This document shows, in pieces, positions 1 to 64,000 of a stretch of 64,000 nucleotides of DNA. The DNA is from an uncultured bacterium (lineage in GTDB: Bacteria; Cyanobacteriota; Vampirovibrionia; Gastranaerophilales; Gastranaerophilaceae), in the NCBI GenBank assembly GCA_902779645.1, contig CACZCH010000008.1, positions 1 to 64,000 of the forward strand. Direction: 5' to 3'. Under the pieces are notes generated by a model that was not told the DNA's origin, did not search any database, and saw only the letters and a program-made list of their open reading frames with translations. Numbering within the stretch: position 1 is the stretch's first letter; every line of letters begins with the position of its first letter. The position numbers and the translations under genes were made by a program.

Positions 1-588
1 ATTTTATCAAAAAAAACATTTAATCCGCATAAGTCCCTCAAACAGCACTCTCTTTATTACTGCTTCACTAACAATGATGGCTCACTTCGTAATGGTCGGG
101 GCAGGCGTGCTATTTGTATATTAATCTTTTTTAAACTTAAAGGGGTTTGGGGCATTACGTAATGAGCAAAGTTATAAAAATTAAAATCGCATTTAATGCA
201 TCAAAATACATATTTAGATGCATTAAAATTTAATTATTAAATTACTCTTAGAAAAAGAGCATGCCATGAAAAATGTGATTGTTTTTATTCAAAAAGTGTA
301 GGATTCACAATCGATAACAGTTACAAAAATTGTCAAGTTTTTTTACAAAATTTCATGCAAAAACTGTTACAAAGTTAATAATATTTCGAAATGTAAAGCC
401 ATCGCCCTGATTGGGTTTTGGACTTTTTTAAGTTTTATTAACATGTTTGATTAGAATAATTTTTTGAATTATCATTTATATAGTGGATTAGATTTTGGGA
501 AGAGAATGTTATTCTCTTATTAGAGGTAGTTAAAGAAATAAAATAGCTAACCTTACTCAATTTACGATTAGGAGGTTTATCGAATATT
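1..588. other. Long AT-rich leader region before nrdD, no gene
   Basis: No convincing coding frame lies here. Visible structure: an 11-bp inverted repeat (TTTAATGCATC at 192-202 against GATGCATTAAA at 217-227), short inverted arms AACAGTT (317-323) and AACTGTT (361-367), a weak terminator-like hairpin ending in T's around 398-430, and a tight hairpin at 500-518 (AAGAGAAT, 3-nt loop, ATTCTCTT) inside the probable nrdD 5' UTR. ATATAGTGG near 478-486 looks like the right half of an NrdR box, but the left half does not match, so NrdR control is only a guess. Bases 1-160 look like decayed intergenic repeat. Confidence 0.5.
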
Positions 589-2871
589 ATGCAAAACAGT
601 TTGAATAAAGAAGGAAATGTAGTAGAATTTTCATCGACAAGAACAGGTTCAACAACAGACGTAATGCGCGGTTCAGCAACTCCAAATAAAGAATTTATTT
701 CTCAAGTCGCTCAACTCCAAGCGCAACAAATTAAGCCTGTTAAGCTTGAGCATATTCATGTAATTAAAAAAGACGGTACAAGAGAAGAATTCGATAATAA
801 AAAGATTATAAACGCAATATCAAAATCTGCTACAAGAGTTCTGGTTAAGTTGTCAGAAGAAGAAATCCAAAATATATGTAATTTTGTTGATAATAATATT
901 GCTAAAATGGGCAAATCAGAGATTACAATTGCTGAAATGCATAACCTTGTTGAAGGAGCATTAGAGGCTTTAAATCCTGCAGTTGCTCAAAGTTACAGAA
1001 ATTACAGAAACTACAAACAAGACTTCGTACACATGTTAGACAAAGTTTATCAAGAATCTCAAAGAATTATGTACATCGGCGACAAAGAAAATTCTAACGC
1101 TGATTCAACTCTTGTTTCAACAAAACGTTCTTTGATTTTCAATGAACTTAACAAAGAATTATACAAAAAGTTCTTCTTAACAGTAGATGAACTTCAAGCA
1201 ATCAGAGACGGTTATATTTATATTCACGACATGTCTGCAAGACGTGACACAATGAACTGCTGTTTATTTGATGTTGCATCAGTTCTTAAAGGCGGTTTTG
1301 AAATGGGAAATCTTTGGTATAATGAACCAAAATCTCTTGATGTAGCATTTGACGTAATCGGTGATATTGTTATGGCAGCAGCTAGCCAACAATACGGCGG
1401 ATTTACCGTTGCTGAAGTTGATAAGATTTTAGCACCATACGCTCAAAAAACATTTGAAAGACAAAACGAAAAATATTTATGCTTAGGTCTGGACTTTGAG
1501 AAAGCAAGAGAGGCTGCTATGGCTGATGTTCAAAAAGATTTTGAACAAGGCTTCCAAGGCTGGGAATACAAATTCAACACTGTTGCATCATCTCGTGGTG
1601 ATTATCCGTTTATCACTGTTACTGCAGGTCTTGGTACAGAAGAATACGAAAGAATGGCTACAAAAGCTATGCTTAAAATTCGTATGAACGGCCAAGGCAA
1701 AAAAGGTAACAAAAAACCTGTTCTATTCCCTAAGATAGTTTTCTTATACGATGAAAATTTACACGGTGAAGGCAAAATTAACCATGATGTATTTGAAGCA
1801 GGTATTGAATGCTCTAAAAAGGCTATGTATCCGGATTGGTTGTCATTAAGTGGTGAAGGATACGTTGCTTCAATGTACAAAAAATACGGTAAGGTTGTTT
1901 CTCCGATGGGTTGCAGAGCATTCTTATCACCTTGGTATGAAAGAGGCGGTATGGAGCCTGCTGATGAAAACGATACACCAATTTTTGTTGGTCGTTTCAA
2001 CATCGGTGCAATCAGCTTACACTTACCTATGATTTATGCTAAGGCTAAGAAAGAAAGCAGAGACTTCTATGAAGTTCTTGATTACTATATGGAGTTAATT
2101 AGACAGCTTCATATCAGAACTTATGATTATTTAGGTGAAATGAAAGCATCGGTTAATCCGCTTGCATACTGCGAAGGCGGTTTCTTGGGCGGTCACTTGG
2201 GTATCCATGATAAGATTAAACCTTTGCTTAAATCTGCAACAGCATCATTCGGTATTACGGCATTGAACGAATTACAAGAACTATATAACGGAAAATCACT
2301 TGTAGAAGACGGTCAATTTGCGATTGAAGTTATGGAATACATTAATAAGAAGGTTAATGAATTCAAAAAAGAAGACGGCAATATGTACGCATTATACGGA
2401 ACACCTGCTGAAAATCTTTGCGGACTACAAGTTAAACAATTCCGTAAAAAATACGGTATTGTTCCTCACGTATCGGATAAACCGTATGTTTCAAATTCTT
2501 TCCACTGCCACGTAAGTGAAGATATTACACCTATTCAAAAACAAGATCTTGAAAAAAGATTCTGGGATTTGATGAACGGCGGTAAGATTCAATACGTTAA
2601 GTATCCGCTTGATTATAATACAGATGCAGTTAAGACATTGGTATTAAGAGCAATGGATATGGGCTTCTATGAAGGGGTAAACTTATCACTTTCATACTGT
2701 GATGATTGCGGGCACGAAGAATTAAATATGGACGTCTGCCCGAAATGCGGAAGCAGAAACCTTACAAAGATTGACAGAATGAACGGATATCTTTCATACT
2801 CTCGTGTAAAAGGCGATTCAAGATTAGCTGATCACAAGATGGAAGAAATCGCAGACAGAAAATCTATGTAG
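589..2871 (+). CDS. nrdD: Anaerobic (class III) ribonucleoside-triphosphate reductase
   Basis: Reduces ribonucleotides to deoxyribonucleotides without oxygen, using a glycyl radical. The 760-aa product has an N-terminal ATP-cone (about residues 55-145, VIKKDGTREEFDNKKI), the central ten-stranded barrel domain with a Cys pair in MNCCLFD, and the C-terminal zinc site CxxC-x9-CxxC (Cys 704, 707, 717, 720). This is followed by the radical loop RMNGYLSY, with the radical glycine at about 733. Length is normal for the family. GGAGG at 571-575 lies 13 nt before the ATG, slightly long but clear. The activating radical-SAM protein NrdG is not in this window, so the two genes are unlinked here. Identification is secure. 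Confidence 0.97.
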   Translation: MQNSLNKEGNVVEFSSTRTGSTTDVMRGSATPNKEFISQVAQLQAQQIKPVKLEHIHVIKKDGTREEFDNKKIINAISKSATRVLVKLSEEEIQNICNFVDNNIAKMGKSEITIAEMHNLVEGALEALNPAVAQSYRNYRNYKQDFVHMLDKVYQESQRIMYIGDKENSNADSTLVSTKRSLIFNELNKELYKKFFLTVDELQAIRDGYIYIHDMSARRDTMNCCLFDVASVLKGGFEMGNLWYNEPKSLDVAFDVIGDIVMAAASQQYGGFTVAEVDKILAPYAQKTFERQNEKYLCLGLDFEKAREAAMADVQKDFEQGFQGWEYKFNTVASSRGDYPFITVTAGLGTEEYERMATKAMLKIRMNGQGKKGNKKPVLFPKIVFLYDENLHGEGKINHDVFEAGIECSKKAMYPDWLSLSGEGYVASMYKKYGKVVSPMGCRAFLSPWYERGGMEPADENDTPIFVGRFNIGAISLHLPMIYAKAKKESRDFYEVLDYYMELIRQLHIRTYDYLGEMKASVNPLAYCEGGFLGGHLGIHDKIKPLLKSATASFGITALNELQELYNGKSLVEDGQFAIEVMEYINKKVNEFKKEDGNMYALYGTPAENLCGLQVKQFRKKYGIVPHVSDKPYVSNSFHCHVSEDITPIQKQDLEKRFWDLMNGGKIQYVKYPLDYNTDAVKTLVLRAMDMGFYEGVNLSLSYCDDCGHEELNMDVCPKCGSRNLTKIDRMNGYLSYSRVKGDSRLADHKMEEIADRKSM

Positions 2872-2907
2872 GGGTAAATATTCAGGGGTAAATTTTTAGG
2901 GGTAAAT
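2871..2907 (+). repeat. Three tandem GGGGTAAAT motifs at the nrdD stop
   Basis: GGGGTAAAT occurs at 2871-2879, 2885-2893 and 2899-2907, spaced 14 bp apart and starting in the nrdD stop codon. The same 9-mer recurs just after the stop of the M16 protease (22900), across the fliI stop (43508), at 5543 and 34717, and in reverse as ATTTACCCC near 11456, 11560 and 57030. Confidence 0.7.
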
Positions 2908-2942
2908 ATTTACTGCTCGGTAAATTTTCATTAAAAATAACT

Positions 2943-2971
2943 AAAAAAGCATGCTTTTTGCATGCTTTTTT
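2943..2971 (+). terminator. Intrinsic terminator of nrdD
   Basis: A perfect 12-bp stem (AAAAAAGCATGC / GCATGCTTTTTT) with a 5-nt T loop, ending in a T run. The A/T flanks make it usable on both strands. Confidence 0.85.
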
Positions 2972-3186
2972 ACTGAACGGTAAAATTTATGTTTATTAAT
3001 TTTTAACTCAGTAAAACTTTACAATAATGAGCATATAACACTTTTTCAAAGATATGTAGATTAGGTTCCACCTGACAAAAAATAAATAAAAAAATTGAAC
3101 CCCACCCGAAATTCAGCTTTTCATGCAAAGCCTTCAAAGCGAATTTCTACCCTCCCCAACAGGAGATGGTTTAGATAAATTAACAT

Positions 3187-3561
3187 TTAAATATTAATAA
3201 ATCTTCTGAACTCTTTGACAAACCCGTTCCAGCCGTTTTTCCAAAGAGAAGCAGTTCCTTTGTAGTAGTCCTCATAGTCAGCAATTATGTTACGAGGAAG
3301 TTCTTTTCCCGCAGAAAGTGTTTGTGCAATCTCCTCCAAATAATCATTTTGAGCTTCTCTGTATTCAATATCTTTATATCTTATATCTTCATCTGCTTCA
3401 AAATGAACAAGTGCATGGTAAGCGCATTCAATGTTCTTATCCATTGAATCAGGGAAAAGTTTTAGCGCTTCTCGTACACACCTGCGCTCGGTCAAAACAG
3501 AATACACAAGTCTGCCGACAAATTTTCGGTTATTTAATTCTTCGCTATATTGTTGGTTCAA
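3187..3561 (-). CDS. Hypothetical 124-aa soluble protein
   Basis: I do not recognise this family. The protein is acidic, rich in Glu, Asp and Tyr, and has no signal peptide or membrane segment. The central part (RYKDIEYREAQNDYLEEIAQTLSAG) looks helical. The start is a TTG at 3561, supported by GGAG six nucleotides upstream. It lies 14 nt downstream of the small lipoprotein gene on the same strand, so the two are probably co-transcribed. An overlapping frame on the plus strand (3318-3617) is less plausible because it has no ribosome site and an unlikely composition. Confidence 0.7.
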   Translation of the reverse strand: MNQQYSEELNNRKFVGRLVYSVLTERRCVREALKLFPDSMDKNIECAYHALVHFEADEDIRYKDIEYREAQNDYLEEIAQTLSAGKELPRNIIADYEDYYKGTASLWKNGWNGFVKEFRRFINI

Positions 3562-3575
3562 AACTTCTCCAATAT

Positions 3576-3830
3576 CTAATATTTATAAGGATCAACTATT
3601 TTTATATCAAAATCTAAATTCTTAGGTCCGAATTTTGCATTATAATTTTGCTTTGGGCCTTCTGATAAATCAATTGTATTAGGATTTTTTTGGTTCTGAG
3701 GTTCTATATATTCCGCAAATCTGCGTTTTGATTGAATCATATTTTGCTTCTGTCCTATTTGTTTAGAACAAGCAGTTGTTAAGACGCAGACAAGGGATAG
3801 CATTATAAAAAGAACAGCTGTTTTTTTCAT
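3576..3830 (-). CDS. Small predicted lipoprotein
   Basis: An 84-aa protein beginning with a lysine pair, a hydrophobic core (residues 5-20) and a Cys at 21 in LTTACSK. This is an imperfect lipobox, with Leu one place further out than usual. The mature part is short, polar and Gln/Asn/Lys-rich, so it is probably a periplasm-facing lipoprotein of unknown role. Upstream on this strand an extended -10 element (TGATATAAT) is followed by AGAGG before the ATG. It leads the 124-aa gene. Family not recognised. Confidence 0.65.
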   Translation of the reverse strand: MKKTAVLFIMLSLVCVLTTACSKQIGQKQNMIQSKRRFAEYIEPQNQKNPNTIDLSEGPKQNYNAKFGPKNLDFDIKIVDPYKY

Positions 3831-3918
3831 ACTTGTACCTCTGTTATCATTATATCAATTTTTTTGCAAAAAATATCCTGCTAAAGAACTATATTTTGTA
3901 CATAATCTATATTTTATT

Positions 3919-4034
3919 AGTCATTCTGAGGTGCGGGAGCGGGAGTTCGTAAGAACTCATTCCCGCAATATCAATTCAGCCCGAAGAATCTTTGTCAACA
4001 CTTGGGAAGATACTTCTCTTACACTCAATATGAC
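3919..4034 (+). repeat. Dispersed repeat of the TTCTGAGG / GAAGAATCT family
   Basis: Runs from TCATTCTGAGG through CCCGAAGAATCT to ACACTCAATATGACAA and holds a hairpin with GCGGGAGTTC against GAACTCATTCCCGC. A second copy of the same order of blocks is at 61180-61260. Related foldback fragments are at 7975-8018 and 47141-47239. Confidence 0.75.
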
Positions 4035-4040
4035 AATATT

Positions 4041-4988
4041 TTATTTAATCAAGCAAGCAGAAAAATGGTTTGGTTCTTTTTCTTTTAATGTTGGTTGAGT
4101 GGAAGTGCATATTGTTTTGTCACAGAATTCACATCTCGGGTGGAATTTGCACCCATTTATGTCTTCCTGAATGCTTGGAGGTGCGCCTTCGATTGTTTTT
4201 AGTTTAAGAGCAGGATTCCTCGTTGGAAGAGAGTTCAAAAGAGCATTTGAATAAGGGTGAATAGGATTTTTGAAAAATTCTCCGGCAGGAGCTTCTTCTA
4301 CAATATGTCCCGCATACATTACGGAAATATTATCCGCATAGTTGCTTACAAGAGCCAAATCATGAGATATAAGAAGAATTGTCGTTCCGAATTCTTTTTT
4401 TATCTCATTAATCAAATCCATAATTTGTTTTTGAATTGTTACATCAAGAGCAGTTGTCGGTTCATCAGCAATAAGAAGTTCTGCTTTTGTTGCAAGCGCC
4501 ATAGCTATAATAATACGCTGTTTCATCCCGCCTGAAAATTCGTGGGGGTAGAAGTTTAACTTATTATCAATGTCGGGGATTTTAACCAAGTTCATAACTT
4601 CTTTGGCTTTTCTTCTCGCTTGATTGTGAGATACTTTTGAATGCGCTCGGATGGATTCTATTAGTTGATTCCCGATTGTATACAATGGATTCAAGGAAGT
4701 CATGGGGTCTTGCGGGATTAGCGCAATTTTGTTTCCTCTAAGCTCTCTCATTTGTTTTTCTTTATAATATAAAATGTTTTCCCCGTTAAAAATAATTTCC
4801 CCGCTTTTGATAATTGCAGATTTTGGCAAAAGTCTCATAACAGACATTGCTGTCATTGTTTTTCCACACCCTGATTCTCCTGCAAGAGCTCTCATCTCAC
4901 CTTTTTTAAGGGTTAAATTAACATCATACAATGCTTGATATTCACCGAAAAATAAGTTCAAATTTTTTATTTCTAACAAGGTTTCCAT
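4041..4988 (-). CDS. Oligopeptide/dipeptide ABC transporter ATP-binding protein (DppD/OppD type)
   Basis: The motor subunit for peptide (or nickel/opine) uptake ABC importers. The sequence shows Walker A GESGCGKT (about residues 37-44), Q-loop IPQDPMTSLNP, signature FSGGMKQR, Walker B LLIADEPTTALD and switch His in LLISHDLAL. It ends with the OppD-type C-terminal extension, including the Cys-rich block CKFHPRCEFCDKTIC. I chose ATG 4988 (315 aa), where the ABC domain begins. A TTG at 5024 is in frame, but GGAGGG at 5013-5018 falls inside that version and is too far (24 nt) from the ATG. No permease, binding protein or second ATPase lies nearby, so this is an orphan subunit here. Confidence 0.88.
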   Translation of the reverse strand: METLLEIKNLNLFFGEYQALYDVNLTLKKGEMRALAGESGCGKTMTAMSVMRLLPKSAIIKSGEIIFNGENILYYKEKQMRELRGNKIALIPQDPMTSLNPLYTIGNQLIESIRAHSKVSHNQARRKAKEVMNLVKIPDIDNKLNFYPHEFSGGMKQRIIIAMALATKAELLIADEPTTALDVTIQKQIMDLINEIKKEFGTTILLISHDLALVSNYADNISVMYAGHIVEEAPAGEFFKNPIHPYSNALLNSLPTRNPALKLKTIEGAPPSIQEDINGCKFHPRCEFCDKTICTSTQPTLKEKEPNHFSACLIK

Positions 4989-5096
4989 AATTTTAATTAT
5001 TGAGCTTTTATTCCCTCCAGTCAATAGACTGCAAGGAGTATAACCGATTAAATAAAAAATACGTATTTACAAAACTTAACAAAACAAACCCAAAGA

Positions 5097-5125
5097 GGCA
5101 ATTTTTTCTTTTTTCATGACTTTAT
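5097..5125 (+). promoter_or_regulatory. Conserved bipartite upstream box (copy 1)
   Basis: GGCAATTT at 5097-5104 and GACTTTAT at 5118-5125, start-to-start 21 bp, followed by TATATATACAGG. The same two blocks in the same register stand before the genes at 37870, 43722 and 48755. The downstream start codon is 54 bp from GACTTTAT. Confidence 0.6.
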
Positions 5126-5171
5126 ATATATACAGGATATCAAAAATAGTTACATAGTAAAGGAGAAATAT

Positions 5172-5360
5172 ATGGCAAGAGTTTTGATTTCAATGCCCGA
5201 AGATTTTTTGAGCAGAATTGACCAAGTTGCAGAAGGCGAAAATCGCACACGTTCTGAACTTATCAGAGAAGCACTGAGAAGCTATATGTACAAAAGCAGA
5301 GTAAAAGCAAGTACAATGGCTACAAAAAATGCAGCAATCCTTGAAGCCCTTTTGGATTAA
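5172..5360 (+). CDS. Ribbon-helix-helix (CopG/Arc-like) DNA-binding protein
   Basis: A 62-aa RHH regulator. The beta strand RVLISMPEDFL contacts DNA, and the helices (LSRIDQVAEGENRTRSELIREALRSYM when read with the turn) carry the classic NRTRSELIREAL helix of antitoxin-type and CopG proteins. AAAGGAGAAATAT precedes the ATG. Such proteins are often antitoxins, but no toxin frame follows. Instead the next 170 bp fold into four hairpins. It is one of four genes with the GGCAATTT/ACTTTAT box, so it may belong to that regulon. Function beyond sequence-specific DNA binding is not known. Confidence 0.85.
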   Translation: MARVLISMPEDFLSRIDQVAEGENRTRSELIREALRSYMYKSRVKASTMATKNAAILEALLD

Positions 5361-5367
5361 AGGAGTT

Positions 5368-5528
5368 AATCCCTAAAGGTTTCAGGCGAGAAGCTAGGGA
5401 AAAAGGAGACAAGCGATTATATACTTGCTTGTCGAAGAAAAAGACGGACATTACCAAAAAATGTACCGTCAGATTAAAAAGGTAAATCGGGAAGTTTAAA
5501 GCCGTTCTATATTAGAACGGCTTTCGTT
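5368..5528 (+). ncRNA. Candidate structured RNA with four hairpins, 3' of the RHH gene
   Basis: Four consecutive stems. (1) TCCCTA 5370-5375 with TAGGGA 5395-5400, stacked on GTTTC 5379-5383 with GAAGC 5390-5394 around loop AGGCGA. (2) GACAAGC 5408-5414 with GCTTGTC 5427-5433. (3) GACGG-ACAT 5443-5451 with ATGT-a-CCGTC 5461-5470. (4) A 12-bp terminator-like stem at 5498-5524 followed by CGTTTT. This could be a small RNA or a structured 3' UTR. An alternative reading is a short frame ending at TAA 5497-5499 (about 25-28 codons, LLVEEKDGHYQKMY...) with AGGAGA at 5404-5409 but only ATT/ATA/TTG starts. Confidence 0.5.
5498..5528 (+). terminator. Terminator hairpin after the RHH gene and RNA candidate
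   Basis: A perfect 12-bp stem, AAAGCCGTTCTA / TAGAACGGCTTT, with loop TAT. The trailing T run is short (CGTTTT). Confidence 0.75.
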
Positions 5529-5566
5529 TTGAGGAGGAGGTAAAGGGGTAAATAATAGGGAAGGAA

Positions 5567-6003
5567 AGAGTTCTTCTTTTTTAGAAAAAAGAAGCAAAAA
5601 ACTTTTGGTTTTACGTCGGCGGGAAGAATAATGAGCACAAAAATCACAATATTTGTACGTCCCGCCTCTTGAACAGCATTGAGAGATGGTTGGAAAGAAG
5701 TTTTAAATTGAATATTATATTGGCGGCGCAGGCAATTTTGCCTGTGCCTAGTAGTTTTTGATTGAATATATATGTTTTTTCATTTTTTTATATTCAACAA
5801 TCGAACATTGAAAGGGCAGTTTTGCAGTCTGCAAAACTGCCCCATAATCCTTTTATTAATATAAATTCTTTACCAATCTTTCAATGCTGTTCAAGAGGCG
5901 GGGTAATCAAGTCTTGTGATTATCATACATATTATTCTTCCCGCCGACGTAATACTAAAAGGTTTTCGCTTCCTTTTGCCCAAAAGGAAGAACCCCCATT
6001 CCC
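5567..6003. repeat. Composite foldback repeat element (copy I)
   Basis: Two inverted copies of the GTCGGCGGGAAGAATAA module (5611-5684 forward, 5883-5952 reverse) enclose about 200 bp that include a GC-rich palindrome, GGCGCAGGCAA/TTTTGCCTGTGCC (5725-5748). They are flanked outside by inverted ends of the type TTCCTTTTG...CAAAAGGAAGAACC. Inside each module GATAATCA...TGATTATC nests within GGCGGG...CCCGCC. The element ends 10 bp from the ilvB stop codon. It contains no gene. Confidence 0.75.
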
Positions 6004-6012
6004 TTTACCAAT

Positions 6013-7632
6013 CTATATCTCTTCAAACGAGTCTATCATAATATCGACGATTGCTGTTCCTTTGTGTTCGATAGCTTTGTTTATTGCAGGGATAAGTTCA
6101 TTTTTACCTGTTACTCTTATTGCAAACAAATCATACGCTTCTGCTATTTTTACAAAATCCGGATTTGTCATTTCAACTTGGTAACGATTATTATAGATTT
6201 TTTCCTGCATCTGGCGAACCATACCCAAATATCCGTTATTCATGATTATTATTTTTACCGGTATATTGTGTTCACGGCATGTTGCAAGTTCTTGAAGATT
6301 CATCTGAAAAGAGCCGTCACCGGTTATGTTCAGTATAAGATTGTCAGGGTTTGCAATGTGTGCGCCAATAGCTGCTGGAAGTCCGAATCCCATAGTTCCG
6401 AGTCCGCCTGAGGTGATAAATTTTCTCGGTTTATTAAAGTTATAGAACTGAGCTGTTAACATTTGGTGCTGTCCGACATCTGTTACAACAATCGGCTCAT
6501 ATTTTCTCGTGTATTCGCTAAGTGTCGCAAGTACATAAGACGAGTGCAGACATTTTGTGCAGTTTTCATCTGTTACAAATTCTTCTTTTATAGCTTTAAT
6601 TTGATTTAACCAATCAACTTCGGATTGATAACTACTCTTTTTATCTAAATATTGTTCAAGAAATTCCTTAACGTCCGCTTTTATTTGAAGCTCAAAGTCA
6701 TCTGATATCAGGTTCAGGTTAACGCTCACAATTTTTGCATTTGTACCTAATTTTGCTCTTTTGCATGTTGAACGGTCAGAAAATGCTGCGCCAAATGAGA
6801 TTAATAAATCGCAGTTATTTAGAACAGCGTTAGCCGTATGCGCTCCGTTTATACCAATCATACCCATGTATAGTTCATTTTCCGAGGGATAAATGCCGAT
6901 TCCCATCAGAGTTGAAACCAGTGGTAAATTGCAATTTCTAACTAACTCAGTAATCTCTTTTGATGCATTTGTTGCGCCTCCGCCTACTAAAATAAGCGGT
7001 TTTTTTGATTCTGATAACAGCTTATTCAATTTTTCTATTGCTTTAGAATAATCTTTAGTTTTAACATCGTTTTCAACAATATTAATAGTCTTGCTTTGGT
7101 ACTCGCTTTCAAGAATGTCTCTTGGAAGAGCAACAACAACAGGACCTTTTACACCGGTATCTGCAATAGTGAAAGCTTCTTCAATAATTTGTGATATATC
7201 ATCTTTTTTGGAAACCGTGTAAACTTTTTTTGCACACGATTCTGTCATAGAAGCGATATCAACCTGTTGGAAAATTTTACCTTTTTTGCTTGTGGTTGGT
7301 ACGTCTCCTGCAAGAACAACGAGTGGAGTAGAATCAGTGTATGCGTTAGAGATACCGGTAATAGTGTTGGTAAATCCAGGCCCTGAAGTTACAAGAACAA
7401 CTCCGACTTTTCCGCTTGTGCGGGCATAACCTTCTGCGGCATGGATTGCAGCTTGCTCATGTCTAACCAAATAGTGAGTAATTTTATTTGTGTAAGAAAG
7501 CTCATTATAAATGCTCAAAACAGCAGCTCCGGGGTAGCCGAAAATACTGTCTACACCTTGGCTTATAAGAGTATTAACAAGTGCTCCGGCGACAGTATTG
7601 GTTTGAGTTTTGTTTTGAACAAGAGTATCCAT
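6013..7632 (-). CDS. ilvB: Acetolactate synthase, large (catalytic) subunit
   Basis: A thiamine-diphosphate enzyme joining two pyruvates (or pyruvate and 2-oxobutyrate), the first common step of valine/leucine/isoleucine synthesis. Visible: GYPGAAVL, catalytic Glu in VRHEQAAIHAAEGYAR, central FAD-binding domain, and the ThDP motif GDGSFQMN...NNGYLGMVRQ. The usual Trp after VRQ (VRQWQ) is Met (VRQMQEK); that residue helps select 2-oxobutyrate. The usual C-terminal tail (NV-PMVP-G) is absent: the protein stops at MIDSFEEI beside a repeat element. ATG 7632 (539 aa) is preferred over TTG 7653. TATAAT lies 9 nt upstream of the ATG with no ribosome site. The regulatory subunit gene ilvN is not adjacent. 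Confidence 0.92.
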   Translation of the reverse strand: MDTLVQNKTQTNTVAGALVNTLISQGVDSIFGYPGAAVLSIYNELSYTNKITHYLVRHEQAAIHAAEGYARTSGKVGVVLVTSGPGFTNTITGISNAYTDSTPLVVLAGDVPTTSKKGKIFQQVDIASMTESCAKKVYTVSKKDDISQIIEEAFTIADTGVKGPVVVALPRDILESEYQSKTINIVENDVKTKDYSKAIEKLNKLLSESKKPLILVGGGATNASKEITELVRNCNLPLVSTLMGIGIYPSENELYMGMIGINGAHTANAVLNNCDLLISFGAAFSDRSTCKRAKLGTNAKIVSVNLNLISDDFELQIKADVKEFLEQYLDKKSSYQSEVDWLNQIKAIKEEFVTDENCTKCLHSSYVLATLSEYTRKYEPIVVTDVGQHQMLTAQFYNFNKPRKFITSGGLGTMGFGLPAAIGAHIANPDNLILNITGDGSFQMNLQELATCREHNIPVKIIIMNNGYLGMVRQMQEKIYNNRYQVEMTNPDFVKIAEAYDLFAIRVTGKNELIPAINKAIEHKGTAIVDIMIDSFEEI

Positions 7633-7641
7633 AGCAAAGAC

Positions 7642-7647
7642 ATTATA
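7642..7647 (-). promoter_or_regulatory. -10-like TATAAT 9 nt before the ilvB ATG
   Basis: A consensus -10 hexamer with no Shine-Dalgarno between it and the ATG. No good -35 is seen 16-18 bp upstream. It implies a leaderless or almost leaderless mRNA. Confidence 0.45.
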
Positions 7648-7814
7648 ACTCAATAAAAATAAATATAAAAGCTTGTTTAAGATAACAAAAACAATGTACT
7701 TTTGTGAACTCTATTTTAAATTGTTGAGATGACACATTTCCCACCTTACATGCTTGATTTTTATCTTTGTTTTAAGTAATATGAACATGCACTTCGCCTT
7801 AAGAGATAAATAAT

Positions 7815-7891
7815 CGGGATGTAGCGCAGCTTGGTAGCGCACTTCGCTTGGGACGAAGGGGTCGCACGTTCGAATCGTGTCATCCCGACCA
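7815..7891 (+). tRNA. tRNA-Pro (anticodon UGG)
   Basis: Full cloverleaf of 77 nt. The acceptor stem CGGGATG pairs with CATCCCG, discriminator A, CCA encoded. The anticodon arm is CTTCG-CTTGGGA-CGAAG with anticodon TGG and G37, as expected for proline. The T arm has GTTCGAATC-type loop bases. A terminator follows directly. Confidence 0.96.
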
Positions 7892-7894
7892 TTT

Positions 7895-7931
7895 AAAAAA
7901 GGAACCTGTCGAAAGATAGGTTCCTTTTTTG
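7895..7931 (+). terminator. Terminator of tRNA-Pro
   Basis: AAAAAAGGAACCT pairs with AGGTTCCTTTTTT around a 10-nt loop and ends in a T run. A second short palindrome (ATTGGTGCAA / TTGCACCAAT, 7934-7957) follows immediately. Confidence 0.9.
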
Positions 7932-7974
7932 TTATTGGTGCAATTTTTTGCACCAATAATTAAATACTAATTTA

Positions 7975-8018
7975 GGAGATTCTTCACCCCTAAAAAATTA
8001 TTGGGTTCAGAATGACGA
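7975..8018 (-). repeat. Fragment of the GAAGAATCT / TTCTGAGG dispersed repeat
   Basis: GGAGATTCTTCACCCCTAAA followed by GGGTTCAGAATGACG. It matches in order the right half of the copy at 47141-47239. Confidence 0.6.
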
Positions 8019-8097
8019 AAATATGGGTTCTTTTTTTTAATTCTCAAATGTGATATAATACGCATATATAATTATTTAAATCCGAGGAAAGAAGAAG

Positions 8098-8397
8098 ATG
8101 GAAATTGTTTTAAAGAAAATAAATGATGGCGCATTATATGTTAAAGCATCAGGAAAATTGGATATCGACAATTCTGCGGAATACGGTATGAAAATCAAAG
8201 ATGCTCTTGATGATGTTAATGATTTAACACTTGATTTTAGTGAAATAACTTATGTTGCAAGTATCGGGTTAAGAGTTTTATTAGAGCTTTATCAACAAAT
8301 GAGCAAACAAGGTTCTATCAAGCTTATTAATGTTCAAGAGCCTGTTATGAATGTTCTTAAGATGACAGGGTTTAATAAATTTTTGAGTATTTCGTAA
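8098..8397 (+). CDS. STAS-domain anti-sigma-factor antagonist (SpoIIAA/RsbV-like)
   Basis: A 99-aa single STAS domain. In partner-switching systems this protein, when unphosphorylated, binds the anti-sigma kinase and frees a sigma factor or other target. The phosphoacceptor region LDFSEITYVASIGLRVLL places Ser at about 55, although the usual Asp-Ser before it is Ala-Ser here. GAGGAAAGAAG precedes the ATG, and TATAAT at 8054-8059 is a likely -10. Its stop overlaps the start of the PP2C gene (TAATG), so the two are translationally coupled. The phosphatase next door carries both the opposing phosphatase and kinase domains. Confidence 0.9.
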   Translation: MEIVLKKINDGALYVKASGKLDIDNSAEYGMKIKDALDDVNDLTLDFSEITYVASIGLRVLLELYQQMSKQGSIKLINVQEPVMNVLKMTGFNKFLSIS

Positions 8398-10694
8398 TGT
8401 CATTCAATACAGTTAAGTCAAAAATAATACTTATTTCTGCATTAATGCTTATAGCATTAAGTATTTTGCTTGGTTTTTTTGCATTTATTTATCTTGAAAA
8501 CGGAAAATCTATTTTGCTAAAAGGTTTTTCTTTCCATATATCAAATTTTGCGGAAAGAATTAATAAAGACATTATAAGAATGGAAGATAATGCCAAAGAC
8601 TTGGCTCTTCAAGGGAAAATGTTTTATCAAATAGATAAAAACAGAAATATGGCACTTTTCACAACAATAAATATTTTTAATAATTACCCGCATTCTTTGG
8701 GCGGAGGGATTTGGTTTGAGCCGAATATTGTTGACCCTCAAAAACGCTTGAATTGTATCTATGTTTATAGAAATAAAAACGGTGAAGTTGTACCGGATGA
8801 ACAATTTGAGACAGAAGAATATGATTATTTAAACAAAAGCTGGTATAAAGAGATTTCTTCAGATGTTACGAAAGAAGGAGATGTTGCCTGGTCAATGCCG
8901 TATTATGAAAAAGAAGGCAGTAACACTCTTATGGTAACAGCCGGCTCAGGGATATTTTCAAACGGTAAATTTATAGGAATGTCCACAGTTGACTGGGAAA
9001 TAAGCTCAATTATTAAATCTATTTCTGACATAAAACCTACTCCAAACAGCTTTGCTTTGTTCGGTGACCAAGACCACAATTCGATTATTGCTACAAGCGA
9101 CCCGTATATGGACAATAGCGAGCTTCTTGGGAAACCGTTGAATACCTTGCCTTGGTATAATACAAACCTTAAAAATATCACTTATTTTACATACCATGGG
9201 CAAAAATACATACCGTATGTGAAAGTTTTGGATAACGGTATGCTGCTCATTATTAACATTCCGAAAATTGAGCTTTTCCACCGTTTAATAAAACACGTTG
9301 TGATTCTTTTTGCAATATTTATGGCAATCGGTTTAATGATATCTGTGTTATTGTATTACGGACTAAAACGAAATATTGACCGCCCTATTGAAAAGCTTAC
9401 TGATATAGCACAAAAAATCGGTGAAGGTGATTTGAATACGGAGATTAAGCTTGAAAAACCTTTAGAGTTTGCTCAACTTGCTGAAACATTTAATAATATG
9501 ACAAAAGATATTAGAACTATTACAAAAGACAGACAAAGAATAGAGTCGGAGTTATCGCTTGCTAAAGCAATTCAATCATCAAGTCTGCCGAATGTTTTTC
9601 CGCCATTTCCCGACAAAAATGAATTTGATATATTCGCAGGCATGGAACCGGCAAAAGAAGTCGGCGGTGACTTCTATGATTTCTATTTCATTGATAATGA
9701 AAACTTTATGTTCTTAATCGCAGATGTTTCAGGTAAAGGTGTCCCTGCGGCGTTATTTATGATGACAACAAAAACTTTGATTAACTATGTCGCTCAATCA
9801 GGACTTCCGCCTAAAGAAATGATAGAAACAATTAACAGAAAAATATGTGAAAATAATAAGCAAGGTTTTTTCATAACTCTTTTTGCAGGGATAGTTAATG
9901 TAAAAACCGGCAAAACAACATTTATCAATTGCGGGCACAATCCTCCGCTTTTAAAAAGAAATAATGAAGAATTCAATTATCTTAACTCGGATTCAAATAT
10001 TGTTTTAGGAGCATTTGATTCAGCTGAATTTAATGTATCAGAGATGGATTTGAATGCAGGCGACACTATATGTATTTATACTGACGGTATTACAGAAGCT
10101 GTTAATTCTTCAGACGAACAGTACGGAGAAGACAGACTGCTTAAACGAATTAATGCAATAGATAGTGATAATATAAGACTGATACTTGAAGGCACTAAAA
10201 CAGATGTTAAAGACTTTGCTCAAGGTGTGGCGCAAAGTGACGATATGACAATGCTTATATTTAAATACAATGGTTCAAACGATAAAACAGAAACGTATAA
10301 AGGTATCGCAAACAGAGAAAACTTTAAGGAATATATGAACTGGCTTGATAATGTTTGCAAATCATTTAATCTGACACAAGAAGTATGCGGGAAACTTAAT
10401 TTGATATCAGAAGAACTCTATACAAATATATTTTCTTATGCATACAAAGATAACCAAGGAAATATTGAAGTCAGTTTAAAAAAAGGAAATAACGCATTAG
10501 TAGTTACTTTCTCGGATAACGGAATCCCCTATAACCCTCTTGAAAGACCTGACCCTGATGTAACACTCCCTCCTGAAAGCCGTGACCAAGGAGGCTTAGG
10601 TATATTCATCGTTAAAAATACCGTTGATGAAATCGGATATCAATACAAAGATAATACCAATATCCTGACAATGAAAATATTTTTAGGTGAATAA
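8397..10694 (+). CDS. Membrane sensor PP2C (SpoIIE/RsbU) phosphatase with C-terminal RsbW-like kinase domain
   Basis: A 765-aa switch protein with this order: TM helix (about 10-33), extracytoplasmic Cache-like sensor (35-295; GGGIWFEPN, DYLNKSWYKEI, MSTVDWEISSI), TM helix (300-325), HAMP (326-380), SpoIIE-type PP2C (390-615) and HATPase_c_2 (635-765). PP2C metal motifs are present: VGGDFYDF with Asp about 425, DVSGKGVPAALFM, GHNPPLL, YTDGITEA, SDDMT. The kinase part has SEELYTNIFSYAY, FSDNG and GGLGIFIVKNTVDE. It therefore carries both phosphatase and anti-sigma kinase activity in one chain, with its STAS substrate encoded upstream in overlap. The controlled sigma factor is not nearby. Confidence 0.93.
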   Translation: MSFNTVKSKIILISALMLIALSILLGFFAFIYLENGKSILLKGFSFHISNFAERINKDIIRMEDNAKDLALQGKMFYQIDKNRNMALFTTINIFNNYPHSLGGGIWFEPNIVDPQKRLNCIYVYRNKNGEVVPDEQFETEEYDYLNKSWYKEISSDVTKEGDVAWSMPYYEKEGSNTLMVTAGSGIFSNGKFIGMSTVDWEISSIIKSISDIKPTPNSFALFGDQDHNSIIATSDPYMDNSELLGKPLNTLPWYNTNLKNITYFTYHGQKYIPYVKVLDNGMLLIINIPKIELFHRLIKHVVILFAIFMAIGLMISVLLYYGLKRNIDRPIEKLTDIAQKIGEGDLNTEIKLEKPLEFAQLAETFNNMTKDIRTITKDRQRIESELSLAKAIQSSSLPNVFPPFPDKNEFDIFAGMEPAKEVGGDFYDFYFIDNENFMFLIADVSGKGVPAALFMMTTKTLINYVAQSGLPPKEMIETINRKICENNKQGFFITLFAGIVNVKTGKTTFINCGHNPPLLKRNNEEFNYLNSDSNIVLGAFDSAEFNVSEMDLNAGDTICIYTDGITEAVNSSDEQYGEDRLLKRINAIDSDNIRLILEGTKTDVKDFAQGVAQSDDMTMLIFKYNGSNDKTETYKGIANRENFKEYMNWLDNVCKSFNLTQEVCGKLNLISEELYTNIFSYAYKDNQGNIEVSLKKGNNALVVTFSDNGIPYNPLERPDPDVTLPPESRDQGGLGIFIVKNTVDEIGYQYKDNTNILTMKIFLGE

Positions 10695-10851
10695 GAGATA
10701 AAAGGGAAAATATAAAGGTTTCTTCCTTTCTGGAGAAAGGAAGCGAAAGACTTTTTACTTTACGTTGGCGGGAAGAATAATATGCACGACAATCACAATA
10801 TTTGTACGCCCCGCCTCTTGAACGCCATTGGAAGAGGGTTGAACAAAGTTG

Positions 10852-10893
10852 CACTCCCTCGCCCTGCGGGAGAGGGAAGGGGCGAGGGGGTAG
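10852..10893 (+). repeat. REP-like GC-rich palindrome
   Basis: CTCCCTCGCCCTGCGGGAG...GGGGCGAGGG. The CCCTCGCCC arm pairs with GGGGCGAGGG. It is nearly the same as 56557-56597. Confidence 0.75.
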
Positions 10894-10988
10894 TTAGAAA
10901 ATATAATTTTTATATTTCAATCCGCTTGCTACTAGGCGCAGGCAAAATTGCCTGCGCCGCACAAACAATAAACAATTTAATATTAATA

Positions 10989-11082
10989 CTGCCCCCTCAC
11001 CCCAACCCTCTCTTGACCTGCTCGCATTAAACGGGTATCGCTCTTGCTTGCACCCTCTGCTGGAGGGGGTACGCCATTGTTC
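10989..11082 (+). repeat. Left arm of a ~100-bp inverted repeat bracketing the kinase gene
   Basis: Starts CTGCCCCCTCACCCCAACCC and ends GTACGCCATTGTTC. The reverse complement of 13719-13835 is almost identical, apart from about 24 extra bases in that copy. The histidine kinase at 11612-13474 lies between the arms. Confidence 0.75.
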
Positions 11083-11361
11083 AACCCACTCTCAATGCTG
11101 TTCAAGAGGCAGGATACTCAAGTCTTGTGATTATTGTACTTATTTTCTTCCCGCCGACGTAAAGTGAAAAGTCGTCTTAGATTATTGGCTGTTCATCCGT
11201 TTAAATTCGCTTTATTTTGCTATCGCAAAATAGTTGCTCATTCCAACGGTTTCACAGGGACGGCGTTCCGTTCGATTAAACTCACTTCAGCCTTGCCAAA
11301 ATCCGCTTTTGGTTCTTTTCTCCAGAAAAGAACACCCATTCTATTTCCTCATTCCTCCCCC

Positions 11362-11571
11362 TTTTTTTGCGTTAATCTTCTTAAGTGTTCAACTCACCCA
11401 ATTACATTTCCCCCCCCCCGATGAGACTTCTTGCTTTAGCGTCAGGCCAAAATACATTTACCCCCATTTTTTGCGTTAATCTTCTTGAGTGTTTAACCCA
11501 CTACTATACATTTACCTCCCCTCCGATGAGACTTCTTGCTTTAGCATCAGGCCAAAATACATTTACCCCCT
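11362..11571 (+). repeat. Two-copy tandem repeat, unit ~104 bp, with a C10 tract
   Basis: Each unit runs TTTTTGCGTTAATCTTCTT ... CCGATGAGACTTCTTGCTT ... CAGGCCAAAATACATTTACC. Matching positions are 104-105 bp apart (for example GC at 11369/11473). Copy 1 contains ten C's at 11410-11419 where copy 2 has CCTCCCCT. Confidence 0.8.
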
Positions 11572-11576
11572 CCCCT

Positions 11577-11605
11577 TTTACATTTATTAAAGAGCGTGAT
11601 ATAAT
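11577..11605 (+). promoter_or_regulatory. Sigma-70 promoter of the kinase gene; leaderless configuration
   Basis: TTTACA (11577-11582), 17-bp spacer, TATAAT (11600-11605). The expected start of transcription coincides with the ATG at 11612, and there is no Shine-Dalgarno. Confidence 0.7.
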
Positions 11606-11611
11606 CTTGAT

Positions 11612-13474
11612 ATGGCAGGAGAAGAGTTAAAAGAAAAACCTAAAGCTAAGAAAAAAGGTATGGCTGCTCAGACCAGACTTATTATTGCGGGTTTGTTTGC
11701 GAGCACTGTTTTCATATTCTTAGCTGCGTGTTTTGCAACTTACAGCATCGGCGAAAACATGAATAAAGCTTACAAAAACTTTGCTCAAGTCCTTTCTAAA
11801 ACACTTGCGATTGAAGGGGTTGAAGTTACAAAAGAACTTCCTGAGCTTGCAAAATACGATGCACTTAGAACAAACTCTGTTTCTGTATTAAAGAGCAATG
11901 ATGACATTGCATTTATAATTTTCAAAGACCCAAAGTCAAAGATTATTTATTCAAGCAAAGATGACTATCCCGACCAAGCGGAAAAAGCACGTATAACCGT
12001 AAGCTCACCGATGATAGTTAAAAACGGAAGCTTAACAACAAATGCAGGTTCTGTAACGGTAGGGCTTTCAGGGAACATAATGGACAAAGTAAGTGCAACT
12101 TCCAGAGGTTCTCTTGTGTTTGTGTTTGTACTTGCTTGGTTTGTAATCTTGGGAATTATTTATATGAACTCATCAATCATCACCCGTGAGCTTCGCAAAC
12201 TTCACCAAGGGGTTAAAAAGATTTCTTCGGGTGAATTCGGATACATGCTTGATGACAAAGATGTTGATAAAGAGATTAAAGAATTATACAGTGCATTTAA
12301 CGATATGTCTGAAAAGCTCAGCAGATACAACGAACAAACAATAGAAAGCTTAACTTTTGAGCGTAATAAACTTGAATCAGTCTTGATGAGTATTGTTAAC
12401 GGTGTTGTAGTTTGTGATAACCACGACAAAGTTATTATGGTTAACAATTACGCTAAAAGGCTGTTAGAAGTTGAAGAAGATGACATTTTGAATACTCAAA
12501 TCCAAGACTTCTGCGACTCAACAGGTGAATTCTGTTTCTCGGATAAAATCGCAAAATTCAAAGATACTCCCCTTGACGAGGATGGAAGTCCGATTAACTT
12601 TACAATAGAGATTGATCAAAGAATTTTGAAGTGCTTGATATCACCGATGTTTACTCGCTCAAACTCTTATGTAGGGTATATAATTATCATAATTGACGTA
12701 ACTAAAGAACACGAAATGGATCAGCTTCGTTCTAACTTTATCTCAAATGTTTCTCACGAACTCAGAACTCCTGTTACCGTTTTGAGAAGTTATATAGACA
12801 CGCTTTACAACTTTGGAAACGATTTTGATTTTAATACTCAAAGAGAGTTTATTGGGGTTATGAACCAAGAAATTATCAGAATGAATCGTATGGTTAATGA
12901 TATTCTTGATTTTTCACGCTACGAAGCTCAAAATATCCATCTTGAAAAAACCAAGCAGGATATTGTTGAGATTATTGAAGATGCTGTTAACCAAGTTCAC
13001 GTACTTGCAAAAGAACACGATTTAACAATCTCTATAATGAAAGAACCGGATTTACCGGAAATCCCGATTAATGTCGACAGTATTTCTCGTGCGTTTATGA
13101 ATATTTTGTCTAACGCAATCAAATACTCTCCGGACGGTAAACGTATAAAAGTCAGAGCGGAACGTTCACGTGACGGCGAATACGTTGAAGTAAGCGTTGA
13201 AGATCAAGGCCCCGGAATATCAGAGAAAGACCAAAAGAGAGTTTTTGACCGTTTCTACCGAGTAGAAAATGCTACACATAGCGTTAAAGGTACAGGTTTA
13301 GGCTTGCACCTCGTAAAAGTAACAATAGAAAAACATCACCAAGGTCAAGTGTTCGTGAATTCAAAAGAAGGCGAAGGCTCAACCTTCGGTTTCCGTCTCC
13401 CTATTCACCCCAAAGAAGAAGAAAGAGAAGAATATATACCTAAACACCAACTCCCTGCCGAAAGTGAAGCATAA
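11612..13474 (+). CDS. Transmembrane sensor histidine kinase (WalK/NblS-like)
   Basis: A 620-aa kinase: basic N-terminus, TM1 (about 20-45), an extracytoplasmic sensor of about 125 residues, TM2 (about 170-190), HAMP (to 245), PAS (about 255-360; FERNKLESVLMSIVNGVVV), HisKA with H-box FISNVSHELRTPVTVL, and HATPase with N-box NILSNAIKYSP, G1 VEDQGPGIS, F-box and G2 GTGLGLHLVK. The architecture equals WalK and the cyanobacterial NblS/Hik33 stress kinases. No response regulator is adjacent, so it is an orphan. It has a consensus promoter abutting the ATG and no ribosome site. Dispersed repeats lie on both sides, including a pair of inverted ~100-bp arms. Confidence 0.93.
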   Translation: MAGEELKEKPKAKKKGMAAQTRLIIAGLFASTVFIFLAACFATYSIGENMNKAYKNFAQVLSKTLAIEGVEVTKELPELAKYDALRTNSVSVLKSNDDIAFIIFKDPKSKIIYSSKDDYPDQAEKARITVSSPMIVKNGSLTTNAGSVTVGLSGNIMDKVSATSRGSLVFVFVLAWFVILGIIYMNSSIITRELRKLHQGVKKISSGEFGYMLDDKDVDKEIKELYSAFNDMSEKLSRYNEQTIESLTFERNKLESVLMSIVNGVVVCDNHDKVIMVNNYAKRLLEVEEDDILNTQIQDFCDSTGEFCFSDKIAKFKDTPLDEDGSPINFTIEIDQRILKCLISPMFTRSNSYVGYIIIIIDVTKEHEMDQLRSNFISNVSHELRTPVTVLRSYIDTLYNFGNDFDFNTQREFIGVMNQEIIRMNRMVNDILDFSRYEAQNIHLEKTKQDIVEIIEDAVNQVHVLAKEHDLTISIMKEPDLPEIPINVDSISRAFMNILSNAIKYSPDGKRIKVRAERSRDGEYVEVSVEDQGPGISEKDQKRVFDRFYRVENATHSVKGTGLGLHLVKVTIEKHHQGQVFVNSKEGEGSTFGFRLPIHPKEEEREEYIPKHQLPAESEA

Positions 13475-13496
13475 GGGAATGAGAAAAAGGAAAGAA

Positions 13497-13709
13497 TTAG
13501 GGTTCTTCCTTTTGGACAAAAGCGGATTGTTGGCAGAGTTCGAAGGACTTTTGCAAAAAGAATGTAAGTTCTTTGAAGCAAAATCCGTAGGCACGTTTAG
13601 TGCCAACAACCAAGCAAGAACCAAAAACCTTTTAGTATTACGTCGGCTACTTGAACACTTAAGGAGTGGGTTGAACAAGGGCGCACGTCCGCCTCTTGAA
13701 CGGCATTGT
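13497..13709 (+). repeat. Degenerate foldback repeat module after the kinase gene
   Basis: GGTTCTTCCTTTTGGACAAA, then a ~110-bp insert ending CCAAGCAAGAACC, then AAAAACCTTTTAGTATTACG followed by a GTCGGC module. That module is interrupted by about 45 bp (CTACTTGAACACTTAAGGAG...) before CGTCCGCCTCTTGAAC. It is the damaged counterpart of copies I, II and III. Confidence 0.65.
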
Positions 13710-13718
13710 AAGAGAGAT

Positions 13719-13835
13719 GAACAATGGCGTACCCCCTTCCCCTACGGGGTGAACGACCTGCGAGCAGAGGGTGCAAGCAAGAGCGATACCCGTTTAATGC
13801 GAGCAGGTCAAGAGAGGGTTGGGGTGAGGGGGCAG
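13719..13835 (-). repeat. Right arm of the inverted repeat bracketing the kinase gene
   Basis: Reverse complement of 10989-11082, with an extra insertion around GAACGACCTGCGAGCAG. The 13464-13838 reading frame across it is an artefact of the repeat. Confidence 0.75.
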
Positions 13836-13978
13836 TAAGGTAATTTTGTCTGCGCCGCATAGTTTGTTGATTGAAAATCTTTGTATATTCAACAATTGAT
13901 ATTATAAAATCAATAACTTGTTCAACCATTTCAAATTATCGACATTGTAGTATAATATCTTAAAGAAGGAGTTCTTTT

Positions 13979-14440
13979 ATGGGAATTATAGCTTGGAATG
14001 ATTATTTTTTAGAAATGGCAAAGACTTGTTCTATGCGTTCAAATTGTTTGCGAGCACACGTCGGTGCTGTTATTGTAGGGCCGGACAAGAAGATTAAGGC
14101 AACCGGTTATAACGGCACTCCAAGCGGTGTTGAATCTTGTTATGAGCGTGGAGAATGTTATAGAATAAAGAATAACATACCGTCAGGCACTTGTTATGAA
14201 ACTTGTCGTTCTATACATGCCGAGCAGAACGCTATCATTCAAGCGGGACAGGATAGAAGCATGGGCGGTACGATGTACATTTACGGCCACAATTTTATTT
14301 GTATTTTGTGTAAAAGATTTATTGTCCAAGCAGGGATTAAAGATGTTTATCTCAAAAAAGATGATAATTCTGAAATAGTCCATGTTTCGGTAGAAGATAT
14401 TAAAAAAGAGCTTGAAGCAGTTCAAGAATTCGCGTTATAA
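13979..14440 (+). CDS. Deoxycytidylate (dCMP) deaminase, ComEB family
   Basis: Zinc enzyme converting dCMP to dUMP, the precursor for dTMP. The 153-aa protein shows the N-terminal CLRAHVGAVIV and TGYNGTPSG, catalytic SIHAEQNAI (His zinc ligand, Glu proton shuttle), and the second ligand pair in ICILCKRFIVQAG. The Pro usually before the first Cys is Ile here. Further Cys in CYERGECY and GTCYETCRS match the extra zinc site of the family. AAGGAG at 13966-13971 lies 7 nt before ATG 13979, and TATAAT at 13951-13956 is a probable -10. It stands alone between repeats and the repeat protein. Confidence 0.93.
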   Translation: MGIIAWNDYFLEMAKTCSMRSNCLRAHVGAVIVGPDKKIKATGYNGTPSGVESCYERGECYRIKNNIPSGTCYETCRSIHAEQNAIIQAGQDRSMGGTMYIYGHNFICILCKRFIVQAGIKDVYLKKDDNSEIVHVSVEDIKKELEAVQEFAL

Positions 14441-14539
14441 AATTTAATAAAACTTAATACTAATTTATATAAATAGCAAATTATATATTTACAGCTTTTT
14501 ATATCGTTGAAGAATATTGATGTAAAGGATTTTATTGTT

Positions 14540-15391
14540 ATGTTGAAAATTATAAATACCAAAAACATTACTCCTGTGGTTTCAAAAAATACTTTTAGAG
14601 CAAAGGAAGTACAAACTGCCGAAGAGCAGAAAACAAATAAAAAGAATTCAAAAGGTTTGGTAGGAGTACTTAGTGCGCTTGCTATTATAGGGATTGCAGG
14701 TGTTGCATTATATAAACATAAAAATACAAAAGAAACTGTGCAAAAAGCAGAGAAAGCCGGAGAAAAAGCCTTTGAAAAATTTTATGGTGAAGAAGCAAAA
14801 GCCGGAATAGAATATTTGGAAAAAGAGGCTTTTGAAAAGAATTCAGAAAAACTCGCATCAGATGCCAGAAATAATGCTTGGCTGGAGGAACAGCATAGTA
14901 TTAAAGAAAAAGAATTACAAGAATTTTTTGATAGAGAATTATCAGCAAAAGATAAACGCGATTATTTAGCACAATTTAACAGTGAAGAAGCAAAAGCCGG
15001 AATAGAATATTTAGAAAAAGAGGCTTGTGAAAAGAATTCAGAAAAACTCGCATCAGATGCCAGAAATAATGCTTGGTTGGAGGAACAGCATAGTATTAAA
15101 GAGAAAGAACAAAATGACTTATTTAATTTATCGGATAACAAAGAATCAATTCTTCAAGAATATGAACAAAAATTGAATGGTAATATTACAGTAACTGTAC
15201 CCCAAAAACCGACGAACTATGAACACAATCAATTGCAAGCGGAATATGATAAGCTCGGTATTCCAACTCTGAAAAAGAAATCGCAAAACCAAACTACACA
15301 AGAACTTCAAGAACGCGTATGGAAATATAGAACTGATAAACAAGTTTCAGAATATGAACAAAGAACTTCAAGAACGTGTGTGGAAGCATAG
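14540..15391 (+). CDS. Repeat-rich single-pass membrane protein, 5' part (frameshifted)
   Basis: N-terminal part of a long, highly charged protein. After a polar 45-residue head comes one membrane helix (KGLVGVLSALAIIGIAGVALY, about 37-57), then Lys/Glu-rich helical repeats. Two 65-aa units (AGIEYLEKEA..EKNSEKLASDARNN) start near bases 14789 and 14984, and a 64-aa unit (LNGNITVTVPQKPTNYEHNQ) follows. At 15350-15410 a repeat unit lacks 131 bp, which throws the frame into a stop at 15391. The same protein resumes in another frame from 15354. ATG 14540 is preferred (AAAGGA 10 nt upstream). The family is not recognised; the layout suggests a membrane-anchored coiled-coil or surface-facing protein. 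Confidence 0.7.
   Translation: MLKIINTKNITPVVSKNTFRAKEVQTAEEQKTNKKNSKGLVGVLSALAIIGIAGVALYKHKNTKETVQKAEKAGEKAFEKFYGEEAKAGIEYLEKEAFEKNSEKLASDARNNAWLEEQHSIKEKELQEFFDRELSAKDKRDYLAQFNSEEAKAGIEYLEKEACEKNSEKLASDARNNAWLEEQHSIKEKEQNDLFNLSDNKESILQEYEQKLNGNITVTVPQKPTNYEHNQLQAEYDKLGIPTLKKKSQNQTTQELQERVWKYRTDKQVSEYEQRTSRTCVEA
14789..15178 (+). repeat. Two tandem 195-bp coding repeats
   Basis: Units begin GAAGAAGCAAAAGCCGGAAT at 14789 and 14984, a period of 195 bp (65 codons), nearly identical over their first 42 codons. Confidence 0.85.
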
Positions 15392-15655
15392 AACTGACAA
15401 ACAGGTTTCAGAATATGAACAAAAGTTGAACGGTAATATTACAGTAACTGTACCTCAAAAACCGACGAACTATGAACACAATCAGTTGCAAGCGGAATAT
15501 GATAAGCTCGGTATTTCAACTCCAAAAAAGAAACATCAAAACCAAACTGCTAAAGAACTTCAAGAACGTGTGTGGAAGCATAGAACTGACAAACAGGTTT
15601 CAGAATATGAACAAAAGTTGAACGGTAATATTACAGTAACTGTACCCCAAAAACC
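15158..15655 (+). repeat. 192-bp coding repeat array with one truncated unit
   Basis: Units begin GAATATGAACAA at 15158, 15350, 15411 and 15603. The spacing is 192, 61 and 192 bp. The 61-bp unit is a 131-bp out-of-frame deletion (192-61). Confidence 0.9.
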
Positions 15656-16292
15656 GACTCCTTCTTGGCATAATAAAATTCAACGTCAATTTGAAAAAGT
15701 GTTTGGTATAAAAAAAGAAGTACAGAAGCAGGATAGTATAACTATACAGCCGTTGCCGGAAAAGGTAGAGCCGCAAATTGTTGAAACTCCGCAAATTGCT
15801 TTAAAAGGTTTAAATGAATTGCCGGAAAGTTTTAATGAACAGGAACGTCATTTGGTTAAGTATTTATATAGAAATACAAGATTACCTAAAGACAAGGTGA
15901 CAGAGTATCCGAAATTGTATAAAACCGAAAAGGAAGCCAAAGAAGCAAAAAAAGAGTACCAAAAACTTAAAAAAGCGCACATAGAAAGAAGAGTAAATAA
16001 TTATGCAAACCACGTCGGGGTAAGCGATCCTGAAACAGCAATTTCTAACACTTACATAATACCTGATTCTGAAAAATTCAGTGCTAAAAAATATGCTTCT
16101 ATGTCAAAGGAACGTCCAAGACCGGAAGATTGGGAAGTCGAAATGACCAGAGAAGAGTTTATGAAAAATAAAGAACGATATATGGTTGAAAATTTCGAAC
16201 GTGAAAGAAAAACCCAAGGAGTTAAACAGTTTGAAAATCCAAAACGACGTATAACATTATCAGACAAAATTAAAAAATTCTTCGGTTTTTAA
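15354..16292 (+). pseudogene. Repeat-rich membrane protein, 3' part displaced by frameshift
   Basis: Continuation of the previous gene in a shifted frame, 312 codons from an internal ATG with no ribosome site. It carries one and a half more 64-aa units (ELQERVWKHRTDKQVSEYEQ) and a unique C-terminal domain of about 200 residues. That domain is strongly basic and acidic by turns (KTEKEAKEAKKEYQKLKKAH; RPEDWEVEMTREEFMKNKE) and ends KIKKFFGF. Repairing the 131-bp loss would join both parts into one protein of about 640 residues. Whether this is real decay, a population variant or a collapsed assembly of near-identical repeats cannot be told from one sequence. Confidence 0.65.
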
Positions 16293-16296
16293 AAAT

Positions 16297-16326
16297 AAAA
16301 AAAGGACTTTTAATAAGTCCTTTTTA
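16297..16326 (+). terminator. Terminator after the repeat protein
   Basis: AAAAAAGGACTT pairs with AAGTCCTTTTT around a short TTAAT loop. Confidence 0.85.
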
Positions 16327-16386
16327 AATGTATATTTTTGAGTCTTTTTGGGCAAATCCCTTTGATAAGGGGAAAAATGCTGATTT

Positions 16387-16533
16387 TTATACAGCGACTT
16401 CTTCTTTGAAATAATCGACAACAGTGTCCATTACATTTTCAAAGAAGAAATCCAATTCTATTCCTAAATTTTCTGTCATTTCAACTTTCTCCATTTTGTT
16501 AAATCTTGATAACATTTCGTTTTCAATACGCAT
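16387..16533 (-). CDS. 48-aa microprotein behind a sigma-28-type promoter
   Basis: A short frame of 48 codons, MRIENEMLSRFNKMEKVEMT then ENLGIELDFFFENVMDTVV and DYFKEEVAV. It is acidic and predicted mostly helical, with an amphipathic C-terminal helix. AGGA lies 5 nt before the ATG and a second AGGA further up. About 70 nt upstream stands TAAAGTTT-N11-GTCGATAT, close to the flagellar sigma-28/SigD consensus. This suggests late-flagellar or chemotaxis co-expression; the basal-body genes fliFGHI are in the same window. No family recognised. The overlapping plus-strand frame 16424-16630 has a non-coding look. Confidence 0.6.
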   Translation of the reverse strand: MRIENEMLSRFNKMEKVEMTENLGIELDFFFENVMDTVVDYFKEEVAV

Positions 16534-16602
16534 ATTCCTAAATCCTTTCCTATATTCTGTCTGTTTTGGTTTTTTGTTTTGTTCTTTTTGCTTACATTTT
16601 AT

Positions 16603-16629
16603 ATATCGACATTTTTTTTTAAAACTTTA
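16603..16629 (-). promoter_or_regulatory. Sigma-28 (FliA/SigD)-type promoter
   Basis: TAAAGTTT (16629-16622), 11-nt spacer, GTCGATAT (16610-16603). The enterobacterial consensus is TAAAGTTT-N11-GCCGATAA and the Bacillus SigD -10 is GCCGATAT: 8/8 and 7/8 matches. Confidence 0.65.
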
Positions 16630-16703
16630 GTGTTTTTTGGATAATCGTTACAATTTGTTACATTGCATATTGTTTTCTTAATAATTATTAATTCAAAGTC
16701 AAA

Positions 16704-16732
16704 TTTACTTGTAATATTGCGCTATTTATACT
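16704..16732 (+). promoter_or_regulatory. Sigma-70 promoter of dnaN
   Basis: TTTACT (16704-16709), 17-bp spacer, TATACT (16727-16732). Predicted transcription start near 16739, leaving a 35-nt leader with GGGGA. Confidence 0.65.
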
Positions 16733-16773
16733 AAAATATCTTTGTGATACGGGTAATATACGGGGATAAATAT

Positions 16774-17895
16774 ATGAAATTTACTGCAAATAAAGAGGAT
16801 TTACTTAATGGTATTAGAATAGTAGAAAGAGCTACTGTTGTAAAAGGTTTACAGCCTGTTTTGGCCAACGTATTAATTGAAACAATCGGTGATAGCCAAA
16901 TTAAACTGACGGCAACTGATTTCGACTTATCTATAACAACGTTAATCAACGCATCAGTTGAAACAGAAGGTAAATTTACACTCCCCGCTAAGAAGCTTGG
17001 CGAGATTATTTCGAGACTTAATGATGAGCTTATTAAAGTTGAATTAAACGGTGCAACAGCTACTATTACAAGTAAAAAATCAAAATTTGATATAATCGGA
17101 ATTTCTGCTAATGAATTTCCGCAAGTTGAAGAAAATATTTCTGAAAATGATTGTATGGAGATTGAAACGGAACCGTTTACAAAAGCTATAAGAGAAGTTG
17201 TTTCTGCAGCTGCAGGATATGAAACAAACAATCTTCTTTCCGGTGTTGTTTGTCAAGTTAACAAAAATATTTTAGAGATGGCTGCAACTGATGGTAACAG
17301 GCTTGCAAGAGTCAGAGAAGTTGTAAAGAATGCATCAGCAGATGAAGAAAATCCCTTCGAGATGCTGATTTCTTCAAGAATTCTTGCAGAACTTTCAAAG
17401 ATTGCAACTCTTGTAGAATCTGACAATATTAAGATTTGCAAGGAGCAGAAAAAAATTGTTATCACGATAGATAAAACAAAGATTATTACACGCTTAATGC
17501 AGGGGCAATTCCCTAAATACAATCAATTAATCCCGCAAACTTTCCCAAAAGAAGCTGTTTTGAATAAAGCGGATTTAATTTCTGCTCTTGAAAGAGTTGC
17601 GGTTATGGTTAATGAAAAGAACAGCATTGTAAAATTTGAGTTTGCTGATAATGCACTTAAGCTTTCAGGTGATTCTCCTGATGCAGGTAATTCAGAAGAT
17701 GAAGTTGATGCAAAATATACGGCAGAACCGCTAGCAATTGCGTTTAACTACAAATTTATCTTGGAGTTCTTAAAGATTGTTGAAGCGGAAGAAATAAAAA
17801 TTCAATTAAATTCATCTCTTTCTGCAACAGTATTTGCACCTTGTTCAGACGAAGATTACATTTATCTTGTAATGCCTGTTCAACTTAGAGGATAG
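16774..17895 (+). CDS. dnaN: DNA polymerase III sliding clamp, beta subunit
   Basis: Ring-shaped processivity clamp for the replicative polymerase. The 373-aa protein starts MKFTANKEDLLNGI, has the three-domain clamp fold with VLANVLIETIG, TDFDLSI, AATDGNRLA and ends with the family's VMPVQLRG. ATG 16774 is supported by CGGGGA 7 nt upstream and by the family N-terminus; an in-frame ATA/GTG extension from 16744 is not needed. It is not next to dnaA or recF, which in many bacteria sit beside dnaN. Instead leuD follows after 8 nt with its own GGAGG, so the two are co-transcribed. Confidence 0.97.
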   Translation: MKFTANKEDLLNGIRIVERATVVKGLQPVLANVLIETIGDSQIKLTATDFDLSITTLINASVETEGKFTLPAKKLGEIISRLNDELIKVELNGATATITSKKSKFDIIGISANEFPQVEENISENDCMEIETEPFTKAIREVVSAAAGYETNNLLSGVVCQVNKNILEMAATDGNRLARVREVVKNASADEENPFEMLISSRILAELSKIATLVESDNIKICKEQKKIVITIDKTKIITRLMQGQFPKYNQLIPQTFPKEAVLNKADLISALERVAVMVNEKNSIVKFEFADNALKLSGDSPDAGNSEDEVDAKYTAEPLAIAFNYKFILEFLKIVEAEEIKIQLNSSLSATVFAPCSDEDYIYLVMPVQLRG

Positions 17896-17903
17896 GAGGA
17901 TTC

Positions 17904-18398
17904 ATGAGAGGCAAAGCTTTTAAATTCGGAGATAATATATCAACAGACCATATAGCACCCGGTAGATTATTTCACCTCAGGTCTGATTTGCAGGAGTTTG
18001 CAAAACACGTTCTAGAAGATGCTGATGAAAATTTTGCAAAAAACATGTCTAAAGGTGATTTCGTTGTAGCAGGAAATAACTTCGGACTTGGTTCCTCACG
18101 TGAACATGCTCCTCAAATAATTAAGATAGCAGGAGTCGGAGCAGTTATTGCTAAGTCTTTTGCAAGAATTTTTTACCGAAATGCAATTAATATTGGTCTT
18201 TTAGCAATTGAATGTGATACAGACGGGATTGATGCAGGTGATGAACTTGATTTAGATATAAAGGAGGGTGTTCTTAAAAACCTTACGAAAGGTACTATTA
18301 CTGCTATTGAGCCCTTGCCTGATGTTATGATTCGCCTCCTTGAAGACGGCGGACTTATTGAACATATCAAAAAGAATGGTGATTTAGTTTTAGGATAG
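17904..18398 (+). CDS. leuD: 3-isopropylmalate dehydratase small subunit (LeuD/HacB type)
   Basis: Swivel-domain subunit that completes the [4Fe-4S] isopropylmalate isomerase of leucine synthesis with LeuC. The protein is 164 aa, typical of the short LeuD class: DNISTDHIAPGRL, GNNFGLGSSREHAP (substrate-phosphate loop), AKSFARIFYRNAINIGLL. The substrate-selecting loop reads LFHLRSD rather than YLRM/YLRT, so a homoaconitase-like or broader specificity is possible. GGAGGATTC precedes the ATG, 8 nt after dnaN. LeuC is not in this window. With ilvB it shows branched-chain amino acid synthesis. Confidence 0.92.
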   Translation: MRGKAFKFGDNISTDHIAPGRLFHLRSDLQEFAKHVLEDADENFAKNMSKGDFVVAGNNFGLGSSREHAPQIIKIAGVGAVIAKSFARIFYRNAINIGLLAIECDTDGIDAGDELDLDIKEGVLKNLTKGTITAIEPLPDVMIRLLEDGGLIEHIKKNGDLVLG

Positions 18399-18425
18399 TT
18401 TTGCGGTGCAAAAAATTGTTTATAT

Positions 18426-20810
18426 CTATCCTGCGCCAAAAAGGTCGCTGTCGTAGTTTAATCCTTTTGCATCTTTCAGAATAGGATAGTCATCAATATT
18501 ATATTTTTTAACAAAATCTATTGCTTCACTTCGAGCAAGTTCAAGTATTTTAGCATCATTTACAATATCCGCAATAATCATATCAGGAAGTCCGCTCTGG
18601 CGGGTGCCTAAGAACTCCCCCGGACCTCTTAGCTGAAGGTCTTTTTCTGCTATAACAAATCCGTCATTAGTTTGAGTCATAATGTTTAGACGAGCTTTTG
18701 TTTCCTGAGAGCGTGTATTTGATGAAAGTATGCAATACGATTGCAAATCACTTCTTCCGACACGTCCTCTAAGCTGATGAAGCTGAGAAAGCCCAAAGCG
18801 CTCAGCGTTTTCTATTACAATTACTGTTGCATTCGGGACATCTACACCGACTTCAACAACCGTAGTTGAAACAAGAATATCGTATTCCTTGTTTTTAAAC
18901 TTGTTCATAACATCTTCTTTTTCGTCGTTTTTGAGCTTTCCGTGAAGAAGCCCGATTTTATAACTCGGGAATACTTCGTTCTGCCATTTTTCCTTTTCAA
19001 TAGTTGCCGCTTTAGCTGAAAGTGTTTCGCTCTCTTCAATCAACGGGTAAACAATATATGCTTGTCTGCCGGCATCAACTTCTCTGCGAATCAGATCTGC
19101 AATTTGTCTGCGTGAATTTGTCATTGTAGTAATGATAGGTTTTCTGCCTTTCGGCAATTCGTCTATTATAGTTAAATCTAAATCTCCGTTCATAGTGATT
19201 GCAAGAGTTCTTGGTATTGGAGTCGCTGTCATAGTAAGTATTTGCGGATTTTGAGATTTTTTTCTGAGTGCAAGACGTTGTTTTACTCCAAATCGGTGCT
19301 GTTCGTCTATTACAACCGCACCAAGATTGGCAAAATCAACATTATCCTGTATAAGCGCATGAGTGCCAACTGCAATATCAGCTTGTCCATTCCTTATTTT
19401 TGTTTCTGATATTTTTCTTTGTTTTTTACCTATACTTCCAAGGAAAAGTTCTATTTTTACCCCCAAAGGAGTAAGCCAATTAATCATATTGTTATAGTGC
19501 TGTTGAGCCAAAATTTCAGTCGGTGCCATAATCGCAGCCTGATAACCGTTTTCTATTGCTGCAAGAAGCATAATTGTTGCAACAACCGTTTTGCCGCTTC
19601 CTACATCACCTTGAAGAAGTCTTTGCATAGGTTTTGTTGAATGCAAATCATTTAAAATCTCGTTTACTGCTCTTTGCTGTGCTTCAGTGAGTTTAAAAGG
19701 AAGGCTTTCTATAAACTTAATAACAAGCCCGTCTTTTTTGATTTTCAGCGGGATTGAAGATATGTGTTTGTTGTTTTCCGCTCTAAGCAGTGCTAAGCGT
19801 AACTGGATTAAGAACAATTCCTCAAAAACAAGAGTAAATCTCGCCTGATGAAGTTTGTCATTATCACTCGGAAAATGGATTTGCTCAATTGCTTCGCTTT
19901 TTTCTAGCAGGTGGTATTTTTCTGTTATGTATTTGGGAAGAACAGTCGGAATGTCATTTTTAAAAGTTTGTATTGCGTTAAAAATAATTCTTCTCAGTGA
20001 TTTAATATTAAGATTTTCACTTAAGGGATAAATAGGTACAATGCGCGCAAGGTTAAGATTCTTGTTTTCGCTCTCATCTAATGTTTCTAAAATAGAATAT
20101 GTCGGTTTATCAAGCGTTAATTGTCCGTCATAAGAATTAAGCTTAACAGTTCCCGAAACCATTATCCCTGAGTTTTTGGGAAATTGGCTTTTCATACGTT
20201 CCAAAGCGTATTTATTAGCTTTAGAAGCAAAAAAGCTTAGATTTATACTTCCTGAACCATCAGCTATTTTGACTTTTATTACTCCCAAATCTTTTTTTGT
20301 ATTAAAAGCTTCAACATTTTTTATCACACCAAAAATCGTAGTTGTTTCACCGATTTCCAAATCCCTGATTCTTGTCCTTGTCGAATAGTCAACGTGTTTG
20401 CGCGGAAAATAATAGAGTAAATCCGAAACCAGATAAATCCCGAGTTTATTCAAAAGGTAAGCTACTTTTGGCCCTACACCTTTGAGATACATAACATCGG
20501 ATTTTAGGGTAAGAGTTTTGTCTTTACTATTATTTATTCCATTATTTACCCCTGTCTCTTGTTCAATATCGGATTTTATGACAGATACAAGTCTTTCAAT
20601 AGATTTTTTTCTTTGAAAAATTGTATCCATAGGATAGTGCTGAAAATGCTCAAGAAGAATCTGCCATTTGGGATTTTTAGATGATTTAATTTTTTTTCTC
20701 AGTTCGGAACAAATAAAAGACGAAAAACTTTTCGTTTTCCCGTTAATATTGATGTATTGATACTTAACTTCAACCTCAACAGCTTTTTTTATTTGATCTA
20801 AATTTTCCAT
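18426..20810 (-). CDS. recG: ATP-dependent DNA helicase RecG
   Basis: Branch-migration helicase that rescues stalled forks and processes Holliday junctions. The 794-aa protein has an N-terminal extension of about 110 residues (as in cyanobacterial and plant RecG), the wedge/OB domain beginning LKGVGPKVAYLLNKLGI, Walker A LQGDVGSGKT, DEQHRFGV, TMTATPIPRTLAI, motif VATTVVEVGVD-like VSTTVVEVGVD, QLRGRVGRSD, and the C-terminal TRQSGLPDM. The N-terminal extension includes an in-frame ACAGGGGTAAAT repeat motif (TGVNN). TATAAT ends 6 nt before the ATG (20817-20822) without a ribosome site, a leaderless arrangement. Convergent with leuD, 27 bp apart. Confidence 0.96.
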   Translation of the reverse strand: MENLDQIKKAVEVEVKYQYININGKTKSFSSFICSELRKKIKSSKNPKWQILLEHFQHYPMDTIFQRKKSIERLVSVIKSDIEQETGVNNGINNSKDKTLTLKSDVMYLKGVGPKVAYLLNKLGIYLVSDLLYYFPRKHVDYSTRTRIRDLEIGETTTIFGVIKNVEAFNTKKDLGVIKVKIADGSGSINLSFFASKANKYALERMKSQFPKNSGIMVSGTVKLNSYDGQLTLDKPTYSILETLDESENKNLNLARIVPIYPLSENLNIKSLRRIIFNAIQTFKNDIPTVLPKYITEKYHLLEKSEAIEQIHFPSDNDKLHQARFTLVFEELFLIQLRLALLRAENNKHISSIPLKIKKDGLVIKFIESLPFKLTEAQQRAVNEILNDLHSTKPMQRLLQGDVGSGKTVVATIMLLAAIENGYQAAIMAPTEILAQQHYNNMINWLTPLGVKIELFLGSIGKKQRKISETKIRNGQADIAVGTHALIQDNVDFANLGAVVIDEQHRFGVKQRLALRKKSQNPQILTMTATPIPRTLAITMNGDLDLTIIDELPKGRKPIITTMTNSRRQIADLIRREVDAGRQAYIVYPLIEESETLSAKAATIEKEKWQNEVFPSYKIGLLHGKLKNDEKEDVMNKFKNKEYDILVSTTVVEVGVDVPNATVIVIENAERFGLSQLHQLRGRVGRSDLQSYCILSSNTRSQETKARLNIMTQTNDGFVIAEKDLQLRGPGEFLGTRQSGLPDMIIADIVNDAKILELARSEAIDFVKKYNIDDYPILKDAKGLNYDSDLFGAG

Positions 20811-20892
20811 AATATTATTATATCTGAATAGTTATTATAAAGTTTATTTGTAAAAATTTTGTATACATTCAAATAGGTAATTTGAATAATTA

Positions 20893-20921
20893 TTGATTAT
20901 ATATTAAAATTTTGATAAAAT
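20893..20921 (+). promoter_or_regulatory. Promoter of the ORF6N gene; leaderless configuration
   Basis: TTGATT (20893-20898), 17-bp spacer, extended -10 TGATAAAAT ending at 20921. The ATG is at 20928 with no Shine-Dalgarno. Confidence 0.6.
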
Positions 20922-20927
20922 TAACTT

Positions 20928-21449
20928 ATGAATAGTTTGGTTGAAGTTAAAAATCTAATATATGAAATCAGAGGTTATAAGGTCATGTTAGACTCTGATT
21001 TAGCAAATTTGTATGAAGTTCCTACAAAACGTTTAAATGAAGCTGTGAAACGAAATATTGCACGTTTTCCAAAACATTATATGTTTCAATTAACCAATGA
21101 AGAATTTGAAAGTTTGAGGTCGCAATTTGCGACCTCAAACAAAAGTCGTGGCGGACGACGTTACATGCCATACGTTTTTACGGAACAAGGTGTTGCAATG
21201 CTTTCAACTGTTTTAAATTCTGAAAAAGCTATCCAAATAAATATTAAAATTATTGATACATTTGTTCAAATGCGTCAATGGGCATTGGATAACAAAGAAC
21301 TGACAAAAAGAGTTACTGATATTGAAAACTATTTGATGAATTATGCAAAAGATAATAATAAAGAGATAGAAAAAATCTATGAAGCTATTGATTTGCTAAT
21401 GGACAGAACAAAACCAAGAAAAATAGGATTTGGGGTAAGTGAGAGCTAA
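20928..21449 (+). CDS. ORF6N-domain DNA-binding protein (phage antirepressor-like)
   Basis: A 173-aa protein with the N-terminal ORF6N domain (IRGYKVMLDSDLANLY, VPTKRLNEAVKRN, RYMPYVFTEQGVAMLS), common in phage-derived regulators but widely domesticated on chromosomes. The C-terminal third is a helical tail. The region encoding LRSQFATS is a perfect 29-bp inverted repeat at the DNA level (21112-21140). No other phage gene is nearby, so this is an isolated gene, perhaps acquired by transfer. Its target and role are unknown. Confidence 0.9.
   Translation: MNSLVEVKNLIYEIRGYKVMLDSDLANLYEVPTKRLNEAVKRNIARFPKHYMFQLTNEEFESLRSQFATSNKSRGGRRYMPYVFTEQGVAMLSTVLNSEKAIQINIKIIDTFVQMRQWALDNKELTKRVTDIENYLMNYAKDNNKEIEKIYEAIDLLMDRTKPRKIGFGVSES
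21112..21140 (+). repeat. 29-bp perfect inverted repeat inside the ORF6N coding region
   Basis: GTTTGAGGTCGCAA (21112-21125), one central T, TTGCGACCTCAAAC (21127-21140). It encodes SLRSQFATSN in the conserved ORF6N motif. Confidence 0.9.
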
Positions 21450-21567
21450 ATATTCAGTTAAAATGGTGCAATTTTTTCACACTACGAACTAAATAGTTGC
21501 TTTTAGGTTCATTTGTAAAAAAATCGTATACCTTATATAATTAAATAGTAACAACAGAGGTAATTTT

Positions 21568-22899
21568 ATGAAGAAAACATTGGTTAAATATCCGTTTTTA
21601 ACGAGAGAAGTAGAAATATACGAACAAGATAACGGGCATAAAATTGTTTTAGCTCACAAAGAAGGAGATATGGTTAATGTTTCATCTTGGGTTAAAACAG
21701 GCTCAATAAACGAGAATGATAAAAACAACGGCATTTCTCACTTCCTTGAACATTTGATGTTTAAAGGAACACACAAGCATAAAGCGGGAGAATTTGACAA
21801 AATTCTTGAAGCAAAGGGCGCGATTGTTAATGCTGCAACTTGGAAAGATTATACATTTTATTATGTGACTCTTCCGAAAGGTGAAGGGGATGAAAACTTT
21901 AATACAGCTATTGAACTTCACGCAGATATGATGACTGATCCTGTTATCCCTGATTATGAGATGGGCGCACCTTTTGATATTAATGACAAAAATGTTACAG
22001 ATAAAAGAGAACGACATGTTGTTATTGAAGAAATAAGAATGAGAAAAGATCAGCCGTGGACAAAAGTCTATAATGCTACAAACCACGCTATGTACACTTC
22101 TCACCCATACAAACGTGATGTTATAGGAACACCTGAAATTATCTCTAAAGTTCCTCAGCAAGAAATAATGGATTATTACAGGACTTTCTATTCACCTAAA
22201 AATGTCACAACTATTGTTGTAGGGGATTTCGATTCGGAAAAAGTTTTGAAAAAAGTGACAAAAGAATTTAACTGGGGCGAAAGACCAGAGCCTCCGATTA
22301 GAAATATTCAACCTGATGAACCTGTTAAAGAACAGGTTTATATTGAAAACGAAGCAAATATCAATTCTTCTTTTATGATGTTCGGATTTTTGGGCGCACA
22401 AGCTAAAGATTTAAGAAATGTTATTGCGCTTGAAATGCTTGCTATTATTTTAGGAGAAGGTACAAGCTCAAGATTATATCAAAACCTTATTGAAAACCAA
22501 GAAGAACAAATTTTTAACGTAATAGATGCTGAGAATTACGATTTCCGCGACGGTTGCAATTTCTTTGTTCAAGCAAACTTTAATCCTGAATACAAAGAAA
22601 AAGCTATCGAACTTGTTAAATGCGAGATAGAAAAAGTTAAAGAAAATATTACCGAGCGTGAACTTAACAAAGCTAAAAAGAAGGTTAAATCACGTTTTGC
22701 CTGCGAAGTCGAAACAGTTTCAGATATAGGAGAAACAATCGGATATTATATGACGGTGTGTGATGATTTATCGCTCGCTGAAGAGTATATTCCGCTCTGC
22801 GAACAAATGACAGCTCAAGATTTACAAGAAGCAGCTAAAAAATATTTAGACTTAAATCACGCTGTAATAAGTGTATTAAGACCGCAGGGACAGGAATAA
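21568..22899 (+). CDS. M16-family zinc metallopeptidase (pitrilysin/processing-peptidase type)
   Basis: A 443-aa M16B-type protease. The inverted zinc motif HFLEH is at 58-62, with the downstream Glu ligand in VIEEIRMRKDQP (about 148-155), and the C-terminal half has the GEGTSSRLYQNLIE signature. Such enzymes degrade or process unfolded peptides. No signal peptide is visible, so it is probably cytoplasmic. An unusual internal stretch (DPVIPDYEMGAPFDINDKNV) is inserted before the second zinc ligand. AGAGGTAATTTT precedes the ATG. The stop is followed immediately by the GGGGTAAAT repeat. It stands upstream of bioG-bioC. Confidence 0.92.
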   Translation: MKKTLVKYPFLTREVEIYEQDNGHKIVLAHKEGDMVNVSSWVKTGSINENDKNNGISHFLEHLMFKGTHKHKAGEFDKILEAKGAIVNAATWKDYTFYYVTLPKGEGDENFNTAIELHADMMTDPVIPDYEMGAPFDINDKNVTDKRERHVVIEEIRMRKDQPWTKVYNATNHAMYTSHPYKRDVIGTPEIISKVPQQEIMDYYRTFYSPKNVTTIVVGDFDSEKVLKKVTKEFNWGERPEPPIRNIQPDEPVKEQVYIENEANINSSFMMFGFLGAQAKDLRNVIALEMLAIILGEGTSSRLYQNLIENQEEQIFNVIDAENYDFRDGCNFFVQANFNPEYKEKAIELVKCEIEKVKENITERELNKAKKKVKSRFACEVETVSDIGETIGYYMTVCDDLSLAEEYIPLCEQMTAQDLQEAAKKYLDLNHAVISVLRPQGQE

Positions 22900-22974
22900 A
22901 GGGGTAAATGGTTTTTTCGTGCATTTTTTTGCATGATAAATACTCGGCTGTAACTTTTGATTTATAATACAAGT

Positions 22975-23586
22975 ATGAAATATAAATGGCTGAATAAGGA
23001 AAATAACGACAAAATAATACTCTTTTTTAACGGCTGGGGTATGGATGAATGTGTTGTTAAACATCTTTTGGCAGATGATTATGACATATTAATGTTCTAT
23101 GATTATAATTCTTTAGATACAGATTTCGATTTTAATGTTCTAAATAATTACTCAAATAAATATCTTGTTGCTTGGTCAATGGGTGTTATGACAGCATCGC
23201 TTTTTGATATTCAATACACTTCTAAAACCGCTGTTAACGGAACACTTAAGCCGATTGATGACAGGTTTGGTATTCCTAAAAGAATTTATAACTTAACTCT
23301 TAAAGGATTTTCACCAAAAGGTGCTGAGCGGTTTATAAAATCAATGTATAATGATGTAACTGAATACATATACCCTCAAAGGGATTTTGAGAATCAAAAG
23401 TCAGAGTTGAAAGCGTTAACTCATTATAATTCTAATCAAGATTTTAAATACGACAGAATAATATTGTCATCTGATGATAAAATTATCCCAACTAAGAATC
23501 AAGTTGAATTTTGGGGGATAGAACCAAATATAAAAAGCGGGCATGCTCCGTTTATTCTTTTAAAAAAATGGAGTGAACTTTTATGA
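22975..23586 (+). CDS. bioG: Pimeloyl-ACP methyl ester esterase, BioG type (DUF452)
   Basis: An alpha/beta hydrolase that removes the methyl group from pimeloyl-ACP methyl ester, ending the synthetic part of the biotin pimelate pathway. The 203-aa protein has the BioG start FFNGWGMDE, the nucleophile elbow AWSMGVM (Ser in place of the usual GxSxG frame) and the C-terminal His in SGHAPF. ATG 22975 is chosen: TATAAT (22963-22968) ends 6 nt before it and no ribosome site exists, so the mRNA is predicted leaderless. Its stop overlaps the bioC start by ATGA. The two genes form the BioC-BioG pair. Confidence 0.88.
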   Translation: MKYKWLNKENNDKIILFFNGWGMDECVVKHLLADDYDILMFYDYNSLDTDFDFNVLNNYSNKYLVAWSMGVMTASLFDIQYTSKTAVNGTLKPIDDRFGIPKRIYNLTLKGFSPKGAERFIKSMYNDVTEYIYPQRDFENQKSELKALTHYNSNQDFKYDRIILSSDDKIIPTKNQVEFWGIEPNIKSGHAPFILLKKWSELL

Positions 23587-24323
23587 ACAAAGAACTCATA
23601 AAACAAAGATTCAGCCGTAAGCTTGAATCATACAATACAAATGCACGTATTCAAAAACAGATGGCAGAAAAGCTTATAAGTATGATTACTATTCCTCCTG
23701 AGGTTGATGAATTAACAGTTCTTGAAATCGGATGCGGGACAGGTTTGCTTACAGAACTTGCCGTAAAAAAACTTGATTATAAAAATTACACTGCGCTTGA
23801 TATTGTGTCCGGTTGTGAAAGCTATATAAAAGACATCTGTTCGGAGATTGATTTTATTTCCCAAGATATAGAAAATTATATTGAACAAACAAATAAAAAA
23901 TTTGATTTAATTATTTCAAATGCTTCTCTTCAATGGGTAGAAAATTTGCCGGAATTTATAAAAAAAATGATATCAAAACTAAACGAAAACGGAACTCTTT
24001 TGTTTTCAACATTCGGAGTAGAAAATTTTAGAGAGATATATTATGTACTTGGGAAATCGCTTCCGTATTTTTCAAAAAAAGAGCTTTTAGAGATTCTTTC
24101 CGAACACAATCCTCAAATAGAAGAAGAGGTTAGAATTATGGCCTTTAAAACACCAAAAGAAGTTCTAAAACATATTCAAAACACAGGTGTAAACGCTCTT
24201 TCTCAAGAAACATGGACAAAAAAAGATTTGATAAGTTTTGAAAAAGAGTATAATTCTTTTTGTGCAAACCGTCCGACTCTCACGTATAATCCCATATATG
24301 TTAAAATCAAAAAAATTAGCTAG
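23583..24323 (+). CDS. bioC: Malonyl-ACP O-methyltransferase BioC
   Basis: SAM-dependent enzyme that methylates malonyl-ACP so that fatty acid synthesis can build the pimeloyl moiety of biotin. The 246-aa protein opens with IKQRFSRKLESYN (BioC N-terminus). SAM motif I is VLEIGCGTGLLTE (about 46-58), followed by DIVSGC and IISNASLQWVENLPEF, the typical BioC NLALQW-like motif. Translation is coupled to bioG through an ATGA overlap. The bioB gene lies 40 kb away at the end of this window, so the biotin genes are split. Confidence 0.93.
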   Translation: MNKELIKQRFSRKLESYNTNARIQKQMAEKLISMITIPPEVDELTVLEIGCGTGLLTELAVKKLDYKNYTALDIVSGCESYIKDICSEIDFISQDIENYIEQTNKKFDLIISNASLQWVENLPEFIKKMISKLNENGTLLFSTFGVENFREIYYVLGKSLPYFSKKELLEILSEHNPQIEEEVRIMAFKTPKEVLKHIQNTGVNALSQETWTKKDLISFEKEYNSFCANRPTLTYNPIYVKIKKIS

Positions 24324-24392
24324 TTGGGTAATTTATTGGTCAAATTCTTTGATGTAGCATAATTCTGAAAAATAGGAGCGTAGAAGGGAGAA

Positions 24393-25157
24393 ATGAATAC
24401 ATCAACAGATGATTCAACCAATAGGTTTGAGGATTACGAAGCTTTACAAAAACAGAGAGAAACATTTGTGGCATCATTGAGCCACGATTTAAAAAACCCT
24501 ACTTTAGCGCAAATTAGAGCTATTGAATTAATACTAAAAGGAAGATTCGGGAAAATTTTGCCAGAACAGCGCGAGATTATGGAGATGCTTCTTGATTCTT
24601 GCAGATATATGAATGCTATGTTAGGAAATGTGCTTGCAACATATAGAACAGAAAAAGGAAATATTAATCTTGCTTCGGAAAAAGTTTCAATAGCTGATTT
24701 GGCAATTGAATGTACGGATGAGATGGTTTATTTGGCAAAAGATAAAGAAATAAAAATTACAATAAAAAATTCGGCGGAAAAAGAGTATGTATGGGGTGAT
24801 ACTGTTCAATTGAGAAGAGTTATTATGAATCTGCTTTCTAACAGTATTAAATATGCGTATTCTAATACTGAACTAAAAATCTCAGTTTATAATGAACAAA
24901 ATTATACTTGTTTCTGTTTTGAAAATCGCAGTCCTTATTTACCGCAAAATAAACAAGAGAAAATTTTTGCAAGATACATTTCTTTTTCAAAAACTCATAA
25001 CGGAATCGGTTTGGGCTTGTACGCATCTAAAAAAATTGTTGAAGCACATAACGGTATAATGTTCGTTCAAAGTTTTGAGGATGAAAGAAATATATTTGGA
25101 TTCAAGATTCCAAATGATGAAAGTTACAAAAACAAAAAACGAATAGTTACGTTTTAA
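24393..25157 (+). CDS. Soluble histidine kinase with degenerate G1 box
   Basis: A 254-aa cytoplasmic kinase with only HisKA and HATPase_c. The phosphoacceptor His is at about 31 in SLSHDLKNPTLAQ, the N-box is MNLLSNSIKYAYS, and G2 is HNGIGLGLYASKKIVE. The G1 motif normally reading DxGxG is replaced by FENRSPYLP, so ATP handling may be altered. No sensor domain, membrane segment or neighbouring response regulator is present. A weak GGGAG or the earlier TAGGAG could serve as ribosome site. It could be a kinase with an unseen partner sensor, or a phosphotransfer/pseudokinase component. Confidence 0.85.
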   Translation: MNTSTDDSTNRFEDYEALQKQRETFVASLSHDLKNPTLAQIRAIELILKGRFGKILPEQREIMEMLLDSCRYMNAMLGNVLATYRTEKGNINLASEKVSIADLAIECTDEMVYLAKDKEIKITIKNSAEKEYVWGDTVQLRRVIMNLLSNSIKYAYSNTELKISVYNEQNYTCFCFENRSPYLPQNKQEKIFARYISFSKTHNGIGLGLYASKKIVEAHNGIMFVQSFEDERNIFGFKIPNDESYKNKKRIVTF

Positions 25158-25175
25158 ATGATATTTCTAAATAAC

Positions 25176-25202
25176 AAAAAGGTCAGATATATCTGACCTT
25201 TT
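25176..25202. terminator. Bidirectional terminator between convergent genes
   Basis: AAAAGGTCAGA pairs with TCTGACCTTTT around a TATA loop. It serves the kinase on plus and the PPIase on minus. Confidence 0.85.
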
Positions 25203-25223
25203 ATGATTTTATTATAATGTTTT

Positions 25224-26312
25224 TTATTTCTTTTCCGGTTCTGGTGTTACTTCAACTTTTTTTGCAGGGTCAAAGCTCGGGTCAAGATATTTGATATCTG
25301 CTGTTTTCATTAAACTTTCCGTTAGTTTTTTTAGAACTGCAACTTCTTTTTGTGTTTGTAAATAGAACTTCAAATTCTCTTTAACTTTTACAAAAGGAGT
25401 TTTTCCTGCTTCCATTCTGTCTGTAACTTTGATTATATGGTAGCCGTAACTTGTTTGAACAAGATCACTAACTGTATTTGGTTTCATTGAGAATGCTGTT
25501 TTTGAAAATTCAGGTACCATTTGTTCGCGGGTAAAGAATCCTAATTCTCCGCCTCTTAAAGCACTTCCTTTATCATCGGATTTTTGTTGCGCGATTGTAG
25601 CAAAATTATCAGGATTCTTCTTAACTTCTGCTAAAATAGCTTCAGCTTTTGCTTTTTGTGATGCCATTTTCTTTTCTATTTCTGCATTCATTTCTGTTGG
25701 TGTTATTTCAGGATTTTTTTCCTTAAGAGTTCTAATCATATCAAGCATGTTTGCTGAAATAAGAATATGAGATGCTCTTACTTGTTCACCGTGAGTGAAT
25801 TCTTTCGGGTGTGAATCATAGTATTTTTGAGCATCAGCATCCGTTACTTCAACTTTTTCAACAGTGTTAATAAGCTTTCTTATCTTAATTTGTGTTTTCA
25901 AATCATTTGTGAATTGGTCGTTAGAAACTTTTCTTTCTTTAAGAATTTTGTTCAACTCTTCTTTAGAGCCAACTTTATCAATCACGGTTTTTAATTCATT
26001 TTGTACATCTTCTTTTGTTGCCGTAATTCCTCTTTTTTCAATTTCAGCATCAAGAAGAGATTTAATAATAAGCTCGTTAACAACTTTTTCTTTAAAAACA
26101 GCGTACATTGGGTTTTCGTCTGATTTTATAAAATTTTTAGATCCGCCAAATTGCTTTATAAAAGATTTGTCTACACTTTTGTCGAAATACTTGTCAAAAT
26201 CAGCTTGAGTAATAACTTGTCCGTTAACTTCAATTATGCCGGTCTTATGCATAAAAGAACAACCTGTAAACAAAACGGTTGACATTGCTAAACATACTAA
26301 TAATTTTTTCAT
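25224..26312 (-). CDS. Peptidyl-prolyl cis-trans isomerase lipoprotein (SurA/PrsA-like, parvulin)
   Basis: An exported foldase of 362 aa. Signal peptide with lipobox LFTGC (Cys 18), a SurA/PrsA-type helical chaperone region (NGQVITQADFDKYF, TKEDVQNELKTVI), a parvulin PPIase domain (VRASHILIS, GGELGFFTREQMVPEF, SYGYHIIKV) and a charged Pro-Glu-rich tail ending PEPEKK. The parvulin domain carries a helical insertion of about 40 residues (IRTLKEKNPEITPTEMNAE) after ASHILI. AAGGAGAATATTAT precedes the ATG. It follows mfd by 23 nt on the same strand and is probably co-transcribed. It would assist folding of exported proteins in the periplasm. Confidence 0.92.
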   Translation of the reverse strand: MKKLLVCLAMSTVLFTGCSFMHKTGIIEVNGQVITQADFDKYFDKSVDKSFIKQFGGSKNFIKSDENPMYAVFKEKVVNELIIKSLLDAEIEKRGITATKEDVQNELKTVIDKVGSKEELNKILKERKVSNDQFTNDLKTQIKIRKLINTVEKVEVTDADAQKYYDSHPKEFTHGEQVRASHILISANMLDMIRTLKEKNPEITPTEMNAEIEKKMASQKAKAEAILAEVKKNPDNFATIAQQKSDDKGSALRGGELGFFTREQMVPEFSKTAFSMKPNTVSDLVQTSYGYHIIKVTDRMEAGKTPFVKVKENLKFYLQTQKEVAVLKKLTESLMKTADIKYLDPSFDPAKKVEVTPEPEKK

Positions 26313-26335
26313 ATAATATTCTCCTTAAAACTCTC

Positions 26336-29300
26336 TTATTTTTGATAATTATTTGCTGTTTCTTTTATATAATAAAACAAACTTGTCAAAATGTTAAATG
26401 TTTCATCAAATGTTAAGTAGTCATTATTAATTAGGATTATTGATTTTCCGTCAGTACAGCTTTTAGGTGCAGGGGTAAACTTGAGTTTTTTAAGCATTTC
26501 TTTATCCAATCCCTGTCGTATTATATTCCATTCATAAGGCGTAAACGGTGTATAAATACGTATATCCGAGCCGGCTTCACGAATTATAGAGACTCCGCAA
26601 TCAGTTGCTGTCAGACGAATTTTTATTAGCTTAATAAGATTTTCGACTTCTTCGGGAATTCTTGAAAATCTGTCTTTCCACTCAGATATTATATAATTAA
26701 GCTCTGTTTCGTTTTTAACATCGGATAAGCGTTTATACTCAATCATTTTTTGTTCGGTTGAACCTACCCACTCGTCGGGGATGTATGCAGTTACGTTGAT
26801 ATCAACAATCGCCGGTTTTTTAATATTTACACTTTCACCTTTTAATTCATTAACAGTTTCTTCCAAAAGTTCACAATAAGTATCGAATCCGACGTTAATC
26901 ATGTGTCCGTGCTGTTTTGTACCTAAAATGTTTCCGACTCCACGAATCTCAACATCGCGCATTGCAATTCTATATCCGCTTCCGAGTGTTGTAAATTCTT
27001 TTATTGCCTTAAGTCTTTCTTTTGCTTCATCTGTGAGCTCTTTATTCTTTTTATACAAACAATAACAGTATGCTTGCTTTTCACTTCTGCCGACACGTCC
27101 TCTAAGCTGATACATTTGGGCAAGTCCGAGTTTATCGGATTCATGAATAATAATGGTATTGGCGTTTGGTATATCTAAACCGTTTTCAATAATTGTTGTA
27201 CAAAGAAGAATGTCATATTCGTGGTTATCAAATCCGACAATAACATCTTCCAATTGTTTTTCGCTCAGCTGTCCGTGACCTACTGCTATTCTTGCGTTTG
27301 GAATGAGTTTTTGAAGTTCAAGTTTGAATTCTTCTATTGTTTCTACTCTGTTATAGAGGTAAAACACCTGTCCGTCGCGGTCAAGTTCGTTTGTAATAGC
27401 GTTTTTAACCGTTTGTTCATTATATTCACCTACATAAGTCTTAATTGGCAATCGGTTTTGAGGTGGAGTATTGATAACAGAAATATCTTTAATTCCTGAT
27501 AGCGACATATAAAGAGTTCTCGGAATAGGAGTGGCCGACATTGATATGATATCAATATTTTCTCTGAATTCTTTTAATTTTTCTTTGTGTCTTACTCCGA
27601 ATCGGTGTTCTTCATCTATTACAAGTAGTCCCAAATCCTTGAAAATAACTTTGTCCTGTAAAAGTGCGTGGGTTGCAATAACAACATCACATTTCCCCGT
27701 CGCCAGATTTTTGAGTGTTTCTTTTCTTTCTTTTGCAGAGCGAAAACGGCATAGAAGTTCAACATCGACTCCAAATGGTTTAAATCGGTCATTTATTGTT
27801 TGATAGTGCTGAAGCGCAAGAACTGTTGTAGGCACAATTACAGCGACCTGTTTTAATGAAGTTACAGCTTTGAACATTGCCCGCATGGCAACTTCCGTTT
27901 TCCCGAATCCGACATCTCCGCACACAAGTCTGTCCATGGGATTTATGTTTTCCATATCCTCTTTGATTTGATTAATAGCTTTAAGTTGGTCGGGAGTTTC
28001 AATATACTCAAACGTATCTTCCATCTCTAATTGTAACGGTGAATCAGGCGCAAAAGCTATTCCTTCCTGCATTTTTCTTCTTGCATATAACCTTAAAAGG
28101 TCATAAGCAATTGTTTCTACTGCTTTTTTTACTTTTTGTTTAACTCCTTCCCAGTCAGAACCGCCCATTCTTGAAAGCTTGGGCTTAACCTGTCCCGAAC
28201 CTCTGTAACGGCAAAGCATATTTATTTGCTCCGCAGGGATATGGAGTTTATCTTTATTTGCGTATTCAATTGTTAAATAATCTTTTAACTGCCCGTCAAG
28301 CTCTTGCTTTGTAAGTCCCTTATAAATCCCAACACCGTGGATAGAATGTACAACATATTCACCTTCCTGAATATCGTTAATATTTTCGATATATTCCGGT
28401 TTTTCTTTGTAATGACGCTTGCGGTTTGAAGGAACTTCTTTTTGGCGTTTATTAAACAGCTCTCTATCAGTAAGTAAAAGTATTTTAGCATCCGGAATAA
28501 TCGTTCCTTGCGATGTGATATTTTTAATATAATCAACATCAAATATCCCAAAAGATTCAAGAACTTCTTTTACTCTTTCATGAAAATCAGTAGCAATGGT
28601 AATTTGATACCCTTTATGCTCTTTTAAAAACCTTGAAACAGATTCCATATCAGCATCAAAGATTTGAATATTACGAGAGTCAATATCAATAACTTCGTTA
28701 TTTTCATCAGAGAGAAAGTTATTCAAAAAGATTTTTTGGAATCCTGCAATCTGCTGAATGAAATCTTCAAGAGAAAAATGGTTTGGAGCACAAGCTTTCC
28801 CACCCCTTGAGGGCGGGGGTTGGGGGGCGGGGTTTATAATTTGTTCTGTTTTTAATGCTTCATTATACTGATTATCAAATGTTTCTGATATCAGTCCGTA
28901 TTTGGAGGTAATTTCTGCGTATTCGTCAAAAACAACAATATAATCTTTCAAATAATCAAAAACACTCACTAAATCATTGTTAAAGAAGGATTGATATATG
29001 TTTATGCCTTCAAAATAACCTTCTGTATCTATCTGTTCTTTGAGTTTTATAGGTATCTTAGAAGGTAAAATTTCAGGTAATATAAATTTATAAAGAGGAT
29101 AAATGGTAATATTGTTTATTTTCTCTATGGATTTTTGAGTTTCATTATCAAAATATCTTATATCGACAATTTCATCTCCCCAAAATTCAATACGAACAGG
29201 GTTTTCTTCGAGCGTATAAATATCAGCTATATCACCGCGAATAGAAAATTCTCCTATATCTGTTACCATTGTAGAGCGCTTGTATCCAAGTTTTATAAGT

Positions 29301-29734
29301 CTTGAAAGAAGTTCTTTTTGGTCAATGCTGTCGCCTATTTTCAAAGAAAAAGAATTAATATCAAAAAACGAATCTCGCGGGAATTTTTCCAATAATACTT
29401 TAACCGGTGTGATAATGAGTTCAGGCTGATTAAGCAAAATGGATATTTGTTTTTGATAATCATAAAGATTGGAATTGATCCCTTCGTATGGCGAAATATT
29501 TTGATATGGAAGGGCGGCAGATTCCAAATCAAATAATCTCTCCAAATCAGAAGAATATCTTAAAGCAGATTGTTCAGTTGATGTGATAAAAAGAATTTTT
29601 TTGTTCGAAAGTTTGCGAATATATTTTAACAGCAAAAGACGTGAAAATGTTGTAAGTCCTGTAAATGTAAAACTTTTGCCTCTTTTAATATTACCTGCAA
29701 ATTTATCAAAAAAAACGCTTGTTTCTAATCTCAT
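26336..29734 (-). CDS. mfd: Transcription-repair coupling factor Mfd
   Basis: Translocase that strips stalled RNA polymerase and recruits UvrA. The 1132-aa protein has the UvrB-like N-terminal domains (FTGLTTFSRLLLL; LPYQNISPYEG), the RNAP-interacting CarD-like domain (EGEYVVHSIHGVGIYKG), Walker A CGDVGFGKTEVA, DEEHRFGV, SMSATPIPRTLYMS, QLRGRVGRSE and the C-terminal TRCF domain. Around residues 301-316 a Pro/Gly-rich stretch, NPAPQPPPSRGGKACAP, is encoded by a GC-rich REP-like palindrome sitting in frame. The promoter CTGACA-17-TATAAT ends 7 nt before the ATG with no ribosome site. The PPIase gene follows. Confidence 0.97.
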   Translation of the reverse strand: MRLETSVFFDKFAGNIKRGKSFTFTGLTTFSRLLLLKYIRKLSNKKILFITSTEQSALRYSSDLERLFDLESAALPYQNISPYEGINSNLYDYQKQISILLNQPELIITPVKVLLEKFPRDSFFDINSFSLKIGDSIDQKELLSRLIKLGYKRSTMVTDIGEFSIRGDIADIYTLEENPVRIEFWGDEIVDIRYFDNETQKSIEKINNITIYPLYKFILPEILPSKIPIKLKEQIDTEGYFEGINIYQSFFNNDLVSVFDYLKDYIVVFDEYAEITSKYGLISETFDNQYNEALKTEQIINPAPQPPPSRGGKACAPNHFSLEDFIQQIAGFQKIFLNNFLSDENNEVIDIDSRNIQIFDADMESVSRFLKEHKGYQITIATDFHERVKEVLESFGIFDVDYIKNITSQGTIIPDAKILLLTDRELFNKRQKEVPSNRKRHYKEKPEYIENINDIQEGEYVVHSIHGVGIYKGLTKQELDGQLKDYLTIEYANKDKLHIPAEQINMLCRYRGSGQVKPKLSRMGGSDWEGVKQKVKKAVETIAYDLLRLYARRKMQEGIAFAPDSPLQLEMEDTFEYIETPDQLKAINQIKEDMENINPMDRLVCGDVGFGKTEVAMRAMFKAVTSLKQVAVIVPTTVLALQHYQTINDRFKPFGVDVELLCRFRSAKERKETLKNLATGKCDVVIATHALLQDKVIFKDLGLLVIDEEHRFGVRHKEKLKEFRENIDIISMSATPIPRTLYMSLSGIKDISVINTPPQNRLPIKTYVGEYNEQTVKNAITNELDRDGQVFYLYNRVETIEEFKLELQKLIPNARIAVGHGQLSEKQLEDVIVGFDNHEYDILLCTTIIENGLDIPNANTIIIHESDKLGLAQMYQLRGRVGRSEKQAYCYCLYKKNKELTDEAKERLKAIKEFTTLGSGYRIAMRDVEIRGVGNILGTKQHGHMINVGFDTYCELLEETVNELKGESVNIKKPAIVDINVTAYIPDEWVGSTEQKMIEYKRLSDVKNETELNYIISEWKDRFSRIPEEVENLIKLIKIRLTATDCGVSIIREAGSDIRIYTPFTPYEWNIIRQGLDKEMLKKLKFTPAPKSCTDGKSIILINNDYLTFDETFNILTSLFYYIKETANNYQK
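28797..28834 (-). repeat. REP-like palindrome inserted in frame in mfd
   Basis: On the plus strand, TTCCCACCCCTTGAGGGCGG then GGGTTGGGGGGCGGGG. The GC content is abrupt against the AT-rich gene. It encodes NPAPQPPPSRGGK. Confidence 0.8.
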
Positions 29735-29741
29735 AAAAGAT

Positions 29742-29770
29742 ATTATAACATGAGGCTCAGGGATTGTCAG
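29742..29770 (-). promoter_or_regulatory. Promoter of mfd; leaderless configuration
   Basis: On the minus strand CTGACA (29770-29765), 17-bp spacer, TATAAT (29747-29742). The ATG A is at 29734, 7 nt beyond the -10, and no Shine-Dalgarno is present. Confidence 0.7.
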
Positions 29771-29790
29771 GCTATATTTGACCTATAAAG

Positions 29791-30126
29791 CTATGCATTA
29801 TCCCCGTTAGGGCTTTCATATTCTATACCCATGCCTCTTAGAGCGCTTATAAATCTTTCTGCACATGCGTATTGAACTTCAGGAGGTACAACACGTAAAA
29901 TCTCTACTGTTTTTGAAATAATGGGGTCTTTATCATACCATCTCGCACCGTTAACAGGTTTTACAAGGTCGTAGAATCTGTCTAAGGCTTCCTTTGAAAC
30001 TTTTTCTTCCAATTTATCCAAGAAAACAACAGCGTGTTCTCTTAATTCATCTTGATAATTCTTTAAAAGCTCTATAACTTCCAATAATTTAGGGTCGTGG
30101 TCATACCATCTTTTATATGCTGCCAT
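29791..30126 (-). CDS. Hypothetical 111-aa protein with duplicated RWYDxDP motif
   Basis: The protein consists of two similar halves, each opening with RWYD(H/K)DP followed by a helix (KLLEVIELLKNYQDELREHA; IISKTVEILRVVPPEVQYAC). This looks like an internal duplication of a roughly 55-residue helical unit. No signal peptide. The ATG at 30126 directly abuts the murA stop (TAGATG), so it is co-transcribed with and probably translationally coupled to murA. I do not know the function. A role near peptidoglycan synthesis is suggested only by position. Confidence 0.8.
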   Translation of the reverse strand: MAAYKRWYDHDPKLLEVIELLKNYQDELREHAVVFLDKLEEKVSKEALDRFYDLVKPVNGARWYDKDPIISKTVEILRVVPPEVQYACAERFISALRGMGIEYESPNGDNA

Positions 30127-31452
30127 CTACAATATCCCCCTTATATTCATTACGTTTGAGTTCGGTAATGAGTTATTTTCATTGTCATCAAATCTTGTTA
30201 TTTTAGCACCCAGCGCAGTGAGTTTATGTTCGAATTCTTCATATCCTCTGTCGATGTGGTGAAGTTTTTCAACAATTGTTTCACCGCTTGCCATAAGCCC
30301 TGCGATTACAAGTGCTGCACCTGCTCTTAAGTCGCTTGCCGCAACAGTTGCACCTGTGAGGTTTTTAACACCTTTTACAATTGCGTGGTTTCTGTCTTGG
30401 TGAATATCCGCACCCATTCTTCTTAAATCCGGTACTTGCATAAATCTGTTTTCATACAAGCTTTCTGTAATTATACCGACTCCGTTAGCAGTTGTCAGAA
30501 GTGTCATCGCAATTGCTTGCAAATCTGTCGGAAAACCCGGATAAGGCTGAGTTACAAAGTTGATTGAATTTAGTCTGTTTTTACAGCTGACTTCTATGGT
30601 TGTGGGTTCAACCAGTTTAATACTTGCACCCATTTTGATTAATTTATCATTAAAGAATGTAAGGTGAGCAGGATAAACATTTTTAATAATTGCTTTACCG
30701 CGAGTAGCAACAACTGCTGCCATATATGAACCTGCTTCAATTCTGTCGGGAATTGTTGTATATTCAATCGGGTGAAGGTTTTCTTGTTTAACCCCGTTGA
30801 TTACAATCTCTGAAGTTCCTGCTCCTGTAATATCAGCACCTAATGCGTTCAAGAAGTTTGCCAAATCAACAATTTCGGGTTCTTGAGCTGCATTTTGAAT
30901 TCTTGTTGAACCTTCTGCTGTGACTGATGCAAGCATCAAGTTTTCTGTTGCACCAACTGAAGGGATGTCCAAATAAATATCAGTTCCGACAAGCTTTGAC
31001 GCTTTAGCATGAACGTATCCGTTTTCAATCTTTATTTTTGCACCGAGTGCTTCTAAACCTTTTATGTGGAAATCAACTCGTCTTTCACCGATTGCACATC
31101 CTCCGGGAAGCGCTACAATCGCTTCACGACAGCGTGACATTAGAGCACCTAAAATGATGAAAGAAGCTCTCATTTTGCTGACGAGTTCGTATTTTGCGGT
31201 AATCGAAGAAATGTTCGATGCATTTATGATAACCGACTTTTCTTCTTTATCGTAAATACAGCTTGCACCTAAATCAGAGATAACATTGAGCATAATCTCA
31301 ACATCTGTAAGGCGGGGTACGTTGTAGATTTTAGTTGAACCTTTGACAAGAATAGTTGCGGCAATAAGCTTAAGTACAGCATTTTTTGCTCCGCCGATTG
31401 AAACCTCGCCTTTTAATGATTCACCGCCAATTATTTTAAACTTCTCAGCCAA
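30127..31452 (-). CDS. murA: UDP-N-acetylglucosamine 1-carboxyvinyltransferase
   Basis: First committed step of peptidoglycan synthesis: transfers enolpyruvate from PEP to UDP-GlcNAc. The inside-out alpha/beta barrel shows KFKIIGGESLKGEV and SIGGAKNA at the start, the catalytic Cys in LPGGCAIGERRVDFH (about 119), and the C-terminal DLRAGAALVIAGLMA. I place the start at TTG 31452 (441 aa): GGAGGAG lies just before it and LAEKFKIIGG is where homologues begin. The upstream in-frame ATG at 31491 would add 13 residues and include the ribosome site. It precedes the 111-aa gene and follows rnhB on the same strand. Confidence 0.95.
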   Translation of the reverse strand: MAEKFKIIGGESLKGEVSIGGAKNAVLKLIAATILVKGSTKIYNVPRLTDVEIMLNVISDLGASCIYDKEEKSVIINASNISSITAKYELVSKMRASFIILGALMSRCREAIVALPGGCAIGERRVDFHIKGLEALGAKIKIENGYVHAKASKLVGTDIYLDIPSVGATENLMLASVTAEGSTRIQNAAQEPEIVDLANFLNALGADITGAGTSEIVINGVKQENLHPIEYTTIPDRIEAGSYMAAVVATRGKAIIKNVYPAHLTFFNDKLIKMGASIKLVEPTTIEVSCKNRLNSINFVTQPYPGFPTDLQAIAMTLLTTANGVGIITESLYENRFMQVPDLRRMGADIHQDRNHAIVKGVKNLTGATVAASDLRAGAALVIAGLMASGETIVEKLHHIDRGYEEFEHKLTALGAKITRFDDNENNSLPNSNVMNIRGIL

Positions 31453-31525
31453 AATCTCCTCCGATTCTATCACAATAATACTATTAATCATGGCTGTTGT
31501 AAAGAGTTATGATATTTTATTGTTT

Positions 31526-32167
31526 TTATATCAAACTTAACTGTTTTGCCTGTTCAAAATGTTTTCTTAAAAATGAAGGCCTGTGATATTTGGTTAGTCC
31601 GTATTTGTCGATTGCGTCGATGTGTTCTTTTGTCAGATATCCTGCATTTTTTGCCCAATTGTACATAGGGAATTCTTCGTGAAGTTTTAGCATATATCTG
31701 TCACGGCTTACTTTGGCTAAGATACTTGCGGCAGCTATGGATGCCGATTTCGAATCCCCTTTAATTATATATTGCTGGGGGTGGGTAAAATTTTTAATTA
31801 ATTTATTACCGTCAACCAAAATGAGCGGATTATTAATTTCTGCAGCAATTGAAGAACAAGCTATATTCATAGCTTTAAGTGACGAATTCAGGATGTTAAT
31901 TTTTTCAATCTCTTCAACTTCAACGCATACAATTTTATTCAAAGTATTATTCAAAATAACATCATATATGGATTCACGTTTTTTGGGGGTAAGTTTTTTG
32001 GAATCGTTCAAAACTTCCAAATCCTTAATAAGTCCGTCAGTTATTTTGTCAAAATAAACCGCCGCAGCATAAACTCCGCCGGCAGCAGGTCCGCGTCCTG
32101 CTTCATCCGTACCGATAATCGGTTTACTAAATTGTTTATCAAAATTAAATAAATCTATAACCGACAT
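31526..32167 (-). CDS. rnhB: Ribonuclease HII
   Basis: Cuts RNA in RNA-DNA hybrids and starts removal of misincorporated ribonucleotides. The 213-aa protein has the acidic active site of the HII family: IIGTDEAGRGPAAGGV (Asp-Glu), LNDSKKLTPKKRE, and a later Asp in LILVDGN with SASIAAASILAKVSRD. AAGGGAG precedes the ATG at good spacing. It leads a probable rnhB-murA-111-aa unit (73 bp between rnhB stop and the murA TTG start). Confidence 0.96.
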   Translation of the reverse strand: MSVIDLFNFDKQFSKPIIGTDEAGRGPAAGGVYAAAVYFDKITDGLIKDLEVLNDSKKLTPKKRESIYDVILNNTLNKIVCVEVEEIEKINILNSSLKAMNIACSSIAAEINNPLILVDGNKLIKNFTHPQQYIIKGDSKSASIAAASILAKVSRDRYMLKLHEEFPMYNWAKNAGYLTKEHIDAIDKYGLTKYHRPSFLRKHFEQAKQLSLI

Positions 32168-32220
32168 ATAACTCCCTTAAAGTAATTTTAAGTATAGCAT
32201 AAAACAGGCAATATATTAGA

Positions 32221-32252
32221 AAACAGGTCGGGCTTTAGCCCGACCTGTTTTT
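32221..32252. terminator. Strong bidirectional terminator between ferritin and rnhB
   Basis: AAACAGGTCGGGC pairs perfectly with GCCCGACCTGTTT around TTTA, with T/A runs on both sides. Confidence 0.9.
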
Positions 32253-32271
32253 CTACGCTAAATATCTTAAG

Positions 32272-32510
32272 TGTTCAAGAGGCGGGATAATCAAGTCTTG
32301 TGATTATCGTGCTCATTATTCTTCCCGCCGACGTAATATCAAAAGTCTTCTTGGATTATTGGCAGTTCGCAAGCCTTCATTCGTTTTATTATCCTGCCGG
32401 ATAATAGTCACTCATTTTCGGCTTTCTCACAAGGACGAGTTTCGCTTACACTCACTCTTGCCAAAATCCGCTTTCGCTTCCTTTTGTCCAAAAGGAAGAA
32501 CCATTTTTAT
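32272..32510 (-). repeat. Foldback-type repeat module (copy III) downstream of ferritin
   Basis: Reverse copy of the GTCGGCGGGAAGAATAA module (32272-32336) with the internal GATAATCA / TGATTATC hairpin. It is followed by a ~170-bp arm ending CTTCCTTTTGTCCAAAAGGAA at about 32502, as at copies I and II. It ends 12 bp from the ferritin stop. Confidence 0.7.
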
Positions 32511-32521
32511 CTTTTTCTCTG

Positions 32522-33031
32522 TTACCCTATAACCGGTTGAACAAATGTTCTTGCTGCAAGGTCTTTGTCAAGCATTAACAATGCTTTTTTATCGTCACCG
32601 ATTAATTTTAATGTTGCTAAAAGACCGCCTACGTTTGATTCTTCTTCAACTTGTTCTTTAATATACCAGTCTAAAAGATGAAGAGCGGCTCTGTCTTTAA
32701 CTTCTTCAGCAACGTCTGCAACGTGGTTAATGCTTGATGTTACGAATTGTTCGTGTTTAAGAACTTCTTCAAATATTTCCAAAGGTGTTGTACCCTTAAA
32801 TTCCGGCTTGGCAATAGATTCTAATTTTATTTGCCCCCCTCTTTCGTCGAGGTAATCAAACATACCCATACCGTGAGCGTGTTCTTCTTGAACTTGAACA
32901 TCAAACCAGTTCACAAAACCTTGAAGATTCCATTCCATAAACTTAATCTTCATTGCAAGGTACAAATACTCTGAATAAAATTCTTTGTTAATTTGTTCGT
33001 TGAATGCAGCTTCTAATTTTTCATTAATCAT
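32522..33031 (-). CDS. ftnA: Non-haem ferritin
   Basis: Iron-storage cage subunit. The 169-aa protein shows the ferroxidase-centre residues: Glu in NKEFYSEYLYLAM, Glu-x2-His in VQVQEEHAHGMGMFDYL, and Glu/Gln in the fourth helix region IKEQVEEESN. This matches prokaryotic FtnA. The start is at the second ATG (33031): AGGAGG sits 8 nt before it, but only 2 nt before the first ATG (33037). The upstream 189-aa gene ends just inside this ribosome site. In an anaerobe it also limits Fenton chemistry on air exposure. Confidence 0.95.
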   Translation of the reverse strand: MINEKLEAAFNEQINKEFYSEYLYLAMKIKFMEWNLQGFVNWFDVQVQEEHAHGMGMFDYLDERGGQIKLESIAKPEFKGTTPLEIFEEVLKHEQFVTSSINHVADVAEEVKDRAALHLLDWYIKEQVEEESNVGGLLATLKLIGDDKKALLMLDKDLAARTFVQPVIG

Positions 33032-33043
33032 TTTCATGTCCTC

Positions 33044-33613
33044 CTATATAATTAAATCAGCGAAATTCAAAAATTTTGATAAATCTTTTTCTTTCAAAAC
33101 TTCATCAATTTTTTCTTTGAATGTTTCTGCACCTTCAGTTTTAATTCCTTCCGGCAGAAGTATATCGGTTGTTTTTTTCGATTCAACAAAACCTTTGTTG
33201 ATAGTCAAGAATTCCTTGTAAGCGTTTAAGATTTTATTTACCTCTTCATCAAACTCAAAGTTTTCGCTAAGAAAATATTTCATATCTTTTGGGAAAAGTC
33301 TGACAAAGTTTATCATATAATCCGTTTCAATTGTGTTTTCTTCTTCGTTATACTTCCCGCCAAAACAATGGTTGTTCAAAATATCTTGTTCTTCTTGTGT
33401 TTTAAAATATGCTGCCCACATAAGACAACCGATATAAAACCCGAGATTGTTGTTAAAAACTTCAAGGATTTTTTTATAATACTGGCGAAACTTCATTTTC
33501 TTTTGAGAAAAATTTTTGAATCTGTTTATATCAGCATATAAATAGTTAACAGTTCCTTGAAATGCCAATATATATGGTGCAAAACCCGGATCAAACTCTA
33601 AACCTTTTTCCAT
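33044..33613 (-). CDS. Hypothetical 189-aa soluble protein
   Basis: Not recognised. The sequence is rich in aromatic residues and Asn/Lys in the first half (FQGTVNYLYADINRF, YYKKILEVFNNNLGFYIGCL) and acidic in the second. No signal peptide; probably an all-helical cytoplasmic protein. It lies between pheS (28 nt upstream) and ferritin (6-12 nt downstream) on the same strand, so a three-gene transcript is likely. TATAAT lies one base before the assigned ATG, so either the start is further in or the match is by chance. Confidence 0.7.
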   Translation of the reverse strand: MEKGLEFDPGFAPYILAFQGTVNYLYADINRFKNFSQKKMKFRQYYKKILEVFNNNLGFYIGCLMWAAYFKTQEEQDILNNHCFGGKYNEEENTIETDYMINFVRLFPKDMKYFLSENFEFDEEVNKILNAYKEFLTINKGFVESKKTTDILLPEGIKTEGAETFKEKIDEVLKEKDLSKFLNFADLII

Positions 33614-33640
33614 AATTATACCATCGCTTTTATAAACTAA

Positions 33641-34675
33641 TTAAAATTGTTCCAAAAATCTTTTATCATTATTAAAGAACAATCTGATGTCATCAATTGC
33701 ATATTTTAGCATAGCAAGTCTTTCAACGCCCATACCGAATGCAAACCCCGTATAAATATCAGGATCGATTCCTACACCTTTAAGAACGTTAGTGTCAACC
33801 ATACCGCACCCTAATACTTCTAGCCAGCCTGTCCCTGAACAAGTACGGCATCCTTTACCTTGGCACATAATACATTGAACATCGACTTCAGCAGAAGGCT
33901 CGGTAAACGGGAAAAAACTGCTTCTGAATCTTGTCGGACGAGCAGAGCCGAAATATAATCTGATGAATTCGTTTAAAACACCCTTCAAATCACCGAAAGT
34001 GATATTTTTATCAACATACAAACCTTCTATTTGGTGGAAGAAATTGTTTTTTCTTGCGTTAATATTTTCGTTTCTGTAAACTCTCCCCGGAGCAATAATC
34101 TTAATCGGAGGTTTTTGATTCTCCATAACGTGAATTTGCGCGCCGGAAGTCTGACTTCTTAAAACGACTCCTTCAAGCCCCTTTACATAAAACGTATCTT
34201 GGACATCACGTGCAGGGTGGTCTTTTGGTACGTTTAACATATCAAAGTTGTAATATTCTGTTTCAACTTCAGGAGAAAATTCCGGAGCGGCAACAGAAAA
34301 ACCAAGACTTTGAAATATAGATACAATTTCATCAGTTGTAGAAGTTAACGGATGAATTTTTCCCTGCGGGGTGTATTTACCGCTTAAAGTTATATCAATT
34401 CTATCTTTTTGTAATTTTTCATTCAATTCTTTTTGATAAAATTTGTCATGTTTTTCTTTTAAAAGAGATTCCAAATCTTGTGTAATTTGGTTAGCCAAAG
34501 CACCAACTATTCTCTTATCTTCGTCAGATAAATCCTTAAGACCTTTTTTAATTGAGTTAAATTCACCTTTACGGCTTAAATATTTTAGTCTTATATCATC
34601 TATATCAGATATAGAAACTGCTTTTTCAATGTCGCTTTTTGCTGAATTATAAATATTTTCTAATTGTGCTTTCAT
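33641..34675 (-). CDS. pheS: Phenylalanyl-tRNA synthetase alpha subunit
   Basis: Catalytic class II subunit charging tRNA-Phe. The 344-aa protein has the N-terminal coiled coil that binds tRNA (LENIYNSAKSDIEKA...RLKYLSRKGEF), motif 2 PGRVYRNENINARKNNFFHQ, the HAHSSxQ-like SQTSGAQIHVMENQ, FRSSFFPFTEPSAEVDV and motif 3 GFAFGMGVERLAMLKY. An inserted CxxCxGKGCRTCSGTGW cysteine cluster looks like a zinc knuckle near the active site, seen in some PheS proteins. AAGGGAG stands 8 nt before ATG. The partner pheT is not adjacent, although it usually is. Confidence 0.96.
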   Translation of the reverse strand: MKAQLENIYNSAKSDIEKAVSISDIDDIRLKYLSRKGEFNSIKKGLKDLSDEDKRIVGALANQITQDLESLLKEKHDKFYQKELNEKLQKDRIDITLSGKYTPQGKIHPLTSTTDEIVSIFQSLGFSVAAPEFSPEVETEYYNFDMLNVPKDHPARDVQDTFYVKGLEGVVLRSQTSGAQIHVMENQKPPIKIIAPGRVYRNENINARKNNFFHQIEGLYVDKNITFGDLKGVLNEFIRLYFGSARPTRFRSSFFPFTEPSAEVDVQCIMCQGKGCRTCSGTGWLEVLGCGMVDTNVLKGVGIDPDIYTGFAFGMGVERLAMLKYAIDDIRLFFNNDKRFLEQF

Positions 34676-34920
34676 TATATTTTCTCCCTTAGTCTCAATA
34701 TTACCGCGGACAGGGGTAAATGTAAAGATACAAAGATATTGAAAGCACTAATGTCTTGAGATATTTAATATGTTTAAATAAAAACTTCCTTAGAGCCTTA
34801 GTGTCCTTTGTCTTAATATCTTCTCTTATTTCCACCATACAGATGATGTCATGTTCAAAAATTTTTATTATTCTGATAAAAGAGGGATAGTGTGACCTCA
34901 TATCGGGAGAAAAGGAAAAG
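34676..34920. other. Intergenic gap with a repeat-like stretch, no gene
   Basis: On the minus strand the bases around 34780-34830 read ATTAAGACAAAGGACACTAA, a type of short repetitive sequence common between genes. A GGGGTAAAT motif is at 34717. A 66-codon minus-strand frame (34701-34901) crosses it, but it lacks a ribosome site and coding character. Confidence 0.5.
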
Positions 34921-35124
34921 ATGTTAAATACGGTTTCGAAACCTGAGTCATACGAAATTTCAAACTCTATTACAAAGAATTGGACAACTCAAGCAATTGA
35001 ATGTTATAAACTTAACGGAAACTGTGCGGAATGTTCAATAAGGCAAGCTCATTATACATTTGACTGCCAAATGCCAAAGGTTGTTGAAATACTCAAACTT
35101 ATAAACGGTGAACCGGAGGAATAG
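34921..35124 (+). CDS. Small cysteine-containing protein, 67 aa
   Basis: A short cytoplasmic protein with three or four Cys (ECYKLNGNCAECSIRQ and YTFDCQM), which could bind a metal. The motif C-x6-C-x2-C recalls small helix-turn or zinc-binding proteins, but I do not recognise the family. GGAGAAAAGGAAAAG precedes the ATG. It stands alone, convergent with the LCP gene. Coding character (codon use, ribosome site, stop followed by a GTGAC repeat) is good; function is unknown. Confidence 0.7.
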   Translation: MLNTVSKPESYEISNSITKNWTTQAIECYKLNGNCAECSIRQAHYTFDCQMPKVVEILKLINGEPEE

Positions 35125-35127
35125 AAA

Positions 35128-35145
35128 AGTGACGAAGTCACTCTG
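35128..35145 (+). repeat. Short GTGACGAAGTCAC palindrome
   Basis: AAGTGACGAAGTCACT. Related GTGACGGAGT arrays are at 43516-43632 and 47249-47368. Confidence 0.5.
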
Positions 35146-35159
35146 TAAAAAATTAAATC

Positions 35160-36470
35160 TTACCCTTCGGCAAGCACAATAGTAAAGTCGCTTCCGACTG
35201 AGAAGTTTTCTGTCGGGTCATAAATAAACTGAACTTTGTTTAATTGAGGCATTTTCTTTTGAAGCCAGTTATAGAAATCAACCGTTACTTCGTTTCTGTT
35301 TGCTACAAATCTTGTGTGAGATAAGTGTGTTATTTTCAGAGTATTAACTTCAAAACCAAGTTCTTTTAGTTGGTCTTGGAGCGCCATAGCCTCTTTTTCT
35401 TTTAAAGGCGAATACATAATTCCGGCTTTAAATTTAGAAAAGTCAGATTCGACTTTGTCGCGATAAATAATTCTGTCTATAACTTCTTGTGTTTTTTGAG
35501 GGTCAAGAATCCAGTAGCTTATGTAGCCTTTTTGGTTTGGAGCTCCTGGGAGTGTTGCAATTTCAATTTTGTTTTCGTCGACACCCTTCAAGAATCCTGC
35601 ATATTGTGATAATTCATATATGCTCATATCTGTTTTGATATATGTTTTGCAAATATTCAATACTTCCGGAATTTTAGCAATGGTGTCTAAAGATTTCATT
35701 TTTTCAAAGAAGCTTCTCATAAACCATTGTTGTCTTTGAGTTCTGCCGATATCACCAAGCCCATCTTTACGATATCTTAGATATCCGACTGCTTGTTTAC
35801 CGTTTAGAATATTATTTCCTTTGTTTAAATCAATATGCAAATGTCCGGCCCAATCGTGGTATTTCATAGGCTTTTCAACATAAATCGGAACACCGCCAAG
35901 TGCATCAACTATTTTTTCGACAGCTTCATCATGAACAATTATATAGTGGTCAATTTTTATCCCGAAAGTTTCTTTGAGTGTTTTCTTGACCAAGTTAACT
36001 CCACCGAGAGCGTGTGCAGAATTTATTTTTGAAACACCTTTGTTATCAGGCAAGTAAACTTTACTGTCTCTCGGAATAGAAATTGCTTTGAGAGTACGTG
36101 TTCTGGGGTCAACGTTTACGACCATAATGGTATCGGAACGAGTACCTTCCCAAAGGTCAGCACCTTCGCCGTTAGAATCTATACCAAGCAGAAGAATGTT
36201 TTGCCTTCTTGGAGAGAACGGAACTTGAAACCCTTTTTTCTTGCGTGAAAACTTGAAAAATCCTGAATCTTCGGCTTGTGCAAGATTGATTTTGTCAATC
36301 AGGATGGTATTTTCTACTATAATCACACAAATTACAGCCAAAAAGAATGCTAAAATAACAGTAAAAAAGATTTTAGGAAAGTTCGAGGTTTTTTTCTGCT
36401 GTCTTTCCATTCTTATTTGGTTTAAAAATGCTTTATATTCTTCTTGTTGATAATTATTAGCCGTTTTCAT
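35160..36470 (-). CDS. LytR-CpsA-Psr (LCP) family cell-wall ligase
   Basis: Membrane enzyme attaching polyprenyl-linked polymers to peptidoglycan. The 436-aa protein has a cytoplasmic head (1-32), one TM helix (33-53), the LCP catalytic domain (about 95-290; NILLLGIDSN, RSDTIMVVNV, SIPRDSKV, GKQAVGYLRYRKD, GDIGRTQRQQ with the Arg residues that hold pyrophosphate) and a C-terminal LytR_C domain (about 340-436; LGFEVNTLKITHLSHTR). The promoter TTGATT-17-TATAAT is clear upstream on this strand. In diderms such proteins may fix capsule or wall glycans. It is divergent from the GT9 gene. Confidence 0.92.
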   Translation of the reverse strand: MKTANNYQQEEYKAFLNQIRMERQQKKTSNFPKIFFTVILAFFLAVICVIIVENTILIDKINLAQAEDSGFFKFSRKKKGFQVPFSPRRQNILLLGIDSNGEGADLWEGTRSDTIMVVNVDPRTRTLKAISIPRDSKVYLPDNKGVSKINSAHALGGVNLVKKTLKETFGIKIDHYIIVHDEAVEKIVDALGGVPIYVEKPMKYHDWAGHLHIDLNKGNNILNGKQAVGYLRYRKDGLGDIGRTQRQQWFMRSFFEKMKSLDTIAKIPEVLNICKTYIKTDMSIYELSQYAGFLKGVDENKIEIATLPGAPNQKGYISYWILDPQKTQEVIDRIIYRDKVESDFSKFKAGIMYSPLKEKEAMALQDQLKELGFEVNTLKITHLSHTRFVANRNEVTVDFYNWLQKKMPQLNKVQFIYDPTENFSVGSDFTIVLAEG

Positions 36471-36489
36471 TGATTTTCTCTCTTACGTA

Positions 36490-36518
36490 ATTATATTTTA
36501 AGCAAAAACTAAAATCAA
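36490..36518 (-). promoter_or_regulatory. Sigma-70 promoter of the LCP gene
   Basis: On the minus strand TTGATT (36518-36513), 17-bp spacer, TATAAT (36495-36490). The leader is short (~13 nt after the predicted start) and contains AGAGAG. Confidence 0.65.
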
Positions 36519-36585
36519 TCCGAAAAGATTAAAATTAAAACTCGTAACCTTGAATTTGTTGTTTTTTTCCGCTAAAACTTAATAT

Positions 36586-37584
36586 ATGAAAAATAAAGCA
36601 AAAAGAATTTTGTTCATAAATTTTGGCGGGCTGGGCGATGAAATATTATTTCTGCCTTCAATTATTTCCGTAAAAAAAGAATTTCCTAATTCAGAAATAA
36701 CTCTTGCATTAGAGCCCAGAAGTAAAGGTATAACAACACTAACGAACATTATTGATAAAACTCTCTTTGCAGATATTAAAAATGGCAATAAGTATTTTGC
36801 GCTTCTGAAACTGCTTTTCCAAATTTGGACTAGGAAGTTTGATGTTGTCATATCTTCAGGCGGGAATAAATTTATTTCTTTATTTTTGTTTTCAACCTTT
36901 ATTCCAAAACGTTACGGATACAATTCAGGTAAATTAAGCGAACTCTTATTAACAAAAGCAATACACTTAAACAAAAACCAGTATGCAGTAAGTATGTATC
37001 ACGATTTGGTAAGAGATATTACAAATAACAAAACAGAGCTTCCGCAAATTGATGTTGAAAAAAAAGAGGTTATCCCAAATTCTATACTTATTCATCCGGG
37101 GGTAAGCCTGATGAGTGTAAACAAAGGAATGGTTAAAACAGTATCTGCCGAAATTTGGGCGGAAGTTGTTGAAAAACTTTCAGATAGAGGTAAAAAAGTT
37201 TTTCTTGCAGGCGGGCCGGATGACAAAGAAATAATAGAAAAAATCGTTAAAACCGTGCCTAATGAAAAATACACAAATATGTACGGAAAAACAAAAAATC
37301 TAAGAGAACTTGCCGAATTAATTTCAAGTGCGGAAAAATTCTTATGTTCGGATTCTGCTCCATTGCATATCGGGGTTTCACTCGGGGTACAAACTTATGT
37401 AATTTTTGGTTCAACTGATGATAAAAAATTAATTCCGCAAAACGATAAAGTCATCCCTATAAAAGCAAAAAATTGTAACTGCCCGCTTCGACCCTGTTTG
37501 TGGGAAAAACGCCAAACAACCTGTGAAAGTTTAGATTGCTTAAAAATTTCTGCAGATGAAATAGTTGCTATAGTGATAAAGTAG
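36586..37584 (+). CDS. Glycosyltransferase family 9 (heptosyltransferase-like)
   Basis: A GT-B enzyme of the ADP-heptose:LPS heptosyltransferase family, 332 aa. The N-terminal motif ILFINFGGLGDEILFLPSI and C-terminal nucleotide-binding region SSAEKFLCSDSAPLHIGVSLG with VIFGSTD are typical. The tail has a Cys cluster (NCNCPLRPCLWEKRQTTC...LDCL) found in many GT9 members. It implies an LPS-like or capsule glycan and so an outer membrane. TTGAAT-17-TAAAAC ends 7 nt before the ATG and no ribosome site is present, so the transcript may be leaderless. Divergent from the LCP gene. Confidence 0.9.
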   Translation: MKNKAKRILFINFGGLGDEILFLPSIISVKKEFPNSEITLALEPRSKGITTLTNIIDKTLFADIKNGNKYFALLKLLFQIWTRKFDVVISSGGNKFISLFLFSTFIPKRYGYNSGKLSELLLTKAIHLNKNQYAVSMYHDLVRDITNNKTELPQIDVEKKEVIPNSILIHPGVSLMSVNKGMVKTVSAEIWAEVVEKLSDRGKKVFLAGGPDDKEIIEKIVKTVPNEKYTNMYGKTKNLRELAELISSAEKFLCSDSAPLHIGVSLGVQTYVIFGSTDDKKLIPQNDKVIPIKAKNCNCPLRPCLWEKRQTTCESLDCLKISADEIVAIVIK

Positions 37585-37731
37585 AGAAAGAATAATGTTA
37601 AAAACACTCGTTCAATTGATTATTTCATAGTTTACTAGTTTTGAACTTGTGAGAATTTTATTAACGAATCTCAATATTGTAACAAGATTTTGAAAATCTT
37701 TACAATTGGCTTAATCCCAGTCATAATGCCT

Positions 37732-37773
37732 AATAGAATAGAATAGAATAGAATAGAATAGAATAGAATAGAA
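37732..37773 (+). repeat. Pentanucleotide tract (AATAG) x8
   Basis: Eight uninterrupted AATAG units and a partial ninth. The tract ends 8 bp before the conserved CGCAATTT box of the next gene, a position where copy-number change could alter promoter activity. Confidence 0.95.
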
Positions 37774-37781
37774 AAACCGTG

Positions 37782-37810
37782 CGCAATTTTTAAAAAGCTT
37801 CTGACTTTAT
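37782..37810 (+). promoter_or_regulatory. Conserved bipartite upstream box (copy 2)
   Basis: CGCAATTT (37782-37789) and GACTTTAT (37803-37810), again 21 bp start to start, followed by ATATATGTAAGAT. Confidence 0.6.
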
Positions 37811-37869
37811 ATATATGTAAGATTTATAAAATCTGGGAAAAAGTAAAGTTAATATAAAGGAGATTGATT

Positions 37870-38466
37870 ATGGTTACAGGATTAAAGCAACTGGGTAATA
37901 GTTCTTATGCAATTGAAATGTTTAAAGGATTATTAACTCGAATCGGTAAAAAAACAAAAGAAGCAAGTTTAATTGGTAGAACCTCAAAGGGTAATTTAAT
38001 ATTTAGATTTGGTGATAGTCCTATATCATCACAAAAAGCTTATTATGCAGTTAATGAAGCTGAGTTAATGAGTGGCCAACTTAATGGGAAATATATAGAA
38101 AGATACTCTGGACTATTTCCTTGGACAGAGCAGTTCCAAGGTTCAGGTTATCGTGTTGAAAATTTAAAATCAGATTATGATGGTATAGGAAGAATATTTT
38201 CCTTAGATAGAAAAACAGGTAATTATACAGTTAAAATGTATGAAGACGTTAAACACGGTTATACTTTTCCATCTCCAACTGCCAGTGTAACTTTAAATTC
38301 AAAAAATCAATTGGTTAGTGGTACATATAGGGATATAGATGTTATTGTACGAGAACCCGGGTGTGCGCCATATGTACATAAAAGACCAAATGTTGTTCCG
38401 TCAGATTCAACAGTATATCCTAATGTCACAAAGGCTTTAGAAGAAGGAATTAAAAAGTATTGTTAA
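37870..38466 (+). CDS. Unknown 198-aa protein under the conserved upstream box
   Basis: No family recognised. The protein has no signal peptide or TM helix. The N-terminus (MVTGLKQLGNSSYAIEMFKG) is helical. The rest looks beta-rich with Gly, Tyr and Thr (NGKYIERYSGLFPWTEQ, SPTASVTLNSKNQLVSGTYR), and one Cys-Pro motif lies near the end (REPGCAPYVHKRP). AAAGGAG lies 7 nt before ATG 37870; the in-frame TTG two codons earlier is less likely. The gene is preceded by the (AATAG)8 tract and by the box it shares with the adhesin and the kinase-like protein, so it may be part of a variable, envelope-related set. Confidence 0.75.
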   Translation: MVTGLKQLGNSSYAIEMFKGLLTRIGKKTKEASLIGRTSKGNLIFRFGDSPISSQKAYYAVNEAELMSGQLNGKYIERYSGLFPWTEQFQGSGYRVENLKSDYDGIGRIFSLDRKTGNYTVKMYEDVKHGYTFPSPTASVTLNSKNQLVSGTYRDIDVIVREPGCAPYVHKRPNVVPSDSTVYPNVTKALEEGIKKYC

Positions 38467-38514
38467 GAAATATCAATATATTTATGAATAGGAGTTCTTA
38501 GGACAGTTATGTAG

Positions 38515-38537
38515 GGTGCATCGTTTGATGCACCTTT
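38515..38537 (+). terminator. Weak terminator-like hairpin
   Basis: GGTGCATC pairs with GATGCACC around GTTT, followed by only three T's. It could instead be a remnant of a dispersed palindrome. Confidence 0.4.
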
Positions 38538-38683
38538 AAAATATATTTGTTCGGTTAAAGTCAAACCATACTTTTTCAAATTACCTATTTTGTCCTTTTT
38601 TTGTGATTAGTGCAATTTTTTGGAGCAAGAATAAATGCATTTTATCTAATTACTGTACCATTTGCTTAAAAAATCTTAACCAT

Positions 38684-38712
38684 TTGAAATAGTAATATAG
38701 TTAGGTTATGAT
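38684..38712 (+). promoter_or_regulatory. Sigma-70-type promoter of the fliFGHI cluster
   Basis: TTGAAA (38684-38689), 17-bp spacer, TATGAT (38707-38712), predicted start about 38719. No sigma-28 or sigma-54 signature is seen here. Confidence 0.6.
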
Positions 38713-38742
38713 TATTATTGAGAAATAGTGCGTGGGGAGAAG

Positions 38743-40302
38743 ATGGAAAACAATTACTTTGCACTTTTAGCTAATGATATGAAGAAGTTATGGAACGGGC
38801 TGGACGGGGCTCAAAAGCTCGGCATGCTTGTTTTGATTATAGTTACGATTATTGCAGCAACATTCTTTTTATCAAAAGCTATGGAGCCGGATTGGGTAGT
38901 TTTATACTCTGATTTAAACGAAGTTGATACTATAAGCATAGTAGAGGGGATGAAGAAAAACGGTTACAAATACAAAGTTTCCGAAGACCATAAGTCTGTA
39001 TTGGTTCCTTCCAATGTAAGAGACGAAATGAGAGTTTATGTTGCCGAAAATGATTTGATTAAAAATCAGGATGCCGGATTTGAACTCCTAGATAACATGC
39101 AGTTAGGTTCAACTGACTTTAAAAATAAACTTACAAAACAAAGAATTTTCCAAGGAGAATTAGTTCGTTCAATTGAAAAAATTCAAGGTATTAAATACGC
39201 TCGTGTTCAGCTTGCAGAACCGGAACGCTCTATTTTTGAAGACAGTGATGAAAAACCTACGGCATCCGTAATTTTGGTTCTTGAACCGGGGTATAAAATT
39301 AAGAGTGCACAAGTTAAAGCTGTTAAAAATTTAGTTGCATATTCCGTTCCGAGAATGACGCCGGAGCAGGTATTTATTACTGACCAAGACGGGAATACAC
39401 TTTCCGACGAGACTTCTAAAAACTCTACCGATATGGAGAGTTTCAAAAGTAATTTAGAAAAAGAAACCGCAAAAAAAGTTTCAACTGTGCTGGAAAAAAT
39501 TGTCGGAAAAGGCAATGTTTCAGTACAGGTTAATGCCGATATAGATTTTAATTCAGCAAAAGCTACAATTGAAAGCTATATACCTCTGAATGATGATAAG
39601 GGAGTCGGTGTTGTTACAAGTTCTCAGACTGAAACAGAAACCTATGAAAATCCGAATAATGTTCAAAATCCGCAAAATCTTACACCGCCGGTTACGGTTA
39701 ACAGAAATTTAAATTATACAAAACAAAAAACCGCTGTAAATTACAGTGTATCCAAAGAGGTTAAACAGGTTGTATACGCTCCCGGAACAATTAAAAGATT
39801 GTCTATTGCGGTTGCGGTAAACAAAGTTTTAACAGATGCAGAAAAAGAAGAAGTTAAAAATCTTGTACAATCGGCTTCCGGTATTGATTTCTCAAGAGGC
39901 GATGTAATTTCTGTTTCCGGGTTACAGTTTGAGGGTGCAAGTATTGATAAGAAGAGCCAAGAAAACTTCAATGAACAGTATCAAAGAGAACAATTGATGT
40001 ACTTCATAGGTTCTTCGGTTATTCCGCTTATAGTAATCTTAGTTCTTGGTGGTTTTGCACTGTTGGTATTAAAGGGTTTTGTAACCAAATTGCCGGCTCC
40101 GAGACGTGTTGAACGCAGATATGAAGAAGAATATGAAGCACGACAGGAAGAAGAAGAAAGAGAAGAAGAAGCTCCAAGAATTGAATTAGACAAAAAAGAA
40201 ATAAGGTCTCAAAAAGACCAAAGCATCAACGAATTGAATGAAGCTGTAATGTCAGCTCCGGAAGAAGCTGCTAAATTACTTGTTTCATATATTAAAGATT
40301 AG
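38743..40302 (+). CDS. fliF: Flagellar MS-ring protein FliF
   Basis: Forms the membrane-embedded base of the flagellar motor and export gate. The 519-aa protein has TM1 (about 28-48), ring-building motifs RBM1-RBM3 (YSDLNEVDTISIVEGMKKNGYK when read across the motif; LTKQRIFQGELVRSI; YARVQLAEPERSIF), a periplasmic region, TM2 (about 423-445) and the cytoplasmic tail that binds FliG (ELNEAVMSAPEEAAKLL). I prefer ATG 38743, preceded by GGGGAG, to the upstream GTG 38728. First gene of the local flagellar cluster; fliE and flgBC, which often precede it, are absent. Confidence 0.95.
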   Translation: MENNYFALLANDMKKLWNGLDGAQKLGMLVLIIVTIIAATFFLSKAMEPDWVVLYSDLNEVDTISIVEGMKKNGYKYKVSEDHKSVLVPSNVRDEMRVYVAENDLIKNQDAGFELLDNMQLGSTDFKNKLTKQRIFQGELVRSIEKIQGIKYARVQLAEPERSIFEDSDEKPTASVILVLEPGYKIKSAQVKAVKNLVAYSVPRMTPEQVFITDQDGNTLSDETSKNSTDMESFKSNLEKETAKKVSTVLEKIVGKGNVSVQVNADIDFNSAKATIESYIPLNDDKGVGVVTSSQTETETYENPNNVQNPQNLTPPVTVNRNLNYTKQKTAVNYSVSKEVKQVVYAPGTIKRLSIAVAVNKVLTDAEKEEVKNLVQSASGIDFSRGDVISVSGLQFEGASIDKKSQENFNEQYQREQLMYFIGSSVIPLIVILVLGGFALLVLKGFVTKLPAPRRVERRYEEEYEARQEEEEREEEAPRIELDKKEIRSQKDQSINELNEAVMSAPEEAAKLLVSYIKD

Positions 40303-40410
40303 AGAGGAGGATAGTGGCTAGGTTAATAAGAACAAAGTTAATAGGTTAGTAAGAAATATTTAAAAAGCACTTATTCACTTATTCACTTATTCACTTATTC
40401 ACTTATTATA
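40303..40410 (+). other. Displaced ribosome site and probable small insertion before fliG
   Basis: AGAGGAGG (40303-40310) directly follows the fliF stop but is now followed by GTG and an 11-codon frame ending at 40349. It lies about 100 nt before fliG. The trinucleotide ATA stands both after the ribosome site (40311-40313) and right before fliG ATG (40408-40410), as an insertion with a short target duplication would leave. Confidence 0.45.
40368..40407 (+). repeat. Octanucleotide tract (CACTTATT) x5 at the fliG start
   Basis: Five perfect CACTTATT units ending 3 bp before the fliG ATG, filling the place where a Shine-Dalgarno should be. Confidence 0.95.
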
Positions 40411-41460
40411 ATGGGTATAGAAGAGATAAAAAAAGCCAAAGAAGAGGCAAAAAAAGTTATAACGCGTCCTACACAAAAGGTTGCGGCATTGCTTATTGCT
40501 CTTGGTCCTACAACGGCTTCCGAAATACTCAAAAATATTAAAGATGATGATTTGCTGGAACAGCTTACTCTTGATATTGCAAATCTGGGAAAAGTTTCTG
40601 ACGAGGATTTGAATGATGTATTGAATGAGTTCAAAGCTGTTTTCCAAGCTAAAAACTTTGTTGCCTCAGGTGGTGTTAATTACGCAAAACAACTTCTTGC
40701 TCAGGCTTATGGCGACGCAGAAGCTGCGAAGATGCTGGAAAGAGTTAACTCTATGGTTAATACTAACCCTTTCTATTTCCTAAACGAAGCAGACCCGCAG
40801 CAGTTGGCTAACACATTTGCAACAGAAAATCCTCAGTTATTGGCGCTAATTCTTGCTTATATAAGACCTGAACTTGCGGCGCAGGTTCTGTCTTTTTTAC
40901 CGCCGGATATTCAAGCAATTGTTTCGATGAAAATTGCGGATATGACTCCAACAAACCCCGAAATTTTATCTACGATTGAAGATATTGTAGAACGTAAATT
41001 TTCTGCATTATTGGTTCAAGACTTTTCTAATGCAGGCGGTGTTGAATCTCTGGCAAATATTCTTAACTGTTGTGACCGTGGTACGGAAAAGAATATTATG
41101 GAATGGTTAGATATAGAAAATCAGGAAATGGCACAAGAAGTTCGTGACTTGATGTTCGTATTTGAAGACATTATGATTCTTGATGACCGTGCTATCCAAA
41201 GACTGCTTAGAGAAATTGATACTAAAGAATTGGCTACCGCTCTTAAAGGTACAAAAGATGAAATTAAGGATAAAATCTTTAGAAATATGTCAGAGCGTGC
41301 AAGACAAATGCTTAAAGATGATATGGAATACCTTGGTCCTGTCCGTGCAAAAGAAGTTCAAGATGCTCAAACAAATGTTGTCAGTGCAATCAGAACTCTT
41401 GAAGCAAGTGGTGAAATTACAATTACCCGTGCTAGTGTTGAGGATGAGTTAATTGAGTAA
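40411..41460 (+). CDS. fliG: Flagellar motor switch protein FliG
   Basis: Rotor protein that couples MS ring, C ring and stator and sets the direction of rotation. The 349-aa protein begins with the FliF-binding domain (TRPTQKVAALLIALGP), has the middle EHPQ-like region (ENPQLLALILAYIRPELAAQVLSFLP) and the C-terminal torque helix with charged residues (LLREIDTKELATALKG, IFRNMSERARQMLKDDMEYLGPV). No ribosome site stands before the ATG: five CACTTATT repeats occupy that place, and TATAAT overlaps the start codon. Translation may depend on coupling, on an internal promoter, or on repeat length. It overlaps fliH. Confidence 0.95.
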   Translation: MGIEEIKKAKEEAKKVITRPTQKVAALLIALGPTTASEILKNIKDDDLLEQLTLDIANLGKVSDEDLNDVLNEFKAVFQAKNFVASGGVNYAKQLLAQAYGDAEAAKMLERVNSMVNTNPFYFLNEADPQQLANTFATENPQLLALILAYIRPELAAQVLSFLPPDIQAIVSMKIADMTPTNPEILSTIEDIVERKFSALLVQDFSNAGGVESLANILNCCDRGTEKNIMEWLDIENQEMAQEVRDLMFVFEDIMILDDRAIQRLLREIDTKELATALKGTKDEIKDKIFRNMSERARQMLKDDMEYLGPVRAKEVQDAQTNVVSAIRTLEASGEITITRASVEDELIE

Positions 41461-42211
41461 TAACAGGATAATAAACAAAGAGATAAAAATCGGCGAAAGC
41501 TATGTTCTGCCTATCGAGCAGTCAAAGGTAACTCTGTCTGAAGCAAAAGTAAAAAAAATTCTTGCCGATACGGATGCCAAGGCTCAGCAGATTGTAGATA
41601 ATGCAGATAATAAGTCTCAAATAATTATTGAAACCGCAAATACAGAAGCAACAAGAATCATTGAAGAAGCTCGTAAAAGAGCTCAGGAAGAGTATGAGTC
41701 AATAAAACAGCAAGCTTATGAAGAAGGTTTTGCTAAAGGTGAAGAGGACGGACTTGCCAAGTTTAATAAAGATGCCGAAGACGGTCTCCAAGCATTGGAA
41801 ACTTTGGCACAATCTTCATTTGATATGAAAAAAAATATTATTGACTCCGCATCACGAGATATAGTAGAGCTTATTTCAATAATCTCGGATAAAGTTTGCC
41901 ATGTTAAGTTTAACCCGCAAGTTTTGTATCAAATAACGCTTGATGCAATTAAACTTCTTAATGACAAAGAAAATATTACGATTATAGTAAGTCCAAAACT
42001 TGTAGATTATGTCCAAAAAATGGTTCCAAACTTCAGAGGATCTATATCAAATTTACAATCACTGAAAATAATAGAGGATAGTTCTCTTTCCCCTGATGGT
42101 GTTATAGTGGAAACTCCGACGACAAGGCTTGATTCCCGAATTTCTTCCCAAATAAGCGAGCTTACGCAAAAAATGTTAACAGGTACCGGCGATGGAATGG
42201 GACAAAAATAG
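41453..42211 (+). CDS. fliH: Flagellar assembly protein FliH
   Basis: Stator-like regulator of the export ATPase FliI. The 252-aa protein has a long N-terminal coiled coil (ILADTDAKAQQIVDNADNKS..., IIEEARKRAQEEYE), a GxxxG-like YEEGFAKGEEDGL segment typical of FliH, and the C-terminal FliI-binding domain (VELISIISDKV, IIVSPKLVDYV, DGVIVETPTTRLDSRI). The start is TTG 41453, overlapping the fliG stop by 8 nt, with GAGGATGAG upstream. It overlaps fliI by 20 nt, so fliG-fliH-fliI are tightly coupled. Confidence 0.92.
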   Translation: MSNNRIINKEIKIGESYVLPIEQSKVTLSEAKVKKILADTDAKAQQIVDNADNKSQIIIETANTEATRIIEEARKRAQEEYESIKQQAYEEGFAKGEEDGLAKFNKDAEDGLQALETLAQSSFDMKKNIIDSASRDIVELISIISDKVCHVKFNPQVLYQITLDAIKLLNDKENITIIVSPKLVDYVQKMVPNFRGSISNLQSLKIIEDSSLSPDGVIVETPTTRLDSRISSQISELTQKMLTGTGDGMGQK

Positions 42212-43514
42212 ATATCTTGAAATAATTCAAAATACAAGAACGATAAAAGAAGTCGGCAGGATTACGGAAATTATTGGTCTTACGATAGAATCCGACGGCC
42301 CAAAATCATCTATCGGAGATTTGTGCTATATTTATAACGAGTTTGACGAAAAACCGACTATGGCAGAAGTTGTAGGGTTTAAGAAGGACAGAATTCTTCT
42401 AATGCCTCTTGCGTCTCCTGACGGAATTCGCCCCGGAGCATTTGTTGTTAATTCGGGCGGTGCTATGAAAATTGGTGTGGGTAATCAGCTTATCGGACGT
42501 GTATTGGACGGTTTAGGCAATCCTATTGATAATCTTGGAGATATCCAATTCTCTGAATACCGTTCAACCCGAGCAGATGCAATAAATCCTTTAAAGAGGA
42601 AGCGAATTTCTGAACCGCTCTCTCTGGGTATTCGTGCGATAGACGGATTTATGACAGTTGGTAAAGGTCAAAGAATGGGTATTTTTGCAGGTTCAGGTGT
42701 CGGTAAAAGTACGACAATCGGTATGATGGCAAAAAATACTTCCGCTCAGCTTAACGTAATTGCACTGATTGGAGAACGCGGAAGAGAGGTTAAAGAATTT
42801 ATTGAAGAAATTTTGGGACCGGAGGGAATGAAACGCTCTATTGTAATTGCAGCAACTTCCGAGCAGCCATCTCTTGTTAAGATAAAAGCAGCATTTGTAG
42901 CAACTTCAATAGCCGAATATTTTAGAGACTTGGGTATGGATGTTTTGTTTATGCTGGATTCAGTTACCCGTATTGCAATGGCACAGAGAGAAGTCGGACT
43001 TGCAATCGGTGAACCGCCTGCTACAAGAGGATATACACCTTCTGTTTTTGCGCTTATGCCAAAACTTATGGAAAGAGCCGGAACAAACGAATTTGGTACA
43101 ATTACGGGGCTTTATACAGTTTTGGTAGAAGGTGATGATTTTAATGAACCGATTTCTGATACCGCAAGAAGTATTTTGGATGGCCACATTGTGCTATCTC
43201 GTGATTTAGCGCACAAAAACCACTATCCCGCAGTTGATGTTCTTCAATCATTGAGCCGTGTTATGGGTGATGTTACGACAAAAGAACACCGTGCAGCAGC
43301 AGGTGTTTTGAGAAACCTGCTTGCCGTACACAGGAAAAACGAAGATTTAATTAACATCGGAGCTTACGTAAAAGGGTCTGACCCTGTTTGCGATAAAGCT
43401 ATTATGATGATGAATGATATAGATGGATTTTTACTCCAGTCTACGGACGAAAAAATTGAATACGAGACAACTATTCAGACTTTGCTCCAATTAGGACAAA
43501 CAGCAGGGGGGTAA
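42192..43514 (+). CDS. fliI: Flagellum-specific ATPase FliI
   Basis: F1-beta-like hexameric ATPase that energises flagellar type III export. The 440-aa protein has Walker A FAGSGVGKSTTIG, ALIGERGREVKEF, Walker B DVLFMLDSVTRIAMAQREVGL, LAIGEPPATRGYTPSVF and the arginine-finger region DGHIVLSRDLA. The ATG lies within fliH, 20 nt before the fliH stop. The stop codon is embedded in a GGGGGGTAAATAAG repeat motif. fliJ and later flagellar genes do not follow here, so the flagellar set must be dispersed. Confidence 0.97.
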   Translation: MEWDKNRYLEIIQNTRTIKEVGRITEIIGLTIESDGPKSSIGDLCYIYNEFDEKPTMAEVVGFKKDRILLMPLASPDGIRPGAFVVNSGGAMKIGVGNQLIGRVLDGLGNPIDNLGDIQFSEYRSTRADAINPLKRKRISEPLSLGIRAIDGFMTVGKGQRMGIFAGSGVGKSTTIGMMAKNTSAQLNVIALIGERGREVKEFIEEILGPEGMKRSIVIAATSEQPSLVKIKAAFVATSIAEYFRDLGMDVLFMLDSVTRIAMAQREVGLAIGEPPATRGYTPSVFALMPKLMERAGTNEFGTITGLYTVLVEGDDFNEPISDTARSILDGHIVLSRDLAHKNHYPAVDVLQSLSRVMGDVTTKEHRAAAGVLRNLLAVHRKNEDLINIGAYVKGSDPVCDKAIMMMNDIDGFLLQSTDEKIEYETTIQTLLQLGQTAGG

Positions 43515-43515
43515 A

Positions 43516-43632
43516 TAAGTGACGGAGTAATCAAGTGGTTTTATATTATTATTGTGTAACAAGTTTTGCCTGAATATAATTAATACTTTTTTCATCACTC
43601 AGTTGCATCATTACTTCATCACTATGTTTAAC
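43516..43632 (+). repeat. GTGACGGAGT / CATCACTT dispersed repeat after fliI
   Basis: AAGTGACGGAGTAATC on the left and TTCATCACTC...CATTACTTCATCACTAT on the right, loosely inverted. A longer and cleaner copy is at 47249-47368. Confidence 0.5.
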
Positions 43633-43658
43633 ATTTCTTAATATTTTTTCCTAAAAAA

Positions 43659-43687
43659 GGCAATTTTTAAAATATTTTAGACTTTAT
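43659..43687 (+). promoter_or_regulatory. Conserved bipartite upstream box (copy 3)
   Basis: GGCAATTT (43659-43666) and GACTTTAT (43680-43687), 21 bp start to start, followed by CATGGTATGTAAGAT. The ATG is 42 bp from GACTTTAT. Confidence 0.6.
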
Positions 43688-43721
43688 CATGGTATGTAAG
43701 ATTAATTATGAAGGAAAATTT

Positions 43722-46667
43722 ATGACTGAAATCAGAACTAATCAGGTTGATACATTAGCCAAAACACAACCGTCGCAACAAATTCAGACTCAACAAGCAA
43801 ATCCGTACGGATATCCAAGACAGGGTTTAAACCGTACAATCAGAGATGAATTTGTTATTGAGCACAGAAAAAACGGACTTACCGGACGACTTTTTAATGT
43901 AATTAAAAATATTACCGGTCTCGGATTAGGCTCCAAAAAAGTGGAACAAGCAGTAGCTAAAGCTGAAAAAGGCGAAATAACTAATGAAGAAGCAAGAGAA
44001 ACAATCACTAAATACAGAAAATCTCAGGCAAATTCTTCACAGGTTGTCGGTGACGGATTATCCACTGCGCTATGTGTTTTGACATTCCTAGACACAAAAA
44101 ATACTTTAGCGAACAAAGGCCCCGGAGCTTATTTGCGTAAAGTACACGGAATAATAAAAGATAAACCTGAAGTAAAAACAAATACTATTATGGATTTATT
44201 TAATAAAGGAAACAGAAGCTTAAGACTTTCAGAAGCTGATTTAGCAAGATATTTTAAAAATCCTAAAGGATTAATGATAAGGTTGTCTCTTGGAGGTATA
44301 GCTGCAGGATTTTCAAAAGCATTATTTGGAGTAATAGACAGAATTGGTGCGAAAGAATTTTATACTGATAAAAAAGATTTTAACGGTGCAATAGACCCTT
44401 ATGATAAAGCAGCATACAGTCAAGCGCGCAAACAAGACAGAAGAGAAAAATGGAGTGCAAACTGGAAAAACTTCTTCTCAGGTATAATTAACGGTACAAC
44501 AGTACCTCTCATGGGGCTTTTCGGCGGCATAGTCGGTGTACCATTGTATTTTGCAATAAACAGTTTGAACAGATATTTTATCGGCAATCACGTTGATGAA
44601 GATAAATCTTTTGAATCATACATTAATAATATCAAAGAAAATGGCTTATTGGGCGCAACATTGGCTCTTGGTGCGGGTATTCCTATTGCTTTAAAAACCC
44701 ACAAAATTGCAGTATTTGAAAAAACCGGCAGAAAGGCTGTTAAATTACTTGAAAATACAAAATTTGAACCTAACGAATTCAACGGCAGATCAACATATGA
44801 AGAGATTAGTGAAATATTGTTGAAAGATTCTGAAATATCCAAAATTATCAGAAAGGACCGTTCGCTGGAAAGAACATCTATATGGGGTGAAAAATCTTTA
44901 ACAGAATCCGAACTTCAGGATTTGGCGCAAGAATTGAATGATGCAAATTTCTTTGCTGCAAAATTCAAACAAATCTCTAATGATGGTTCTGCTCTTGCAA
45001 GGGTCTTAAAAGAAGATTGCAGACCTACAAGAACTTGTGAAGAAGCACAAGCATATATTGATAATGCATTTGGTAAAGGCAAATATACAATTGATAAAGA
45101 CCATTACTGCTTAGGTGTCGGTACAGTTGCAGAAACGTATTTTGCAAAAGGAGCTGACGGTAAAGAAGTTTGTATCAAAGTTATTAAAGAAGGTATGAAT
45201 GCAGATAAAATTGCCAGAGATAAAGAAGCCTTCTTAAGAATAATTGATAATCTCAGCGTAAACCCTGAAACAGGAAAAGCTTATACTCAGGCAGAAAAGA
45301 ATATCTTTAAACAAAACGTAGAAAATCTGGCAGATGGTGTTCTTAAAGAAATCGACTTAGCAAATGAATTCAAGGCTGCAGAAGAACTTGCTAAACATAC
45401 TCAATATGCAAATGTTGTTAAAGGTATTGAAGTAAGTGAAAATAAAGCTGCTTATGTAATGGAAAGAGCAAATGGTATAAGCCTTGAATCCTTAATGAAT
45501 TTAAATGAAGCTTATGCGTACAGAGAAAATATGCAAAAGCTTTTAAACGGTGAAATTAAGTCATTTGGCGGGTTTATGGATAGCATTAATGCCGTAATAG
45601 GTGAAGCAATGACAGAAGCTAATATGAGAGGCGGTTCTCCATTAAAGGCAATTATTGAAGATTACCATTTGTCAAACGAACAAAAACTTCAAAAAATAAA
45701 TGAATTTATTGATAAGGTTGAAAGAAAAACACCGACTCATGGTAATAATATTAAACTGACTCCTGAAGATATCAAAAATCTTATTACGGAATATCAACAA
45801 GTATTGGTTGAACAATATAACAAAATTACTTCCGGCGGAAAAGTTGTACACGGTGATATTCACCCGGGTAACATATTCATAGATGTCGACGCACTGAAGA
45901 ATATGAGCTCACCAAATAGAATGGAACAAATATGGACTGATTTAACAGGAAGAGTATCACGTAAAAACCACGGCGTATTCACTCTTATTGATACAGGTAA
46001 CGTAATCAATCTGTCAAAAGAACAGTCTATAAGCTTGTTGAATTTAACATCATACATAGAACACGGCAACTACAAAAAGATTGCGGAATACGTAATGCAA
46101 GGTGTTGAAGGTGATGCGCTTGGCGGTCATACAAAAGAAGAAGCAACAAAAATTATTGAAGAACAATTAAAGAAATGTTTCACTGATACAACAACTCCGC
46201 TTGATATTATGACAACGGATAATCTGTTAAAACTTACTTCTAATATTATGAAAAAACATAATATTGTACCGAATGATACTCAATTGAATCTTAATAAAGC
46301 AGTACAATCTGCTAACAATTCTTATGACGCTTTGGTTAAAGGCTTATTTGACGGTAGAATGGGTAACGGTCAAGCATTGAGTATGTTATTTGGATTTGGT
46401 GACGGTGCTAAAGATGGTTCATTCCTGAAACAAATTAAAAAGAACATGGAAAAAGCTCAGGAAAGAGAAAACTTGCGCCACATGTCACTCTCAGAAAGAA
46501 ATCATCAAAGAAAATTAGATGGAAACTTGAAACCTGACCAAGTAGAATATCACGTATTTAGACTTAAACAAGGTTTGGCAAAACCAAGTTTTAAAATGCC
46601 AAAGAAAAAAGAAACTCCTGATATGAAAATTCCTGAAATATTAGAGGATGGTTTTGAAAGCATATAA
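43722..46667 (+). CDS. 981-aa membrane protein with ABC1/UbiB (ADCK)-like kinase domain
   Basis: The N-terminal half has three hydrophobic segments (about 185-210, 255-290 and 305-330: LMIRLSLGGIAAGFSKALFG, LMGLFGGIVGVPLYFAI, LLGATLALGAGIPIAL). The C-terminal half resembles atypical ABC1 kinases: a Gly-rich entry VGTVAETYFAKG, Lys in CIKVIKEGM (about 486), MERANGISLESL hinge, catalytic HGDIHPGNIFID (about 708-719) and metal-binding LIDTGNVINLS (about 755), where DTG replaces DFG. The KxGQ signature of true UbiB proteins is not seen. ABC1 relatives support quinone or lipid metabolism; the role here is unknown. ATG 43722 has AAGGAAAA upstream, and an earlier ATG (43689) overlaps the promoter box. 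A terminator follows. Confidence 0.75.
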   Translation: MTEIRTNQVDTLAKTQPSQQIQTQQANPYGYPRQGLNRTIRDEFVIEHRKNGLTGRLFNVIKNITGLGLGSKKVEQAVAKAEKGEITNEEARETITKYRKSQANSSQVVGDGLSTALCVLTFLDTKNTLANKGPGAYLRKVHGIIKDKPEVKTNTIMDLFNKGNRSLRLSEADLARYFKNPKGLMIRLSLGGIAAGFSKALFGVIDRIGAKEFYTDKKDFNGAIDPYDKAAYSQARKQDRREKWSANWKNFFSGIINGTTVPLMGLFGGIVGVPLYFAINSLNRYFIGNHVDEDKSFESYINNIKENGLLGATLALGAGIPIALKTHKIAVFEKTGRKAVKLLENTKFEPNEFNGRSTYEEISEILLKDSEISKIIRKDRSLERTSIWGEKSLTESELQDLAQELNDANFFAAKFKQISNDGSALARVLKEDCRPTRTCEEAQAYIDNAFGKGKYTIDKDHYCLGVGTVAETYFAKGADGKEVCIKVIKEGMNADKIARDKEAFLRIIDNLSVNPETGKAYTQAEKNIFKQNVENLADGVLKEIDLANEFKAAEELAKHTQYANVVKGIEVSENKAAYVMERANGISLESLMNLNEAYAYRENMQKLLNGEIKSFGGFMDSINAVIGEAMTEANMRGGSPLKAIIEDYHLSNEQKLQKINEFIDKVERKTPTHGNNIKLTPEDIKNLITEYQQVLVEQYNKITSGGKVVHGDIHPGNIFIDVDALKNMSSPNRMEQIWTDLTGRVSRKNHGVFTLIDTGNVINLSKEQSISLLNLTSYIEHGNYKKIAEYVMQGVEGDALGGHTKEEATKIIEEQLKKCFTDTTTPLDIMTTDNLLKLTSNIMKKHNIVPNDTQLNLNKAVQSANNSYDALVKGLFDGRMGNGQALSMLFGFGDGAKDGSFLKQIKKNMEKAQERENLRHMSLSERNHQRKLDGNLKPDQVEYHVFRLKQGLAKPSFKMPKKKETPDMKIPEILEDGFESI

Positions 46668-46684
46668 ACAGAGCTTAAATTCTT

Positions 46685-46725
46685 AAAAACAGACCTTTTG
46701 CAGTATTACAAAAGGTCTGTTTTTC
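46685..46725 (+). terminator. Terminator of the ABC1-like gene
   Basis: AAAAACAGACCTTTTG pairs with CAAAAGGTCTGTTTTT around CAGTATTA, followed by T's. Confidence 0.92.
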
Positions 46726-47140
46726 TAACCCAATAATCTCCTATTTTCCCCCAAATCTGATATATAACTCTCTATATATCTGATTAAAAATCTTTTTTGT
46801 TACTAATTTGATTGTGATAAATTTTTTAAAAATACTATACTGATTCGTTTAGTTCGGGTTAAATAATTTTTTCTCTTAATCTTCTCTCAATTTCTATTTT
46901 TTACTTAACACTTTTGGGTAAAATATTTTATTACCCCTCCCCTTAAGTCTAACAGCCATCACTCCTTTCTGGTATGTTTATATAGTATGACTCATGTTTT
47001 TTTTAATCAAGTAAAGAAATTCCAAAAAATTTTTACAATTGACCATGCTCCCCATGCCTATTAGGAAAAATCAGAATTTACAAAAATTTACTAAAAAAAT
47101 AGCGTCATGGTTATTGACATTGAATTTTGAGGGGAAGAAC

Positions 47141-47239
47141 TAGTCGTTCTGAGGAAAATAAATATATAGCCCAAAGAATCTCCTGCAAGTAAAGAAAGAG
47201 ATTCTTCACCCCCAAACTGCTGTCGGGTTCAGAAAAACG
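47141..47239. repeat. Foldback copy of the TTCTGAGG / GAAGAATCT dispersed repeat
   Basis: TCGTTCTGAGG...CCAAAGAATCTCCTGC on the left and AAGAGATTCTTCACC...GTCGGGTTCAGAAAAACG on the right form inverted arms. Confidence 0.65.
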
Positions 47240-47248
47240 TGTTTTAAA

Positions 47249-47368
47249 AAGTGACTAAGTGACGGAGTGGTTATAAATATATTCGAAATCTGACTTGTTT
47301 TAAAAGTAGTATATTCAAATTACTTAGTCACTTCGTCACCAAGCAAAGCGAAGTCACTCCATCACTAT
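47249..47368. repeat. Foldback GTGACTAAGTGACGGAGTG repeat
   Basis: AAGTGACTAAGTGACGGAGT on the left is mirrored by ACTTAGTCACTTCGTCACC and GTCACTCCATCACT on the right, about 60 bp apart. The right arm ends 6 bp from the small secreted gene. Confidence 0.65.
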
Positions 47369-47373
47369 TAATA

Positions 47374-47673
47374 CTACTGGTTTGGTAAAAACGTACTGTT
47401 TTGTTCATTGTTACAATTTCCGAACTGGCACCCTAAACTTCCCTGCATTTGTATGCCTTCTTTATTTCTGGTTCTTCCAAATGAATTTGTATTATTTCTG
47501 TTCTGAAGTTGTGATTGAGGAGAATTAGGGTTAGAAATATCATTGGTTTGGAATAAAGGTCTGCTCGGAGAACTGTTCGGAAGCGTGCAAACGCTTTCCC
47601 CGTCTCCTATCGGACAAAGTGCAAAAGAGGGCATGCCTATAAATAATAATATGATTATTAAAAATTTTTTCAT
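47374..47673 (-). CDS. Small secreted four-cysteine protein
   Basis: 99 aa with a clear signal peptide (KKFLIIILLFIGMPSFA, cut after about residue 18). The mature protein of about 80 residues is Asn/Gln/Ser/Pro-rich and disordered, with Cys pairs at both ends (LCPIGDGESVC and LGCQFGNC) that could form disulfides. GGGAGG lies well placed before the ATG. I do not recognise a characterised family. It is likely periplasmic or surface-exposed. An alternative frame on the same strand (47540-47728) overlaps the signal peptide and is not supported. Confidence 0.75.
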   Translation of the reverse strand: MKKFLIIILLFIGMPSFALCPIGDGESVCTLPNSSPSRPLFQTNDISNPNSPQSQLQNRNNTNSFGRTRNKEGIQMQGSLGCQFGNCNNEQNSTFLPNQ

Positions 47674-47750
47674 AAAACTTACCTCCCGATATTATTCTAC
47701 GGAAGTTTTCGATTTTAGCATTCGACATTTGGAGTAAATAAAAAAGACAA

Positions 47751-48596
47751 TTATTCTGCTGAACATCCGTCAGGTATAAAATGTAAATCTTTTATTACCT
47801 GATAATCTTGAGGAAACTCTTGATTAGAATTTTCCAATACAAAATAAGTAGAGCCTGAACCGGACATGATTGAACTTGGAAGAATTGATTTTATGTGTTG
47901 AAGTTCTTTGTAATCACCAAAAACCGCATATTCCAAATCATTATACAAAAATTCTTTAATCTCTTTTCCATGTTTTAGTGCTTCAATTATTTTCTCTGTT
48001 TTATTATATTTAGGTTTATTTGTTTTCAATGAATATTTTGTATAAGCTTCTTTTGCTGATATACCAAGATTTTTTGGTTTAATTAAAGTTACAGGCATGG
48101 ATACAAACGGAAGTTTTTCTGTTTTTTCACCTCTTCCTGTTGCCAGCAGACAACCGCCTTCAAGGCATACGTTTAAATCCGAACCGAGAGACGCGCAAAG
48201 AGCGTTCATTTTTTCTTTTGATAAAATGTTTCCAAAAAGTATGTTAAGTCCCAAAATTGTACCGGCAGAGTCTGTACTTCCGCCCGCAAGACCGGCAGAT
48301 AGCGGTATATTTTTTTCAATATTAATTTTTATATGATAATTTTCAAATCCGGTTGTTTTTAAAAATAAATCCGCAGCTTTGTATACAAGATTTTTTTCGT
48401 TATAAGGAAGCTCAGGGTTGTTTCCGGTAAGCTCAATTAATGTTGAGTCGGATTTTTCAACTGATATATCCAAATAATCATACAGATTTATTAACTGCAT
48501 AACGCTTTTAATATTATGAAATCCGTCATCTCTTTGGTTTTCAACTTCCAAAGTTAAATTTATTTTTGCTGGACATTTTATTCTGATACTGTTCAT
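47751..48596 (-). CDS. ispE: 4-diphosphocytidyl-2-C-methyl-D-erythritol kinase
   Basis: GHMP kinase of the methylerythritol phosphate route to isoprenoids. The 281-aa protein starts IRIKCPAKINLTLEV, has the GHMP ATP loop PLSAGLAGGSTDSAG (about 95-109), DGFHNIKSVMQLI (substrate side) and a C-terminal SIMSGSGSTYF motif. An extended -10 (TGATAAAAT) ends 6 nt before the ATG without a ribosome site, so the mRNA is predicted leaderless. It is divergent from the adhesin gene and alone on its strand. Confidence 0.95.
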   Translation of the reverse strand: MNSIRIKCPAKINLTLEVENQRDDGFHNIKSVMQLINLYDYLDISVEKSDSTLIELTGNNPELPYNEKNLVYKAADLFLKTTGFENYHIKINIEKNIPLSAGLAGGSTDSAGTILGLNILFGNILSKEKMNALCASLGSDLNVCLEGGCLLATGRGEKTEKLPFVSMPVTLIKPKNLGISAKEAYTKYSLKTNKPKYNKTEKIIEALKHGKEIKEFLYNDLEYAVFGDYKELQHIKSILPSSIMSGSGSTYFVLENSNQEFPQDYQVIKDLHFIPDGCSAE

Positions 48597-48602
48597 ATAA
48601 CT

Positions 48603-48610
48603 ATTTTATC
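48603..48610 (-). promoter_or_regulatory. Extended -10 of ispE; leaderless configuration
   Basis: TGATAAAAT on the minus strand with TAAAAT at 48608-48603, 6 nt before the ATG. No good -35, which suits an extended -10 promoter. Confidence 0.5.
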
Positions 48611-48692
48611 ACGGAAAGTGATAATAAAGTAAAAAGCGAGGAAGTGATATTGATTTTTTTTGTTTAGTTTATGTAAACTTTTGTAACAAAAA

Positions 48693-48721
48693 GGCAATTT
48701 CTTAAGGAAGAAATACTTTAT
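48693..48721 (+). promoter_or_regulatory. Conserved bipartite upstream box (copy 4)
   Basis: GGCAATTT (48693-48700) and TACTTTAT (48714-48721), 21 bp start to start, followed by GTATATATAAAAAGG. The ATG is 41 bp from TACTTTAT. Confidence 0.6.
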
Positions 48722-48754
48722 GTATATATAAAAAGGAAAAAGAGGAGCAATATT

Positions 48755-50767
48755 ATGAAAAACATTAAGAAAACAGTTTCAGCCTTGGTTTTAACAACCA
48801 TGTTAGCAATGACTCAAGTTTCTGCGTCAGTAGATACCGGTTTAGGTGTCGGAAATGGCGGTGCTGTTATAAACACTACAACAGGCGGTTTTGTTGGTAT
48901 GGAAACCGGTACAAATTCAGCTACATTAAATTTTAATGCAAATTCTCACGTTAACTGGAATACATTAAACGTCAATGCAAATGAAACATTGAATTTTAAC
49001 GCAGTTAACGGAGCTAACGGATTGACTGTTATTAACACGGTTAATCAAGGTATGTCAAATATTTATGGTCAAATTAATGCAAATAGCGGTATCAGCAATT
49101 TGATTATTTCTAACCCGAACGGTGTTTTATTTGACGGTGCTAAGTTCACAACAGCTGGTGATGCAATGGTTACAACTCAAGCATTCAATACAACAAATAT
49201 GAATTTAGCAAATCCTACTTTTTCAGATAATGCTGTTGGCGTTGTAACAATTAAGAATTCAGATTTCACAGTAGGCGGTGACCTTAATGTTATCGGTAAT
49301 TCAATGAATGTTGTTAAGTCAGCTTTCACAGCAAATAACGGAGCGGGTAATGTTCACTTTACAACAACAAACGGTCAAGATTATTTTGTAGACCCTAATA
49401 CAGGAAACCTAACAGAAACTCAAGCAGTAAGATTGGAAGCAGTCCAAGTTGACGGTAATGTTTACATAGTATCAGATAAAGGTGTTGTTAAAACAGTATC
49501 CGGCGGTCAAATTAACGGTGATTTGAATATTCAATCAGACGGCAGTGTTGCAATGAACTACGTAAGCAACGGTGAAGTTTTAAATGTAACCGGTGATGTT
49601 AATGCAAAAGCTAACGGAACATTGATGTATGCAAGAAATACAAAAGTCGGCGGCAATTTGAATATGACAAACGGAGGCGGTTTCTTAGAGGTAGGTAACG
49701 TTCAAGTCGGCAAAGATATGAATTTAAAAACCGTTGCAGAATCAGAAAATCCATACGGTTATAAACACTTCACTCACGTAATCGGTAAAAACAAAATCGG
49801 CGGTAATGCAACAATAAATTCAGAAAACAATATTCACATCGGTAACTACAACTTTGAAGAAGACAGATTGCTAAACGGTAAATTAGAAGTTGGCGGAGAT
49901 TTAACAGCACACGCAAACAATGGTCACGTAACAGTAACAATTGATGTTAATGCTGATAAAATTGATTTAGCATCAGAACACTTGAATGTATTAACAAATG
50001 ATAAAGCAGTTTTAACAGCTAACGAATACAAATTCAAATCAAATGGTTACATAGGTGCAATCACTGATTATACAGATGAAAACGGCAATGTACTTAAAAC
50101 AGAAGACCAAATTATCAGCTTGATGGAAAACTACACATATATACCTAAAGACATCAAGAGTCACGGTTATACGCATATTGCGGGTGGCAAAATCACAAAT
50201 ATCGAAACTCCCAAAGATTCACAAGTATATATTGCATCAAACGGTGATGTAGTCCTTACAGGAGCTAATGCAGGTGATATTAACTTAACAGCTTACAGAA
50301 AAAGAATTGATGTTCAAGGTCCGAATGTACACGCTAAAAACATCAACGTAGGTCCTGAAACAGATTACTTAAAGCTTGAATTCGAAGGCAGAGACTTTAC
50401 AACAAACTATACAAACATCAGAGACGGTAAAGTTATTACAATCAAGCCTGATGAAAAAATCACATACGAAATGACAGATGGCGAAGGCGGCAACAACCAG
50501 CCGACATTACAACCAACAGAAACAAAAACATACTTAATCGGCCCCGGCCCTGAGCCAACACCTGAAAGACGTAATCCAAATCCTCCGAGCGATGACAACG
50601 TAAGAATTAAAAACTGGGTTCCGGAAGATCCGACAAAACCAATGGCAAGCACACCGGTAGCATACGCAGCAGACTTAGATGATGACGAAGACGCTCCTTG
50701 CAGAAAGAATGTCGACGGATCAGTAACAGTAGTCAGAGCAATACCGATGACGAATATAGAAGAATAA
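48755..50767 (+). CDS. Filamentous-haemagglutinin-type (TpsA) secreted adhesin
   Basis: A 670-aa exported protein. The signal peptide (about 1-25, ends VSASVDTG) is followed by the TPS/haemagglutination domain (about 45-190), with the NPNGVLFDG motif that the TpsB pore recognises and repeated NVNANETLNFN-like strands. A long right-handed beta-helix region with regular Gly/Asn turns (VGGDLNVIGNSM, VGGNLNMTNGGG) follows. The tail is Pro-rich and acidic and contains one Cys (PCRKNVDGS). GAGGAGC lies before the ATG, and the conserved GGCAATTT box sits upstream. No TpsB transporter gene is close by. A TPR glycosyltransferase lies downstream and may modify it. Confidence 0.9.
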   Translation: MKNIKKTVSALVLTTMLAMTQVSASVDTGLGVGNGGAVINTTTGGFVGMETGTNSATLNFNANSHVNWNTLNVNANETLNFNAVNGANGLTVINTVNQGMSNIYGQINANSGISNLIISNPNGVLFDGAKFTTAGDAMVTTQAFNTTNMNLANPTFSDNAVGVVTIKNSDFTVGGDLNVIGNSMNVVKSAFTANNGAGNVHFTTTNGQDYFVDPNTGNLTETQAVRLEAVQVDGNVYIVSDKGVVKTVSGGQINGDLNIQSDGSVAMNYVSNGEVLNVTGDVNAKANGTLMYARNTKVGGNLNMTNGGGFLEVGNVQVGKDMNLKTVAESENPYGYKHFTHVIGKNKIGGNATINSENNIHIGNYNFEEDRLLNGKLEVGGDLTAHANNGHVTVTIDVNADKIDLASEHLNVLTNDKAVLTANEYKFKSNGYIGAITDYTDENGNVLKTEDQIISLMENYTYIPKDIKSHGYTHIAGGKITNIETPKDSQVYIASNGDVVLTGANAGDINLTAYRKRIDVQGPNVHAKNINVGPETDYLKLEFEGRDFTTNYTNIRDGKVITIKPDEKITYEMTDGEGGNNQPTLQPTETKTYLIGPGPEPTPERRNPNPPSDDNVRIKNWVPEDPTKPMASTPVAYAADLDDDEDAPCRKNVDGSVTVVRAIPMTNIEE

Positions 50768-50791
50768 GACTAATAGATAGATGAAGATGGG

Positions 50792-50823
50792 AAGAAAAAA
50801 CCGGCTTGTAAGCCGGTTTTTTC
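50792..50823 (+). terminator. Terminator of the adhesin gene
   Basis: AGAAAAAACCGGCTT and AAGCCGGTTTTTTCT form a perfect stem with a 2-nt GT tip, followed by TGTTTA. Confidence 0.92.
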
Positions 50824-50876
50824 TTGTTTATTATTCAATTATCTTGTAAAATATTAATATAAATCGGAGAAAGAGT

Positions 50877-52358
50877 ATGCAGGGTTTAAGCAAAGAAAAT
50901 GTAGAGTCATTAATAAAAGCAGGATTTAACCGTCATCAAAATAATGAGCTTGATGATGCGGAAAATTTGTATAGAGAAGCATTGAAGCTTGATACAAATA
51001 ATGCGGAAGCATACAACCTTATGGGGGTTTTGAAGCTCCAAAAACAAGAACCTGAACTGGCGGTTGATTATATTTTAAAAGCAATAAGCATAGAACCTCA
51101 AGAATATTTTTACGAAACTCTATTTCAAGCCTATATGAGATGCGGTGATTACAAAGGAATTATTGCTTATGAGAATACTGTAAAAACTCTTTATTCAAAG
51201 AACTTTGCTCTGCTATTTGATTTGGCATTAGCATTCAAAACAGAACACAGAAATTCGGAAGCTCTAAAATACTATGAAAAAGCTCTCCATATTAACCCGA
51301 TGTCTTATGACGGCTGGTCTAATGTTGCTAACATATACAGCATGGAAGGACGTGCTAATGATGCGGTTTCTGCAATGAACGTTTGTTATCAGCTTAGACC
51401 AAAAGATGATGACACGGCATTTTTTATGGCTAAAGATTATTTTAAAGCAAATAGATATGATAAGGGCTTTCCACTGTTTGAATCCAGAAGCTCAAAGAAA
51501 ATTGCTTTTATTTCTCAGAGCAAAACTATGCCAAATAAAATACGTGAGGATAATTTCTGGCATGGGGAAAATATAAAAGACAAAAATATATATGTATATT
51601 ACGAAGCAGGATACGGAGATGCAATTATGTATTCAAGGTATCTTCCGCTTTTAGCGAAAAAATGCAAAAAGCTAACTTTTATGTGTCACAGAGAACTCAC
51701 TCCTTTATACAAGATTAACGAGCATTTAGGAGTAGATGAGCTGGTGGATACATTTATACCGGATCACGAATTGGATATAGATATTCACGCATCACTTTTA
51801 AGCCTTCCTTATTTATTGAAGCTTAAAGGGGATGATATTTTTGCTTTTCGTGAAGGATATATTGTTCCTGATATGAAAATGGTTGAAGAATATAAAGAAA
51901 AATACTTTAATACGGATAAAATTAAAGTCGGAATTAAGTGGAGAGGAAATACAACTTTTGATAAAGACAGGGTTATTCCGACAGAATTGTTTAATCAGCT
52001 CATAAGTGTTCCTAATACTCAATATTATTCTTTTCAAACATTTGAAGGTTCGGATGAGGTTAGGAAACTCAATAATATTACAGATATCGGGAAAGACTTG
52101 ATTGACTTTTCTCAAACGGCTTCTGCGCTTAGGAATTTGGATTTGGTAATATGCAATGATACTTCTCTCGCACATCTTGCAGGTGCCATGAGAATTCCTT
52201 GCTGGATAATGCTTCCATACGATGTTGATTGGAGATGGGGTACGGATTTAACTAAATGCAATTGGTATGAAAGTGTAAAACTTTTCCGTCAAAAATCAAT
52301 TGGTGATTGGCAGAGTGTTTTTGATCAAGTCTTGGAAGAAATGAAACCGGAGCATTAA
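50877..52358 (+). CDS. TPR-containing glycosyltransferase (GT9/OGT-like)
   Basis: A 493-aa protein. The N-terminal 200 residues are TPR helices (NNELDDAENLYREALKLDTN, NAEAYNLMGVLKLQKQEPEL, GRANDAVSAMNVCYQLRP). The C-terminal half is a GT-B domain: YYEAGYGDAIMYSRYLPLL, IKVGIKWRGNTT, and the donor site LDLVICNDTSLAHLAGAM with CWIMLPYDVDWRWG. This architecture is common in bacterial protein or flagellin glycosylation islands. Placement right behind the adhesin suggests, but does not prove, that it glycosylates it. ATCGGAGAAAGAGT precedes the ATG. Cytoplasmic. Confidence 0.88.
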   Translation: MQGLSKENVESLIKAGFNRHQNNELDDAENLYREALKLDTNNAEAYNLMGVLKLQKQEPELAVDYILKAISIEPQEYFYETLFQAYMRCGDYKGIIAYENTVKTLYSKNFALLFDLALAFKTEHRNSEALKYYEKALHINPMSYDGWSNVANIYSMEGRANDAVSAMNVCYQLRPKDDDTAFFMAKDYFKANRYDKGFPLFESRSSKKIAFISQSKTMPNKIREDNFWHGENIKDKNIYVYYEAGYGDAIMYSRYLPLLAKKCKKLTFMCHRELTPLYKINEHLGVDELVDTFIPDHELDIDIHASLLSLPYLLKLKGDDIFAFREGYIVPDMKMVEEYKEKYFNTDKIKVGIKWRGNTTFDKDRVIPTELFNQLISVPNTQYYSFQTFEGSDEVRKLNNITDIGKDLIDFSQTASALRNLDLVICNDTSLAHLAGAMRIPCWIMLPYDVDWRWGTDLTKCNWYESVKLFRQKSIGDWQSVFDQVLEEMKPEH

Positions 52359-52446
52359 AATAGCTGTGTAAATAAGTTAAAAAAACAACTCCTTCACCGG
52401 TACATTTGTTTAATGTATAATAAATTAAAATACAGGAGTTTTGTTG

Positions 52447-53292
52447 ATGTTTGAAGATTTTAATGAAGTTATTTGCTTGGGAATGGGTGGTTCTTATTCT
52501 GAAATAGCTAAGGACAAGCTTTTTAAAGCGTATGATTTATTTATGTATCAACGTTCGTTGAACGGAATAAAAGAATGTATAGATTACGTTGATGAGAATT
52601 CAAATGCTATTGCAATTTTGCCGGTTGAAACAACATACAAGGGCATTATACGTGAAACTATTGATAACTTAATCACTACAAAAAATCAGAACATCCAAAT
52701 TCTTGCAGAAACAGTTATTCCGGTAAATGACTGTATTCTTTCCAAAACAACTGAATTTTACAGTATATCAGGATTAATTGCTAATCCTAATGCCCTTGCT
52801 AAATGTAAGAAATTTATCCGTGAAGAAATGCCCAGACAACTTAATGTAGTTGTTGCGGAAAGTATGGATGAATCAGCAAGAATGCTTAACAACTATAATC
52901 TGACTTATTCAATAATCGGAACCCCTAAGACAGCAGAGTTGTACAACTTGAACATTCTTAAAGAGCATATTGAGGATTACAAGATAAACAACAGACGCCT
53001 TATCGTTATCGGTGATGGGGAAACAAAACCGACCGGACATGATAAAACAAGCATAGTTCTTTTCCTCGATGATCGTCAGGGTGCTTTGTTGGATATTGTT
53101 CAGGTATTTGTAAAATACCATATCAACATTACTCAGATAAATTCAAAAATGGTAAGTACAAATTCCACAGAACAGGCTGTATTTATAGATTTTGACGGAC
53201 ATAAAGAAGATGATACAATAAAAAAACTGATAGAAGATTTGACTCCGCCAGCCAAAGGTATAAGAATAATAGGATCTTATACATCGTTTTAA
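52447..53292 (+). CDS. Prephenate-dehydratase-like protein with ACT domain, degenerate active site
   Basis: A 281-aa protein with the two-lobed prephenate dehydratase fold (about 1-190) and a C-terminal ACT regulatory domain (about 200-280; SIVLFLDDRQGALLDIVQVF). Real dehydratases carry PxENSxxG and the catalytic TRF motif. Here they read PVETTYKG (about 59-66) and NNRRLIVIG (about 180-188), so the catalytic Thr is Arg and Phe is Leu. It could be a diverged enzyme or an amino-acid-sensing regulator instead of PheA. ATG 52447 has AGGAG 8 nt upstream; two upstream TTG codons are ignored. It is alone on its strand, convergent with the acyl-CoA synthetase. Confidence 0.82.
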   Translation: MFEDFNEVICLGMGGSYSEIAKDKLFKAYDLFMYQRSLNGIKECIDYVDENSNAIAILPVETTYKGIIRETIDNLITTKNQNIQILAETVIPVNDCILSKTTEFYSISGLIANPNALAKCKKFIREEMPRQLNVVVAESMDESARMLNNYNLTYSIIGTPKTAELYNLNILKEHIEDYKINNRRLIVIGDGETKPTGHDKTSIVLFLDDRQGALLDIVQVFVKYHINITQINSKMVSTNSTEQAVFIDFDGHKEDDTIKKLIEDLTPPAKGIRIIGSYTSF

Positions 53293-53350
53293 AAAGTGAT
53301 ATTGCTTGTATAGCGGTTAAGAGAATAATATTAAAATAATTTTATAAAAC

Positions 53351-53388
53351 AATAATAAAGACCGGTTATATAGCCGGTCTTTATTATT
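53351..53388. terminator. Bidirectional terminator between convergent genes
   Basis: AATAATAAAGACCGG pairs with CCGGTCTTTATTATT around TTATATAG, perfectly symmetric. Confidence 0.92.
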
Positions 53389-53410
53389 AATATCCAATAT
53401 TGTCAACATA

Positions 53411-55105
53411 TTATAGTTTAATTAACTCGCGAACTTCTTTTCTTTTAACTTTTCTGGTAGTTGTTTTAGGAAGTTCATCTTTTGAGATTACAATATTTGT
53501 CGGACGTTTGTATTGAGCGAGTCTTTCGGAAAGTGATTTAACTTCAACTCTAATCATACGTTCAATATCTTCTTCAGAATATGAAGAATAAAGCTCTGGT
53601 TTTGGTACGATTACCGCAGTAACTTCTTCAGTACCGTCTTTTGCACCGAACGTACGAGAAGTACCCAAAACACAAACTTCAGATACATAATTACCTTTTT
53701 CTAAAACAGCTTCAACCTCTTCTGGGAATACTTTTTTACCACCGTTAAGTACAATCATGTTTTTGATTCTTCCCGTAATATACAAGTGATTAGTACTGTC
53801 TAATCTTGCAATATCGCCTGTATGCAGCCAGCCTTCTTCATCAATAACTTCTGCTGTCATTTCAGGCTGATTGTGATATCCCTTCATAACGGACGGGCCT
53901 CTGAGTAAAAGTTCTCCTGTTGATTTATCGATTTTTGCTTCAAAGTTTCTTAGCGGTCTGCCAACACAAGCCATATCATAACGTTTATCTGTGTTTACAC
54001 AAACAACGGGGCTTGTTTCAGATAACCCGTATCCTTGATAAACCATTATCCCGATTCTTTCAAAGAATTCTCCAACATCTAAATCAAGTGGTGCGCCTCC
54101 TGCAATACAGCCGAAGAATTTTCCGCCGAAATTATCGTGAATTTTTTTGAACAATAATCTTTTTATTTTGTATGAAGGAATGAATTTTGATGCGTGATAC
54201 ATTCCTTTGAATATCCATTGAGCAATTTTAGGTGCATTTTTTAGTTCTTTTTCTATACCTGCTTTTAAGAGTTTTAAGAATGCAGGTACGACAATCATAA
54301 ATTCAACGCCTTTTTCTTTCATAATATCGGTTATATCTTTTGGTTTAAGACTTGTTGTGTAATAAACGGTATGCCCAAAATTTAAGAATACTGAAAAACC
54401 AACCGTCATTTCAAAAAGGTGGTTCATCGGAAGAATTGAAAGCATTGTAATCTTTCTTCCGTCCGGCAATATTTCATTAATTGGGTCTGATAAGCATTCG
54501 AGTTGAGCGTTAACATTTTTATATGAAATCTCAACTCCTTTAGGAGCACCAGTTGTTCCTGATGTGTAAATAATTAATGCTGTGGATTTTGAGCTTCTTT
54601 GCCTCCATTTCGCATTATATTCTTCAGGCAAAGCGTAAATACTTGTGACTTCTGAGTTATAGAATACTTCATCTGTTAAAAGAATATGCTTAATTGACGG
54701 TATTGCTTTTTGCAATTTCAAAGCCGTTTCCAAATAATGTTGAGAAACAAACATAACAGTCGGTAAGCAATCCGAAAGAATATTTGTAAGTTCATATTCA
54801 GAAAGTTTAATATCCAAAGGAATAGTTACACAACCAGTAAGAGTTGATGCAAAAACGCATGCTCCGTATTCAGGTTTTGATTCCGAAAGAATTGCAACAC
54901 CTTCTCCTTTTTTGATATCAAGAGTTTCAATCATGTACTTTGCAATTTTTCTTGAAAATAGACCTAACCCTTTATAAGTAAGCTCTTTCCATCCATAACG
55001 ACTTCTGATACCAAGAGCTATACGATTTTCATAGTCTGCTGTTTTGGTTTCTATGTGGGATAAAATACCACTGCTTCTAAGTTCTTTTCTTTTTCTAAGA
55101 GCCAT
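53411..55105 (-). CDS. Long-chain fatty acyl-CoA/ACP synthetase (AMP-binding)
   Basis: An ANL-family enzyme of 564 aa activating fatty acids through an acyl-adenylate. The P-loop-like motif IIYTSGTTGAPKGVEIS, A5 YQGYGLSETSPV, A7 GWLHTGDIARLD, hinge A8 ITGRIKNMIVLNGGKKVFPEEVE and A10 catalytic Lys in PKTTTRKVKRKEV are all present. AAGGAGTAAAGGTTT precedes the ATG. It may recycle lipids, possibly those handled by the MlaA-type protein 3 kb away, although that is only a suggestion. Monocistronic, convergent with the dehydratase-like gene. Confidence 0.93.
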   Translation of the reverse strand: MALRKRKELRSSGILSHIETKTADYENRIALGIRSRYGWKELTYKGLGLFSRKIAKYMIETLDIKKGEGVAILSESKPEYGACVFASTLTGCVTIPLDIKLSEYELTNILSDCLPTVMFVSQHYLETALKLQKAIPSIKHILLTDEVFYNSEVTSIYALPEEYNAKWRQRSSKSTALIIYTSGTTGAPKGVEISYKNVNAQLECLSDPINEILPDGRKITMLSILPMNHLFEMTVGFSVFLNFGHTVYYTTSLKPKDITDIMKEKGVEFMIVVPAFLKLLKAGIEKELKNAPKIAQWIFKGMYHASKFIPSYKIKRLLFKKIHDNFGGKFFGCIAGGAPLDLDVGEFFERIGIMVYQGYGLSETSPVVCVNTDKRYDMACVGRPLRNFEAKIDKSTGELLLRGPSVMKGYHNQPEMTAEVIDEEGWLHTGDIARLDSTNHLYITGRIKNMIVLNGGKKVFPEEVEAVLEKGNYVSEVCVLGTSRTFGAKDGTEEVTAVIVPKPELYSSYSEEDIERMIRVEVKSLSERLAQYKRPTNIVISKDELPKTTTRKVKRKEVRELIKL

Positions 55106-55247
55106 AAACCTTTACTCCTTAATTCCAAATCTTTAACACACTAAAAATATAGCAATATTTTACAACCAATCCTATTAAAATGCAAGCAGGGGGGTAACTT
55201 TAAGGAGTTTTGTAACTTTTTGTTATAATGAAATCAAAGAGGTTTAT

Positions 55248-56018
55248 ATGATTGATACGATAATTGACGAATATAAGAAATTTAATCAGATAAAAGCAAT
55301 AGCAATCGGTGGTTCAGGTGTAAATAATTATGCAGATAATTTATCCGATATTGATTTATATGTGTTTGTTGAAAAAGAGATACCAATTCAGGAAAGAGAA
55401 GCATTAGTCAAAAAATATTCTTCAAAATATGAAGTCGGAGGAGAATATTTTGGTTCTGGTGATGAATTTTTGGCAGATACTTTCGGGAAACAGTTTGATG
55501 TTATGTTTTGGAATGTAAATTGGTTTGAAAATATTGTTTCAAATGTTTTGGAAAAATATTATCCATCTAATGGTTATACTACTTGTTTTTTGTATACTTT
55601 AAAAAATTTTGATATCAAATATGATCCGCAAGGCTGGCTTAAAAACTTACAAGAAAAATTAAACATGCCATATCCTGAAAATTTAAAAAATAATATTATT
55701 AAAAGAAATATGATGTTAATGGCGGATAAGCCGTTTGCATCATATTATGAACAGATTGAAAAAGCTGTTAAACGACATGACGAAAATAGTGTAAATCATA
55801 GAATATCAGCTTTTATGGCAAGTTACTTTGATGTTTTGTTTGCCAAAAATGAACTTTTGCACCCCGGAGAAAAAAGGCTTGTACAATTTGCTCTAAATAA
55901 TTGTAAAATTTTACCAAAAGATTTTGTAGAAAATATCAACAAACTTTTTAATGCACAAAATGAGAAAAAATTAGAAATATTAAAAACAATGGCTGAAAAT
56001 CTGAGGGAAATTTTGTAA
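55248..56018 (+). CDS. Nucleotidyltransferase-fold protein (aminoglycoside-NTase-like)
   Basis: 256 aa with the polymerase-beta-type signature GGSGVNNYADNLSDIDLYVF (GGS...DxD, about 21-40) and a third acidic site in KQFDVMFWN (about 87-95). The helical C-terminal domain resembles KNTase_C / DUF4037-type proteins. Such proteins transfer a nucleotide to small molecules, antibiotics or proteins, and the substrate cannot be read from sequence. TATAAT at about 55220 and AGAGGTTT give a normal leader. It lies next to the XRE/HAD pair, in a stretch with accessory character. Confidence 0.78.
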   Translation: MIDTIIDEYKKFNQIKAIAIGGSGVNNYADNLSDIDLYVFVEKEIPIQEREALVKKYSSKYEVGGEYFGSGDEFLADTFGKQFDVMFWNVNWFENIVSNVLEKYYPSNGYTTCFLYTLKNFDIKYDPQGWLKNLQEKLNMPYPENLKNNIIKRNMMLMADKPFASYYEQIEKAVKRHDENSVNHRISAFMASYFDVLFAKNELLHPGEKRLVQFALNNCKILPKDFVENINKLFNAQNEKKLEILKTMAENLREIL

Positions 56019-56029
56019 TCTGTTAATGT

Positions 56030-56254
56030 TTAATTTTTCCAATAAGTTTTAAACATTTTTATATCAAATAAAGTTTGTGTATAATCTCCTCCAAAACAAA
56101 CAGCCCTGTCATCGATATGTAAAAAAGAAGGTATTTTTATGTTTGTTACATCTTTGAAATATTTATCGAGATTATTTTCATCGTATTTTTCTTTGCCGTA
56201 CTCATTCAAAACACCGTCCAAATCAATTAATATTCGTTTTTTATATGTTTGCAT
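56030..56254 (-). CDS. HAD-like hydrolase, internally deleted
   Basis: Only 74 aa. It joins a HAD motif I (RILIDLDGVLNEYGKEKYDEN) directly to the family's C-terminal part (NLDKYFKDVTNIKIPSFLHIDDRAV...GDY). Full-length relatives I know of have roughly 40-50 residues between these, carrying motif II (Thr/Ser). The fusion is in frame, at AAT-AAT repeats. Motif I aspartates and the DD of motif IV survive. It is either a shrunken enzyme or a pseudogene in the making. GTAGGA lies before the ATG. It is divergent from the XRE gene, and both share the operator region 56255-56318. Confidence 0.65.
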   Translation of the reverse strand: MQTYKKRILIDLDGVLNEYGKEKYDENNLDKYFKDVTNIKIPSFLHIDDRAVCFGGDYTQTLFDIKMFKTYWKN

Positions 56255-56266
56255 AATTATCCTACC

Positions 56267-56312
56267 TACTGGAGTATTACCAGTAATAAAATGTTACTAT
56301 ATCCAGTAAAAT
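56267..56312. promoter_or_regulatory. Operator and promoter between the divergent HAD and XRE genes
   Basis: Palindrome 1: TACTGG-N7-CCAGTA (56267-56285). Palindrome 2: TACT-ATATCC-AGTA (56295-56308), which shares the CCAGTA half and overlaps the -10 TAAAAT (56307-56312) of the XRE gene. This is the classic layout of autorepression by an XRE protein. Confidence 0.6.
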
Positions 56313-56318
56313 TGTCAA

Positions 56319-56543
56319 ATGAATGAAAAAGCAATATATATTTCTATTGGTAAAAGAATAAAACAATTAAGGGAAGAACGGAATTTAACTCAAGAAAAAC
56401 TTGCTGAAAAAAGTGGTTTGAGTATTGATTATATTGGGAAAATTGAAGTAAATATAAATCAACCTGGATTAAAAGCATTAATAAAAATAGCAGATGCTTT
56501 AAAAGTGCAATTAAAAGAAATTTTTGATTTTGAGAATTTATAA
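56319..56543 (+). CDS. XRE-family HTH transcriptional regulator
   Basis: A 74-aa single-domain repressor: IGKRIKQLREERNLTQEKLA, then EKSGLSIDYIGKIE and INQPGLKALIKIADAL, matching the Cro/C1-type HTH over its whole length. It probably binds the TACTGG/CCAGTA palindromes in its own promoter. TAAAAT ends 6 nt before the ATG and there is no ribosome site, so the mRNA is predicted leaderless. Controller proteins of this size occur with restriction or toxin modules. Here the neighbours are a deleted HAD protein and a DUF559 nuclease. Confidence 0.9.
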   Translation: MNEKAIYISIGKRIKQLREERNLTQEKLAEKSGLSIDYIGKIEVNINQPGLKALIKIADALKVQLKEIFDFENL

Positions 56544-56556
56544 AACAAATCTCATG

Positions 56557-56597
56557 CACTCCCTCGCCCTGCGGGAGAGGGAAGGGGTGAGGGGGCA
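56557..56597 (+). repeat. REP-like palindrome, left flank of the DUF559 gene
   Basis: CACTCCCTCGCCCTGCGGG then AGAGGGAAGGGGTGAGGGGG. Its GAGGGGG (56589-56595) also serves as the ribosome site of the DUF559 gene, 8 nt before the ATG. Confidence 0.85.
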
Positions 56598-56603
56598 ATT
56601 TAC

Positions 56604-56942
56604 ATGCAAAAGAATACAGATATAGCTCGAAAATTACGCAAAAATGCAACAAAGCAAGAACATGTATTATGGAATTTACTTAGAAATTCAAAGTTAAATA
56701 ATCATAAGTTCAAAAGACAATATCCAATAGGGAATTACATTGTTGATTTTGTTTGTATTGAAAAATTTTTAATTATAGAACTTGATGGCGGTCAACATAA
56801 CTATATTGAAAATAAAATTGCGGATGAAGAAAGAACAAATTATTTGCAAAGCAGAGGATATAAAGTTATTAGATTTTGGAATAACGACATTGATAAAAAT
56901 GTTGAAGGTGTGTATGAAGAGATTATGAAGAATCTTGGTTAA
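56604..56942 (+). CDS. DUF559 endonuclease-domain protein (Vsr-like fold)
   Basis: 112 aa, full DUF559 length. ARKLRKNATKQEHVLWNLLR leads into NHKFKRQYPIGNYIVDFVC (the conserved FRRQxPIGxYIVDF) and the catalytic-type LIIELDGGQHNY with a final RFWNNDI. The family belongs to the PD-(D/E)XK/Vsr superfamily of nucleases; its biological role is not settled. The gene is bracketed by inverted REP-like palindromes (56557-56597 and 56956-56996), and the left one provides its Shine-Dalgarno. Similar palindromes without a nuclease gene occur elsewhere in the window. This suggests that the nuclease travels with, or acts on, the repeats. Confidence 0.9.
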   Translation: MQKNTDIARKLRKNATKQEHVLWNLLRNSKLNNHKFKRQYPIGNYIVDFVCIEKFLIIELDGGQHNYIENKIADEERTNYLQSRGYKVIRFWNNDIDKNVEGVYEEIMKNLG

Positions 56943-56955
56943 TTTATTGAATTTG

Positions 56956-56996
56956 CCCCCTCACCCTAGCCCTCTCCCGCAGGGAGAGGGAATGCA
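56956..56996 (-). repeat. REP-like palindrome, right flank of the DUF559 gene
   Basis: GCCCCCTCACCCTAGCCC then TCTCCCGCAGGGAGAGGGAA: the inverted counterpart of 56557-56597. Confidence 0.85.
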
Positions 56997-57042
56997 AAAC
57001 CTGCTTTCTTTAAGCGTATACCAATATACATTTACCCCCATT

Positions 57043-57082
57043 CCCCCCCCCTGTTGACATGGGCATGTTTTGATTTTAGAAT
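57043..57082 (+). promoter_or_regulatory. Consensus sigma-70 promoter preceded by a C9 tract
   Basis: TTGACA (57054-57059), 17-bp spacer, TAGAAT (57077-57082). Nine C's at 57043-57051 end two bases before the -35 and could slip in length. Confidence 0.75.
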
Positions 57083-57148
57083 TAAGTACAAGGGTTGGGG
57101 ATTGGTTAGTAGTTTATAAATATCAGCCTAAAATTTTGGGATAGTTTA

Positions 57149-57421
57149 ATGGTTAATCATCTGGAAGAAAGATTAGAAGATATTACAAAACAGATTGATG
57201 AAGTAGAATTTAATCTGAGAGTATGTTCGCGCCATACTCAGTTTATGCATGAGATGAAAAAAGTTACTGCCTCCGATAAAGATCTTTTTATGGACTATGA
57301 CAGGCAAATGGGACAGGATGCCTATAAGCGAATGATGATGCAGGAAAAGCTCAAAAAGCTTATGGAAGAAAGTTTCGAATTGCAGGAAAAGATTTTGAAC
57401 GGAGAAGGTGAGGATGACTAA
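57149..57421 (+). CDS. Coiled-coil protein of 90 aa upstream of nhaC
   Basis: A highly charged all-helical protein with heptad-like spacing (LEERLEDITKQIDEVEFNL; MMMQEKLKKLMEESFELQEK). No signal peptide or TM helix. GGGATAG precedes the ATG, about 60 nt after a consensus promoter. Its stop overlaps the nhaC start region (GAGGATGACTAA), so both are translated from one mRNA. The family is not recognised. Because of coupling it could be a cytoplasmic partner of the antiporter. Confidence 0.78.
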   Translation: MVNHLEERLEDITKQIDEVEFNLRVCSRHTQFMHEMKKVTASDKDLFMDYDRQMGQDAYKRMMMQEKLKKLMEESFELQEKILNGEGEDD

Positions 57422-58736
57422 TCAAGAACATGTACAATGGCGGGAATCAAGTTTTAAGGCGATAATACCTTTTATTGTTTTCGTTCTTTTTTATTTTGGG
57501 TTTTCACTTTGGACAAGGGATTTTTCTAAAGTTCCTATGACTGTTGCGTTTATAATATCTTCCGCAACAGCTTTAATACTTAATCACAAAGAAAAATTGA
57601 GTAAAAAAATAGAACTTTTTGCTCTTGGCATGGGGAACAAAGACATAATGATTATGTGTTTGATTTTCATACTTGCCGGAGCTTTTACTGCAACAGCTAA
57701 GGCAGTTGGCGGAGTAGATTCGGCTGTAATGATTGCACAGCATTTTATTCCTTCACAATTTATGGTTTTGGGGTTGTTTATAATCTCCGCTTTAATATCT
57801 CTTTCTATTGGTACTTCTTGCGGTACGATTGCCGCTATTGTGCCGATTGCGGTAACGATTTCTCAATCACTCGGTTTTAATCCTGCTATTCTTTTAGGCG
57901 CAACGGTTGGTGGTGCGATGTTTGGAGACAATATGTCTCTAATATCTGATACGAAGATTGCGGCAAGCAGAACCCAAAATGTTGAAATGCGTGATGAGAT
58001 GTTTTATAACCTCAAGATTATAACAATTCCTGCAATTCTATGTATTACATTATATTCACTTCCTATATTCACAGCATCAGCAGGTGTGAATATTGAGCAG
58101 ACTGTTTTAAATCTTGACAGTTATATAAAAGTAGCTCCGTATATTCTGCTTTTGATACTTGGTATATCAGGTGTTAACGTAATGTTTCTTTTATTATTCG
58201 GGACAATCTTGAACACGATAATTGGGATATCATACGGAATGTTTGATATTTTTACGGCATTTGCTTATATTGGTGACGGTACAACAAGCATGGCAAACAC
58301 TATAATAGTTGCAATGCTTGCAGGCGGTCTGCTTCTGCTTGTACGATATAATGGCGGTATAACTTATATCATAAGAGCGACTGAAAAATGGATTAAGAAC
58401 CAAAAAACATGTGAGATTGGGATTTGTTTTTTGGTTGGTGTAATAAACTTATTTACTGCAAATAATACTGTTGCAATTATTACTTCGGGCTCAATTGTAA
58501 AAGAACTTGCAGGAAAATATAATGTCAAGGCTGAACGAGCTGCGAGCTTGATGGATACAACTTCCTGCTGTGTTCAGGGTATGATACCGTATGGCGCACA
58601 AATCCTTATTGCAGCTGCTTTATCTGTTTCAATCGGTATGACTTCATTTGGGATTCTGAAAGGCTTATTTTATCCTGCATTAATGCTGCTGGGATTGATT
58701 ATTTCTATTTCAAGAGTTAAAGAAAAAACAAAATAA
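57414..58736 (+). CDS. nhaC: Na+/H+ antiporter, NhaC family
   Basis: A 440-aa integral membrane protein with 10-12 predicted TM helices exchanging sodium (or organic acids) for protons. Family motifs: IIPFIVFVLFYFGFS, SIGTSCGTIAAIVPIAV, VGGAMFGDNMSLISDTKIA (ion-binding Asp residues) and FTANNTVAIITSGSIVKE. ATG 57414 is preferred, with GGAG 9 nt upstream; GTG 57408 is possible. It overlaps the coiled-coil gene by 8 nt. The upstream promoter is consensus, with a variable-length C tract beside it. Confidence 0.9.
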   Translation: MTNQEHVQWRESSFKAIIPFIVFVLFYFGFSLWTRDFSKVPMTVAFIISSATALILNHKEKLSKKIELFALGMGNKDIMIMCLIFILAGAFTATAKAVGGVDSAVMIAQHFIPSQFMVLGLFIISALISLSIGTSCGTIAAIVPIAVTISQSLGFNPAILLGATVGGAMFGDNMSLISDTKIAASRTQNVEMRDEMFYNLKIITIPAILCITLYSLPIFTASAGVNIEQTVLNLDSYIKVAPYILLLILGISGVNVMFLLLFGTILNTIIGISYGMFDIFTAFAYIGDGTTSMANTIIVAMLAGGLLLLVRYNGGITYIIRATEKWIKNQKTCEIGICFLVGVINLFTANNTVAIITSGSIVKELAGKYNVKAERAASLMDTTSCCVQGMIPYGAQILIAAALSVSIGMTSFGILKGLFYPALMLLGLIISISRVKEKTK

Positions 58737-58740
58737 TTAT

Positions 58741-60816
58741 TTAATAGACAGCCTTTTTGAATTCATCTATAAACTCTTTTCTGTGTAAAAATCCCAAATG
58801 TGAACCGCAGTTTATGCAGGTTAAATTTTCACCTGCAATTGTTTTAAGCTTCATAATTTGTTCTTTGTTCAAAAGATAGTCGTCAAAAGCTTCAAAAATT
58901 TTGTAGTTATTATTGTTTTTAAGATAATCCGACAAAACATACAAAGTTGCAAAATAGCAATCGGTATTGATATTTAATCCAAGATATTTTTCTGCATAAT
59001 CTTGATAACTTATATTATTAATCATCTTATACAAATCTGATTCTTTGTTTTTTGAGGGTTTTTCTATCATATAAATTATATCGGAAAGCTTTTGTCTCAT
59101 TATAAAATTCGTAATAATTTTAGCCTCTTCGTCACTAAACGGAAGTTCTTCCATTTTAAAATTTTTTTCATTTTTTAAATCATAAATTTGTAAAATTTTT
59201 GAAGCAGTTAATGCTGTTTTATCTTTGACTTTTGTATAATCTCCATCAAAGATTTCACCGTTTTTATCGATTTGAAGCAGTGCATATTTAAGTTCAATCG
59301 GTGGAGATACTGCTACAAATTTATTCACTCCCAAAAGGTTATCTTTTGATTCTTTTTCTGCAACGAAAAGAGAAGCTACGGCACCGAAAGAAGTCCCTAT
59401 AATTGTCTTTTCTTTCGGTTCACAACCGTGTTTTTCTTTAAGATTTTCCAATATTTTTGAACTTACAAGTCTTATATATTCAGAGTCTTTTTGCGGAAGT
59501 CCTGGAGCAAAACCGTCCGGCATGCTTTTTACAAATTCCCAATGAAAATGGCTCCCCTGCATAACAACAGAGAACCCTGCATCATAAAACATTTTTGCAA
59601 AAACAACAGAATGATGATTTCCGGCACCTTCTCCGATTGAGGGATAAAAAATTATCAAAGGAGCTGTTTTATCTTTTTGCAAAATGTATTTAAATCTGTA
59701 AGGTTCTTTATCTTGAGTTATTACAACCGAATCGGTTTTTATATGTTTAGCGAAACTTCTATTCCATATAGATAAATCATTCCAAATAGATTTATTAACT
59801 TCTTTGTTTTCGAAAAGCGCGGTTTTCATAGAGTCAATTACAGGGGTTTGAGTTTTGTAATCTTCAAGAATGATATCGGCTTTAAGCGCTTCTGCGAGAG
59901 GTAAAATATCGGACAATCCGGAAGCTTCTCCGGTTATTTCTGCAGTTGTCATAATTTTTTCTCCGTTATTTGTACCAAAGTTTTCAATCAACTTTTCTGC
60001 TTTTTCCATCTCACCGTTTTCAACAAGCTGTTTTTCTTCTAAAAGCAGTTCTTGCCTGTCATAGTTTGAGTTTCTAATGTAATTTTCTATGCCGAATAAC
60101 TTTTTGTGTATATCGTATGGGTCAGCATAATTTGTTTCAATCATTTCTGCCAAAGGTTGGATATAAGAAGTTCTGTTTAACATCAAGCCGAATTTAACAA
60201 TTGATACAACGGGGCTTGCAAGATAAACTGCAGGATCAAGGGCGGCTTCTAAAGCTCTTCCGCAAAGTGACCGAGGAGTGCAAGAATGCAGACAAGGCAT
60301 AACCAGATATGAGCCTGAATTCATTTTGCATTTACAGAGTGCCTGCTCCATATTTTCGTGTGTAGGTTTAACTTTGAATATCTTATCGGCAGGGTCAAAA
60401 AGACCGCCCAGTCCTATTGTAGAATTTGTTAAAAATCTGACTGTTTCGCGCTTTATACCTTCTCCGTCACGTTGAATGATACAGCTTGCGAGTCGTTTGG
60501 GGTATTCAATGTTATTGTATGCATCGCGAATTCTGTCTATTCCGAATTTTGGCATTACCGATGACCATATTATATGAATGGGTTTTGCGACCAATTTATT
60601 AAGTTTCATATTCAAGTTAAACATTTTTCTATTGAATTTTTCGTGCTTGTCTTCTCCCAAATACATTTTTGAATAATCGGGATATTTGTCTCCTTTAACT
60701 GTTTCAACAGCTTGAATATCAGCAGAAGCGGGGTTAATAACTAATTCGGAGTGTACAAATTCCGGATTAAATAAAAGCAGAAATACCAGTATTAATGATA
60801 TAAATTTTTTCTTCAA
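58741..60816 (-). CDS. MlaA-like outer-membrane lipid protein fused to an alpha/beta hydrolase
   Basis: 691 aa from a TTG start (60816) with AAGGAGAA upstream. A signal peptide (1-23, no lipobox Cys) is followed by an MlaA/VacJ domain (about 55-270: EKFNRKMFNLNMKLNKLVAK, TVRFLTNSTIGLGGLFDPA, GSYLVMP). A linker leads to an alpha/beta hydrolase domain (about 370-600) with nucleophile elbow IIGTSFGAVASLF (Ser about 475) and YPSIGEGAGNHH near the oxyanion site. MlaA removes misplaced phospholipids from the outer leaflet. The attached hydrolase could cleave them (phospholipase or esterase), which I infer from the fusion alone. No other mla genes are adjacent. Convergent with nhaC, 4 bp apart. Confidence 0.82.
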   Translation of the reverse strand: MKKKFISLILVFLLLFNPEFVHSELVINPASADIQAVETVKGDKYPDYSKMYLGEDKHEKFNRKMFNLNMKLNKLVAKPIHIIWSSVMPKFGIDRIRDAYNNIEYPKRLASCIIQRDGEGIKRETVRFLTNSTIGLGGLFDPADKIFKVKPTHENMEQALCKCKMNSGSYLVMPCLHSCTPRSLCGRALEAALDPAVYLASPVVSIVKFGLMLNRTSYIQPLAEMIETNYADPYDIHKKLFGIENYIRNSNYDRQELLLEEKQLVENGEMEKAEKLIENFGTNNGEKIMTTAEITGEASGLSDILPLAEALKADIILEDYKTQTPVIDSMKTALFENKEVNKSIWNDLSIWNRSFAKHIKTDSVVITQDKEPYRFKYILQKDKTAPLIIFYPSIGEGAGNHHSVVFAKMFYDAGFSVVMQGSHFHWEFVKSMPDGFAPGLPQKDSEYIRLVSSKILENLKEKHGCEPKEKTIIGTSFGAVASLFVAEKESKDNLLGVNKFVAVSPPIELKYALLQIDKNGEIFDGDYTKVKDKTALTASKILQIYDLKNEKNFKMEELPFSDEEAKIITNFIMRQKLSDIIYMIEKPSKNKESDLYKMINNISYQDYAEKYLGLNINTDCYFATLYVLSDYLKNNNNYKIFEAFDDYLLNKEQIMKLKTIAGENLTCINCGSHLGFLHRKEFIDEFKKAVY

Positions 60817-60890
60817 AATTATTCTCCTTTTAGTTCTAATTTATGAACTAAGAAGAAAAATTTTTATTATACAGTGAGGTAAATAAGTGG

Positions 60891-60896
60891 TATAAT
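60891..60896 (+). promoter_or_regulatory. Extended -10 before the 82-aa membrane protein; leaderless configuration
   Basis: TGGTATAAT with TATAAT at 60891-60896, 7 nt before the ATG at 60904. A weak -35 (TATACA, 60868-60873) is 17 bp upstream. No Shine-Dalgarno. Confidence 0.55.
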
Positions 60897-60903
60897 TTGA
60901 GTT

Positions 60904-61152
60904 ATGCTAGAGACAAAGATTATTATAAGTTATATTGTAGTTTGCGTAACTTATGCAATTTGCAGAATTCATTATCTTTTGACCCAGAGAACCGATGAAG
61001 AATTTAATTCAATGCTGGATGAGCTTGTAAGTTTATCCGGCAGTAAAGACATAATAAAACCGCTGGTTGTTCTTCATATTCTTCTGGCGCCAATTACTGC
61101 CCCGTTCAGCATTTTAAAACAAATTTACAGATTAATAAAAAAGATATTGTAA
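60904..61152 (+). CDS. Small membrane protein, 82 aa
   Basis: Two hydrophobic helices (KIIISYIVVCVTYAICRIHY, about 5-24, and PLVVLHILLAPITAPFSIL, about 53-71) are separated by an acidic loop and followed by a basic end (KQIYRLIKKIL). It is probably an inner-membrane hairpin. Family not recognised. It has an extended -10 directly before the ATG and no ribosome site. It is divergent from the MlaA-hydrolase gene (88 bp), so a shared envelope role is conceivable but unproven. Confidence 0.7.
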   Translation: MLETKIIISYIVVCVTYAICRIHYLLTQRTDEEFNSMLDELVSLSGSKDIIKPLVVLHILLAPITAPFSILKQIYRLIKKIL

Positions 61153-61179
61153 TTATAAGAAAAGATGTCTACAATAGAG

Positions 61180-61260
61180 TCTTCTGAGGCAATATCAATT
61201 TATGCCGAAGAATCTCAAGCAAGGTTTGAATTAGATACTTCGCTAACGCTCAGTATGACA
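61180..61260 (+). repeat. Dispersed repeat of the TTCTGAGG / GAAGAATCT family (second full copy)
   Basis: CTTCTGAGGCAATATCAATT, TGCCGAAGAATCTCAAGC, AGATACTTCGCTAACGCTCA and GTATGACAA occur in the same order as at 3919-4034. A 62-codon frame across it (61165-61353) is not a gene. Confidence 0.75.
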
Positions 61261-61440
61261 AGATCTACGTTATTCTTGAGTATAACTTATAATCCTATGA
61301 AACTCTTGTATAGCTTAAATAAAATACTTAGTCCTAAATGTCTATACAAATAATAATATTCACAAAATAATATCCTGCTAACTGATGTAAAATTTGATAA
61401 ATTATTTTAGATTGGTTAAGTCAATAAAAAGGAGGTTTAT

Positions 61441-61671
61441 ATGTTTGATTTGTATATGTTGGAAACTTGTCCGTATTGTAAAAAAGTTCTTTCTTTTGCG
61501 GAAGAAAAAGGGATTAAGTTAAATAAGATTGATATAGCAGATAAAGCAAATGAAGATGCTCTCATCCAATTTGGCGGAAAACGGCAAGTGCCTTTTTTGG
61601 TTGATAAAGATAGAAATATACAGATGTATGAATCAAGCGATATTGTTGAATACCTGAAAACAGTGGTGTAA
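61441..61671 (+). CDS. Glutaredoxin
   Basis: A 76-aa thioredoxin-fold disulfide reductase. Active site TCPYCKKV (Cys 10 and 13), the cis-Pro loop QVPFLVDKD and the C-terminal YESSDIVEYL match bacterial glutaredoxins of the NrdH/Grx size class. AAGGAGGTTTAT precedes the ATG. It could supply electrons to enzymes or act in thiol protection. It ends exactly where the tlyA gene ends on the other strand (stop codons abut), with no terminator between. Confidence 0.95.
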   Translation: MFDLYMLETCPYCKKVLSFAEEKGIKLNKIDIADKANEDALIQFGGKRQVPFLVDKDRNIQMYESSDIVEYLKTVV

Positions 61672-62478
61672 CTATAAATTATGATGAGCTGAGCTTACAA
61701 CTTCATCAATATCGAGTTTGATTTCTTCTCCTTCGGTTGAAAACCAAACGAGATATTCGATATTTCCGGCGGGGCCCTTTATAGAAGAATAAGTCAGCCC
61801 TTTGATTACATAGTTTAATTCGTGAATACAATTTAGTACATTTTCAATAACCATTTTATGAGTATTTTTATCTCTTACGACCCCGCCTTTTTCCACAAGC
61901 TCTTTTCCTGCTTCAAATTGGGGTTTTATAAGGCAAATCATTTCGTGAAACTGAGGCGATAAAAGGGTTTTCAAATTAGGCAGAACTTTTGTGAGTGATA
62001 TAAACGAAAGGTCTGATACAAGCAAGTCAGCGACTGGTTCATTATTCAAATAGATATCTTCAAACGAACATATTTTAAGATTTGTTTTTTCGATTGTTTT
62101 GACTTTTTCTGAACTTCTGATTTTCCAATCAAGCTGACCGTACCCTACATCAACTGCATAGACAAATTTCGCACCGTTTTGGAGAAGGCAGTCAGTAAAT
62201 CCTCCTGTTGAAGCACCTGCATCAAAACAAATTCTGTCTTTTGGAGAAAAATCAAATGCATCAAGTGCTTTTTTGAGCTTAAATCCTCCTCTTGAAACAT
62301 AAGGCATAGTTTTAACCTTAAAATCGTATTCTTTAGCGGTATCAATCTGATATCCTGCTTTGGTAATAACTTCCGTTCCTATCATAACATTGCCCGCAAG
62401 AATTGAAGCAGAAGCTTTACTTTTGTTCTCAAAAAAGCCTAAATCAACTAAAATTTTATCCAATCTTTCTTTTTTCAA
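61672..62478 (-). CDS. tlyA: TlyA-family 16S/23S rRNA 2'-O-methyltransferase (haemolysin A family)
   Basis: 268 aa: N-terminal S4 RNA-binding domain (RLDKILVDLGFFENKSKASA, about 4-60) and an FtsJ-like Rossmann methyltransferase (about 65-245) with VSRGGFKLKKALDAF, CFDAGASTGGFTDCLLQ (SAM motif), VDVGYGQLDWKIR and the catalytic Lys/Asp/Glu set (VSDLSFISLTK, LIKPQFEAGKE). The family methylates ribosomal RNA riboses; the older haemolysin label is indirect. It overlaps tatD by 4 nt (ATGA), so they form one transcript. Confidence 0.95.
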   Translation of the reverse strand: MKKERLDKILVDLGFFENKSKASASILAGNVMIGTEVITKAGYQIDTAKEYDFKVKTMPYVSRGGFKLKKALDAFDFSPKDRICFDAGASTGGFTDCLLQNGAKFVYAVDVGYGQLDWKIRSSEKVKTIEKTNLKICSFEDIYLNNEPVADLLVSDLSFISLTKVLPNLKTLLSPQFHEMICLIKPQFEAGKELVEKGGVVRDKNTHKMVIENVLNCIHELNYVIKGLTYSSIKGPAGNIEYLVWFSTEGEEIKLDIDEVVSSAHHNL

Positions 62479-63248
62479 ATCCCAAAAAACCTTTCTGCGT
62501 TTGTTGTTGTAATATCAATTAATTCTTCAAGGGGTAAACTTCTAATTTTAGCGATTTCTTCCGCTACATATCTTACATAAGCCGGTTTATTTGGTTTTCC
62601 TCTGTAAGGTACAGGCGTAAGATAAGGTGAATCTGTTTCAAGAACAAGTTTTTCAAGCGGAACTTCTCTTGCTACATCTTTCATCTTGACTGCGTTTTTA
62701 AAGGTTACGACCCCGCCTAGAGCTATATACCAACCTTCACGGACACATTCTTTCATAAATTCTACACTGCCTGAAAAACAATGGAAAAGAACATTTTCAG
62801 ATTTTTGTTCCTTGAGTATATCAAAACAATCTTTATGCGCTTCTCTGTCGTGTACAACAATGGGTAAATCTAATTTTTGAGCGAGCTTTATTTGTTTAAT
62901 AAAGACTTCTTTTTGCAAATCAACAAAAGATTTATCCCAATAATAATCAAGACCAATTTCTCCTACTGCGACTATTTTTTTGTTGCTTTTTGCAATCTTT
63001 TCCATTTTTTTTTCAAATTCAGTGGTAAATGTTTTGGCTTCGCTTGGGAAAAGTCCGACCATGCCGAAAATATTATCGTCGGAATTTGCAATCTCAACAA
63101 CTTTGTCTTGTGTTGCAATTTCAACCGCAGGGATAATGGCTTTTTTTACTCCAAACTCATTCATTTCACTAATTATGTCGTTAAGAGTTGTTTCTTCATT
63201 TATCCCCATATCAATATGAGCGTGTGTGTCGATTAAATAGTTTTTCAT
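62475..63248 (-). CDS. tatD: TatD-family metal-dependent deoxyribonuclease
   Basis: A 257-aa TIM-barrel hydrolase with 3'-5' DNase/quality-control activity. Metal ligands: LIDTHAHIDMG, Glu in AVGEIGLDYYWDKS, His in PIVVHDREAHKD, His in VLFHCFSGSVEF and Asp in LVLETDSPYLTP. The product continues into tlyA (ATGA overlap). Upstream spacing to bioB is 17 bp on the same strand, so bioB-tatD-tlyA may be one operon. Confidence 0.96.
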   Translation of the reverse strand: MKNYLIDTHAHIDMGINEETTLNDIISEMNEFGVKKAIIPAVEIATQDKVVEIANSDDNIFGMVGLFPSEAKTFTTEFEKKMEKIAKSNKKIVAVGEIGLDYYWDKSFVDLQKEVFIKQIKLAQKLDLPIVVHDREAHKDCFDILKEQKSENVLFHCFSGSVEFMKECVREGWYIALGGVVTFKNAVKMKDVAREVPLEKLVLETDSPYLTPVPYRGKPNKPAYVRYVAEEIAKIRSLPLEELIDITTTNAERFFGI

Positions 63249-63265
63249 ATAAAAATAAGATTTTC

Positions 63266-64000
63266 CTATGCCATAACCAAATCTAATTCGCCAAGCATTT
63301 TCTTATCTTCTTCTGATTTTGAACCGCAAGTCGTGAGATAATTGCCTACAAGAAGAGAATTTATGCCTGCAATAATACCGATTTTTTGGTTATATTCGCT
63401 CAATCTTGTTGTTCTTCCGCCTGCGTAGCGAAGCATTGCTTTAGGTAAAATCATTCTGAATATACAAATTGTTTTTAATATTTCTTCTTCGTCGATTTTG
63501 CTTTCATAATCTTCCAACGGAGTTCCTTTAATCGGATTAAGGAAGTTAATAGGTACGGTTGTAGGATTTAGTTCTTTTAGAGAAAGTGCCATATCAACTC
63601 TGTCTTCTCTCGTTTCTCCCATTCCGATAATTACACCGCAGCAAGCTTCCATACCGTGCTTTTTAATCATCTTAACCGTATTAACTCTGTCTTGGAATGT
63701 ATGAGTTGTGCAAATTTGCTTGTGGTAATTTTCGGAAGTGTTGATGTTGTGGTTAAATCTTTCAACTCCTGCTTCTTTAATTTGTTTAACCTGTTCTTCT
63801 GATAAAAGTCCTAAAGACGCACAGCAGTGAATTCCGTCAATTGAAGCAACAGCTCTAATCATTTCCAAGATTTTTTCAAAGTCTTTTCCTGTCGGAACTC
63901 TGCCTGATGTTACGATACAAAAACGAGTTGCACCGTTTTCTTTTGCGCTTAGTGCAGCTTTTTTAACCGTTTCAACATCCAAAAGCGGATGACATTCGAT
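63266..64000 (-). CDS. bioB: Biotin synthase, 3' part (cut by the window edge)
   Basis: Radical-SAM enzyme inserting sulfur into dethiobiotin. The frame is open through base 64000, so the N-terminus with the CxxxCxxC SAM cluster lies outside. Visible: the [2Fe-2S] ligands in HCCASLGLL and EACCGVIIGMGETRED, NHNINTSENYHKQICTTHTF, and the Arg ligand in LRYAGGRTTRL. It is followed by tatD and tlyA. Together with bioG-bioC at 23-24 kb it shows de novo biotin synthesis with split loci. Confidence 0.96.
   Translation of the reverse strand: MECHPLLDVETVKKAALSAKENGATRFCIVTSGRVPTGKDFEKILEMIRAVASIDGIHCCASLGLLSEEQVKQIKEAGVERFNHNINTSENYHKQICTTHTFQDRVNTVKMIKKHGMEACCGVIIGMGETREDRVDMALSLKELNPTTVPINFLNPIKGTPLEDYESKIDEEEILKTICIFRMILPKAMLRYAGGRTTRLSEYNQKIGIIAGINSLLVGNYLTTCGSKSEEDKKMLGELDLVMA

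Follow-up and report, generated by a model that had tools for sequence, protein, structure and literature searches.

The locus treated here raises the question of whether a short nuclease gene and the two palindromes enclosing it are a resident gene with its flanking signals or a mobile unit, and how such a unit would relate to the copies of the palindrome scattered elsewhere in the genome. In the stretch of 64,000 nucleotides that was analysed (the window), the first-pass annotation had described inverted copies of one palindrome on either side of a DUF559 nuclease gene, and both parts of that description are borne out. The left repeat (56561-56595, forward strand) reads CCCTCGCCC TGC GGGAGAGGG AAG GGGTGAGGG GG, that is, a hairpin (CCCTCGCCC-TGC-GGGAGAGGG) followed by a third block, GGGTGAGGG, which faces the gene; the right repeat (56956-56990, reverse strand) is its inverted counterpart, the reverse complement being CCCTCTCCC TGC GGGAGAGGG CTA GGGTGAGGG GG, with the loop TGC common to both. 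Each repeat is 35 bp long, the whole unit 430 bp (56561-56990, forward strand), and chance occurrence of either repeat half in the window was zero in 100 dinucleotide shuffles. The gene between them (56604-56942, forward strand) encodes a protein of 112 aa which matches PF04480 with E=1.4e-40; besides DUF559, profile searches gave MTES_1575, below the cut-off. PADLOC found a weak DpdF match and nothing else in the window, an Rfam scan of the unit gave no RNA family above chance-level matches, and no known transposase family is encoded in the unit, which holds DUF559 alone.

Both palindromes fit exactly the published consensus CCCTCNCCC N3-6 GGGNGAGGG N3 GGGNGAGGG of the “intrastrand triplex motif” (TM), in which a pyrimidine block is followed by the complementary block and then by a third one, of purines (PMC4666352); the assignment is a match to this consensus, and beyond sequence, hairpin energies were computed. 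TMs, or PIT repeats, were described by Holder et al. (2015) in more than 260 genomes, with 23 copies in E. coli MG1655, and were tied to genome instability; mobility functions were never found near them, according to their authors (PMC4666352). Enterobacter sp. 638 contains 100 palindromes of the TM kind (PMC2869309). Like the published TMs, the repeats seen here are dispersed in many phyla, but whereas the published E. coli copies are always intergenic and without a nearby mobility gene (PMC4666352), here they bound a nuclease cassette as its inverted termini and are also met in frame within genes. How repeats which destabilise their surroundings spread through more than 260 genomes, E. coli K-12 included, had been unexplained; the nuclease linked to them may be the missing driver of the family, which makes TM spread testable in a laboratory strain.

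The palindromes might instead be fixed regulatory flanks (terminators, insulators or a ribosome site) of a resident gene, and in the window the left TM could provide a Shine-Dalgarno sequence: its third block contains GAGG (56589-56592, forward strand), 11 nt before the nuclease ATG. That this palindrome serves as the ribosome site, as first proposed, is plausible for the window gene but does not hold in general. In 18 of 27 related intergenic units (L027, L028, L031-L033, L035, L036, L041, L043, L044, L056-L058, L060-L063 and L066) an extended -10 box (TGnTAnnAT) ends 6-7 nt before the nuclease ATG, against 2% expected from shuffles, a spacing which would give leaderless mRNA; their sequences thus suggest that these units make leaderless transcripts, while the window unit has no such box. 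As an account of the palindromes, regulatory flanks seem extremely improbable, since no terminator-like site is predicted, TMs have no reported promoter or terminator activity (PMC4666352), units also lie in frame within coding sequence, and their positions are polymorphic.

A survey of DUF559 genes for flanking palindromes, suggested by the first-pass annotation, revealed a strong association that extends across phyla. It covered 80 DUF559 loci, taken from named genomes in many phyla, and for 79 of them about 40-110 control positions per locus served as the yardstick; in 65 cases the two flanks pair as an inverted repeat that outscores all controls of the same locus, and in the other 14 no flanking repeat exceeded the controls. 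By the strict TM pattern, a TM is present on at least one side in 42/80 loci and on both sides in 27/80, and the third blocks are both turned towards the gene in 20 of these 27. The two repeats of a unit are alike, often down to the loop bases: the mean score within units is 49.9 in the genus of the window and 45.5 in the named loci, as opposed to 22.9 and 22.3 between units (permutation maxima 30.8 and 25.6, respectively). Among 34 congeneric genomes, TM count follows DUF559 count (Spearman 0.63, p=6e-5, kinship being ignored; medians 23 vs 3), except in G025 and G026, two nearly complete, TM-rich genomes without a detected DUF559 gene. Variants of the palindrome were also met: in five loci (L026, L150, L189, L196 and L211) the loop that precedes the third TM block has a second hairpin within it, the block itself (GGGTGAGGG or GGGTGGGG) being kept, and on a Pseudanabaena plasmid (L287) a cyanobacterial DUF559 gene stands between inverted GCCCCCCTAGCCCCCCAATTCTGGGGGG repeats, a lineage-specific form. 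As DUF559 is rare in phage records (3 of 50,697) and plasmid records (45 of 72,556, several of which are whole chromosomes), carriage by phages or plasmids is not the main route of its spread.

The further palindromes reported from the window are present as well. An intact solitary TM lies at 10856-10890 (forward strand), two variants, at 10989-11082 (reverse strand) and 13719-13835 (forward strand), are TM tails whose hairpin is split by an inserted stretch, and a solitary variant at 28799-28833 (forward strand) sits in frame inside mfd (26336-29734, reverse strand), where it encodes NPAPQPPPSRGG. The stretch interrupting the hairpin of the two tails is bounded by GACCTGC/GCAGGTC, and both share a longer flanking similarity; they are possibly a compound repeat. 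The whole genome (2.06 Mb in 40 contigs), nearest among named organisms to Candidatus Gastranaerophilales, contains about 27 hairpin copies and none of the reversed pattern; wherever a third block is recognisable, the hairpin comes first and the GGGTGAGGG tail second. A second DUF559 gene of this genome is also enclosed by inverted palindromes, of a sequence unlike that in the window, and lies in frame inside prmA within an open frame of 469 aa. At a further locus (L010; G000 C11:20835-21269), two inverted TMs spaced 414 bp apart lie in frame in a glycerophosphotransferase-like ORF but enclose no DUF559.

An inverted pair of short palindromes around a nuclease gene, with solitary copies elsewhere, recalls REPs and their RAYT transposases, and the first-pass annotation had drawn this analogy. 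Its core stands in that the nuclease is tied to the palindromes and appears to move with them, neither a lack of association nor fixed positions being found; the comparison with RAYTs itself is not supported. The protein is of the PD-(D/E)XK-type DUF559 family and not an HUH (Y1) transposase, and the repeat differs, too. That the palindromes are REPs moved by RAYTs encoded elsewhere in the genome, DUF559 being incidental, is very improbable: Y1_Tnp genes do occur in 33/58 congeneric genomes, with four matches in that of the window, but a TM lies within 600 bp of just one of 20 RAYT-like genes of the genus, whereas TMs enclose DUF559. RAYTs were rejected as mobilisers on this count.

Comparison of sites delimits the unit and shows that it is mobile. 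In four species (L039, L043, L061 and L063), in which units occupy different sites, the shared sequence reaches exactly to the outer edge of each hairpin and stops there. The window unit is missing from the corresponding syntenic position of G023 (L222): positions 56174-56548 and 57054-58711 of the window align there at 81%, with 254 unrelated bp in between, the alignment covering the upstream regulator gene (56319-56543) and the downstream genes; at the other syntenic loci tested no counterpart of the window unit aligns. All three states were found at the intergenic L063 site, where TMs and gene are both missing from G077, G058 has the TMs only (in flanks 94-98% identical), and G019 has the TMs with the unit. 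Polymorphism between occupied and empty sites, which the first-pass annotation had proposed to look for, is thus seen for the window unit, at L063, and within PrmA, HydF and MurD. Two related DUF559 units of G023 (L028 and L053; 92% protein identity) occupy different sites and carry an extra outer palindrome, GGAAGTGA..TCACTTCC.

Units also reside within host genes. Nine of the first unit copies found sit in large open frames. In-frame copies occur in PrmA, HydF, MurD, IspE and Mfd; family models confirmed Mfd, IspE, HydF, AhbD and HydE, and further candidates are possibly HsdS- and MpaA-like genes. The phenomenon extends beyond the genus of the window to other phyla, as in Mfd of a Rickettsiales genome (L207), where a full in-frame TM-DUF559-TM unit lies in roughly the same region as the solo TM of the window mfd. 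Near the nuclease core, 27 of 28 intergenic copies start with ATG and one with GTG, while no ATG lies within 50 codons in eight of nine in-frame copies. No Hint model of inteins was detected in the in-frame proteins (seven scanned with Pfam, nine with NCBIfam), which contain host and nuclease domains only. Orthologues of these hosts are empty or bear short in-frame hairpin scars. In PrmA, the nuclease occupies one codon position in five species, most of the 30 being empty, with one hairpin scar (VYPLLEG; L097) and one truncated frame; HydF shows six full in-frame copies, a solo TM (L104), a TM pair without the gene (L105), several peptide scars and empty alleles, every variant in the same loop. 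Most of the genomes in evidence are metagenome-assembled; for those in-frame alleles that several assemblies show independently at a single site, an artefact of assembly is nevertheless unlikely. In the nuclease tree, from which a filter removed L026, the in-frame copies of the genus cluster (13 with support 97/95) and those of HydF are monophyletic, whereas the PrmA site is occupied by at least two separate lineages. As dN/dS is mostly 0.05-0.2, for intergenic and in-frame nucleases alike, purifying selection has kept the nuclease functional.

Transfer between species is suggested by MurD, in which G028 and G058 carry the nuclease. Their nuclease genes are identical at 308 of 309 positions (99.7%), the surrounding host gene at 93.1% and 93.4% on either side (Fisher p=1e-7), an island of identity for which recent transfer or gene conversion is hard to avoid as an explanation. 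The empty MurD allele of G019 carries an in-frame deletion ending at CCGGAG; it looks like deletion at this microhomology and hence shows loss, not gain. These observations bear on the idea that TMs are unstable DNA which recombines and duplicates alone, with DUF559 as an ordinary Vsr-like repair gene caught as a passenger between two copies. Such a role would agree with the hypervariability of TM loci in E. coli (PMC4666352) and with the proposal that VsrA, a DUF559 protein of Caulobacter, is a mismatch-repair nuclease (PMC12907096). It would leave unaccounted for that TMs in many phyla surround members of a single gene family, that left and right repeats are matched within units, that in-frame copies in unrelated host genes are under purifying selection, and that a 99.7% identical nuclease island lies within a 93% identical host gene, and we regard it as distinctly improbable.

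The protein itself indicates what the unit may do. Five columns of DUF559 are invariant (E19, D48, E59, D61 and H65), which would fit a Vsr-like active site. A structure model built from 65 homologues (pLDDT 89) has its best match in 3hrl, a solved DUF559 protein (Z 15.7), followed by the catalytic domain of the homing endonuclease I-Bth0305I (3r3p; Z 12.1, 91 residues, rmsd 2.5) and Vsr (Z 10.3); with Z 7.2 it resembles TnsA as well, a subunit of PD-(D/E)XK type in the Tn7 transposase. By this model, the nuclease has the Vsr/EDxHD homing-endonuclease fold (for the family see PMC3943268) and not that of HUH transposases. Caulobacter VsrA damages DNA in vivo; it has been read as a methyltransferase-linked enzyme of mismatch repair, with no link to repeats described (PMC12907096), whereas the nuclease treated here is tied to repeats.

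The resemblance to TnsA is among the reasons to consider that DUF559 is a true transposase acting on TM ends, which would cut out or nick the unit at the hairpins and join it to new sites, solitary TMs being mobilised in trans like MITEs. Units stop exactly at inverted hairpins in non-homologous sites of different species, several copies occur per genome, and TM copy number tracks that of DUF559, all as would be expected of such an enzyme. Target-site duplications, however, follow no consistent pattern around the units (ATGCA is present on both sides of the window unit, GCCGGAG around that in MurD), the unit has no partner gene for joining and no ATPase gene, and a codon position occupied repeatedly across species is more typical of homing; a transposase is therefore unlikely, if less so than the alternatives weighed above.

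It appears probable, instead, that TM-DUF559-TM is a selfish mobile cassette which works like a homing endonuclease gene, solitary TMs being its remnants or non-autonomous copies. The pattern is that of homing because full, partial and empty alleles exist at one site, near-identical nucleases reside in diverged hosts, the fold is that of homing endonucleases, and losses leave scars. DUF559, which would itself drive the movement, may nick or cut DNA where a site is receptive, probably at solitary TM hairpins or at certain positions in genes; in repairing the break, the host would copy in the cassette, with the TM arms as homologous ends. The arrival of units at new sites requires ectopic repair at solitary TMs or else a reaction like that of a transposase, and the former is favoured. 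Later, in-frame deletion would reduce cassettes to alleles with TMs only or with a peptide scar, which, together with dispersed solitary TMs presumably descended from units, would make up the genome-wide repeat family. One sub-lineage, which would have lost its promoter and start codon, resides in frame within host proteins, its TMs translated as linkers rich in proline and glycine (PPLEGG..., ...NPLPQGEG).

The homing-like cassette shares single traits with several known systems. Patchy occupation of one host-gene site, as in PrmA, HydF and MurD, and the catalytic fold are common to it and the EDxHD homing endonucleases; in contrast to these and Vsr, its protein of about 112 aa has no extra DNA-binding region, is not placed in an intron or intein, is flanked by TMs and is read in frame without splicing. 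Terminal inverted repeats are found in classical insertion sequences and MITEs, too. Rickettsia palindromic elements (RPEs), as described, are palindromes inserted in frame within protein genes, as TM units are, but they encode no nuclease, whereas the two palindromes of the present unit move with a complete nuclease domain between them. The parts are thus known already (TM, DUF559, homing nucleases and in-frame palindromes); searches of open-licence papers for DUF559 with inverted repeats, for PLPQGEG peptides, or for a triplex with an endonuclease gene retrieved no earlier description of the combined element. It is classed as a new, homing-like kind of mobile element because a defining feature of each of RAYT/REP systems, inteins and known insertion sequences is absent. 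On balance, and a little more guardedly than for the homing-like mode of action, TM-DUF559-TM is likely an unrecognised class of mobile elements in many phyla and the autonomous source of TM/PIT repeats, including a lineage that stays unspliced in host proteins, even the normally essential MurD and IspE, with its palindromic ends as flexible linkers. If so, a large family of “unknown function” would gain one, and a selfish nuclease could occupy essential genes without splicing, its ends being read through as linkers.

In E. coli, 23 TMs stand beside one DUF559 gene, ycjD, and TM no. 9 sits between fabI and this gene. An intact TM is present on one side of ycjD alone, with an AT-rich palindrome on the 5′ side instead, which weighs against the homing-like reading. 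As a strain-level empty site the locus was discarded: in the two ycjD-negative strains examined an efflux/TetR block replaces the region, and thus neither a clean empty site nor an excision can be read from it. The gene is polymorphic in the species (L215, L216 and L217; fabI-sapF), a fabI-ycjD query being covered to at least 80% in 3,362 of 5,426 E. coli genomes.

Follow-up and report, generated by a model that had tools for sequence, protein, structure and literature searches.

A gene joining an MlaA domain to an MlaY-like alpha/beta hydrolase in Gastranaerophilales, a probable natural fusion of MlaZ and MlaY

An open reading frame from an uncultured member of the Gastranaerophilales (contig CACZCH010000008.1, positions 1 to 64,000; the stretch analysed here, referred to as the window) raises the question of whether a phospholipid-extracting MlaA domain and a hydrolase truly share one polypeptide, and what such a protein would do. 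A first-pass annotation of this DNA had placed an MlaA domain at about residues 55–270, followed by a hydrolase with a GTSFGA nucleophile elbow, and suggested that misplaced outer-leaflet lipids are removed and cleaved on site, a task it saw divided between MlaA and PldA in other diderms. The features of the locus are compiled in Table 1.

Table 1. Features of the fusion gene and its product, in window coordinates
Feature	Position	Strand	Basis or remark
MlaA-hydrolase (MlaZ-MlaY-like) fusion gene	58741..60816	(-)	691 aa, TTG start
AGGAG, likely ribosome-binding site	60824..60828	(-)	7 bases 5′ of TTG, read directly
Predicted Sec signal peptide without lipobox, residues 1–23	60748..60816	(-)	cleavage site by eye
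MlaA domain, residues 55–241	60094..60654	(-)	PF04333 E 7.1e-37; 5nup_F Z 18.8 over 200 residues
Variable linker, about residues 255–310	59887..60054	(-)	largely low model confidence, poorly conserved
Alpha/beta hydrolase (MlaY-like) domain, about residues 314–691	58744..59877	(-)	fold prediction and MlaY homology
Ser476 codon, nucleophile in GTSFGA (474–479)	59389..59391	(-)	aligned with MlaY Ser187
Asp646 codon	58879..58881	(-)	aligned with MlaY Asp388
His673 codon	58798..58800	(-)	aligned with MlaY His415

The TTG start assigned earlier is credible given the AGGAG upstream of it, and we agree with that assignment. To limit its size, our reference alignment (A2) was restricted to 60 rows, i.e. 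the window protein plus 59 loci picked from 79 full-length ones, at 47–75% identity to the window protein; a hydrophobic N-terminal stretch was present in all 60. No lipoprotein signal of the E. coli MlaA type was found in the window protein, and lipobox-like strings occurred in three of 60 fusion ORFs and two of 60 A2 rows, two sets that overlap partly. The first-pass annotation was thus right about the missing lipobox but not in presenting it as an oddity, as MlaZ and other MlaA homologues lack one as well. Indeed, MlaA homologues that have no lipoprotein signal peptide, that of P. aeruginosa among them, are listed in a review (PMC11131202), so that the lack of one does not exclude membership in the MlaA family.

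Pfam supports the earlier MlaA call, trimmed to the boundaries in Table 1, with a score of 127.4 bits against a cut-off of 25. Structure prediction, which had been recommended for both domains, agrees. AlphaFold run on the single sequence gave a pLDDT of 34 and was useless; using the 60-row alignment instead, we obtained a model with a pLDDT of 79.7 and a pTM of 0.78, a strongly confident hydrolase core, and values below 50 in the linker (residues 264–272 and 274–309). Comparison of the MlaA part of this predicted model to solved structures by VIA-align returned 5nup_F (Z 18.8, rmsd 3.0, 200 residues) and 8i8r_D (Z 16.9, 194 residues), and Foldseek likewise matched the model to MlaA structures (5nuo_B, TMt 0.76; 8i8r_D, TMt 0.78). 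Within the MlaA domain, Cys163 (window positions 60328–60330) was invariant in 60 of 60 A2 rows, which is odd for an exported protein; none of the three other cysteine positions checked was conserved.

The hydrolase half, previously recognised by its elbow motif, also proved sound: the predicted fold matches solved alpha/beta hydrolases, e.g. 5lcn_D (Z 19.4 over 240 residues by VIA-align) and many others by Foldseek, and the catalytic residues that a working enzyme of this kind needs besides the nucleophile, Asp646 and His673, are in place. Ser476, Asp646 and His673 were invariant in all 60 A2 rows. With both tools many esterase and thioesterase types were tied and no single family came out best, and therefore no sub-family is claimed from the fold. 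Pfam and NCBIfam gave weak esterase matches alone for the window protein (Pfam E 0.28), and a PDB profile search returned thermonuclease noise alone. Relatives were more telling, with the Pfam family Abhydrolase_1 matched in nine of the 20 scanned (best E 4.1e-7). In viral contigs, none of 79 pattern matches to the hydrolase was confirmed.

Might two genes have been misjoined during assembly, or might the hydrolase have decayed into an inactive appendage? We scanned 80 of the 186 confirmed loci in named genomes and found both domains within one ORF at 79 of them, the domain-fusion survey that had been called for. The remaining locus (L084) carries the parts on separate ORFs (4797–5291 and 5264–6922), as a misjoined or decayed gene might, likely through a frameshift or sequencing error. 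On the other side stand these 79 single ORFs, on which we reject a join, and a triad kept intact in every A2 row across the divergence given above. Misjoining or decay consequently has next to no probability, and the claim of a genuine one-polypeptide fusion stands.

The gene is widespread and patchy. The window protein was matched in 138 of 286 genomes of the order Gastranaerophilales, about half, with some of these matches partial or weak (e.g. 5.6e-6 in G130 and 5.6e-64 in G255). Among the 32 genomes listed for the organism's own genus, the fusion was found in 13, a proportion from which losses or transfers are frequent; the other 19 are mostly near complete. Being missing from about half of the order, including near-complete genomes of the same genus, the fusion is dispensable. 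Sampling the phylum, we detected an MlaA domain in 42 of 146 genomes, in all 42 within frames of 650–760 aa, and saw no free-standing MlaA in this sample. A profile of the hydrolase half matched 72 of 292 phylum genomes, 71 of them in frames of at least 650 aa; the last match (G133) has its halves on two contigs, leaving no free-standing hydrolase in the set. Where titles of the named loci (among the 80 of 186) give a lineage, they point mostly to Candidatus Gastranaerophilales or Melainabacteria; many read just ‘uncultured bacterium’, and the few that read Acinetobacter, Fusobacterium or Muribaculaceae are taken as mislabels. The 80 loci kept thus look to be of this lineage alone. In a quick tree of 59 fusions, agreement with the genus labels is the best attainable (21 changes for 22 groups), but the two genera of a second family lie apart, hence some transfer is possible.

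Which proteins, then, represent the two halves in their separate state? PldA (OmpLA), an integral outer-membrane beta-barrel, shares the proposed outcome, i.e. destruction of outer-leaflet phospholipids, yet belongs to a family other than that of the alpha/beta hydrolase encoded here. A Pfam scan found no PldA domain (PF02253) in the window protein, none of 60 family genomes contained one (E. coli control positive), and the hydrolase half is instead collinear with MlaY. We therefore reject PldA as the separate partner and replace the MlaA–PldA pair of the first-pass annotation with MlaZ and MlaY. In P. aeruginosa we take these to be PA3239 and PA3238, respectively; the pair is reportedly the subject of a 2023 paper by Guest, Lee, Wang and Silhavy. 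The role proposed for MlaZ is to take phospholipids out of the outer leaflet and to hand them to MlaY (PMC11131202, PMC11977310, PMC12569750, PMC10474453), itself described as a phospholipase with the active site Ser187, His415 and Asp388 (PMC11977310). Together, MlaYZ is described as maintaining outer-membrane asymmetry (PMC11131202, PMC11977310), in a species that also possesses the full MlaA-MlaC-MlaBDEF path (PMC11977310). MlaYZ reportedly also rescues a pldA mutant of E. coli (PMC11977310).

A tblastn search with the hydrolase half against a collection of 72,556 plasmid records yielded five records at E 1 or better, with a MlaY homologue at E 2e-10. Four were kept, one Fusobacterium vincentii replicon and three P. 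aeruginosa plasmids; a Lactiplantibacillus record was discounted (short match, E 0.2). Using the Pseudomonas protein as query added two Skermanella plasmids, each with a hydrolase gene followed by a VacJ gene. Pairwise identity between the hydrolase half and MlaY is low, 21–24% (for a single pair with a P. aeruginosa homologue, 21% over 349 columns at E 1e-17). Two of the P. aeruginosa plasmids carry an annotated alpha/beta hydrolase gene and, after 3 bases, one for a VacJ-family lipoprotein; the third has an annotated VacJ gene and, with no feature assigned to it, a hydrolase match that falls into two pieces. By homology and gene context rather than by locus tag, we presume these plasmid genes to be the MlaYZ locus. 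In the Fusobacterium record, the hydrolase ORF overlaps the MlaA ORF. An MlaA gene thus directly follows the MlaY homologue in all six records of the collection that have one, which, as three near-identical Pseudomonas, two close Skermanella and one Fusobacterium record, count as three independent lineages.

The catalytic positions coincide. In one Pseudomonas protein (L165), positions 187, 388 and 415 hold S, D and H, which the alignment places opposite S476, D646 and H673 of the window protein. Across 64 rows, comprising 59 fusions and five paired hydrolases (L018, being truncated, was excluded), the serine was found in 64, the aspartate in 63 and the histidine in 64; the sole exception is a Glu at the acid position of the Fusobacterium row. 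As to the surroundings of the unfused pairs, a TamB-domain gene comes next in both Skermanella records (L172, L173), and one Pseudomonas pair (L167) lies near genes for a patatin-like phospholipase and a lipid A lauroyl acyltransferase. The Fusobacterium record (L164, NZ_CP084075.1) is 2.1 Mb long, is labelled a plasmid and holds a large DNA-polymerase-like ORF (named by eye); it is probably a mislabelled chromosome.

The window protein and MlaYZ thus resemble each other in pairing an MlaA-family extractor with an alpha/beta-hydrolase lipase whose chain is collinear and whose triad positions are the same. They differ in architecture: MlaYZ is encoded by two adjacent genes in the order hydrolase–MlaA, whereas the window gene encodes one polypeptide in the order MlaA–hydrolase. 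In F. vincentii and Skermanella, the same two families are adjacent but unfused, and there the Fusobacterium MlaA has a lipobox (LISC) and the Skermanella hydrolases have AGC-type lipoboxes, unlike the window protein. The ancestry of the MlaA part was addressed with a tree of 33 domains, made up of 16 fusions (from the 60), four hydrolase-paired MlaA domains and 13 others (12 chosen from 66 plasmid-collection records, plus Aeromonas). The fusions grouped together (100/100), with a long branch leading to them, and the hydrolase-paired MlaA domains formed a group of their own (100/99); a clade joining the two was not recovered, yet was not rejected either (p-AU 0.473). The reversed domain order is compatible both with descent from MlaZ and with a fresh origin from another MlaA.

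What the MlaA domain could serve depends on the remaining envelope machinery. Omp85 and LpxB were each found in 29 of 30 genomes of the family samples, from which these organisms should have an outer membrane with LPS. LolA gave two weak matches in 60 family genomes and none in the organism's own, and a Lol pathway is likely absent from the lineage. The first-pass annotation had advised looking for mlaBCDEF elsewhere in the genome. Part of the set is there: MlaE, an ABC ATPase (named by eye) and a 451-aa MlaD lie in a row in the own genome, which also holds a second MlaE and a short MlaD (L174:16932–17594). MlaC (PF05494), in turn, was found in none of 40 family genomes, the own one included, with a positive E. 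coli control. MlaE and MlaD were each present in 97 of 97 own and related genomes of the family sample, so retrograde transport may coexist with the fusion. One relative has a short MlaD-type gene (L062:5312–5965) about 1.5 kb from its fusion gene. Compared with E. coli MlaA, with which it has the PF04333 domain and the fold in common, the window MlaA is thus fused to an enzyme, lacks a lipobox and occurs in sampled genomes without MlaC; P. aeruginosa, for its part, has the MlaC path besides MlaYZ.

Since none of the sampled genomes has MlaC, the MlaA domain has no known carrier to serve, and two options are therefore live: the lipids could be cleaved on the spot, or the domain could be linked to the long MlaD. 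In the latter case, the MlaA domain would feed MlaEFD, and the hydrolase would act on another acyl ester (candidates being a lysolipid, a thioester, lipid A or a glycolipid) or as a transacylase. The own-genome MlaE-MlaF-MlaD cluster resembles the three-component, Veillonella-type MlaEFD, whose long MlaD is proposed to be a transenvelope bridge (PMC10665443), and the hydrolase fold, tied among many esterase and thioesterase types, would allow such substrates. According to its description, however, that system has neither MlaA nor MlaC (PMC10665443), and here an MlaA domain is present. Moreover, the only sequence-level relative we found is MlaY, a described phospholipase (PMC11977310), and MlaE and MlaD also occur in genomes without the fusion. 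We regard this bridging role as improbable.

The same chemistry could also serve another purpose than asymmetry, in that the MlaA domain would import host, dietary or bile-exposed lipids at the cell surface in the gut and the lipase would free their fatty acids for use. Many named relatives stem from rumen, faeces or gut samples, and the patchiness of the gene inside a genus is what one would expect of an accessory trait in nutrition. On the same strand, 3.6 kb from the fusion, a gene for an AMP-binding acyl-activating enzyme (53411–55105) might serve to recycle the freed fatty acids; however, no conserved gene neighbour or operon partner of the fusion was seen at 100 loci, and its proximity may be chance. 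The known unfused form, furthermore, is described as maintaining outer-membrane asymmetry (PMC11131202, PMC11977310). Lipid scavenging thus appears an unlikely purpose of the protein.

By analogy to MlaYZ, and judging from sequence and predicted model, the gene is probably a natural MlaZ–MlaY fusion, in which the MlaA domain extracts phospholipids and the tethered lipase cleaves them in place. The protein would be exported across the inner membrane by its Sec signal, and its MlaA domain, as in other members of the family, would sit in the inner leaflet of the outer membrane and take up phospholipids that have strayed to the outer leaflet. These would descend through the MlaA channel to the periplasmic lipase, which would cut their acyl esters by means of the Ser-Asp-His triad; owing to the tether, no carrier would be needed at the hand-off. 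We infer its place in the outer membrane, the lipids it acts on and the directness of the hand-off from the relatives, and the proposed MlaZ–MlaY pathway of extractor and lipase backs, as the likely logic, the extraction and on-site cleavage suggested at first pass. In support of this reading are the fused ORF, both predicted folds, the conserved triad, the homology to MlaY and the gene neighbourhood of the unfused forms. Against it speak the 21–24% identity, the Fusobacterium Glu, the reversed domain order, the patchiness, the retention of MlaE and MlaD, and an MlaA domain that does not clearly group with MlaZ.

That an MlaA-family extractor works with a lipase is already known. What the present case adds is that the two are fused, that the fusion occurs in gut relatives of cyanobacteria without MlaC, and that it is conserved widely though patchily; we found no report of such a fusion in an open-access library of papers, a scope that the original MlaYZ paper falls outside. 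An MlaA domain in this lineage is unexpected, as a survey of 1083 genomes (three species per order) states MlaABC to be ‘totally absent in diderm Terrabacteria’ (PMC10665443). If the lineage is counted with the Cyanobacteria, as is usual, the fused MlaA is an exception to that survey.

When two proteins encoded side by side elsewhere are found fused, this strongly indicates that they act together. The fusion therefore lends support to the proposed hand-off from MlaZ to MlaY that is separate from P. aeruginosa genetics, and as a single polypeptide it would allow extraction and cleavage to be tested jointly in E. coli K-12. More tentatively, a lineage without MlaC, PldA and a clear Lol pathway might keep its outer membrane asymmetric at least partly by destroying stray phospholipids instead of returning them, with one outer-membrane polypeptide passing each of them from an MlaA pore straight to a tethered lipase. 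If so, no MlaA would have been described in diderm Terrabacteria before this one, and the hand-off, until now a proposal, would be on physical display.
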